Part shown: positions 1 to 35,521 of the stretch, one piece after another
Numbering within the stretch: the first letter of the stretch is position 1
Layout of the letters: every line of letters starts with the position of its first letter
Source of the DNA: Bacteroidota bacterium
GTDB taxonomy: Bacteria > Bacteroidota > Ignavibacteria > UBA10030 > UBA8401
DNA: 35,521 bases
NCBI GenBank assembly: GCA_020052095.1
Contig: JAGVPT010000160.1
Span: 1-35,521 of the forward strand
Direction: 5' to 3'
The notes under the pieces: generated by a model
The model's input: only the letters and a program-made list of their open reading frames with translations
What the model was told of the DNA's origin: nothing
The model's database searches: none
Made by a program: the position numbers and the translations under genes

Positions 1-2
1 CG

Positions 3-173
3 GAAAATGAAGAAGAAAAATTGCGCGACCTCAGCGTCGTCAGTTCGCAGTACGCGGTCGGAGATATCAGCGGGACCGTTGGCATCATTGGGGCGAAGCG
101 AATGGATTACTCGAAGATGATCCCGCTGGTCGATTATATGGCGAGAACGATATCGGCGCTCTTCCGCAAGTAA
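3..173 (+). CDS. hrcA: Heat-inducible transcription repressor HrcA, C-terminal end (5' truncated)
   Basis: The reading frame is open from the window edge to TAA at 171-173 and gives 56 residues. The segment VGIIGAKRMDYSKMIPLVDYM matches the conserved C-terminal end of HrcA (family consensus IGVIGPTRMDY...). HrcA represses heat-shock operons by binding CIRCE operators. Its promoter and any CIRCE element lie outside the window. The gene is followed after about 50 bases by grpE and then dnaJ, the classic hrcA-grpE-dnaJ order, which strongly supports the call. Only the last part of the effector-binding domain can be seen. Confidence 0.9.
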   Translation, partial: ENEEEKLRDLSVVSSQYAVGDISGTVGIIGAKRMDYSKMIPLVDYMARTISALFRK

Positions 174-225
174 ACGACAAAAAACAGATTTTTGATTCCA
201 CATCACATTGCGAAAACACGAGGAT

Positions 226-828
226 ATGTCAGAAGAGAACAACATGCAGGGTCAGGAACAGCAGACAACGGGAACGGGAAACACGAGCCAAAACGTTCAG
301 GCCAAGTCGGAGGTTGATCTGCTGAACGAAAAAATTGGCGATCTTGAAAAACAAACAGCGCAGCTTAAAGATCATTTACTGCGGAAAGCGGCGGAGTTCG
401 ATAATTACAAGAGGCGCACAGAAAACGATTTTGCCGCGTTGACAAAATATGCCGGAGAGAACATCGTCAGCCAGCTTCTTCCGGTGCTCGATGATTTCAA
501 CCGATCGTTGAAAAGCGTCAAAGAGAAGAAAGAAAACGATTCGTTCACCAAAGGGATCGAATTGATCTATGCCAAGCTTCTCAAAGTGCTCGAAGCGCAG
601 GGACTGAAAACTATGGAAGTGGTAGGCAAGGAATTCAGTGTAGACTTGCATGATGCATTGATGCAGATGCCTCGTGCCGATGTTCCGCCGCACACCATTC
701 TCGAGGAAGTTGACAAAGGGTACATGCTTTTCGACAAGGTCATCCGTCACGCAAAAGTGGTCGTCTCCACCACTCCGGCCGGGGAGGCCGTACCGCAATC
801 AAAAACGGATGAGGATTACGAAGACTGA
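226..828 (+). CDS. grpE: Nucleotide exchange factor GrpE
   Basis: This is the co-chaperone that drives ADP release from DnaK in the cytoplasm. The protein is about 200 residues, normal for GrpE. It has a polar Gln/Asn/Thr-rich N-terminus, then a long coiled-coil helix (roughly residues 30-90, with [16 protein letters not shown]), then the C-terminal beta domain with [10 protein letters not shown] and [17 protein letters not shown], which carry the GrpE signature. ATG at 226 was chosen as start with GAGG just upstream (spacing is short). A TTG at 208 and an ATG at 244 are in frame and cannot be excluded. It lies between hrcA and dnaJ, and its stop is 2 bases before the dnaJ start. No dnaK is in the window. 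Confidence 0.95.
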
Positions 829-830
829 CT

Positions 831-1982
831 ATGGCGACAAAACGAGACTTTTACGAAATCCTTGGAGTGCCGCGGAACGCGTCGCCGGAAGAAATAAAGA
901 AAGCATATCGAAAGCTGGCGCTTCAATACCATCCCGACCGAAACCCGAACAACAAAGAAGCGGAAGACAAGTTCAAGGAGGCGGCGGAAGCGTACGAGGC
1001 GTTGGGCGACCCCACGAAACGACAACGCTTCGACCAGTACGGCCATGAGGGAATGCGCGGTACCGATTTCCACAGCTATACCGACATCAACGATATCTTT
1101 TCCAACTTTGGTGATATATTTGGCGGATCCATATTTGATGATGTCTTGTCAGGAGGAAGGCAGCAACGCCGGCGTGCGTCCGGCCAAGCCGGTTCCGATC
1201 TGAGAGTCCAACTAAAATTGACGCTCGAGGAAATCGCCACCGGTGTTGAAAAGAAAATCAAGATTAAGAAATCGAAGACCTGCCATACGTGTTCGGGGAG
1301 CGGTGCCAAACCTGGATCTGCCAAAACGACGTGTCCACACTGCGGCGGGACGGGAGAGCTTCGCCAAGTATCACGATCGATGTTCGGTCAATTCGTGAAT
1401 ATCACAACGTGTCTCCATTGCGGCGGCGAAGGTCAGATTATTCGTGATCAATGTCCCACGTGTAGCGGCGAGGGACGCGAGGGCGGCGAAACGACCGTGA
1501 AGGTCAATGTCCCGGCGGGTGTCTCAGAAGGAAATTACATCGCAATGCAAGGCCAGGGAAACGCGGGAAGACGCGGCGGTCCTGCAGGCGACATCATTGT
1601 TGAATTCCAGGAATTGCGCCACGAACATTTTGTCCGCAACGGCGATGACATCATTTACAACGCGCTGATCAGTTTTCCCGAAGCGGTGATGGGCGGAGAT
1701 ATTGAGGTCCCGACGCTGACGGGACGATCGCGTGTGAAGATCGAACCGGGGACAATGCCCGGAAAGATCTTGCGGATGAAGGAGAAAGGAATCCAGCACC
1801 TTAATAGTCACGGCAAGGGCGATCAGTTGATCAGGGTTCAGGTCTGGGTCCCGACGAAACTCAACGCGAGAGAAAAAGAATTGCTCAAAGAACTTTCATC
1901 GAGCGAACACATTGTGCCGAGCGAGGAAGAAAAGAACGCGAATAAATCCTTTTTCGAGAAGGTACGGAACGCCTTCTCATAA
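831..1982 (+). CDS. dnaJ: Chaperone protein DnaJ (Hsp40)
   Basis: This is the Hsp40 co-chaperone that delivers substrates to DnaK and stimulates its ATPase. At 383 residues it has full-length type I architecture: a J domain (about residues 5-70) with HPD at 34-36, a short Gly/Phe-type linker rich in DIF repeats (about 75-115), and a zinc-binding region with four CxxCxGxG-type repeats starting at Cys151, 168, 194 and 208. The two C-terminal substrate-binding beta domains run to about residue 350. It is directly downstream of grpE with a 2-base gap, so the two are co-transcribed. After its stop, 1983-2138 holds no gene; a weak GAGTCG/CGACTC hairpin at about 2024-2050 is the only structure seen. 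Confidence 0.97.
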
Positions 1983-2138
1983 TTATCCACGACGAGCACG
2001 AAAAAGGGGAACGGCGAATCTTCCTGGAGTCGTTTCGTCTTTTTAGCGACTCGCTTTTGCTCCAATGGCGCAGTGGTCCTGTGTTGAATGATGAAGAGTT
2101 TTCCGATGGGCATCTCTTCGTACACTATCACGACCTCC

Positions 2139-2588
2139 ATGAAGCTTCTGAAACGAGTGCAAGAGTTCGCCGCATTCACCAAGAATGAGCAGAAGGTATT
2201 CCTGTTCTTATCGGTTGTTTTTCTTGCAGGCGTATCTATAAAGGCGTACAAAGCGTATTTCGTGCAAGAGCCCGTTCATCAATTCGATTATTCGGCGTCG
2301 GACAAAGATTTTGAGGAGCGGTCGAAGCGATTGACGGCGCTCCCATCGGAACGCAAGTCCACCGATACGCAGAGCATCGGGCAGGCCGCACACAAGAAAA
2401 TAGATCTCAACACGGCGACAAAAAATGATCTTGTGGCGCTGCCGGGCATCGGCGAAGGCATCGCGGATGAAATATTGTTGTACCGGAATGAACGTGGGGC
2501 GTTCACATCGCTCGGCCAATTGAGAAAAATCAAAGGAATTGGAGCGAAAAAGTTCGAGAAGCTCCGGGCATACATCGAGATAAAGTGA
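2139..2588 (+). CDS. ComEA-like helix-hairpin-helix DNA-binding protein, membrane anchored
   Basis: The C-terminal part (about the last 65 residues) is a ComEA-type double helix-hairpin-helix domain: KIDLNTATKNDLVALPGIG, then GRGAF-like sequence and LRKIKGIGAKKFEKL. Such domains bind double-stranded DNA without sequence preference and act in DNA uptake for natural transformation. Upstream of it is one hydrophobic segment (VFLFLSVVFLAGVSI) that would anchor the protein in the inner membrane with the HhH domain outside. ATG at 2139 (MKLLKRVQEF) fits better than the upstream ATG at 2088, since the extra 17 residues resemble no known leader. The stop overlaps the GTG start of the next gene, so the two are probably translated together. 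Confidence 0.85.
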   Translation: MKLLKRVQEFAAFTKNEQKVFLFLSVVFLAGVSIKAYKAYFVQEPVHQFDYSASDKDFEERSKRLTALPSERKSTDTQSIGQAAHKKIDLNTATKNDLVALPGIGEGIADEILLYRNERGAFTSLGQLRKIKGIGAKKFEKLRAYIEIK

Positions 2589-3496
2589 AAACAACAGAAC
2601 GTCATATCGCGCTAATCCTCGAAGAGTCCCAAGTGACCGCCGTCGAGATCGCACACAGCCCTAAAGGGTATACGCTCACCGCTGCGGGGACATTCGCATC
2701 CTCGTTGAACTTCGACGACCAGGATCTTTTCACCCAACCGGGTTCCGCGCAGAGAGAAAAGACGTTTTCGCAGGAGCTGGACTCTTTCTTCAAGAAAATC
2801 GGATGCGGCTCGCGGTCGTTCGCCTTCGGCTTGAACAGCAAAATGATCGTTGTGCAAACCATTCCAACGGACGGTTCTCTCTCCGATTCAGAACTGAATC
2901 AGCATTCGCTCTGGGAGCTGAGCCAGTACGCTCTCGTCAAGAATCCGAATGCCTTCAGCGTCAGCGCGATGATCCTCGATTCGAATGCTGAGACGCAAGT
3001 GAACACCACCGTCATTGTTGCCGTCCGCAAAATGTTCGTTAACTTTCTTGCGAGTGTTTGCAAGCAACTGAACGGAAATTTGAATATTGTCGATGTCGAC
3101 CATTTCGGCGCTGAGAATGCGTTGGTTTTCAATTACCCGGAGATCGGGGCAAAGCGGACGCTTCTTGTCGGCGCTGATGAGAATTCCTTCGTCGCAAGCG
3201 TCGTCATCAATGGAGAGACAAAGAATCTCGTGACGACGGAGTGGAGTACCGAAAATGACATGGCGCAGCTTGCCGACTACGTCAAGCAAGTAGACGTCCA
3301 TGCCGTCTATTTTCACGGAAGGATCGTCTCATCCGCGATGGTTGCAAGCCTGAAACAGTTTGTGTCGATCCCGGTGGAGATCATGAACCCGTTCAAGAAA
3401 GTGGCTCTTCCTCACTCGCTGCGAAATTACAGCGAGGTTGAAAATCGCAAACAGGAGTATGCCTCTGCGGTCGGACTCGCAATGAGAGCAGAATAA
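2585..3496 (+). CDS. PilM-like actin-fold protein (type IV pilus/competence assembly type)
   Basis: This is a 303-residue protein starting at GTG 2585, overlapping the ComEA-like stop codon. Features resembling PilM (actin-like cytoplasmic ATPase of type IV pilus and competence platforms) are VDVDHFGAENALVFNYPE in the middle, the following TLLVGADENSFVASVVINGE strand-turn-strand segment, and the C-terminal NPFKKV...YASAVGLAMR, which mirrors the PilM ending. The N-terminal nucleotide-binding loop is poorly conserved, so ATPase activity is doubtful. No pilN, pilO, pilP or pilQ follow. The family placement is by eye. Pairing with a ComEA-like protein suggests a role in DNA uptake, which is inference. 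Confidence 0.6.
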   Translation: MKTTERHIALILEESQVTAVEIAHSPKGYTLTAAGTFASSLNFDDQDLFTQPGSAQREKTFSQELDSFFKKIGCGSRSFAFGLNSKMIVVQTIPTDGSLSDSELNQHSLWELSQYALVKNPNAFSVSAMILDSNAETQVNTTVIVAVRKMFVNFLASVCKQLNGNLNIVDVDHFGAENALVFNYPEIGAKRTLLVGADENSFVASVVINGETKNLVTTEWSTENDMAQLADYVKQVDVHAVYFHGRIVSSAMVASLKQFVSIPVEIMNPFKKVALPHSLRNYSEVENRKQEYASAVGLAMRAE

Positions 3497-3498
3497 TC

Positions 3499-4059
3499 AT
3501 GCGCGTTATCGCCGGCAAGTACAAAGGCAGACGACTACAAACGGTTGCCGATTTATCCGTACGACCTGCGACGAGCAGGGTGAAGGGATCGATTTTCAAT
3601 ATCCTCCAAAATAGAGTTGAATGGACCGGAATGCGCGTGTTGGACCTTTTTGCCGGCAGTGGGAGCCTGGGTATTGAAGCGCTGAGCCGGGGTGCGCAGC
3701 ATGTTGTGTTCGTCGAGAACTCGAAACGAGCCACAGCGTACCTGGAGCAAAATATCTCCCTCGTCGATGCTACAGCCCAGTGTGAGATTGTTTTCTCTGA
3801 CGTGTTCGATTTTATCTCGCGAACGCACACAGTATTTGACATCGTTTTTGCCGATCCTCCGTACAAATTCGAGATACTGAATCGATTGCCGTCATTAGTG
3901 TTTCAAAGCGGCGTTGTTTCTCGCGATGGATATTTGATCATCGAGCATCCACTGGAACTGATTTTTGAGCGGGGGCCGATGTGGCAGGAGGCGGTGGTAA
4001 GAAAATACGGAAGAACTGTTGTCACATTTTTTGAATCACAACGTGAAACACAGCCATGA
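3499..4059 (+). CDS. rsmD: 16S rRNA (guanine(966)-N(2))-methyltransferase RsmD
   Basis: It methylates G966 of 16S rRNA using S-adenosylmethionine. The 186-residue protein has the family's usual length and starts MRVIAGKYKGRRL, followed by RPATSRVKGSIFNIL, both RsmD hallmarks. The SAM-binding loop is DLFAGSGSLGIEALSRGA (about residues 49-66) and the catalytic motif is DPPY at 119-122. The start is 2 bases after the PilM-like stop, and its TGA overlaps the coaD ATG in an ATGA arrangement. The rsmD-coaD pairing is common across bacteria and supports both calls. Confidence 0.96.
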   Translation: MRVIAGKYKGRRLQTVADLSVRPATSRVKGSIFNILQNRVEWTGMRVLDLFAGSGSLGIEALSRGAQHVVFVENSKRATAYLEQNISLVDATAQCEIVFSDVFDFISRTHTVFDIVFADPPYKFEILNRLPSLVFQSGVVSRDGYLIIEHPLELIFERGPMWQEAVVRKYGRTVVTFFESQRETQP

Positions 4060-4544
4060 AAATTGCACTCTACCCAGGCACGTTTGATCCGATAACGAAC
4101 GGACACTTGGACGTCCTTGAACGCGCGATGGAACTGTTCGACAAAGTGATCGTCACTGTCGCCCGAAATTCTACCAAGGCTCCCCTCTTCGACGAACAAG
4201 AGCGTGTGGAGTTGATCCGCGAGATCATCAAACGCAATCGGTACAAGAATGTTTCGGTCGAAAGCTTCGACGGACTCTTGGTCCATTTTGCGCGGAAGAA
4301 AAAAGCCGTCGCGCTGATCCGTGGATTGCGCGCAATTTCCGATTTTGAGTACGAGTTTCAGATGGCACTCATGAATCGTACACAGGCGAACAAGATCTTT
4401 ACCGTTTTCCTGATGCCGCATGAGAAATACACCTATCTGAACTCCAGCATCGTGCGGGAACTGGCCCGGCTTGGGGGCGATTTCAAGGATTTTGTTCCGC
4501 TGAATGTGTACAAGAGGCTCAAGGAGAAGATCGGGCTAACCTGA
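4056..4544 (+). CDS. coaD: Phosphopantetheine adenylyltransferase
   Basis: It catalyses the penultimate step of coenzyme A synthesis: 4'-phosphopantetheine plus ATP gives dephospho-CoA. The 162-residue protein has the nucleotidyltransferase motif GTFDPITNGH near residues 8-18 with the active-site histidine, the LIRGLRAISDFEYEFQMALMNR helix typical of CoaD, and the second nucleotide-binding segment LNSSIVREL. The start overlaps the rsmD stop by four bases, indicating translational coupling. It is the last gene of the first plus-strand run. Confidence 0.97.
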   Translation: MKIALYPGTFDPITNGHLDVLERAMELFDKVIVTVARNSTKAPLFDEQERVELIREIIKRNRYKNVSVESFDGLLVHFARKKKAVALIRGLRAISDFEYEFQMALMNRTQANKIFTVFLMPHEKYTYLNSSIVRELARLGGDFKDFVPLNVYKRLKEKIGLT

Positions 4545-4640
4545 AGTAACGCTTGCCGGCGTAGCATGTATTTCAGAAACAGAAAATGATTGTGTCATTC
4601 CTGCGTGCCAACCCAAAGGGATCGAGACTGTATAAGAACC

Positions 4641-4719
4641 GTCATTCCGAACTTGTTTCGGAATCCATATTAGTGATTTCAACAACATTTTGAAGACGTT
4701 GAAACGAGTTCAGCGTGAC
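4641..4719. repeat. Imperfect inverted repeat, MITE-like, in the coaD-aspC gap
   Basis: The 314-base gap 4545-4858 holds no gene. Within it, 4641-4659 (GTCATTCCGAACTTGTTTC) and 4701-4719 (GAAACGAGTTCAGCGTGAC) are 19-base imperfect inverted arms (14 of 19 match) about 40 bases apart. The left arm also contains its own perfect 8-bp stem (4644-4651 with 4657-4664, loop CTTGT). The look is of a decayed small non-autonomous repeat. The rest of the gap shows nothing I recognise apart from the GGAAAGGA ribosome site at 4838-4845 for the next gene. Confidence 0.5.
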
Positions 4720-4858
4720 GAGCTTGCTTTTTACACAGTGTCGATCCTTCTGCATGGCATCCTTTCGGGAGAAGCGGGAGTCCGCTCCGTCTATCTTTTT
4801 TCCCAATGAATGCCCGCGGGAATAACATCAGTCTGTCGGAAAGGATATTGAATAACTA

Positions 4859-6049
4859 TTGAAATCGTTATCAAGACAGGTTGCAAGAGCAGAGCCGTCG
4901 ATGACGCTGGCCTTGTCGGCGCTGGCCAAGAAACTGAAAGCTGAAGGCTTCGATGTGGTTACGTTGACGGCGGGAGAACCGGATTTTCCTACGCCTTTCC
5001 ACATTAAGAGAGCGGCAATTAAGGCGATCGAGGATAACTTTACCACGTACACGATCAATGCAGGAATAGCGGAGCTGCGAAAAGCGATTGCCGATAAATT
5101 CAAGCGCGAAAACAATCTCAGTTTCGAACCGTCGCAGATTCTCGTTTCGAACGGCGCAAAGCATTCCATCTACAACGCGCTAAAAGCGATTTGCAATAAG
5201 GGCGATGAAGTAATCATCCCGGCGCCGTATTGGGTGAGTTATCCGGAGATGGTAAAGCTCGTCGATGCGACACCGGTGATCATCCGAACAACGGAAGAGA
5301 ACAATTTCAAGATGACGCCGGCACAATTGAAACGCGCTATCACAAAGAAAACCAAGGCCCTGATCTACTGCTCACCGTCGAATCCGACAGGCATCGTCTA
5401 CTCACGCGATGAGATTGAAGCGATCGCGGCCGTTGTCGCCAATGCTGACTTGTACGTATTGTCCGATGAGATTTACGAAAAAGTGATCTATGACGGCACG
5501 GAGCACTTCAGTATGGGGGCGATTCCCGCTGTCAATGACCATGTCATCACCATCAACGGCGTCTCAAAAGCGTTTTCGATGACGGGATGGAGGATCGGAT
5601 ACCTTGGCGCGAAGAAAGAGATCGTCGCGGCAGCGGAAAAAGTGCAAAGTCAGACCACGTCGAACGCTTCGTCCATATCGCAACACGCGGCCCTGGCAGC
5701 GCTCATCGGTTCGGACATCGACCTCAACGCAATGACCGCCGAGTTCTTACGGCGGCGTAATTTTATTTACGACGCGGTGACATCGATCAAAGGCATCTCC
5801 TGTATCAAACCGAAGGGGGCCTTCTACGTTTTCCCGAATGTGAGCCATTATATTGGAAGAAAAGTGAAGGGAAAAACATTGAAATCGGGGGACGACATCG
5901 CACAGTACCTGGTCGACGAGGAACGGGTCGTCGTTGTTCCCGGCAGCGGGTTCGGGGCAAAAGACTATGTTCGGATTTCCTACGCGTGCTCCATGCAAGA
6001 GCTGGAGAAGGCCGCCGAACGGTTGCGACGGGGATTTGCGAAACTATGA
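4859..6049 (+). CDS. Pyridoxal-phosphate aspartate aminotransferase (class I/II)
   Basis: It transfers the amino group between aspartate and 2-oxoglutarate to give oxaloacetate and glutamate. The 396-residue protein has the Ib-type aspartate aminotransferase pattern: LTAGEPDFPTP near residues 37-46, YTINAGI in the substrate loop, SPSNPTG with Asn175, SDEIYEK with Asp203 and Tyr206, the PLP lysine in INGVSKAFSMTGWRIGY (Lys237), and a C-terminal arginine in DYVRISYACS. The TTG start at 4859 keeps the N-terminal LSRQVARAEPSMTLAL segment found in the family; GGAAAGGA lies 13 bases upstream. A second paralogue is at 8263-9480, so substrate ranges may differ. Aspartate specificity is inferred from family likeness. 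Confidence 0.88.
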   Translation: MKSLSRQVARAEPSMTLALSALAKKLKAEGFDVVTLTAGEPDFPTPFHIKRAAIKAIEDNFTTYTINAGIAELRKAIADKFKRENNLSFEPSQILVSNGAKHSIYNALKAICNKGDEVIIPAPYWVSYPEMVKLVDATPVIIRTTEENNFKMTPAQLKRAITKKTKALIYCSPSNPTGIVYSRDEIEAIAAVVANADLYVLSDEIYEKVIYDGTEHFSMGAIPAVNDHVITINGVSKAFSMTGWRIGYLGAKKEIVAAAEKVQSQTTSNASSISQHAALAALIGSDIDLNAMTAEFLRRRNFIYDAVTSIKGISCIKPKGAFYVFPNVSHYIGRKVKGKTLKSGDDIAQYLVDEERVVVVPGSGFGAKDYVRISYACSMQELEKAAERLRRGFAKL

Positions 6050-6069
6050 CAGAGAGGTGATGAAAAGAA

Positions 6070-6396
6070 ATGCCAGCGTACGAATACAAATGCAAGAATT
6101 GTAACCACGAATTTGAGGAATTTCAACCCATGAGCGCCGCCTCGTTGGTGATGTGTCCCAAGTGTAAAACACCCAATCTTGTGCGCGCAATTGGTGGAGG
6201 GGGAGGAATGATCTTCAAGGGCAGCGGCTTCTACCACACCGATTACAAGAATGCAAAGACGGATACGAAAGAATCAAAGCCAAAAACAACCCCAGCTACC
6301 GACAAAAAACCTGATTCCAACACATCCACCGACAAAAAAACCGATTCGAGCACAAAGGCTACGCCTTCAACCACGCCTACTAAACCGAAGGAATAG
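6070..6396 (+). CDS. FmdB-family zinc-ribbon protein with Thr/Lys/Pro-rich tail
   Basis: A small 108-residue protein. The N-terminal half is the FmdB/CxxC regulatory-protein domain: MPAYEYKCKNCNHEFEEFQ, then MCPKCKTPNLVRAIGGGGGMIFKGSGFYHTDY, with CxxC pairs at about residues 8-11 and 29-32 that would bind zinc. The family is widespread and of uncertain function. The C-terminal 45 residues are low complexity, made of Thr, Lys, Pro, Ser and Asp, probably disordered. A good ribosome site (GAGGTGAT, 8 bases upstream) supports the ATG. The TAG stop is inside the first unit of the adjoining 8-bp tandem array. Confidence 0.85.
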   Translation: MPAYEYKCKNCNHEFEEFQPMSAASLVMCPKCKTPNLVRAIGGGGGMIFKGSGFYHTDYKNAKTDTKESKPKTTPATDKKPDSNTSTDKKTDSSTKATPSTTPTKPKE

Positions 6397-6570
6397 TGGA
6401 GTAACGGAATGGTGGAATGATGGAATGATGGAATGATGGAATAGTGGAATAGTGGAATAGTGGAATAGTGGAATGATGGAATGATGGAATGATGGAATGA
6501 TGGAATGATGGAATGATGGAATGATGGAATGATGGAATGATGGAATGATGGAATAGTGGAATAATGGAAT
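6390..6570. repeat. 8-bp tandem array, about 22 units of GGAATGAT/GGAATAGT
   Basis: Twenty-two 8-base units run head to tail from 6390 to 6565 plus a partial unit. Most are GGAATGAT; a block of four at 6438-6469 and single units at the edges read GGAATAGT, and units 2 and 3 are degenerate (GGAGTAAC, GGAATGGT). The first unit contains the TAG stop of the FmdB-type gene. Open frames within the array encode only HHSIIPSF-like repeats and are not genes. With the inverted arm after it, the array fills the whole gap between convergent stop codons. Confidence 0.95.
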
Positions 6571-6616
6571 CAAGCAGTTGTTCCATTCATCCATTATTCC
6601 ACTATTCCATCATTCC
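6542..6616. terminator. Perfect 26-bp hairpin between convergent fmdB-type gene and pckA
   Basis: Bases 6542-6567, the last units of the tandem array, pair perfectly with 6591-6616, separated by a 23-base loop. The next outer pair (6541 with 6617) also matches. The inverted arm is followed by the palindrome CCAACAGTTGG at 6615-6625, which touches the pckA stop codon (6626-6628). Position between two convergent genes suggests a bidirectional transcription barrier. No T-run follows on either strand, so it would not be a standard intrinsic terminator. The structure is seen in the sequence; its role is inference. Confidence 0.6.
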
Positions 6617-6625
6617 AACAGTTGG

Positions 6626-8266
6626 TTAGATCCTCGGCCCTGCCTTGATCACTTCGGGCGGGCATCCATCTTCGAACTTTTTGAAATTCTCTATGAATCG
6701 TGCCGCAAGCTGCTTGTACTTCACCATGTAGTTGTCCTTGCTGGGCCACGAACCGGACGGGTCGAGCACGTTCGCTGGTACACCTTCGCAGGCCGTCGGC
6801 ACTTCGAATCCGAAAACAGGATCCTTCACAAATTTCCCTTTCTGCAACTCTCCGCTTAGCGCGGCGCTGAGCAACGCGCGCGTGTGCCCGATGCTTATCC
6901 GTTTCCCAATGCCAAACGGTCCGCCGATCCACCCCGTGTTGACAAGCCAGCATGCCGCGCCGTGTTTCAGGATTTTTCTTTTCAGTAAATCCGCGTAGAA
7001 TGATGGATGGTGCACCATAAAAGGAGCCCCGAAACAAGTACTGAATGTCATTTCGGGTTCTTTCCCAAGTCCGACTTCCGTTCCGGCAATTTTCGATGTA
7101 TATCCTGAGATGAATTGGTACATCGTCTGGTCGGGAGTGAGACGCGCGATGGGCGGCATAACTCCCGAAGCGTCGCACGTCAATAAAATGATATTCTTCG
7201 GATGGCCTCCCATCTTTTCGGGCACTGCATTTGAAATATAATCGAGCGGGTACGATGCACGGGTGTTTTCTGTGATCGATTCGTCGTCAAGATCGATCAA
7301 CCGTGTCACCGGGTCGTAGACCACGTTTTCGAGAATCGTGCCAAACATCTTTGTTGTCGCATAGATCTGAGGCTCGGCTGTCGGCGAAAGACGGATCACT
7401 TTCGCGTAGCAGCCTCCTTCAAAGTTGAACACGCCTTCATCGCTCCAACCATGTTCGTCGTCGCCGATGAGGCTTCGCTTCGGATCGGCGGAGAGCGTGG
7501 TCTTTCCCGTCCCAGAAAGTCCGAAGAAAACCGCTGCGTCTCCATTTTTTCCGATGTTTGCAGAACTGTGCATCGCCATTACTCCCTGCAACGGAAGGAG
7601 GTAATTGAGGATGGTGAAAATGGATTTCTTTATTTCTCCCGCATACGCGGTATTGCCGATGATGCACAATCGTTGCGCAAAATTGAGAGCAATGAACGTG
7701 TTCGTTGCCGTGGCGTCGATTTGCGGAATTCCTTTGAACGACGGGACCGCGATCACGGTAAAATCGGGAATGTGCCGGCGGTATTCTTCGTTCGTTTGGG
7801 GAAGAATAAACATGTTGCGCGCAAACATGGCGTGCCATGCATGCTCGCAAATAATGCGGATCGGCATCCTGTAGTTCGGGTCGGCGCCGCCATAACAGTC
7901 TTGCACGAAAACGTCTTTTCCCTGCAGAAAACCCTGGACGCGATTGTAGAGATCGTTGAACTTGTCCGGACTGAACGGACGGTTGTACTGTCCCCACCAT
8001 ATTTGATTTTCCGTCGTCGGCTCCTTCACGATAAACTTGTCGTTCGCTGACCGTGCCGTATGCTTGCCGGTGTTGACAACAATCGGTCCGAGATGCGAGA
8101 TTCTTGCCTCGCGGCGAAAACTGATTTCTTCGTAGAGTGCTTCGGTCGGCAGGTTCCAGTACGCCATCCGCAAGTTCATGAGTCCGTGGCTGTCGAGTCC
8201 GTAGTCGCTCTTTACAGCGGAGGCTTCACTTTGAGCAGGAGTCTTGATGTCTAAAATATTGTTCAT
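6626..8266 (-). CDS. pckA: Phosphoenolpyruvate carboxykinase (ATP)
   Basis: It converts oxaloacetate plus ATP to phosphoenolpyruvate, CO2 and ADP, the entry step of gluconeogenesis. The 546 residues match the ATP-dependent class (about 540 in E. coli). Visible motifs are NTGKHTARSANDKFIV, the PEPCK-specific P-loop GLSGTGKTT at 249-257, LIGDDEHGW at about 267-274 with the metal-binding aspartate, and FEGGCYAK. The ATG overlaps the TGA of the upstream aminotransferase (ATGA at 8263-8266), so the two are translationally coupled. The TAA stop adjoins the inverted arm of the 8-bp array. Confidence 0.97.
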   Translation of the reverse strand: MNNILDIKTPAQSEASAVKSDYGLDSHGLMNLRMAYWNLPTEALYEEISFRREARISHLGPIVVNTGKHTARSANDKFIVKEPTTENQIWWGQYNRPFSPDKFNDLYNRVQGFLQGKDVFVQDCYGGADPNYRMPIRIICEHAWHAMFARNMFILPQTNEEYRRHIPDFTVIAVPSFKGIPQIDATATNTFIALNFAQRLCIIGNTAYAGEIKKSIFTILNYLLPLQGVMAMHSSANIGKNGDAAVFFGLSGTGKTTLSADPKRSLIGDDEHGWSDEGVFNFEGGCYAKVIRLSPTAEPQIYATTKMFGTILENVVYDPVTRLIDLDDESITENTRASYPLDYISNAVPEKMGGHPKNIILLTCDASGVMPPIARLTPDQTMYQFISGYTSKIAGTEVGLGKEPEMTFSTCFGAPFMVHHPSFYADLLKRKILKHGAACWLVNTGWIGGPFGIGKRISIGHTRALLSAALSGELQKGKFVKDPVFGFEVPTACEGVPANVLDPSGSWPSKDNYMVKYKQLAARFIENFKKFEDGCPPEVIKAGPRI

Positions 8267-9480
8267 AACCAGTCCCTCACAAGTTTGCGGTCGCCGATAT
8301 AAATTTCATTTGGTGAATGGGGGTCAAGCGCCCATTTGATGCGCGCGACGCCTTCGGTAATTTCCTTAATGGAACCAGCGTAGCTGAGGCGCAAATGCCC
8401 CTCCATCCCGAATTCTTTTCCCGGCACAGTCACGACGAGCGCCTTCTTCAATAAAAGCTGCGAAAGCTCCACAGACTTGTTGGAGTAGGCACGGAAATCC
8501 GGCAAGCAATAATATGTGCCGTTCGGTTTCGTCACTTTGACGCCGGTGAATGAGCTTAATTCCTGCATCATCACATTCCGGTTATTTTCCAGCATCATGC
8601 GAAGGCTTTCGACTGCGCTTTGCAGTCCTGTAAGTGCACCTTCAGCCGCAGCCTGCAACAACCCAGCCGTGCATGAAGTGATCTGGCTTTGGACGTTCGA
8701 CATGATGCTCACCAATTCTTTGCTCGCAACCGCCCAGCCTATACGGAAGCCGGTCATGCCGTACAATTTCGAGACTCCATTCACCACAATAATGTGCGTC
8801 GACTCGGTATCTTTCTTTGTGTACTTGAAGCACATGGGGACGGTTTTTCCGTCAAAGACGAGCTTATGGTAGATGTCATCCATGATGAGGTAAATCCCTT
8901 TCTGCTCGCAGAACTCCACTATCTTCGCGATGAATTCTTCCGGGTAGACGACGCCAGACGGATTGTTCGGACTGTTGACGATGATGGCCTTCGTGTATGA
9001 GCTGACAGCTTTTGCAACCTCTTCCATGCGCGGATAGAATCCGCCGTCTTCCGGTGTAACAATCACCGGAACACCGTACACCATTCTTACCATTTCAGGA
9101 TAGCTGACCCAATACGGCGCAAGAATGATCACTTCGTCTTGAGGATTGACAATAGAATAGAGGATATTGAATACGGATTGCTTAGCCCCTGCTGAGACAA
9201 TTACATTTTCCGGCGCAACGATCCTGTCGTAATTCTCTTCCGTGTACTTGATCACCGCCTTTTTGAGCGACGGAATGCCGTCGGTCGGGGTGTACTTCAT
9301 GTCGGCGGTATTGAGTTTTGCCGCAGCGCTGAGAATTGCATTGATGGGAGCTTTATTTTTTGGCTCACCCGCCCCGAGGTGAACTACCGCTTCGCCTTTC
9401 TCGCGCAACACTCTCGCTTCTTCGTTCAGCTTTAATGTAGGCGACTCAGCGATTGATTTTGCAAGCTGACTGACGCTCAT
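8263..9480 (-). CDS. Pyridoxal-phosphate aminotransferase, aspartate type (second paralogue)
   Basis: A class I/II aminotransferase of 405 residues. Motifs are LGAGEPKNKAP near residue 35, KYTPTDGI, APYWVSYPEMV, NSPNNPSGVVYP with the conserved Asn, MDDIYHKL, and the PLP lysine in VNGVSKLYGMTGFRIGW (Lys238). It differs from the other paralogue at the substrate loop (GAGEPKNK against GEPDFPTP), so a different amino acid preference is possible. A strong ribosome site AAGGAGG lies 8 bases before the ATG. Overlap with pckA suggests it supplies oxaloacetate from aspartate. The exact substrate is inferred. Confidence 0.87.
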   Translation of the reverse strand: MSVSQLAKSIAESPTLKLNEEARVLREKGEAVVHLGAGEPKNKAPINAILSAAAKLNTADMKYTPTDGIPSLKKAVIKYTEENYDRIVAPENVIVSAGAKQSVFNILYSIVNPQDEVIILAPYWVSYPEMVRMVYGVPVIVTPEDGGFYPRMEEVAKAVSSYTKAIIVNSPNNPSGVVYPEEFIAKIVEFCEQKGIYLIMDDIYHKLVFDGKTVPMCFKYTKKDTESTHIIVVNGVSKLYGMTGFRIGWAVASKELVSIMSNVQSQITSCTAGLLQAAAEGALTGLQSAVESLRMMLENNRNVMMQELSSFTGVKVTKPNGTYYCLPDFRAYSNKSVELSQLLLKKALVVTVPGKEFGMEGHLRLSYAGSIKEITEGVARIKWALDPHSPNEIYIGDRKLVRDWL

Positions 9481-9555
9481 GTGACAGGCCTCCTTAGTGA
9501 TGACATACTGCCGGGTTAAAGGGAGGTACCGCGCAATTCTGGTGCCAACTTTGAT

Positions 9556-9595
9556 TACGCAGATTGACGCAGATTTAGCGCAGATGGCAGATTAA
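9556..9595. repeat. Short direct repeats ACGCAGATT in the intergenic gap
   Basis: The gap 9481-9800 holds no convincing gene. It contains three tandem imperfect 10-11 base units around CGCAGATT (tACGCAGATT, gACGCAGATT, taGCGCAGATg) at 9556-9586, followed by another CAGATT. A 67-codon plus-strand frame at 9605-9808 has no family likeness and no ribosome site and is left out. The other structure in the gap is the minus-strand terminator described separately. Confidence 0.45.
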
Positions 9596-9732
9596 TAAGG
9601 ATTATTGAGGATTTTTCGTGGACTAGTTTGCGGTCAAGGTCTTGGGCCGGATATCTACGATTCTATTCTCAACAATGCGAAGGTGCATTTGCTAATATTG
9701 GAAAAAGTCATGTCTACACGGGCAGGTAGGAC

Positions 9733-9762
9733 AAAAAAAACCGCGATCCTCAATGAATCGCG
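9733..9762 (-). terminator. Rho-independent terminator of the T9SS nuclease gene
   Basis: On the minus strand CGCGAT (9762-9757) pairs with ATCGCG (9747-9742) around a 9-base loop, followed directly by a run of eight T (complement of 9733-9740). It starts about 40 bases after the stop codon of the nuclease gene at 9801, the expected position for its terminator. The stem is short (6 bp). Confidence 0.7.
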
Positions 9763-9800
9763 CTTGGCATTACGGACAACATCTTCGAGAAGCTGTTTGT

Positions 9801-10928
9801 TTATTTAATGAGGATCAATTTCCGGGTCTCCACATAGGATCCCGCCTGCATCCGGCACAAGTAGATCCCGCTCGCAACGCCGGTGGCTTTCCATTGGACT
9901 CGAAATATTCCAGCGGACCGATTCCCCGAAACCAGCGTTTCAACTTCCTGCCCCAAAAGATTATAGATTTTCACTGTTACGTTTGAGATGGAACCGAGTG
10001 AAAACGATATTGTCGTGGTGGGGTTGAATGGGTTCGGATAATTTTGAAGTAATTCAAATCGGGGCTGAAGTTCGCCGGCGCTTGAGACGGAAGTCAAAGA
10101 AATCAGTCCAGCATTGACGGCGGCAGTGTACCAGAGGCATGCCAGATCGACAGTCGCGTCCTGAATTTGTGCCTTCGTCATTGCCCCGGTTTTCCCCCAC
10201 AGCGCTGCGTAGTATACGCTGCCGCTTGTTGAGCCTCCCGCAGTTGCCTTTGCGTAGCTGTCTGCTTGAAGAATCGAATCAACAAGGCCGTTACCATGTG
10301 TAATGTAATCAAAAGCAAAATCAATCGGCTTGGGAATAAAATGAACCTCCTGCTGGGTTACGGTTACTTGGTTCAAGTAGTTATAGGAGGTGCCAAGCAT
10401 CGTTGACTCGTACCGAGAATGAATCCCGTTATTTCCTGTCTGAGCACCGTCATAATTCGACGTGACGTGTAACGGCTGGTGTGCATCTCCCACATAGTGC
10501 CCCAGGTCGGCTGCAAATTGCAGCGCTCTCGTGCTATCTCCGCGGCGTAATGTTTGTGTCAGTGAATCGAGGGACCAGACGGTAGCCCATGGCACTACGC
10601 CGATACTCGTTACAGTGCCTAATCCGTACTTTGCGATAAGAACATTGATATCGTGCGGGAGCGTTCCCGTTTTGAACTCTGCATAGTCTTCGATGTCGAT
10701 ATAATGTTTGGTTCCTTCCGTGGGATCGGAGCCTTTGCGATTATCCGCATCGACCGAGTGGTCACTGATCCATTGCGTGTTGTTTGAGAACAAGCGCAGT
10801 GAACTCGGAAGGTGTTTCACTGCCTCCTTATTGATAACCTTGTGCGTCGACCCGCCCCAGCTCCAGGACTGCGAACAAAACAGAATAGCCGCGATAACAA
10901 CGCAGCACAGACGTCGTAGCATCTTCAT
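9801..10928 (-). CDS. Secreted S1/P1-type nuclease (zinc-dependent phospholipase C fold) with T9SS sorting domain
   Basis: A 375-residue exported protein. The N-terminus is a signal peptide (MKMLRRLCCVVIAAILFCSQSWS) with predicted cleavage before Trp24, so that the mature chain starts WGGSTH, as in S1/P1 nucleases whose N-terminal Trp binds zinc. Other likely zinc ligands are His29, Asp56 or Asp60, His74, HYVGDAHQPLH at 143-153, and His169 with Glu173. About residues 285-375 form a T9SS type A sorting domain: NYPNPFNPTTTISFSL, VKIYNLLGQEVETL, GIYLCRMQAG, KLILIK. It should be secreted and attached at the surface, cleaving single-stranded nucleic acid or phosphodiesters. A phospholipase C substrate cannot be excluded. 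Its own terminator follows at 9733-9762. Confidence 0.82.
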   Translation of the reverse strand: MKMLRRLCCVVIAAILFCSQSWSWGGSTHKVINKEAVKHLPSSLRLFSNNTQWISDHSVDADNRKGSDPTEGTKHYIDIEDYAEFKTGTLPHDINVLIAKYGLGTVTSIGVVPWATVWSLDSLTQTLRRGDSTRALQFAADLGHYVGDAHQPLHVTSNYDGAQTGNNGIHSRYESTMLGTSYNYLNQVTVTQQEVHFIPKPIDFAFDYITHGNGLVDSILQADSYAKATAGGSTSGSVYYAALWGKTGAMTKAQIQDATVDLACLWYTAAVNAGLISLTSVSSAGELQPRFELLQNYPNPFNPTTTISFSLGSISNVTVKIYNLLGQEVETLVSGNRSAGIFRVQWKATGVASGIYLCRMQAGSYVETRKLILIK

Positions 10929-10940
10929 CTCTTTCAGGAA

Positions 10941-12038
10941 TTATTGAACCCTTATTTTCTTTCGTCGAAGAACGGCAATTGCTTTCTGCGCAGTCTCGTG
11001 CGTCTCAAATGAGAGACGGAAGGTACCACCCTGCCCTTCGCGAATCTTCACCAATTCAATATCGCTGATATTTATCCGTCTGTCAAACAACGCCGCCGTG
11101 ATCTGTGCCAAGACTCCAGGCTTATCATTCACCCACACATAAATGTCATGCGTTGGATGGAGAAATCCTTTCGAATTCTTCGGAATAGAATCCCTAAAAG
11201 ATTTTGCGCGCATGAATTTCTTCCTAATGCGGGAAAGAGATTCTTCCAAAAGATCCTTGTCAAATTGTCTAAGCGCCTTCGCCAACTCCCTCAGGGTTTG
11301 TCTGACGTCGCTTTTATTATATTTCAAAATGTCTTTCCATATCGGGAACGGACTTGAGGCGATTCGTGTCATGTCCCGAAATCCTCCGGCAGCGAGCTGT
11401 AGAAACGCCGGGTTGTGTTCGTTCTTTTGAGCGGCAAGATTCATCATGCTCACTGCTATGAGCTGCGGCAGATGGCTGATCGCGGCAGCGACGCGGTCAT
11501 GTTCCCGCGCGTCCATGACCAGTATCCGTGCACCGATTTTTTTCAATAGAAGAATGAGCGGCTGAATGTTATTTCTTTTCTGTAGGGGGCACAAAACGTA
11601 CACCGCATTTTGGAAGAGAAGCGGATCGGCGTGCTCAATACCGCTCCCTTCCGATCCTGCCATCGGGTGACCGCCAATGAAAATTCCCCGTGACGAGAAA
11701 TATTGTTTCGCTTGCGAATGCACAACCCCCTTGACACTGCCGACATCCGTAACAATTGTATGGCGTTGGACAAAACGGGAGATTGCGGGTAGAAGCTCCA
11801 GGATTGATTCAACCGGCGTGCACATGAATACAATATCTGCGCCGGAGGCAGCATCCGCGAGCGATGAAGCGGCGGCATCGATTGCATTGCGCTTGCGAGC
11901 CCGGCGCATGACGGCGGGTGAATCGAAGCCGACAACTGTCGCTCGTGCTATATTCTGCTTAATTGCGAGACCGAGCGATCCGCCGATAAGGCCGAGACCG
12001 ATGATCGAAATTACGGAATGATGTCGTTTGATAGGCAT
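10941..12038 (-). CDS. tyrA: Prephenate (or arogenate) dehydrogenase with C-terminal ACT domain
   Basis: It oxidatively decarboxylates prephenate to 4-hydroxyphenylpyruvate on the tyrosine branch. The 365-residue protein has an NAD-binding Rossmann motif GLGLIGGSLG at 14-23, TDVGSVKG at about 97-104, and GGHPMAGSEGSGIEHA with the catalytic His124. The C-terminal 65 residues (YVWVNDKPGVLAQITAAL...) are an ACT domain, normally the site of feedback control by tyrosine. It is downstream of aroF on the same strand with a 91-base gap that holds an inverted repeat array. Cofactor and prephenate-versus-arogenate preference cannot be read with certainty. Confidence 0.92.
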   Translation of the reverse strand: MPIKRHHSVISIIGLGLIGGSLGLAIKQNIARATVVGFDSPAVMRRARKRNAIDAAASSLADAASGADIVFMCTPVESILELLPAISRFVQRHTIVTDVGSVKGVVHSQAKQYFSSRGIFIGGHPMAGSEGSGIEHADPLLFQNAVYVLCPLQKRNNIQPLILLLKKIGARILVMDAREHDRVAAAISHLPQLIAVSMMNLAAQKNEHNPAFLQLAAGGFRDMTRIASSPFPIWKDILKYNKSDVRQTLRELAKALRQFDKDLLEESLSRIRKKFMRAKSFRDSIPKNSKGFLHPTHDIYVWVNDKPGVLAQITAALFDRRINISDIELVKIREGQGGTFRLSFETHETAQKAIAVLRRKKIRVQ

Positions 12039-12063
12039 GGTTCTGGTGATCGATGCGGGGAAA

Positions 12064-12129
12064 AGGGATAAGGGAAGGAAACAACGAAGCGAAAAATTTC
12101 ATCCCTTATCCCTCTTCCCTCATCCCTTC
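12064..12129. repeat. Inverted short-period array between aroF and tyrA
   Basis: GGGATAAGGGA at 12065-12075 and TCCCTTATCCC at 12102-12112 pair perfectly (12 bp with the flanking A-T), loop 26 bases. The right side continues as a purine-rich 6-8 base period array on the minus strand (GAAGGGATGAGGGAAGAGGG) that starts immediately after the aroF TAA (12130-12132). It may lower read-through into tyrA or simply be a repeat insertion. Confidence 0.6.
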
Positions 12130-13146
12130 TTAAGAAACGTTTCTTCCAATCGCTTCCGCGATAATGCGGATTTGTTTCATCAATTCGTCGAACTGATCGG
12201 GAAAGAGCGACTGCGCCCCGTCGGACTTTGCGTGGTCGGGATCGTTGTGCACCTCAACCATGATCCCATCTGCGCCGGCTGCGACCGCAGCGCGCGCCAT
12301 CGGTATCACTTTGTCGCGGATGCCAATACCGTGCGATGGGTCTGCGACGATCGGCAAATGGCTCTTGGCATGAATAACTGGAATTGCGCTGATGTCCATC
12401 GTATTGCGCGTCGCGGTTTCGAAAGTTCGAATTCCACGCTCACACAATATCACCTGTTTGTTGCCTCCGGAAAGAACATATTCGGCAGACATGAGCCACT
12501 CTTCGATTGTCGCGGAGAGGCCGCGCTTTAGCATAACGGGCTTCGATGACTTGCCGAGCTCTTTTAGAAAATTGAAGTTCTGCATGTTGCGCGCGCCGAT
12601 CTGAAGAACGTCCGCATACTTTTCCACGAGGTCAATTTGATTGGAGTCCATCACCTCAGTGATGACAAGGAGTCCGAATTTATCGGCGGCGCTTCGCATG
12701 AGCTTCAGGCCTTCCTCACCCATTCCCTGAAATGAGTAGGGCGACGTGCGCGGCTTGAACCCTCCGCCGCGGAGGAATTTTGCGCCATGTTTAGCCACCT
12801 GCTCCGCAATAGCGAATATCTGCTCCTCACTTTCGACGGCACATGGGCCAGCCATCACGACTATTTCTTTTCCGCCGATCTTAACTCCTTTGATATCAAA
12901 GACGGAATTTTCCGGTTTGAACGACCGGCTCGCGAGTTTAAACGGCTCTGTAACACGATATACATGCGCGACACCGGGCAAAAGCTCCAACTGCCGCGTG
13001 TCGAAATCCGGTTTAACGCCGATTGCGCCCAACACGGTTTGATTGACGCCGGTCGACCGGTGCACGTCGAATCCGAAATCGTGCAGCACTTTTATGATTC
13101 GTTCAACGTCTTGTTCTGTCGCATGCTGCTCGAGTACAACGACCAT
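12130..13146 (-). CDS. aroF: 3-deoxy-7-phosphoheptulonate synthase (DAHP synthase, type I-beta)
   Basis: First step of aromatic amino acid synthesis: erythrose 4-phosphate plus PEP gives DAHP. The 338-residue protein has an N-terminal ferredoxin-like regulatory domain (about residues 1-68), as in Thermotoga-type DAHP synthases, then the barrel with AGPCAVES at 99-106, [18 protein letters not shown] at 124-141, and the late ADPSHGIG motif. The N-terminal domain is the usual site of feedback inhibition in this class. A good ribosome site (AGAAGGA, 8 bases upstream) supports the ATG. It is followed by tyrA, fitting a tyrosine-directed unit. The symbol follows common use for this class. Confidence 0.93.
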
Positions 13147-13179
13147 TGTTTCTATCCTTCTGGGTTTGTTGGGTGGTTA

Positions 13180-13256
13180 GTTCTTTGTTCTTAGTCCGTA
13201 GTCCGTTGTCTCTGACACTGATTACTGTCTACTGATAACTGAAAACTGTTTACGGC
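13180..13256. repeat. Short-period ACTG/AGTCC-type array after lptB
   Basis: The gap between aroF and lptB carries degenerate 7-10 base repeats; on the plus strand these read TTAGTCCGTAGTCCGTTG, then ACTGATTACTGTCTACTGAT and AACTGAAAACTG. On the minus strand the array starts 2 bases after the lptB TGA. The first 15 bases including that stop, TGAGCCGTAAACAGT (complement of 13245-13259), recur with one change at the gcvT stop (complement of 31238-31252). Confidence 0.7.
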
Positions 13257-14069
13257 TCACTCATACCTATCCAACTTAAAACTCTCACCCAGGTACAACT
13301 TCCGCGCTTCGGGGTCGTTCGCGAGATACTCGGCAGTTCCTGCCTTCAATATCTTCCCCTCAAACAACAAGTAGGAGCGGTCGGTGATCGAAAGTGTTTC
13401 GTGCACGTTATGGTCTGTGATAAGAACGCCAATGCCTCGCGAGCGCAGTCCGGTGACGATTCTCATGATCTCTTCCACCGCGATCGGGTCGATGCCGGCA
13501 AACGGCTCGTCGAGCAGAATGAACTTCGGGTCGGTGGCAAGGGCGCGCGCTATTTCCGTTCTACGCCGCTCGCCGCCTGACAGAACATACCCTTTGCTCT
13601 TTGCCAGGTGCGCCAATCCGAATTCTTCAAGCAAATGGTCGCATCGCACAGCCTGATCCGTTGGTAAAAGCGTCGTCATCTGCAACACCGAGAGCACATT
13701 CTCGCGCACGGTCATCGTACGAAAGACAGAAGGTTCCTGTGGAAGATAGCCAACACCCGCGCGAGCTCGCTTATACATCGCCATGCGGGTAATATTCTTA
13801 TCATCGAGATACACATCACCCTTATTTGGCCGGATCATTCCTACGATCATATAGAATGTGGTCGTCTTCCCGGCGCCGTTCGGGCCGAGCAAGCCGACAA
13901 TCTCTCCTTGCTGAACGTGCACCGAAACATTATTCACGACCGCTCTCTTTTTATAGAGCTTCAGAAGATTGTCAGCGCGAAGGATTTTTCGGGTATTATC
14001 AACCTGAGTGCCGTTGCCTCCACCTGGCCCGGCAGCCGGATCGACAAATATATTTTGCGCGTCTGTCAT
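13257..14069 (-). CDS. lptB: LPS export ABC transporter ATP-binding protein LptB
   Basis: The cytoplasmic ATPase that powers extraction of lipopolysaccharide from the inner membrane with LptF and LptG. At 270 residues it is about 28 longer than E. coli LptB; the extra is a Gly/Asp-rich N-terminal extension (FVDPAAGPGGGNG). Walker A is GPNGAGKTT at 62-70, the Q-loop YLPQEPSVFR at 108-117, signature LSGGERRR at 163-170, Walker B FILLDEP at 183-189, and the switch His220. YLPQEPSVFR and LSGGERRRTEIARALA are characteristic of LptB. The start overlaps the upstream OstA-type gene by four bases. LptF and LptG are not in the window. Confidence 0.95.
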   Translation of the reverse strand: MTDAQNIFVDPAAGPGGGNGTQVDNTRKILRADNLLKLYKKRAVVNNVSVHVQQGEIVGLLGPNGAGKTTTFYMIVGMIRPNKGDVYLDDKNITRMAMYKRARAGVGYLPQEPSVFRTMTVRENVLSVLQMTTLLPTDQAVRCDHLLEEFGLAHLAKSKGYVLSGGERRRTEIARALATDPKFILLDEPFAGIDPIAVEEIMRIVTGLRSRGIGVLITDHNVHETLSITDRSYLLFEGKILKAGTAEYLANDPEARKLYLGESFKLDRYE

Positions 14070-15337
14070 AGATTTTTAATACTAGGAAATATTGACTTCA
14101 GCGAAGGTCGGTCGTTCCTCAACAGGAATCCGTCAAGATTGTACGATCCCTCCTTCTTCGAAACCATGTTTTCAGGATAGTACGTTCCCTCTATCCCCTT
14201 TACGATGCGGATGATGTCGATCTTCCCGCTCACAAAGGTCATCGTAATAGCGTCACCAGTTGTCTTGTTGCAGCCGTTTGGCTCCTTGCCATCGTATAAA
14301 TAGTAGAGGCTGGTCGCATTCCGGTCGACGATCATCTCTCGAAGTTTGTCGTCCGCAAAGTGCATTTCGATCTTTCTGCCGGTAAGTTGATTGTAGCGCC
14401 AAGTGTATGCGCTATCACTTCGTGAGAGCGCAAACGCCCTCCCTACGATGATGGCTTTCTGCAATTTATTGTGCACAAGCCGAAGCGAAATCGAATCACC
14501 CGTTGCTTGATTATCTTCATACCATACCACCGGCTGCTGCCGTAATTCGATAAACTCGTCCTTTGTGAAGTACTTCGCCCACCCGCACCGGACGGCCAAA
14601 GGTCCTCGCACCATTGCAACGCTGTCAGTCGCAACCAATTTCTTGATCGAATCGTCATACGACTCCATCACAAGACTCTTCACCGCGAACGTATCAATTT
14701 CACCATTTGCCGAAGTATCGATTTGCATCAGGCGTGGCTGCTGTGTGATCCTGCTGTATCGGGCATCGTCGAAATGCTCAAGGTACTCGCCAAACAACTG
14801 GACATTGTTGGCAGCATTGACGACCTTCACATTCCGCACGGCGATGGACTTCCGTTCCTTCTCAAAATACGTCAGCTCATCGCTGAAGATTGTCGTGGTG
14901 GAATCAATCACGCGGACATGCGAATGAAAGAATGCCCTTTTCTCTTCCGTGAAGTACGTTCCAAAATCGGCCAGAAGCACGACATGTTTCGTCTCTAAAC
15001 GGACGCCGCCTTCGCATACGGCCTTTTTTGTATCGCCGAAATACATCCCCTTCTTTGCCGTCAGCGTTACCGTGTCCCGAACAACTTTTACTTTCCCGAT
15101 CAATTCAACTTCGTTTTTTGCAAGGTGCTGCACGGCACGCTCGCACCACACCCGAACGCTTCCTTGTATCAGGTGAACGTTACCGGTGAACTCGCGGACA
15201 TCTTCTCCATTTACGCTTTTGCCGACGAAAACATCGGCGTTCTTCAAGATGATAAGGTCCTTCTCCTGCGCGGAGAGACTGGACACGGAAAGAACGAGAA
15301 TAAGACAAAACAGAATTACGAGCAGAACAGATTTCAT
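14066..15337 (-). CDS. OstA/LptA-like periplasmic LPS transport protein
   Basis: A 423-residue exported protein with a signal peptide (MKSVLLVILFCLILVLSVSSLSAQ). The mature part is a long beta-jellyroll repeat of the OstA type: FTGNVHLIQGSVRVWCERAV, then VELIGKVKVVRDTVTLTAKKG and AVCEGGVRLETKHVVLLAD, in which each repeat places a GNV/GKV turn before a strand pair. Such proteins form the periplasmic bridge for LPS between LptC and LptD. It is more than twice the length of E. coli LptA (185), as is common in this phylum, with the later repeats more divergent. It lies between lptC and lptB, which fixes its role well. Confidence 0.85.
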   Translation of the reverse strand: MKSVLLVILFCLILVLSVSSLSAQEKDLIILKNADVFVGKSVNGEDVREFTGNVHLIQGSVRVWCERAVQHLAKNEVELIGKVKVVRDTVTLTAKKGMYFGDTKKAVCEGGVRLETKHVVLLADFGTYFTEEKRAFFHSHVRVIDSTTTIFSDELTYFEKERKSIAVRNVKVVNAANNVQLFGEYLEHFDDARYSRITQQPRLMQIDTSANGEIDTFAVKSLVMESYDDSIKKLVATDSVAMVRGPLAVRCGWAKYFTKDEFIELRQQPVVWYEDNQATGDSISLRLVHNKLQKAIIVGRAFALSRSDSAYTWRYNQLTGRKIEMHFADDKLREMIVDRNATSLYYLYDGKEPNGCNKTTGDAITMTFVSGKIDIIRIVKGIEGTYYPENMVSKKEGSYNLDGFLLRNDRPSLKSIFPSIKNL

Positions 15338-15384
15338 TTCCTTACACCGTACTCCTTATGTCTCGTTTCTGCCGTCTCAGAGCA

Positions 15385-15924
15385 CTATTGCGGCTTTGCT
15401 GTGCCGGTGACTCTGAATATTTTGTAATTCTTCAGATTTTGGTCGGACTCGAATCCATGCCCCTGCAGCTTCTCTTTCGGGGATGTGATTTTCACAAAGT
15501 CGTTCGAGTGGATAAGTTGTCGGGCGTTATCCCAAAAGAGCTTGTCCGTCTCCACAACCACGCCGCTGTCCGACACGACGACAACGTTCCCGATCGCTTC
15601 CAGATTGTTCGTCGACTCGTCGACTTTTCCCGTTAACGACGTCAAGACAGAGGAATGGTTTCCGGCCTCGTCAAAGAAATCAAGATGCACGCCATTGTCG
15701 AGCATCGTTTGCCTCGACGCCTCAAATGCGGAGAGGTGTCCCGCTTTCAGGATCGCTTTAACGATCCCGGAATCTGTGAACGTTACAGTGGTGTTCCAGC
15801 TTTCCTGAGTGGGGAGCGTGGCGCTCGACACGCCGCCAAGGACGGAGGGTTTGATCTTTTCTTCACAACCGTTCGTAAGTAACAGGATAGACACGAGAAA
15901 AAAAAGAATTCTGATGTTCACCAT
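15385..15924 (-). CDS. lptC: LPS export periplasmic protein LptC (lipoprotein-like)
   Basis: LptC accepts LPS from the LptB2FG transporter and passes it to LptA. The 179-residue protein starts with a hydrophobic leader ending LLTNGC, a lipobox that would lipidate Cys20; E. coli LptC has a transmembrane anchor instead. The body contains FTDSGIVKAILKAGHLSAFE, LDFFDEAGNHSSVLTSLTGKVDESTNNLEAIGNVVVVSDSG and ETDKLFWDNARQLIHSNDFVKI, matching the LptC/YrbK jellyroll. The ATG is one base after the kdsD TGA and lptA follows after 47 bases, so it is within the operon. Confidence 0.9.
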   Translation of the reverse strand: MVNIRILFFLVSILLLTNGCEEKIKPSVLGGVSSATLPTQESWNTTVTFTDSGIVKAILKAGHLSAFEASRQTMLDNGVHLDFFDEAGNHSSVLTSLTGKVDESTNNLEAIGNVVVVSDSGVVVETDKLFWDNARQLIHSNDFVKITSPKEKLQGHGFESDQNLKNYKIFRVTGTAKPQ

Positions 15925-15925
15925 A

Positions 15926-16909
15926 TCATCCTTGTTCCCGTGTTGCCAAACCGGCCTTCACCAGATCGTGGAGATGCACCATGCCGACAGGATGATGATC
16001 CTCATCCACGATGATCAACTGTGTAATGTTGAAATTCTCCATTTCTCGCAGCGCGGTCGCAGCCAACGCGCCGAGCAAAATAGTTTTCGGTTTCCTGGTC
16101 ATCACTTGATCGGCGGTGACGCTGGAGACATCCGTTGTTCCCTGGAGAAGCCGGCGCAAGTCGCCATCGGTGATAATGCCGCAGAGCTTTCCCTTCTCGT
16201 CCACGACGCACGTGGCGCCCAAACGCTTTGTCGTCATCTCGAGAATCGAGTCCCTCAGACTTGTCGATAGGGAGACTATAGGAATGTGCGTCCCGCTCGT
16301 CATCAATTCCTCGATCTTCAACAGCAAGCGCTTGCCAAGATTTCCGCCAGGATGAAACATGGCAAAATCTTCTTTGCTGAAATTTCTTTTCTCCAACAAG
16401 GTGATCGCCAGCGCGTCCCCCATCACCAGCGTCGCGGTCGTCGAAGAAGTCGGCGCCAGGTCGAGGGGGCATGCTTCTTCTGCGACCGAAATATCGAGAA
16501 CAACGTCAGACTCTTTTCCGATCGGCGAGTTCAACGTGCCGAGCATTGAAATAACCGGAACGCCGATGCGTTTGAACATCGGAATGAGTTGACGAATCTC
16601 CTGCGTATCGCCGCTTTTAGAAATACAGATGACGACGTCTTCTCCACGCACCATTCCCAGGTCTCCGTGCACCGCGTCCGACGGATGGAGAAAGATCGCG
16701 GGTGTGCCGGTGGAATTCATTGTGGCGACAATTTTCCTCGCGATAATGCCCGATTTGCCCATACCTGTAATGACAATGCGACCCTTTGCCTCGAAGATAA
16801 TCTGCACAGCCTGCGCAAACGATCCATTGATCTTGTCTACGAGCGCGGCGACCGATTGTGCCTCGATACGGATCACCTGCTTCCCTTTTTCAATTTCGAA
16901 TGATTGCAT
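15926..16909 (-). CDS. kdsD: Arabinose-5-phosphate isomerase (KpsF/GutQ family)
   Basis: It converts ribulose 5-phosphate to arabinose 5-phosphate, the precursor of Kdo. The 327-residue protein has an N-terminal SIS sugar isomerase domain with GMGKSG at 49-54, HPSDAVHGDLGM at 75-86 with the likely catalytic His81, and SKSGDT at 97-102. Two CBS domains follow (about 205-325; TDGDLRRLLQ, then HHPVGMVHLHDLVKAG). Architecture and length match KdsD. It lies two bases before the unknown 265-residue gene's end and one base before lptC, so the LPS role is well supported by context. Confidence 0.95.
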   Translation of the reverse strand: MQSFEIEKGKQVIRIEAQSVAALVDKINGSFAQAVQIIFEAKGRIVITGMGKSGIIARKIVATMNSTGTPAIFLHPSDAVHGDLGMVRGEDVVICISKSGDTQEIRQLIPMFKRIGVPVISMLGTLNSPIGKESDVVLDISVAEEACPLDLAPTSSTTATLVMGDALAITLLEKRNFSKEDFAMFHPGGNLGKRLLLKIEELMTSGTHIPIVSLSTSLRDSILEMTTKRLGATCVVDEKGKLCGIITDGDLRRLLQGTTDVSSVTADQVMTRKPKTILLGALAATALREMENFNITQLIIVDEDHHPVGMVHLHDLVKAGLATREQG

Positions 16910-16911
16910 GT

Positions 16912-17709
16912 CTATTTTCTAAATAATGATGCGACTCTCTCGAGTAACGTTATCTTCGTCTTCGGGAATAGTACAGTCCCCAGGTCGACTTTCTTTCTCA
17001 GTTTATTGTAATGAACAAATGCCGCCGTCAAATCGGGATCGGAGAACATATGAAGGTCTTTGAAAAAATTATCGGCGGCAAGAGCCCGTTCGGGATCCCG
17101 GATGTTCTTGTAGAGCATCAGCGCGTTGTGGAAATTTGTCACGGGAATAAGATGATTCACGCCGTCCCGTGCATCACAGATCCACAACCGTCTATCGCTC
17201 ACGCAGACAGCCAGTGTTGCGTCGGAGCCGATCTCGCGCCTGATGGTCACTTCACGCGGAGGCCGGCAGCATATCGGGCACGGTTGCTTAGGCGTCCAAA
17301 GAGAGAAATTCCATCGCCGCTTTTCCGTGAAGTGCTCTGGAATTGTCTCGCCCTTCACGTTCACAATCTCAAACTCAAGCTGGTTTTCCAATAACTCCCG
17401 AAGCGTGACTGAAATGTCCGCCCGGTCAGCCTCGATCATCCCATACGCAAGGACTTGAGGAAGGGGCGATTCGGCGTCGGCAATTGTGCTCGGTTCCGCC
17501 AGAATATAATTTCCCGATCCTCGTCGTCCTTCTCCGACAACCTTCCACATCGATATATATTTTCGATACTCATTGTACCCCGGTTTGTCTTCCGGGAGAA
17601 GCCAAAGCAACGTCGCTCTTTCAAATGGAGTTAACGCCCGGGGAAAAAGCGCCTGCTGTCCGTTGTGCGGAGACCTCCCGCCTTCTTGAGCCATAACGCT
17701 CACATCCAT
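16912..17709 (-). CDS. Unknown Cys-rich protein inside the Kdo/LPS operon
   Basis: I do not recognise this 265-residue protein. It has no signal peptide or membrane segment and should be cytoplasmic. Visible features are an N-terminal LTPFERATLLWLLPEDKPGYNEYR helical stretch, a central alpha/beta part, and a cysteine group: Cys144, 147 and 148 in PCPICCRPP, then Cys169 (LAVCVSD) and Cys178 (WICDARDG), which could form a zinc site. The C-terminus is a helical segment with ALAADNFFKDLHMF. The start overlaps kdsA by 10 bases and kdsD follows after 2, so it is embedded in the operon. An in-frame ATG at 17694 is an alternative start. A role linked to Kdo or LPS is suggested by context only. Confidence 0.75.
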   Translation of the reverse strand: MDVSVMAQEGGRSPHNGQQALFPRALTPFERATLLWLLPEDKPGYNEYRKYISMWKVVGEGRRGSGNYILAEPSTIADAESPLPQVLAYGMIEADRADISVTLRELLENQLEFEIVNVKGETIPEHFTEKRRWNFSLWTPKQPCPICCRPPREVTIRREIGSDATLAVCVSDRRLWICDARDGVNHLIPVTNFHNALMLYKNIRDPERALAADNFFKDLHMFSDPDLTAAFVHYNKLRKKVDLGTVLFPKTKITLLERVASLFRK

Positions 17710-18530
17710 GCATTCTCTTTTACGAGGGAATCTATTTCGACGACTTGTTGGAGCAATTCTTCGAGCCGTGCCAGAGGGAGTTGACTTGCCGTGTCGCTCA
17801 GCGCTTTTGACGGTTCGGGATGTGTCTCGATAAACAAGCCGTCGATTCCAACAGCAGCGCCGGCCCGGGAAAGTGGGAGAATGTATTGTGGCTGACCGCC
17901 GCTCCTTCCCTCTTCGCCGCTCGGAAGCTGCACCGCGTGCGTAGCGTCCAGCACAACCGGATAACCGAGCGAGCGCATCACGGTAAGGCCTCGCATATCG
18001 ACAATAAGATTGTGATAGCCGAAGGAAACGCCCCGCTCTGTAAGGAGAATTTTTTCATTCTTCGTTGACGCGACTTTCTCAATCGGATGCTTCATGTCTT
18101 CCGGGGCCAGGAACTGTCCCTTCTTGATGTTCACAACTTTTCCCGTCTTTCCCGCTGCGATCAACAAATCTGTCTGTCGGCATAAGAATGCAGGAATTTG
18201 AATCACGTCTGCGACTTGTGCAGCCGACGCAACTTCTTCGGCCGTGTGAACATCGGTCAGGATCGGAATTCCGAATTGCGACTTTGCCTCGGCTAAAATC
18301 TTGAGCGCTTCATCCATCCCAATGCTTGTAAATCCACCCACGCTCGTCCTGTTTGCTTTCTTGTATGACGACTTGAAGATAAACGGAACATGGAGGCGCG
18401 ATGTGATCTCTTTTATCTTCTCTGCTGTCGCAAAAATCATGCTCCGGTTTTCAACGACGCATGGCCCGGCAATCAACACGAGAGGATTGTTGCCGCCGAT
18501 AGGAATGGAATTGACGGTGACGGTTTTCAT
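17700..18530 (-). CDS. kdsA: 3-deoxy-8-phosphooctulonate synthase (Kdo-8-P synthase)
   Basis: It condenses arabinose 5-phosphate with PEP to Kdo 8-phosphate, the product line fed by kdsD in the same operon. ATG at 18530 gives 276 residues starting MKTVTVNSIPIGG, the usual length; a longer frame from TTG 18581 adds 17 unlikely residues. Motifs are IAGPCVVENRS at about 20-30, FIFKSSYKKANRTSVGGF, LTDVHTAEEV, QIPAFLCRQTDLL, and IETHPEPSKALSD. Cys24 in AGPC is where metal-dependent Kdo-8-P synthases have a metal ligand and metal-independent ones have Asn, so this enzyme is predicted metal dependent. It is the first gene of the operon. Confidence 0.96.
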   Translation of the reverse strand: MKTVTVNSIPIGGNNPLVLIAGPCVVENRSMIFATAEKIKEITSRLHVPFIFKSSYKKANRTSVGGFTSIGMDEALKILAEAKSQFGIPILTDVHTAEEVASAAQVADVIQIPAFLCRQTDLLIAAGKTGKVVNIKKGQFLAPEDMKHPIEKVASTKNEKILLTERGVSFGYHNLIVDMRGLTVMRSLGYPVVLDATHAVQLPSGEEGRSGGQPQYILPLSRAGAAVGIDGLFIETHPEPSKALSDTASQLPLARLEELLQQVVEIDSLVKENAWM

Positions 18531-18658
18531 AGTTTTCAGTATCAAAATAGCGATCTTTTCAGGGAAAGTAAAGAAGGGCAAAACGGAGCAATGCCCCGGT
18601 TTGCTTGAGACAGAGAGACTCTCGTGACTCGGCCCATCAAATCTTTACCGAGGATGTC

Positions 18659-19048
18659 ACTTTCTTTCCGAGAAAGAAAGTAACCAAAGAAATCTTGTCG
18701 AAATCGTAACGCTCGGATTCAATCCCAACCGCACCTGCCGTCAATTTCGGTGCACCAATGGCTTTGAGATTCCGCGCATTGGGGTAAAGCACCGAAATTG
18801 AACCCCTTCGATTGAATCCTTCCCTGGCGCGCAGCCAACGATTTCGACGTGACCCGACAAATGCTGAGTTGATAAGCTCGGAATCGGCGGCGATGTGCGA
18901 AGGGGACGATGCGTGCGTTAAGAAAACGGCTGGCCTGCGAGAAGGCATGTGTGTGCCGTTTTCTTCAGCAAGTGCGCCGGCAAGCATCGCAAGGGTTCCG
19001 ATTCCAAAAAGCTCTCTTTGCTTCTTTCTCTGGCATCAGAGAAAGAAG
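18659..19048. repeat. Structured intergenic element bounded by two perfect hairpins
   Basis: The gap 18531-19148 has no firm gene. It holds an approximately 390-base unit with a 10-bp hairpin at the left (ACTTTCTTTC 18659-18668, loop CGA, GAAAGAAAGT 18672-18681) and a 12-bp hairpin at the right (CTTCTTTCTCTG 19021-19032, loop GCAT, CAGAGAAAGAAG 19037-19048). Both ends share the AGAAAGAA-plus-CAAAGA theme in inverted orientation. Inside is another perfect 13-bp inverted pair (TCAATTTCGGTGC 18741-18753, GCACCGAAATTGA 18789-18801). A minus-strand frame (18637-18948 from an internal ATG) spans most of it and ends in the left hairpin; it resembles no family I can name and is probably part of the repeat. 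Confidence 0.6.
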
Positions 19049-19148
19049 AGAGTCAATAAGTCTACTCACAATTAGATATTGCCAAATGCATCGTAAAGGG
19101 TTCCTTAGAATAGTGGAACCATAGCTCATGCTCTTTTAGTCGAGAACT

Positions 19149-20681
19149 TCATGGCATCACTGAGCTTCCAGCCGTCATCAAGAAAAGAAATATCCCACCT
19201 GCAAGTGCACACCCCCAATTCACGACATCGTTATCGATCCAGCGAACACCGCGGACCAGCACAGAAGATCTTCCACAATGGATTGCCCGTTCGGTGATTT
19301 TTCCGCAGACTGTGCAACGATACTGAGCTTGCACCGTCGCCCCTAGGAGACTGTCGACAAGCGCGCCTAATATTCCGGCACAGATAATAATGATGAAAGT
19401 TAATGTGGGAGCACTCCCGCGAAACCAGAAGCTCCCGCTCAGCACGAGGAGCGACGCGCCGAGTACCCCGCCAACAAATCCTGACAGCGATACCCCGCCG
19501 CTCGTTCCGGCTTCTACTTTTTTCAAAGAAGTAATCACTCGGGGCGAGCCCTTTGCCAAAAGGCCAACTTCAGTCCCCCACGTATCGGCGGTGACCGCGG
19601 CCAGCGAAGCAATGTAGACCAAATACCACGCGTTGTTTTCCGGGAAGATATACCAACAAAGAATCACAATACCGGCAACACTGCCGTTTGCCGCAACCTG
19701 CCCGGCGTCGCGCGTGTCGGTCTTTTCAAACATTAGTCGAAACTCTTCTTTCTTTCTTTTTCCGAGTTTCGAAAGGAGGCTCGACAATATGAAAAATGTC
19801 AGAATCGGAATTGTCCATTGCCAGCCGCCAACGCCGAAGATGATCGTTGCAAGAAGAAATGTCCCCACGCTTCCGCTTGCCGAGAGAAAACGAAAGTAAT
19901 AGGATGCGATCGCCAGAGCAGCAGCTAGCGCCATTCCTAGGAGAAATTGTTCATGGTGATGGTGCGGAAGCTGGACGAGAAAATAATGGAGAACAAAAGC
20001 CGCGGAGAGAGGGATGGTAAGGTTATCAAATCCTTTTGAGGAAATCGACTCCCATGCGGTGACGAAGAGAGAAACCGCGAGGGTGAGCAAGAGAGTGAAA
20101 CGAAAATCAAGATTGAGACTAGTACCGAAATTAAGGGCAAGAGAAGAGTTAAGGAGAAATAGAACGACGAACAATGTCGTCGCAAACATGGTTGCGGAAC
20201 CTTCAATGGATTTCTTGTCGCTCGTCAGATAGTAGAGATGCGGGGCGGCGAGGTTTTCGCCCACAATTGCCGCGGCAGCGTCGCTTAACGCAAGCACGAG
20301 AATGGAGATCGAGATAATCTGCGGTACCGAGTCCCAGAAGAGGAGTACGAGTATCAGGAACGAGAGGGGATAATAGACCGCACCGTACGATCGCCGGTTG
20401 GTTCCATGGATACCTTTGAGTAACCCAAATCGCACTGCCGCGAAATTGACGAGTGAAAAAACAAGTACCAAGAGAATCGCAGGTATTCCGGAAGAGAACA
20501 ATCGAGGCGCAAAGAAAATGAGAATGCCGGTCGAAATGTGAACAAGCTTTCGCGTCACTTCCGGCGACCAATTCAACTTCTTTCTGATGAATTCCGCAAT
20601 CCCAATGAACGATCCCAACCCGAGAAAGATCAGGCAAAAGATCAGCCATTCAGAATTCGAGGGGGAAGCTAAGAGACGCAT
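19149..20681 (-). CDS. Fused polyprenol/phytol kinase-like and DUF92 (VTE6-like) membrane protein
   Basis: A 510-residue multi-pass membrane protein with two parts. The N-terminal half (about 1-235) is of the SEC59/VTE5 lipid kinase type: EVTRKLVHISTGI at 41-53, SYGAVYYPLSF at 98-108, ALSDAAAAIVGENL at 131-144, and KKSIEGSATMF at 156-166. The C-terminal half (about 245-505) is a DUF92 domain: RDAGQVAANGSVAG at 324-337, ADTWGTEVG at 365-373, GTSGGVSLSG at 392-401, DSLLGATVQAQYRC at 443-456 with Cys456, Cys459 and Cys469, and NDVVNW at 484-489. In plants and cyanobacteria VTE5 phosphorylates phytol and VTE6 phosphorylates phytyl phosphate, so the fusion could turn an isoprenoid alcohol into its diphosphate. 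The substrate here is unknown. No ribosome site is seen before the ATG. Confidence 0.82.
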   Translation of the reverse strand: MRLLASPSNSEWLIFCLIFLGLGSFIGIAEFIRKKLNWSPEVTRKLVHISTGILIFFAPRLFSSGIPAILLVLVFSLVNFAAVRFGLLKGIHGTNRRSYGAVYYPLSFLILVLLFWDSVPQIISISILVLALSDAAAAIVGENLAAPHLYYLTSDKKSIEGSATMFATTLFVVLFLLNSSLALNFGTSLNLDFRFTLLLTLAVSLFVTAWESISSKGFDNLTIPLSAAFVLHYFLVQLPHHHHEQFLLGMALAAALAIASYYFRFLSASGSVGTFLLATIIFGVGGWQWTIPILTFFILSSLLSKLGKRKKEEFRLMFEKTDTRDAGQVAANGSVAGIVILCWYIFPENNAWYLVYIASLAAVTADTWGTEVGLLAKGSPRVITSLKKVEAGTSGGVSLSGFVGGVLGASLLVLSGSFWFRGSAPTLTFIIIICAGILGALVDSLLGATVQAQYRCTVCGKITERAIHCGRSSVLVRGVRWIDNDVVNWGCALAGGIFLFLMTAGSSVMP

Positions 20682-20687
20682 GGTGAT

Positions 20688-20834
20688 GGAGTAGTCAGTG
20701 GTTAGTAATCAGTAGGCAGTAGGCAAGTAGGCAATAGGCAATAGGCAATAGGCAATAGGCAATAGGCAGTAGGCAATACCGGTAGGTAGAAACTGTCCCT
20801 TACTGCTTACTCCATACTCCCTACTGGCTACTCC
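20688..20834. repeat. Heptamer TAGGCAA array with inverted flanks
   Basis: Nine units of TAGGCAA/TAGGCAG (one of eight bases) lie at 20713-20776. The left flank starts GGAGTAGTCAGTGG at 20688; the right flank 20799-20834 is an imperfect reverse complement (GGAGTAGCCAGTAGGGAGTA on the minus strand), so the whole block can fold as a large imperfect hairpin. The TAG in the right GGAGTAG is the holA stop codon. The left end reaches close to the ATG of the kinase/DUF92 fusion. Confidence 0.85.
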
Positions 20835-21889
20835 GTGGTCTTTACTGAGCCTCGAAATTGCTGCACGGCATTGACGGAAGCTTGACCCATAATCTCGCAG
20901 AGTAGCACATCCATCACAAGTCTGGCGTCCGTGGTGGAAGATTTCAGCTCGCGGTCTGCGCGGGCGAGCGCGAGAAAAGCGTTTTCGATTGCCACGGCAG
21001 AATAGTTCCGAAGGTGTGAGAGATACTCTTTCACAAAATATGGGCTGACCCTGACCGCGCTTGCCAATTCAAAATCGGATTTCCCCATTGAGCGAAGTTC
21101 ATGGAGCTTCGACAAAATAATGTAATGGCGGGTGAGCATCACGATAATGAACTGCGGGGATTCTCCGGTCTCCATCATTCGTTCGACGATCTCCATCGAC
21201 CGCGCGATGTTCTTTTCACCGACCATTTTCGAGAGTTCAAAAACCGTGAATTCCTTCGAAACGCCGACGACGGCTTCAACGTCCTGCAAGTCAATCGTCG
21301 ATTTTGGACCGATGGCGATCAGGAGCTTCTCGATCTGATTCACGACGTCGCGCAACGAATTGCCGACGTAGGCCTGCAGTAAATCTGCAGCCTCCGGCGT
21401 AATGCTTTTTTTGAACAGCTTGACGCGCCTTTGAATCCAGGGGGGGATTTCGTTATCATACAGCCGGGAGAATTCTCCGCCTGCGGAACTCTTTTTCAGG
21501 AATGGATAGGGCCTCTTTCGCATGTCCGGTTTCGACGCGAGAAGGACCAGAGAGGTCGAGGATGAGGGATGTTCAAGATACGATTCCAGCAATTCCTTGT
21601 TCGCAACACGGTCGAAATCCTTCACAACAACAACCCGGCGCTGCGCCATCATCGGAAACGATGATGCGATCGAAACAATATCCTTCCCGTCCACTTCGCC
21701 TCCATGAACGATGTCGAGGTTGAATCCCTTCGTGCCGGCGTCGACGCCTTCGGTGATTATCGCATCAACAATTTCATCGATGAGAAAATCTTCTTCACCG
21801 TAGAAAAAATAGACCGGCGCAAGCTCTTTTCTCTTAATAGAGGGAAGGAACATCTCGACCGATAATTTTTCTTTGCTTCCCTTTGCCAT
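20828..21889 (-). CDS. holA: DNA polymerase III subunit delta
   Basis: The clamp-loader subunit that opens the beta clamp during replication. The 353-residue protein begins after a short polar leader with PVYFFYGEEDFLIDEIVDAI, the HolA hallmark, then LDIVHGGEVDGKDIVSIASSFPMMAQRRVVVVKDFD and the conserved SLRDVVNQIEKLLIAIG segment in domain II, and EFTVFELSKMVGEKNIARSMEIVERMM in domain III. Length and order of blocks fit. No clear ribosome site. The TAG stop lies in the right arm of the heptamer array. Confidence 0.93.
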   Translation of the reverse strand: MAKGSKEKLSVEMFLPSIKRKELAPVYFFYGEEDFLIDEIVDAIITEGVDAGTKGFNLDIVHGGEVDGKDIVSIASSFPMMAQRRVVVVKDFDRVANKELLESYLEHPSSSTSLVLLASKPDMRKRPYPFLKKSSAGGEFSRLYDNEIPPWIQRRVKLFKKSITPEAADLLQAYVGNSLRDVVNQIEKLLIAIGPKSTIDLQDVEAVVGVSKEFTVFELSKMVGEKNIARSMEIVERMMETGESPQFIIVMLTRHYIILSKLHELRSMGKSDFELASAVRVSPYFVKEYLSHLRNYSAVAIENAFLALARADRELKSSTTDARLVMDVLLCEIMGQASVNAVQQFRGSVKTTE

Positions 21890-21916
21890 AGGGTAAAGAA
21901 CACTTACTTAAGTGGT

Positions 21917-22050
21917 GTTACGCAGAGTTTAAAAACCTTGTCACGAAGACACCAAGACACTAAGAATATCAAAGGAATTGTGAACTTGTTTTTCTTTGTG
22001 ACTTTGTGACTTGGTGGCAATAGTATTGGCGTTTTGCGTAACGTGAGTTA
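21917..22050. repeat. MITE-like inverted-repeat element, copy A
   Basis: The left arm begins GTTACGCAGAGTTTAAAA; the right arm ends GCGTTTTGCGTAACGTGAGT. The two arms are imperfect reverse complements over about 50 bases (GTTACGCA..., CACCAAG, CACAAAG/CACTAAG themes). Copy B at 32998-33157 shares about 43 of the first 49 bases and most of the right arm. The terminal TTA (22048-22050) is the TAA stop of the cyclophilin gene on the minus strand. No coding capacity. Confidence 0.85.
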
Positions 22051-22656
22051 TTTAATCGACACTTTCTTGATAACAACTTTTTGGATCGGATTGTCGTTGC
22101 GGTCGCGCGGGACGGCAACAATCTTGTCCACCACTTCCATTCCCTTGATCACTTTTCCGAAGACGGAGTATTGCCCATCCAGAAAATGCGCTGCTGCAAC
22201 GGTAATGTAAAATTGGCTTCCGTTCGATTTACGCTCGGGGTTCACCGGATCGCCTTGACGCGCTGCGGCGATTACGCCCCGTTCGTGCAGCAATCCGATT
22301 TCCGCATCAATGTTGTAATTCGGTCCACCCAATCCGTCGTTCGAGCGGTCGTCGTCTTTTGAATTCGGGTCACCTCCTTGAATCATAAACCCCGGGATCA
22401 CACGATGGAAGGTTGTGCCGGTGTACAATCCCTCCTTCGCCAGTTTGCGAAAATTTGCTGCGTGCTTTGGCGCCTTATCGTCCGCCAGGAGAATGCTAAT
22501 CTCGCCCATCGAGGTTTCAATAATTACGAGACCATGCGGCTCTATCGTCTTTTCCACCGATTTTTTCCCTTTCTTCGAAGTTGGTTGCTTCTGTTGTGCC
22601 GTCGAAACGGCAGAGAGCAAAACAATCGCGCAAAGCACGAGCATAAGCTGTTTCAT
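22048..22656 (-). CDS. Exported cyclophilin-type peptidyl-prolyl cis-trans isomerase
   Basis: It catalyses proline isomerisation during folding of exported proteins. The 202-residue protein has a signal peptide (MKQLMLVLCAIVLLSAVSTAQ) and a Lys-rich linker, then the cyclophilin domain: GTTFHRVIPGFMIQGGDP with the catalytic Arg, GLGGPNYNIDAE, GSQFYITVAAAHFLDGQYSVFGKVIKGMEVVDKI. Location is probably periplasmic. It is flanked by two repeat elements, one upstream (22692-23100) and one that supplies its stop codon. Confidence 0.93.
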   Translation of the reverse strand: MKQLMLVLCAIVLLSAVSTAQQKQPTSKKGKKSVEKTIEPHGLVIIETSMGEISILLADDKAPKHAANFRKLAKEGLYTGTTFHRVIPGFMIQGGDPNSKDDDRSNDGLGGPNYNIDAEIGLLHERGVIAAARQGDPVNPERKSNGSQFYITVAAAHFLDGQYSVFGKVIKGMEVVDKIVAVPRDRNDNPIQKVVIKKVSIK

Positions 22657-22691
22657 TACGATGATCCTTGTGTTCGATTAATGTGGAGAAT

Positions 22692-23100
22692 GAGAGATTG
22701 AACCGCAAAGACGCCATGGCGCAAAGAGAGATTATCAAACGATGATACTGGGAGCTATTTCAAAAATGCCCTGCCGTTTGCCCTTCGACGCCCCCGACTT
22801 CGTCGGTCGACAACTCCCCACGGTCGACGACTCGACTCGTCGAGGATTGCTCAGGGTGAACAGAGTCCTTGCCCATCCTGAGTAAGTGAGTGAAGCGAAC
22901 GCATCGTCCATCTACGATTCTACGAATCGTAGTCTACGATCCTTCGGGTCGAAGACCCGTGGGGATTCGTAGAACGACCCGATGGGTCGTAGACCCGTCG
23001 GGAAGGATCGCTTAACTTGTTTTTGAGATGACTTCTAGAAAGTCCTTTGCCGGACAACATTGCGTCTTTGCGGTGAGATTCAATCTTGGTACTTCTAGAA
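22692..23100. repeat. Repeat-rich intergenic region with inverted ends and Arg/Asp palindromes
   Basis: The 438-base gap between the outer-membrane gene and the cyclophilin gene holds no gene. Its ends share a perfect 13-base inverted pair (ACCGCAAAGACGC 22702-22714 and GCGTCTTTGCGGT 23062-23074), each beside a GATTGAA or TTCAATC copy. In between are nested short palindromes built from CGACCCG, GGGTCG and CTACGA (for example CGACCCGATGGGTCG near 22975-22989). ACTTCTAGAA occurs at 23031-23040 and again exactly 60 bases later at 23091-23100, where its TAG is the stop codon of the outer-membrane gene. Confidence 0.6.
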
Positions 23101-23814
23101 ATAATATATAAGCCCGAAGCCGATCCCTACGACAAACATCGAGAGCGACGCCGTCTGGCCGAGATTTCGCAACTCGTTACCGCCGCTGTTTTTTAATTTT
23201 CCAAAAGATTCCCACCGCATATCGCCGCTGATATAGCCGAACAGGTGTTCGTCAAAAGCGGTTTCCCCGACAGCGTGTGCTTTAATCCCGATACCTCGGG
23301 CAGTATACGTTGAATTCGTTCCGTAGACTGAGTTACTCTGCTCAACCGACCCAACGTGATATCCGACTCCTCCCCCTAATTTCACAAAATATCCCTTTCC
23401 GGGAATAACATACTGGGCGATCGCCGTGGGCATATGAATATTGTAGAAGAGCGTGTATGTTCCTGCATTCGATGTCGGCAGTGTATATGATTTGAAGAGG
23501 TACGCATACTCGAGCGCCCCGCCCCATTCATCACTCAGGGGGAATTCTGCCCCCCCGAAGAATTCGACATCGGTTGCAAATTCGCTGGTGCGTTGCGAGG
23601 AATTTGCGATCATGTTGATGTAATCGACCATGGCCGGGGCGGCTGCAAGTTTCACGCCCATGCCGCCGTACAAAGAGAATGCGTTTTCCCTTTCCTTTGG
23701 AAGTTCGCTCTGCGTCAGCGTTCGTGGCTGCGAATATGAAAGGCGTACGGCGCAAACAAGGCAGACGACGAGTACGACGGTTTTGCGGATTCCGGCGAGA
23801 CGCTCATAGCTCAA
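23095..23814 (-). CDS. Probable outer-membrane beta-barrel protein
   Basis: A 239-residue exported protein if TTG at 23814 is the start (MSYERLAGIRKTVVLVVCLV...SYSQ, a plausible signal peptide). A longer frame from 24054 only runs antisense-in-frame through the upstream oxidoreductase gene and is unlikely. The mature part has alternating aromatic and small residues with Gly-rich strands (FGGAEFPLSDEWGGALEYAYLF, YFVKLGGGVGYHVGSVE, HLFGYISGDMRWESFG) and ends GIGFGLIYYF, a C-terminal aromatic as in beta-barrels. The start overlaps the oxidoreductase stop by 11 bases, so the two are probably co-translated. Ligand or role unknown. A GTG at 23826 is an alternative start. Confidence 0.7.
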   Translation of the reverse strand: MSYERLAGIRKTVVLVVCLVCAVRLSYSQPRTLTQSELPKERENAFSLYGGMGVKLAAAPAMVDYINMIANSSQRTSEFATDVEFFGGAEFPLSDEWGGALEYAYLFKSYTLPTSNAGTYTLFYNIHMPTAIAQYVIPGKGYFVKLGGGVGYHVGSVEQSNSVYGTNSTYTARGIGIKAHAVGETAFDEHLFGYISGDMRWESFGKLKNSGGNELRNLGQTASLSMFVVGIGFGLIYYF

Positions 23815-25957
23815 CAGGCAGCCCACTCTCAAGTGATTCAATAATTCTGAATGTCGCACGAGTTGTAGCAACAAGACTCTCGAAGGCAATGAGGTCGTTC
23901 GCCATGTGAATTGAATTGATGAACTTCTCAACTTCAGCCTTGTGTCCTTTTTCGACCGCAAGCGTCTCGTACACCTTCCTTGAGCCGCCATGATATGTTT
24001 CGAGGCGCTTGAAATTGTCGACAACGGCGGTCTTCCCTCCCGAAAAAATTTCAATCCGTTCCTTCGGCACCGCGCTGTCGCCGTTCGCCAGATACGTGAT
24101 CACTCCAACCGAACCGTTCGAGAAGCGAATCGTCAGCGCCACGTTATCGCTTTGTGTTCTTGCCCCGGTCAGCGAAAGCGACTGCGCGAAAACGCTCGTC
24201 GGCTCGCCGTCCGATAGGTATTGAATCGTGTCGATGAAGTGGCACACCTCGCCGATAATCCTTCCTCCCCCTTCCACGGGATCGTGCGTCCAATGATCTT
24301 TCGGCAAGAAGCCTGCATTAATTCGATAGTTCAGCATCATCGGTTCGGCCGCATCGGCAAAAAATTCCTTCGCTTGAATTACAGAGGGGGAGAATCGCCG
24401 GTTAAAACCGACCATGAAACGAAGATGTGAGTGTTTTTTTGAAGCTCGATATGCCTTAATGATCTCCGAAAGCTCGTCTTCGTTGAGGGCCATCGGTTTT
24501 TCTACAAAGACATGCTTGTGGTGCTTCAGGGCCTGCACGCAGAGAGAAGCGTGAAGATTATGCCTCGTTGCGATGAAGACCGTATCGATATCTTTGGACG
24601 CGTAAATTTCCTTGGGGTCGGTTGCGGCGAATTCAAACCCGAATTTGCGCGCCACATTCTTCGCGTTCAATCCATTGGAAGTGCACACGCCTTTCAGCGA
24701 AACCGATTTTTTGTCGATGAACGGAAGTAGCGAGCTTTGTGCAAAATTTCCGGCGCCGATGAATCCGATGGAGAGCGACGCCTTCGATTCCCTTGGCGGA
24801 GCCACTGCCACTATTTTTGGCGCCGATTTCGCAGCGGGTGGATATTCCAACAGGACACCGATATAGCGTTCCTTCTTTTTGCCCGCAATCATCTCATAGG
24901 CTTTGAGTGCATTCTCAATCGGAAATGTATGCGTCGTCAATTTCTGGACATTCACTTTTTTCTCCCTCACGAGCCGAAGAAATTCTTCCATGTTACGCCG
25001 TTCCGTCCAGCGCACGAATCCCAGCGGGTAATCGTGACCTTGTTCTTCATAGGCTTTATCGTACCGTCCGGGTCCGTAAGAACGCGAGAGTCTGAAATCC
25101 AACTCCTTCATATAGTATGGCGCGCGTGGGATGGTGATGCCGACGTCGCCTACGAGCACGACGCGGGCTTTGTCGCGCGCTATTTCGCCGGCGAGTTGTA
25201 CAGGATCACTGCTTGTTGTCGCGGCCGTAATGATGACCGCGTCAGCTCCATGCCCGCGAGTGTGAGATTGTATATCGGCGTGGAGACCGCCTGCCGATCT
25301 GCGAAATGCGGCGTCGGCGCCGAGAGTTCTTGCGAGGGCGACTGCTTGCAGATCGAGATCGATCCCGATCACTGCACATCCGGCCGCTTTCAATATCTGA
25401 ATCGTGATCTGTCCGACCAATCCAAGTCCAATCACAACAATTGTCTCACCCAGCGTCGGCGCAGTTTGACGAACACCCTGCAACGCAATCGCTCCGACGG
25501 TTGTGTACGCCGCATCTTGCATGGAAACTTCCTCCGGCACCTTCACGCAAAGATTCTTGGGGACAAAAAGAACTTCCGCATGATTCGCGGAACTCCCGCC
25601 GCACGCAACCCGGTCTCCGACGGCGAAATCATCGACGTTGTTTGCGACGGCGATGACGGTTCCGGCAGAACTGTATCCCATCGGACCGAATGCCTCGAGC
25701 TTCGCCATTACTTTCTTGTAAACGTTCCAGACCCCCTGATGCCTCATTTGGTTGAGCACAAGCTTTACCATGTCGGGATTGGACTTCGCTTTGGAAAGGA
25801 GGCCCTCCTTCCGTTTCTGAACGGAGGATCGCTCCGTTCCGGCACTGATAAGGGAGTACTCATTGCGAACGATAACGCCGCCCCGTCGCAGCGCCGGCTC
25901 CGGCACTTCCTCGACATGCATCGTTCCTTTTTTCATTGCTTGCGAAAGTTGTTTCAT
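23804..25957 (-). CDS. Bi-domain oxidoreductase: zinc-type alcohol dehydrogenase fused to Gfo/Idh/MocA domain
   Basis: A 717-residue cytoplasmic protein. About residues 1-375 are a medium-chain dehydrogenase/reductase: SAGTERSSV near 40, GYSSAGTVIAVANNVDDFAVGDRVACGG near 95-120, and the nucleotide motif VVIGLGLVGQ near 175-185. From about 395 a Gfo/Idh/MocA domain begins: IGFIGAGNFAQ, HKHVFVEKPMAL with the EKP motif, and GGGRIIGEVCHFIDTI with the conserved His. The ATG at 25957 has AAGGTG 8 bases upstream; a GTG at 25966 is also in frame. Such fusions often sit in sugar or glycan biosynthesis clusters, but no glycan genes are adjacent here, so the substrate is unknown. Confidence 0.85.
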   Translation of the reverse strand: MKQLSQAMKKGTMHVEEVPEPALRRGGVIVRNEYSLISAGTERSSVQKRKEGLLSKAKSNPDMVKLVLNQMRHQGVWNVYKKVMAKLEAFGPMGYSSAGTVIAVANNVDDFAVGDRVACGGSSANHAEVLFVPKNLCVKVPEEVSMQDAAYTTVGAIALQGVRQTAPTLGETIVVIGLGLVGQITIQILKAAGCAVIGIDLDLQAVALARTLGADAAFRRSAGGLHADIQSHTRGHGADAVIITAATTSSDPVQLAGEIARDKARVVLVGDVGITIPRAPYYMKELDFRLSRSYGPGRYDKAYEEQGHDYPLGFVRWTERRNMEEFLRLVREKKVNVQKLTTHTFPIENALKAYEMIAGKKKERYIGVLLEYPPAAKSAPKIVAVAPPRESKASLSIGFIGAGNFAQSSLLPFIDKKSVSLKGVCTSNGLNAKNVARKFGFEFAATDPKEIYASKDIDTVFIATRHNLHASLCVQALKHHKHVFVEKPMALNEDELSEIIKAYRASKKHSHLRFMVGFNRRFSPSVIQAKEFFADAAEPMMLNYRINAGFLPKDHWTHDPVEGGGRIIGEVCHFIDTIQYLSDGEPTSVFAQSLSLTGARTQSDNVALTIRFSNGSVGVITYLANGDSAVPKERIEIFSGGKTAVVDNFKRLETYHGGSRKVYETLAVEKGHKAEVEKFINSIHMANDLIAFESLVATTRATFRIIESLESGLPVEL

Positions 25958-25990
25958 ACTCAACACCTTAAAAGTTGGGTAACAGGTTCA

Positions 25991-26091
25991 ATTGAATAGT
26001 GATGCCATGACTTCCACTACTTCGGTTATGCAATTCTGTGAATTTCTGCAAATTCACTTGTGATAGTCATGGCATCACTTGGACATTCAAT
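25991..26091. repeat. Inverted repeat ATTGAAT-AGTGATGCCATGACT
   Basis: ATTGAAT at 25991-25997 and AGTGATGCCATGACT at 25998-26012 are repeated in inverted orientation at 26065-26079 and 26085-26091 (the right side has five extra bases between the two blocks). A second perfect hairpin is nested inside (GTGAATTT 26038-26045, loop CTGC, AAATTCAC 26050-26057). The core AGTGATGCCATGA also occurs on the minus strand at the stop codon of the kinase/DUF92 gene (19149-19161). No gene lies in this gap. Confidence 0.75.
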
Positions 26092-26141
26092 GACGAAAAA
26101 ATCAAAAGACCCCAGTACCGGAAATTGCGAATGCAAAGACC

Positions 26142-27155
26142 TCATTCCGTGTCGTTCACCATCTCGGTAACGCGAATGTGGTCCTTGGAAAAATAGTATA
26201 ATCCGATCACGGTCGTCATAAATACTCCGATCTCATGTGTCAGAATCGCATAACTCAACGCCGTTACTCCGTCGACATGATACAACCGGGTAAGCGCGAA
26301 GGAAGTGAAGGAATGATAGGTTCCGAATCCGCTCGGCGTCGGGAAGGCAAACGCGACTGTCGAGACCACCATGAGGACCGCGGCCGAACCAAAATTAAGC
26401 GCATTAGAGCCTATCATATCGAACGCATAGAACGGGAGATACATCAGCAGGAGGTAGAGGCCCCAGATGATGTAGCTCGTCACGATGATCATCAAAAACT
26501 GTCCGGGATATTTCGAGATCGCAAAACCGCTCAGGAACGAATCGAACAAATGTTCGATCTTGTTCCGGATTTTTTCCGGGAGAAAGACGAGAACACGGCG
26601 GAACAAGGAAAAGAAAAATTCCGCTTTGAAGAAGAAGAGCACAAAGAGCGCGAAACTAACGATCGATCCTGCAAGAAAGAGCGGCTCCATTGAAGCAAAG
26701 GAAGGAAACAGCTCTGCAAACGAACTAGAATAGAAAAACAAGACCGCGAGCAAAATCGAAAAAAAGGTGATAATATCGATAATGCGTTCGATGATAACAG
26801 TGCCGAACGCAGCAGTCTTCGAAATTGACTCGAGTTTCCCAAGCGCATACGGGCGGACTACCTCCCCCACCCGCGGCAGGAAATTGTTGACCATGTATCC
26901 GATCATCACGGCGGAGAAGGAATGACGGAGCGAGACGTTCTCTTTCACCGGGATCAGAAGATACTGCCACCGCCATGCACGGGCGAGATGGCTGAACACT
27001 CCGCCGATCAGCAGGTAGACGACCCACGACCAATGAACTTTTGAGAGCGTCTTCCACACGGCGCCAAAATCCTTGTCGCGAAACGCCAGGTACAGGAAGA
27101 GGGCGGCGACAAAGAAGCTTATCAAGTATCGTGCGGATGCCTTAACGTACTTCAT
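26142..27155 (-). CDS. YbhN/LPG-synthase-TM-like integral membrane protein (flippase-type)
   Basis: A 337-residue membrane protein with about eight predicted hydrophobic segments. It belongs by look to the lysylphosphatidylglycerol synthase transmembrane (UPF0104/YbhN) family: HLARAWRWQYLLIPV near 57-71, SAVMIGYMVNNFLPRVGEVVRPYAL near 81-105 (the NNFLPxRxGExxR motif), and TPSGFGTYHSFTSFALTRL near 270-290. Family members are implicated in lipid or glycolipid translocation. It follows lolA after 14 bases. The substrate is unknown. Confidence 0.83.
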   Translation of the reverse strand: MKYVKASARYLISFFVAALFLYLAFRDKDFGAVWKTLSKVHWSWVVYLLIGGVFSHLARAWRWQYLLIPVKENVSLRHSFSAVMIGYMVNNFLPRVGEVVRPYALGKLESISKTAAFGTVIIERIIDIITFFSILLAVLFFYSSSFAELFPSFASMEPLFLAGSIVSFALFVLFFFKAEFFFSLFRRVLVFLPEKIRNKIEHLFDSFLSGFAISKYPGQFLMIIVTSYIIWGLYLLLMYLPFYAFDMIGSNALNFGSAAVLMVVSTVAFAFPTPSGFGTYHSFTSFALTRLYHVDGVTALSYAILTHEIGVFMTTVIGLYYFSKDHIRVTEMVNDTE

Positions 27156-27169
27156 GGAGATGAGTCGGG

Positions 27170-27859
27170 TTACTGATGGGGTAGTTTTTGTTCGACGGAG
27201 CGGAGGTCAACAATTTCGGCTTTCTCCGGCACTTTGAATGTGAATCTCTCGTCGGAAATGCCGCTGTTGAACGTGATTGACTTCAGGGAATACACAGTGC
27301 GTGTTTCGTTCATATCGATGTATTCAACCCTGCGGACGCTCCAATCGTTGTCGTTGATCCAGACTTTCATTGATTTCACAAATTTTGAAACATCAGATTT
27401 CGGGAGAAGCTTCAATACCGTGGCGGCATGTCCCTGTGGCGTGTTGTCGTCGACGAGCGCCGCACGGAAATTTTTCGGAAGTCCCACGAGAAATTTTTCA
27501 GGAGAGAAAGTGTTCGGACTCTCTCTATAGGTGTCAATAAGGACTTGGTTGTTCACGGGCGAATATGCCCAGACGATCGCACCGTCTGTGACGAGAGTCT
27601 GTTGCTGCGACTCTACGCGATACTTGTTTTTCTTTTTCATCGACACTGTGCCGGAGAACGATTGCTCGACCTTCGCGTATTTGAAAGAAACAGTCTGCGT
27701 AAATTCCGCCGAGGCGTCGTTTACGGTAGCGTACATCTCCTCTACTTTTTCAAGCACTTCCGTGGCGGTGAGTTTTATTTTCCCGGTTGATTGCGATTCG
27801 GCAGCACCGAATGCAAATACCACAGTCATAGTGACAATGATGATCCTTCGCATACTCAC
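27170..27859 (-). CDS. lolA: Outer-membrane lipoprotein carrier protein LolA
   Basis: A periplasmic chaperone that carries lipoproteins from the LolCDE complex to the outer membrane. The 229-residue protein has a signal peptide (MRRIIIVTMTVVFAFGAAESQ) and then LolA motifs: FTQTVSFKYAKVEQSFSGTVSMKKKNKYRVE, VWAYSPVNNQVLID, and VRRVEYIDMNETRTVYSLKSITFN. The GTG start at 27859 overlaps the ftsK TGA (GTGA), indicating coupling; an in-frame ATG is two codons later. The ftsK-lolA order is common in many bacteria and supports both calls. Confidence 0.92.
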   Translation of the reverse strand: MSMRRIIIVTMTVVFAFGAAESQSTGKIKLTATEVLEKVEEMYATVNDASAEFTQTVSFKYAKVEQSFSGTVSMKKKNKYRVESQQQTLVTDGAIVWAYSPVNNQVLIDTYRESPNTFSPEKFLVGLPKNFRAALVDDNTPQGHAATVLKLLPKSDVSKFVKSMKVWINDNDWSVRRVEYIDMNETRTVYSLKSITFNSGISDERFTFKVPEKAEIVDLRSVEQKLPHQ

Positions 27860-30306
27860 ATCAAACTTTTTAAAATGATTTCCAGATCCGCATCACTTTC
27901 GATCATGACCTCCCGCGCCTTGCTGCCGTCGAACGGACCAACGATTCCGGCTGCTTCAAGTTCATCGACCAGGCGTGCTGCCCGCGAGTAGCCCACTTTC
28001 AATCGCCTCTGCAAGAGCGACACCGAGCCCTGCTGGTGGCGGACGATCGTGCGCGCGGCTTCTTCAAACAATTCATCGCGGTCTCCACCGCTCGAGCTCA
28101 TTGAAGCGCGACGGTTCTCCAACACGGAAGGGAGTTCGAACGGCTTGCTGTAGCCCTTCTGTTTGCCGATGTGGTCGACGATCGATTCCACTTCGTCGCT
28201 CGAGATGAACGCATTCTGAATACGGATCGGCTTCGGGCTCGATGAAGGCATGTACAGCATGTCGCCATTGCCGAGAAGCTGCTCGGCGCCGTTCATATCG
28301 AGAATAGTCCGCGAGTCTGTCTTCGATGAAACTTGATATGCGATGCGTGCCGGAAAATTCGCTTTGATCACGCCCGTGATCACATCGACCGAAGGACGTT
28401 GCGTCGCGAGCACAAGGTGAATGCCGACGGCGCGTGCAAGCTGCGCAAGCCGCGTGATAGGCTCTTCCACTTCACGCGCGGCGGTGATCATGAGATCGGC
28501 AAGTTCATCGATGATGATGATAATGTACGGGAGCTTTCTGTGCTTATGATTGTCCGCGTCTTTCAATCGTCCCGACTTGATGCGTTCGTTGTAATCGGCA
28601 ATATTGCGGACGCCCGCATGCGCTAGCTTGTTGTAACGCTGCTCCATCTCGAGTTCTGCGGCTTTCAACGCAAGCACCGCGTTCTGCGGCAGGGTGATAA
28701 TTTTCTCGTCGACGTCTTTTGAGACGGCGAGATAGTGGTGCTCGAGTTTCCGGTAGAGGCTCAGTTCAATTTTCTTCGGATCGATGATGAGGAATTTCAC
28801 TTCCGACGGATGCAAGCGGTAGAGGATGCTCACCAGAATTGTATTAATGCCGACGCTTTTCCCCGAACCCGTGGAACCGGCGATGAGCAAGTGGGGCATC
28901 CTCGCCAGATCATCGACATACACCTCGCCGGAGATAGTCTTTCCCATCGCAAGCGGGAGAGCCGCCTGCGCATCCCGGAACTTCGCCGAATTGATGATGC
29001 TGCGAATAGTCACCATCGAAGGCTTGCGGTTCGGAATTTCCACACCGACCGTCCCTTTGCCGGGAATCGGCGCTTCAATGCGAATGCCTTTTGCTTGCAT
29101 CGCGAGGGCGAGGTCGTTGGCAAGGTTCACAATTTTGGCAACCTTTACGCCTGTCGCAGGAACTAGTTCATAGAGCGTCACGACCGGTCCAGGCGTAACG
29201 CTTACGTTCGCCAGTTCGACGTCAAAATCGGCAAGCTTGGCACGCAGCAGTTCGGCATTTGCTTTCAATTCGGCGTCGTCGATCGCTTCGGCCTGGCGCT
29301 GCGCGTTTAACAGATCGACGGAAGGAAAGACGTAATCAATCTCTTCATCCTGAACATCTCGTTCGTCCAGCTCGACCTCTTCGTCGCGCACCATTTCTTT
29401 GATGTCGAGCGCCGGTTCGTCTCCCAACCGGTCAGCCGGAATTTCTTCGTTCTCTTCCTCCATACTGCTTACTGATTTCTGTTCTACCTCCTCGCGCGGT
29501 TCCACTGATTTTGTTTTGGTTGACCTCTCCAACCTCGGCGGCGTCTCCTCATCCGGGCGCTTCACCTGGATCATTGCCTTCTCTCTTTCCTTCTCCGCTA
29601 AGTGAAGGGCGCGTTTTTCCTTCCAGAGATCGACCTTCGCTCCGAATGCCGCAGCCGTCGCCATGAAAACATTTTTGAGCCGCTCCGACGTTACGTGGAG
29701 GTCCAGGTCAATGGCTAGTGTAACCGCGACAAAAAGGAGAGATAGCGTAACAATGATGCCGCCTGTTATACCGATCAATTGACGCAGCACGGTCGAAAGG
29801 AACGCACCGATCGCTCCGCTCCACTGCGGCGAAAGCACCTCCGACAGCCCCGACAATCGCAAAAGGCCGCAGAGCATAGACCAGAGGACGACGATAGCGA
29901 CGACATAGTTTGTGAAATACACAAGACGTCGAATATCGCTCTGTCGTAACGTCGTCCATCCCCATGCGAGAAGAAGGAACGGCAGCACGAATATGGCGTA
30001 ACCGATAGTCGAGTTTATAAGGAAGTTCGACGTAATTGCACCGACAAGCCCAAGCCAATTGTTCGTGCTGTTGGCTTTTTCCTGAACCAACGGATCGTTG
30101 GTAAAGATCTTGTAAAGCTGGGAGAAGGGGACATCGCCGGATGCTTCATCGGCGGGAGAATAAGAAACAAGGCAGAGAAGAATAAGAACGCCACATACCA
30201 TCACGAAGAAGGACGCTATCTGCTTGTTGCGGCGGGATTTCTTTTTCTCGTCCGCTTTCTTTCGGCGCGGCGCAGGTTGTTCAGTGGAAAATGAATTTTC
30301 GTCCAT
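27856..30306 (-). CDS. ftsK: DNA translocase FtsK/SpoIIIE
   Basis: It pumps chromosomal DNA at the division septum and helps resolve terminus dimers. The 816-residue protein has about four or five membrane segments in the first 215 residues, an acidic linker (about 235-330), and the motor: alpha domain DVELANVSVTPGPVVTLYELVPATGVKV, Walker A AGSTGSGKS, Walker B IIIIIDELADLM, ATQRPSVDVITGVIKANFPARIAY, and a C-terminal winged-helix gamma domain (SVSLLQRRLKVGYSRAARLVDELEAAGIVG) that in FtsK reads KOPS sequences. The linker is short compared with E. coli. It starts 8 bases after the comB stop. Confidence 0.97.
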   Translation of the reverse strand: MDENSFSTEQPAPRRKKADEKKKSRRNKQIASFFVMVCGVLILLCLVSYSPADEASGDVPFSQLYKIFTNDPLVQEKANSTNNWLGLVGAITSNFLINSTIGYAIFVLPFLLLAWGWTTLRQSDIRRLVYFTNYVVAIVVLWSMLCGLLRLSGLSEVLSPQWSGAIGAFLSTVLRQLIGITGGIIVTLSLLFVAVTLAIDLDLHVTSERLKNVFMATAAAFGAKVDLWKEKRALHLAEKEREKAMIQVKRPDEETPPRLERSTKTKSVEPREEVEQKSVSSMEEENEEIPADRLGDEPALDIKEMVRDEEVELDERDVQDEEIDYVFPSVDLLNAQRQAEAIDDAELKANAELLRAKLADFDVELANVSVTPGPVVTLYELVPATGVKVAKIVNLANDLALAMQAKGIRIEAPIPGKGTVGVEIPNRKPSMVTIRSIINSAKFRDAQAALPLAMGKTISGEVYVDDLARMPHLLIAGSTGSGKSVGINTILVSILYRLHPSEVKFLIIDPKKIELSLYRKLEHHYLAVSKDVDEKIITLPQNAVLALKAAELEMEQRYNKLAHAGVRNIADYNERIKSGRLKDADNHKHRKLPYIIIIIDELADLMITAAREVEEPITRLAQLARAVGIHLVLATQRPSVDVITGVIKANFPARIAYQVSSKTDSRTILDMNGAEQLLGNGDMLYMPSSSPKPIRIQNAFISSDEVESIVDHIGKQKGYSKPFELPSVLENRRASMSSSGGDRDELFEEAARTIVRHQQGSVSLLQRRLKVGYSRAARLVDELEAAGIVGPFDGSKAREVMIESDADLEIILKSLM

Positions 30307-30314
30307 GGTAAGTG

Positions 30315-31085
30315 TTACTTGCCTTCTTGAACGTCGAGAGTGATAGAATGCTTGCCCTCATCTTTTTTCAGTTTGATCACGTTGCCAATGAGGGCAGGCA
30401 GCACCGGAATGGAATCGACGTCAACACAGGTTTTCAGATCGTTTTCAAAGCCGATTTCAACGAGATATTTACCATGGTCGCAACTCTTCACCATTTTCAG
30501 AAGATTCTTCCCCACAGTTTTGTAGAGAACTTGTGCGGCAACGGCTGCGTCGTTCAACTCCACAGGGACCGCGGCGTCTTCCGCCAATATCTTGACAATC
30601 ATCCCGGCACAGACTGCGTCTTCAACACAGAAGAGCTGCTGCTTGCCCGCACAAACGAGAGAAAAATCCTCCCCCGCTGCTCGAATGTATTCAGCAGCAA
30701 GCGAGACGTTGATGAAACCGGCGACCGCCATCCTCTTGGCATACTTTGCTTTGACCATCGCGGAAGATCCATTCGTCGTGCAGAAGATGATCGACTTTCC
30801 TTTCACCGCTTCCTCGGTATATTCGCTCGGAGAATTCCCCAGATTGAAGCCGGTGATTATTTTTCCGTTTCGTTCGCCTCCCCGAAGAACAACATCGCCG
30901 AAAAGATTGCCGGAGACTTTTACCGCCGACTCAATCGAACCGACGGGGATAATTTCGCGCGCCCCGTTATTCAACGCTGTGACGACGGTCGTACTCGCGC
31001 GCAGCACGTCGATGACAATGACATTCTTTTCGCGCAACTGCATTTCGTCTACCTGCGCCGGCGAAAAATATACCTCGAGTTTCAT
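30315..31085 (-). CDS. comB: 2-phosphosulfolactate phosphatase-like protein (ComB family)
   Basis: The family hydrolyses 2-phosphosulfolactate in coenzyme M synthesis. The 256-residue protein shows the ComB motifs: VIDVLRASTTVVTAL near 24-38, LRGGERNG near 67-74, GFNLGNSPSEYT, IFCTTNGSSAM, and LVCAGKQQLFCVEDAVCAGMIV. AAGG lies 9 bases before the ATG. Non-methanogenic bacteria carry this gene without a full coenzyme M pathway visible here, so the physiological substrate is uncertain. It is the first gene of a comB-ftsK-lolA run. Confidence 0.87.
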   Translation of the reverse strand: MKLEVYFSPAQVDEMQLREKNVIVIDVLRASTTVVTALNNGAREIIPVGSIESAVKVSGNLFGDVVLRGGERNGKIITGFNLGNSPSEYTEEAVKGKSIIFCTTNGSSAMVKAKYAKRMAVAGFINVSLAAEYIRAAGEDFSLVCAGKQQLFCVEDAVCAGMIVKILAEDAAVPVELNDAAVAAQVLYKTVGKNLLKMVKSCDHGKYLVEIGFENDLKTCVDVDSIPVLPALIGNVIKLKKDEGKHSITLDVQEGK

Positions 31086-31249
31086 TTACACTACCTTGGT
31101 TGAGTACTCATTCTCGCACGAAATCGCGCCTGGGTCTTGACCGATACTTCTTAACTGATGTTGCACAAAAAGCAGGAAATATTGCCACAAAGTTTTCATT
31201 CCGTACATAACGTGGGTTCTTAACTTTCACACGTCTCACTGCTTACGGC

Positions 31250-32329
31250 TCATTTCTTAAGAAACGGCAACGCCGCAACCTTTCCCGGAACCGCTTTGCC
31301 CCGCACATCAATCTGCAATGGATATCCGACTGATGCACTCGCAGCAGTAACATACCCTAACGCAATCCCTTTTTCCAATGACGGTGAAAATGTTCCACTG
31401 GTAACTGATCCGATGCTTGTTCCATTTGATTGAATCGTGTATCCGTGTCGTGGAAAGGCTTTTTCCTCAATCACAATACCCACCAGCTTTCTCCCCAATC
31501 CTTCCGCTTTCGCCTTCTCCAACACCGGTTTGCCGATAAAATCGCCTTTGTTGATCTTGGTGATCCAGCCGAGGCCGGCTTCGAGAGTGTTTGTGGTCTG
31601 ATCAATGTCATTGCCATACAGACAGAATCCCATTTCAAGCCGGAGCGTGTCGCGCGCGCCGAGTCCCACCGGAGCGATGCCGAATTCCTTGCCGGCTTCG
31701 AACACTGCCTTCCAAATCTTTTCCGCATGCGCAACGGGAAAATAGATCTCGAATCCAAGCTCGCCGGTGTAGCCGGTCCGCGAGATGATCATCTCAACGC
31801 CGCCGACGCTGCCTTGTGTGAAATGATAATATTGGAGCGAGCTCAAATTCACGGGGGTCAGCTTTTGGAGCGTCGATTGCGATTTAGGACCTTGAATCGC
31901 AAGGAGTGCGATACTGTCGCTGTCATCGCGAAGTTCCACATCCGGCATCAAGTGGCCTTTCATCCATTGAAAATCTTTGTCGATATTCGATGCGTTCACG
32001 ACAACCATGAAATGATTGTTGGCAATTTTGTAGACGAGAAGGTCATCGACGATGCCGGCATTGTCGTAGCACATTGCGGAGTATTGCGCCTGGCCCGGAA
32101 TCAGCTTCGCGACGTCGTTCACCGTTACCCGTTGAAGGAAAGCGAGGGCGTTTTTCCCTTTGACAGTAAACTCCCCCATGTGCGAGACGTCGAATACGCC
32201 GACGCCCGACCGAACTGCCTTATGTTCTTCGATTATACTGGAATACTGGACGGGCATTTCGAATCCACCGAACGGCACGATCTTCGCTCCGAGCTGCCGA
32301 TGGATTTCATAGAAGGGAGTCCGCTTCAC
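31250..32329 (-). CDS. gcvT: Glycine cleavage system aminomethyltransferase (T protein)
   Basis: It transfers the methylene from aminomethyl-lipoyl H protein to tetrahydrofolate, releasing ammonia. The GTG at 32329 gives 359 residues starting [29 protein letters not shown], the family N-terminus; GTGA overlaps the transaldolase stop, and AAAGG is 9 bases upstream. A longer TTG frame (32350) is not needed. Further motifs: [45 protein letters not shown], and [22 protein letters not shown]. No other glycine cleavage genes are in the window. The gap 31086-31249 after it shows only the short TGAGCCGTAAGCAGT repeat at its stop. Confidence 0.95.
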
Positions 32330-32973
32330 TTCTTTTGACCTTTCTTCCAATCGGAAAGAAATCGTTCGATGCCGATGTCCGTCAACGGATGTTTGATCAA
32401 CTGGTCAATCACTTTGAACGGCATCGTGCAGATATCGGCGCCCATCATCGCCGCATCAATAACGTGGAGCGGATGACGCACGCTCGCCACGAGCACCTGC
32501 GTGTCGTACCCGTAATTGTGGTAGATCGTCACAATCTGTCCGACCAACTCCATTCCGTTCTGGCTGATGTCATCGAGCCTGCCTATGAAGGGGCTGATGA
32601 AATATGCGCCGGCTTTTGCTGCAAGCAGCGCCTGGTTAGCGGAAAAGCAGAGTGTCACATTCGTGCGAATGCCTTCCGCCTTCAATGCCTTCACAGCCTT
32701 CAATCCGTCTTTAATAAGCGGAACCTTAACGACAATATTCTCATGAATCTTCGCAAGCTCCCGCCCTTCCTTCATCATCCCGTCAAATTCGGTGGAAACA
32801 ACTTCCGCGCTGATCGGGCCGTGAACGATTGCGCAAATCTCTTTCAGCAGCGGTATGAATTCTTTTCCTTCTTTTGCGACAAGGCTCGGGTTTGTTGTGA
32901 CGCCGTCCAGCACGCCGAGGTCATTTGCTTCCTTAATCTCGGCGATGCTTGCAGTGTCAATAAAAAATTTCAT
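32326..32973 (-). CDS. tal: Transaldolase (small TalC/Fsa family)
   Basis: It moves a dihydroxyacetone unit between sugar phosphates in the pentose phosphate pathway. The 215-residue protein starts [37 protein letters not shown], with [15 protein letters not shown] carrying the Schiff-base lysine. Where fructose-6-phosphate aldolase has Gln (AQVMAT) this has Glu (AEVVST), and where the aldolase has Tyr (VAPYVNRI) this has Phe (ISPFIGRL). Both point to transaldolase rather than aldolase activity. A strong AAGGAG site lies 8 bases before the ATG. It is coupled to gcvT by a four-base overlap. Confidence 0.92.
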
Positions 32974-32997
32974 CCAATGTTCTCCTTACGTCCTGAT

Positions 32998-33157
32998 GTT
33001 ACGCAGAGTTTAAAAGACTTGCCACGAAGTCACTAAGACACAAAGACTTCTTGAGCAAAGCTCGGTTTTGCAGTATCCACAAATAAAAATGGTGGTTTTT
33101 CTTGGTGACTTTGTGACTTCGTGGCAATCATATTTGCGTTTTGCGATAACTGAGTTA
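32998..33157. repeat. MITE-like inverted-repeat element, copy B
   Basis: Second copy of the family seen at 21917-22050. It begins GTTACGCAGAGTTTAAAA and its right arm contains GTGACTTTGTGACTTCGTGG and ends TGAGTTA at 33157. The middle (about 33050-33090) differs in length and sequence from copy A, while the arms are close to 90 percent alike by eye. The final TTA (33155-33157) is the TAA stop of the RNase E/G gene on the minus strand, exactly as copy A supplies the cyclophilin stop. Confidence 0.85.
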
Positions 33158-34813
33158 CGTCTTAAATTCAGCAGTAATGTCTTTGTCCTGCCGGCGGGAA
33201 ATAAACCGGAATTCGTCGATCGCGAGCGCTTTGTCTTCTTCAAGCTTGATCTGGACAAAAAACCGCAGCTTGATTTTTGTGAGGCGACTGATCGTGCCGT
33301 CCTTCAGATGCTGGGCGATACTTGGGTGAACGCGCAGGATGAGCCGGAATTCCCTCGACTCCGATTTGAAACGGCGGATCCATCGTTCGATCTGGCTGAC
33401 GATGGTTGTTTTGGATTGAACCAACCCGCTGCCGCCGCAAACCGGACACGGCTCGGTGAAGCTGTGAATGATGCTCTGTCGAATTCTCTGCCGCGTAATT
33501 TGCACCAGGCAGAATTCCGTCAGCGGCAGCACGGTGACTTTCGCTCGGTCTTTGCGGAATTCTTTCCTCAGTTCGTCGTAAACTTTCTTCTTGTTCTTCT
33601 CTTCCGCGATGTCGATAAAATCGATGACGATGATTCCACCGAGGTCGCGCAATCGGAGCTGGCGGCATATTTCGCGCGCCGCTTCCAGGTCAGTCTTCAG
33701 GGAATTCAGTTCCTGATCCTGCTTTGCGGCATAGCGCCCGCTGTTCACGTCGATGACGGTCATCGCTTCGGTGTGGTCGAGGATGATGTAGCCCCCGCTC
33801 TTCAACCAGACTTTTCTGGCCAGCGTTGTGGCTATTTCCTTCTCGACGCCGTAGACGTCAAAAATCGGCTCCCTCTTTCCGTAATATTCGATCTTTTCCA
33901 CCATCTGCGGAGAAACCAATTTCACGTACGTCTTTATTTCCTTGAACAGCTTCTTGTTGTCGATGACAACCCGCTGCACATCTTCACTGAAAAGGTCACG
34001 GATCACGCTCGAGGTCGTCGCCATGTCTTTATAGAGCAACGCCGGCGAGCTCTCTTCTTTTACGGTTTTCTCGATCTCGCGCCACGTCGTCAGCAGAGCC
34101 TCGAGGTCCTGAAGGAAAACCTTTTCATCCTGATTTTCTGCGTTGGTGCGGACAATAACGCCAAACGACGGGGGCAAAATGCTCCGCACTAATTTCCGCA
34201 ATCGACGTTTCTCTTTGAAACTGTTGATCTTTTTTGAAATTCCGACCTTACCGTCGAATGGCAACAAAACCAAAAAACGGCCCGGGAGGGAGACCTCGGT
34301 CGTAACACGGACGCCCTTCTTTCCGACAGGTTCCTTCGTTACTTGAACGATGATGTCTTGTCCCCTGTTGAGATTGACATGGCGGCGCTGTCTATCATAC
34401 CGGGGTCTGTGGTCGTTCCGGTCGGCCGGTCTGGCCGGAGGAGCTTCGACCACGGCTAGCGCTGTGCCGCCATCGCCGGAGGGAGGAGTTGAGGGTGGAG
34501 CAGACTGCCGCTGTTCACCTTCGTCGTCATCCGCTTCGGTATCGACTTCAGAATCATCGCCGAGCATGGCGTTGTACTGTCCCAGCGAAGCCCCGATGTC
34601 GGAGAAATGGAGAAACGCGTCTTGCGGCAATCCAACATTGATGAAGGACGCCTGGATACCGGGCATGACCTTCGCGACTTTTCCTACATAAATATCACCG
34701 ACCAGTCTTTCTTTCTCCGGAGTCTCAACAAAGAGCTCGGCGAGCTTACTCTCTTCGGTAATTGCAATGCGAATCTCATTCGCAGTGGAGTTAATTATTA
34801 TTTCTTTTTTCAT
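33155..34813 (-). CDS. rng: Ribonuclease E/G family endoribonuclease
   Basis: It cleaves single-stranded RNA in rRNA maturation and mRNA decay. ATG at 34813 (MKKEIIINSTANEIRIAITEESKLAELFVE) gives 552 residues with AAGGA 10 bases upstream; a longer frame from 34870 adds 19 residues without support. The N-terminal S1 domain (GDIYVGKVAKVMPGIQASFINVG) is interrupted at about residues 80-148 by a disordered acidic, Pro- and Arg-rich insertion, then resumes. Catalytic metal ligands are Asp355 (TVIDVNSGR) and Asp398 (IIVIDFIDI). Cys456 and Cys459 (CPVCGGSG) form the Zn-link. The size and lack of a long C-terminal scaffold favour the RNase G type. Confidence 0.92.
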   Translation of the reverse strand: MKKEIIINSTANEIRIAITEESKLAELFVETPEKERLVGDIYVGKVAKVMPGIQASFINVGLPQDAFLHFSDIGASLGQYNAMLGDDSEVDTEADDDEGEQRQSAPPSTPPSGDGGTALAVVEAPPARPADRNDHRPRYDRQRRHVNLNRGQDIIVQVTKEPVGKKGVRVTTEVSLPGRFLVLLPFDGKVGISKKINSFKEKRRLRKLVRSILPPSFGVIVRTNAENQDEKVFLQDLEALLTTWREIEKTVKEESSPALLYKDMATTSSVIRDLFSEDVQRVVIDNKKLFKEIKTYVKLVSPQMVEKIEYYGKREPIFDVYGVEKEIATTLARKVWLKSGGYIILDHTEAMTVIDVNSGRYAAKQDQELNSLKTDLEAAREICRQLRLRDLGGIIVIDFIDIAEEKNKKKVYDELRKEFRKDRAKVTVLPLTEFCLVQITRQRIRQSIIHSFTEPCPVCGGSGLVQSKTTIVSQIERWIRRFKSESREFRLILRVHPSIAQHLKDGTISRLTKIKLRFFVQIKLEEDKALAIDEFRFISRRQDKDITAEFKT

Positions 34814-34870
34814 GAAACTAAATTCCTTGTGTTGCGCCAGATAAAATAAACGTAAGTCCCCTTTTGGCAC

Positions 34871-35253
34871 TTAACATTCGAATAGCGGAATGGCGCACTT
34901 TCCTTGCTATTATTTCTTATTTAATGAATTCCCAACAGCCGCAGATCCCTCTCCTCATAGCAAGCAGCTCGACCCCGTCACTGGTTCGGACACTGACAAT
35001 CTGGTTCGTCCGGAAACTTGCTTTTGTTGCGACAGAAAAAGCCATTTTAAGGCATTTTTTATCAAATTCTTTTAAAAGTACGAAAAATATGGGAGGCTTG
35101 CAAGCTCTTTATTAGAGGGGTGGTTGTACGTTTTTGGACCTAGGTGACGAGCAAGCTATCCGATTGCTCTCAGCAATCGGATAGCTCTTAAACGCATAGC
35201 ACCCACGCGGAGCGTGAGTGCTAGTGCGGTGCCGCTGCGGAAAGAAAATAAAA
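34871..35253. other. Gap with hairpins, no gene recognised
   Basis: No coding sequence is supported here; the 83-codon plus-strand frame at 34864-35115 has no family likeness. Two strong hairpins are present: AGCTATCCGATTGCT (35154-35168), loop CTC, AGCAATCGGATAGCT (35172-35186), a perfect 15-bp stem; and a 12-bp stem with one mismatch at 35197-35208/35212-35223, loop GGA. Both lie downstream of the SRP RNA on the minus strand and could act in its termination or be unrelated repeats. The AT-rich stretch 35035-35095 could hold the RNase gene promoter on the minus strand, but no clear boxes can be named. Confidence 0.5.
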
Positions 35254-35350
35254 AGGTCAAGCTTACTGTATCACACTTTCAGTAGCGGGCCGTTGCTTCC
35301 TTCCGGACCTGGCGGGATTGGGCGACTTACGGTTGTACAGGGCTTGACCT
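35254..35350 (-). ncRNA. ffs: Signal recognition particle RNA (4.5S, small bacterial type)
   Basis: On the minus strand the apical domain reads CCGCCAGGTCCGGAAGGAAG followed by CAACGG, the near-invariant SRP RNA core (GGUCCGGAAGGAAGCA) that binds Ffh and recruits FtsY. The ends pair perfectly: AGGTCAAGC at the 5' side (complement of 35342-35350) with GCTTGACCT at the 3' side (complement of 35254-35262). This gives about 97 nucleotides, the small form without an Alu domain. A T-rich run (TTTTTATTTT, complement of 35244-35253) follows directly and probably ends transcription. Exact ends are inferred from the closing stem. Confidence 0.95.
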
Positions 35351-35367
35351 CTTCAATGAGGAACGAA

Positions 35368-35414
35368 CAATGAGTAATGATCGATGAAGAAAGAACATTT
35401 ATCATTACTCATTG
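35368..35414. repeat. 14-bp inverted repeat upstream of the SRP RNA gene
   Basis: CAATGAGTAATGAT (35368-35381) and ATCATTACTCATTG (35401-35414) are perfect reverse complements, 19 bases apart. ATGAT/ATTGATTATTGATCATTG words continue to 35428, giving a short-period look like the other intergenic arrays. The SRP RNA promoter must lie in or close to this region on the minus strand, but no box is clear. Confidence 0.7.
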
Positions 35415-35432
35415 ATTATTGATCATTGTATC

Positions 35433-35521
35433 GTGGAGCTGATCCCGCCATCGGCGGGACGAGCCATCCTAAAAATGTTCACTGTGCCTGTGGAGCTGAT
35501 CCCGCCATCGGCGGGACGAGC
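35433..35521. repeat. 32-bp direct repeat with internal palindrome, two copies at the window edge
   Basis: The 32 bases at 35433-35464 recur identically at 35490-35521, with 25 bases between. Each copy contains TCCCGCC, loop ATC, GGCGGGA, a perfect hairpin. The window ends exactly at the end of the second copy, so more copies may follow. Two copies and a 25-base spacer are too little to call an array. Confidence 0.8.

Follow-up and report, generated by a model that had tools for sequence, protein, structure and literature searches.

The window, i.e. the whole stretch of DNA that was analysed (35,521 nucleotides, a contig from an Ignavibacteria genome of the Bacteroidota), carries on its minus strand, at 19149-20681, an ATG-started open reading frame of 510 amino acids, exactly where an earlier note on this DNA had placed a gene; the plus strand of the same interval is interrupted by many stops. 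A chance frame is excluded by the PF01940 match of the encoded protein and by fused orthologues, of which 18, full-length or nearly so and 44-66% identical to the window protein, came from the 40 nearest genomes, with about 90 distinct fused proteins gathered across the FCB phyla. A simple hydropathy scan gave ~12 hydrophobic segments, and AlphaFold2 modelling of the full chain with 19 sequences (a check that the earlier note had suggested) returned a confident, all-helical model of two domains (pLDDT 85.3, pTM 0.85). The product is a membrane protein joining two enzyme domains, as had been claimed, with DUF92 recognised by PF01940 and the kinase-type half by profiles. Its features are as follows.

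19149-20681, minus strand: whole gene, fusion of a COG0170-type kinase and DUF92, 510 amino acids (ATG-started frame, fused orthologues in relatives)
19974-20681, minus strand: domain resembling CTP-dependent prenol/lipid kinases (VTE5/SEC59/COG0170 type), residues 1-236 (profile matches to stand-alone kinases)
20538-20552, minus strand: charged clamp R44-K45-L-V-H48 (R44 and H48 in 90/90 fusions; K45 in 77/90, the position holding K, R or Q)
20199-20282, minus strand: CTP-binding motif of the dolichol kinase type, D134xxAxxxG141...K156-K157-S-x-E160-G161 (D134, A137, K157 and G161 in 90/90, G141 in 89)
20022-20051, minus strand: acidic motif E211...G217-x-D219-N220 (E211, D219 and N220 in 90/90; E...DN also in stand-alone kinases)
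19197-19928, minus strand: DUF92/COG1836 (VTE6-type) domain, residues 252-495 (PF01940, E 1.3e-64)
19497-19586, minus strand: core motif A-D366-T-W-x-T-E371-x-G373...G392-T-x-G395 (D366, T367, W368, E371, G373, G392 and G395 in 90/90)
19275-19316, minus strand: putative metal-binding ribbon C456-x-x-C459...H468-C469 (all three Cys in 75/90 fusions, none in 15)

The fusion gene follows holA at a distance of 146 bases and precedes kdsA (KdsA being called from a DAHP-synthetase-family match together with gene order), and in the window's family it keeps this place between holA and kdsA, adjoining kdsD-lptC-lptA-lptB. The corresponding LPS run of the window (13257-18581, minus strand) consists of a KdsA-type synthase, a 265-aa protein (16912-17709) that has no Pfam match, a SIS/CBS KdsD-type isomerase, LptC, LptA/OstA and an LptB-like ABC ATPase. 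The interval separating holA from the fusion start holds a tandem array of the heptamer TAGGCAA (20713-20778, 9.3 copies), which was not seen at the same place in the relatives scanned. Elsewhere in the window, an 8-base tandem array, GGAATGAT, occupies 6406-6570 (~20 copies, 94% matches), and a second fusion protein of 720 aa, a zinc-binding alcohol dehydrogenase domain followed by a GFO/IDH/MocA oxidoreductase, is encoded at 23804-25966. Outside the window's family the neighbours of the kinase-DUF92 fusion differ. Among 80 loci compared, holA comes before the gene in about 16 and no isoprenoid gene shows a consistent linkage; in the stretches examined, the fusion does not adjoin the archaeal-type lipid genes.

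The assignment of the C-terminal half to DUF92, as the earlier note had it, is clear, the PF01940 match scoring 218.4 bits against a curated cut-off of 27.5. To the same family, and likened on that membership, belongs VTE6 of Arabidopsis (At1g78620; COG1836), a plant phytyl-phosphate kinase (PMC9782597), which acts on phytyl phosphate as a separate plastid protein, unlike the fused DUF92 half, and a cyanobacterial member has been reported as essential in Synechocystis (PMC3223725). Modelled alone with 94 sequences, the half reaches a pLDDT of 94.1, and its best PDB match is a CDP-DAG synthase (4q2g, TmCdsA), at a weak E of 0.17 and a probability of 0.75; Foldseek returned nothing at E < 0.001 for either the whole model or the C-terminal half, TmCdsA ranking third and first, respectively. 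COG1836 has been placed in the cytidylyltransferase superfamily by published HHpred comparisons (PMC5898192), and it is on these that the superfamily link rests, since hhalign between the two halves (0.3% with ~20 sequences; 16%, E 0.0016, with 90, D134 being aligned to D366) is no proof of homology. Besides the core motif, K320, R324, Q328, V329, N332 and G333 are invariant in the 90 distinct fusions. Since none of the predicted catalytic residues varies in this set, in either half, both halves look active.

The cysteines at 456, 459 and 469, which the earlier note had singled out as possibly metal-binding, were correctly placed, and His468, present in 74 of the 75 fusions that keep all three, completes the set. 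Intermediates between full presence and full absence do not occur among the 90 fusions, and from this all-or-none pattern the set is probably a metal-binding ribbon that is dispensable, its full loss in 15 fusions making a catalytic role unlikely.

Assigning the N-terminal half takes more effort. As a single sequence, residues 1-236 gave nothing useful in Pfam, NCBIfam or PDB searches, so that profiles were needed to show the likeness to kinases. Of 20 homologues, 8 matched PF01148 in this half (best 2e-5), a family that includes both kinases and CdsA (phosphatidate cytidylyltransferase), and the two types therefore had to be told apart by further comparison. A profile of the N-terminal half retrieved stand-alone proteins of ~220-240 residues at ~66-110 bits in nearly every genome examined, whereas CdsA-type proteins reached only ~20-28 bits, one genome giving just this weak kind. 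Likewise, hhalign matched it to the stand-alone kinase set (placed in COG0170 by motif and size) at 99.1% (E 6e-19) and to CdsA at 92.4% (E 5e-7), the latter alignment spanning the CTP motif and one adjoining stretch. The CdsA C-terminal signature PS01315 (SxxKRxxxxKD...HGGxxDRxD, a pattern validated on the CdsA set) was found in 17/17 CdsA, 0/31 stand-alone kinases and 0/91 fusions. CdsA thus has the CTP-binding motif in common with the N-terminal half, and probably the fold too, but differs in its signature and in the far lower score. These comparisons group the half, as predicted from sequence, with stand-alone CTP-dependent lipid kinases (COG0170/VTE5 type) and not with CdsA, in line with the kinase-type reading of the earlier note, which had set it against a cytidylyltransferase match.

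The motifs point the same way. VTE5, FOLK and PfPolK (phytol, farnesol and geranylgeraniol kinases) are single-domain proteins, of which those that have been characterised prefer CTP (PMC9782597, PMC10849223), and can be likened to the N-terminal half via the R-K-x-x-H clamp and the CTP motif: in PfPolK, an assayed prenol kinase, a charged clamp of R29, K30 and H33 has been proposed (PMC10849223), to which R44-K45-x-x-H48 corresponds. Compared with the described dolichol-kinase CTP motif (PMC5853391), DxxAxxxG...K[KR][ST]xEG, that of the N-terminal half is present but lacks one motif glycine and has a longer spacer; a relaxed form is found in 72 of 91 fusions and 31 of 31 stand-alone kinases. 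The stand-alone bacterial relatives have ~30 fewer N-terminal residues than this half of the fusion. One of them, of 221 aa, is encoded in the window's genome itself, downstream of ftsH and adjoining hisG (L138:3569-4234; G000:C194). The same genome has its own CdsA besides the fusion.

The architecture as such is already known, having been described in Methanosarcina (Makarova, Galperin and Koonin 2015, PMC5898192): the archaeal arCOG02245/COG1836 proteins (Mbar_A3310 of Methanosarcina barkeri), compared here by their description, have the same order of an N-terminal COG0170 (dolichol-kinase-like) and a C-terminal COG1836/PF01940 domain, and the same prediction was made for them, an isoprenoid step that needs kinase activity. 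The archaeal fusions have uppS as a conserved neighbour, whereas uppS is unlinked in the FCB fusions. The survey of the fusion and its surroundings (proposed in the earlier note within Chlorobiota and Ignavibacteria) found it across the FCB superphylum, in Ignavibacteria, Calditrichota, KSB1, Neomarinimicrobiota, Chlorobiaceae and others, fused or stand-alone status being called from the matched span and the open frame. Plasmid records gave one distant DUF92-like match only.

Some close relatives in the window's family (G002, G010, G011 and G014; L021-L024) lack the kinase half and have a DUF92-only gene at the same position after holA. An assembly artefact behind these genes is ruled out by the spacing in G010, where holA stops a few bases ahead of the DUF92 start, and in G011, where the two overlap by 4 bases, so that neither has space for a kinase half, and no remnant of that half was found. 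Explaining the fused or stand-alone state on the DUF92 tree takes 5 changes, and well-supported branches force 4 or more of them; gain and loss are indistinguishable from these counts, but repeated loss of the kinase half is the simpler reading, given how deeply the fusion is spread. DUF92 is the half that is always kept where the fusion is broken, and relatives without the fused kinase half retain a stand-alone kinase that may carry out the first step in its place.

As to the substrate, the window's genome encodes four UbiA proteins: a heme O synthase, one of the menaquinone/UbiA type, one resembling digeranylgeranylglyceryl phosphate synthase (DGGGPS-like) and one of the decaprenyl-phosphate phosphoribosyltransferase type. 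ChlG/BchG or homogentisate phytyltransferase is the best match for none of them; in agreement with the absence of chlorophyll genes that had been noted earlier, there is no chlorophyll synthase among the four, and a chlorophyll link was dropped. The best models for the DGGGPS-like protein are a prenyltransferase (5.7e-66) and geranylgeranylglycerol-phosphate geranylgeranyltransferase (1.3e-65), both below their curated cut-offs. GGGP synthase (PF01884, 3.7e-47; L170, G000:C69) and geranylgeranyl reductase (TIGR02032, 1.7e-70, above cut-off; PF22578 domain) are also present, and it is therefore likely, judging from gene content, that this genome encodes an archaeal-type ether-lipid pathway. The DGGGPS-like UbiA, CdsA and geranylgeranyl reductase share one contig (L175, G000:C75:8000-26500), with GGGP synthase on another. 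CarS, the archaeal CDP-archaeol synthase, is absent from the genomes examined, which rules it out as a partner of the fusion. The same set, GGGP synthase, a DGGGPS-like protein and the reductase without CarS, characterises the FCB pathway of Villanueva et al. (2020, PMC7852524), according to whom Cloacimonetes lack CarS and CdsA can substitute for it; salvage, phytol or a kinase is nowhere mentioned in the main text of that paper.

Across genomes (counted among the matches listed, in MAGs of varied completeness), all 25 sampled fusion genomes of the window's class have both GGGP synthase and geranylgeranyl reductase, compared with 3/16 and 4/16, respectively, of those with DUF92 alone (Fisher p 3e-8 for GGGP synthase, shared ancestry left uncorrected). 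The contrast also holds within a single family (f7), with GGGP synthase in 8/8 listed genomes with the fusion versus 1/12 with DUF92 alone; in its DUF92-only genomes (e.g. G073, G118, G085 and G111; 11 of 12 lacking GGGP synthase) the kinase half and the lipid pathway thus tend to be lacking together, with DUF92 retained. In relatives, the distribution of the DGGGPS-like UbiA parallels that of GGGP synthase. In other FCB lineages, outside the phylum, 41 of 49 listed fusion genomes have GGGP synthase, a figure that stands without a base rate there. The exceptions run in both directions. Chlorobiaceae (f27, named from its position beside L106 in the DUF92 tree) have the fusion without GGGP synthase but mostly with the reductase, which fits bacteriochlorophyll tails; families f30, f43, f45 and f50 have the fusion without a strong GGGP synthase match or an above-cut-off reductase match, and family f22 has GGGP synthase without the reductase. 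At least 12 genomes of the class have GGGP synthase but no DUF92, and the four genomes of the window's family that lack the kinase half keep GGGP synthase. The link is therefore not strict, since GGGP synthase occurs without DUF92 and the fusion without GGGP synthase; the common factor of the fusion carriers is, as read from their predicted genes, geranylgeranyl-chain metabolism.

Following these results, the reading that seems somewhat better than even is that the fusion is a bifunctional, membrane-embedded, CTP-using salvage enzyme that converts a prenol, most likely C20, to its diphosphate. The domain identities, conserved sites, distribution and co-occurrence are shown by the sequences, whereas both reactions, the CTP donor, the chain length and the salvage role are inferred. 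The N-terminal half would transfer a phosphate from CTP onto a prenyl alcohol, in keeping with VTE5 and FOLK, which are prenol kinases preferring CTP (PMC9782597), and the DUF92 half would add a second phosphate, also from CTP, to the resulting monophosphate, yielding a diphosphate for prenyltransferases; in one chain, the monophosphate could be passed on inside the membrane. The likeliest substrate would be geranylgeraniol, perhaps partly reduced. Its diphosphate would return to the pool from which GGGP synthase, the DGGGP-synthase-like UbiA and the reductase make archaeal-type ether lipids, possibly also to that for menaquinone synthesis, and in Chlorobiaceae the product would supply bacteriochlorophyll tails. 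Of the substrates listed in the earlier note (a menaquinone- or archaeal-like prenyl chain, farnesol, geranylgeraniol or undecaprenol), co-occurrence favours a C20 chain of the geranylgeranyl type, and an undecaprenol-type role is presumably disfavoured because a monophosphate carrier needs no DUF92 half. A narrower version, in which the fusion is a dedicated salvage arm of the FCB archaeal-type ether lipids, recycling geranylgeraniol or a reduced C20 prenol, is put forward tentatively, with the odds somewhat against it.

The nearest competitor is a broad-range prenol salvage that mainly serves menaquinone or other polyprenyl products, the association with archaeal-type lipids being a by-product of shared ancestry. 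It draws on the menaquinone/UbiA-type prenyltransferase of the window's genome, on the four families in which the fusion occurs without strong GGGP synthase or above-cut-off reductase matches, and on the retention of DUF92 in DUF92-alone genomes although these mostly lack GGGP synthase; it is nevertheless rather unlikely, as the listed fusion genomes, both in the class and outside the phylum, have GGGP synthase more often than those with DUF92 alone.

Much further down stands the idea of a lipid-alcohol kinase joined to a CDP-lipid synthase, in which the N-terminal half would act on a diradylglycerol (diacylglycerol or unsaturated archaeol) and DUF92 would produce the CDP-activated lipid. Both halves do belong, with CdsA, to one superfamily of CTP-using enzymes (PMC5898192), the C-terminal half has TmCdsA as its best fold match, albeit a weak one, and CarS is absent from these genomes; however, the genome has its own CdsA, a bacterial enzyme that can replace CarS (PMC7852524), none of the 91 fusions has the CdsA signature, and VTE6, the characterised DUF92 member, is a kinase. 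The missing signature and the separate CdsA in particular disfavour a CDP-lipid product, which appears improbable. A kinase for long-chain polyprenols (undecaprenol-type) that supplies glycan carriers, with DUF92 as an accessory, would suit the position of the gene in the window's family, between holA and kdsA and beside kdsD-lptC-lptA-lptB, as well as the UppP/BacA-like genes near 8 of 80 loci (UppP being judged by sequence) and the PF03706 flippase-like gene near 12 of 80. Yet the neighbours change outside that family, a separate stand-alone kinase exists in nearly every genome examined, and such a role needs no second phosphorylation whereas DUF92 is the half always kept, which makes it a similarly improbable explanation.

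What is new here is the context, in that FCB genomes with the fusion mostly also have archaeal-type lipid genes, a link to the fusion that is proposed here. Only for a few organisms, the majority of them plants, are the genes behind the two phosphorylations of prenol salvage known (PMC9782597), and a natural single-chain version would bring both steps into one construct on which the chemistry of DUF92 could conveniently be tested. That GGGP synthase and the reductase occur along with the fusion suggests a concrete substrate and would tie a little-characterised membrane family to archaeal-type lipids in bacteria. Judging by the kinase half, which seems to have been lost several times beside a retained DUF92, the two activities may be separable in nature.
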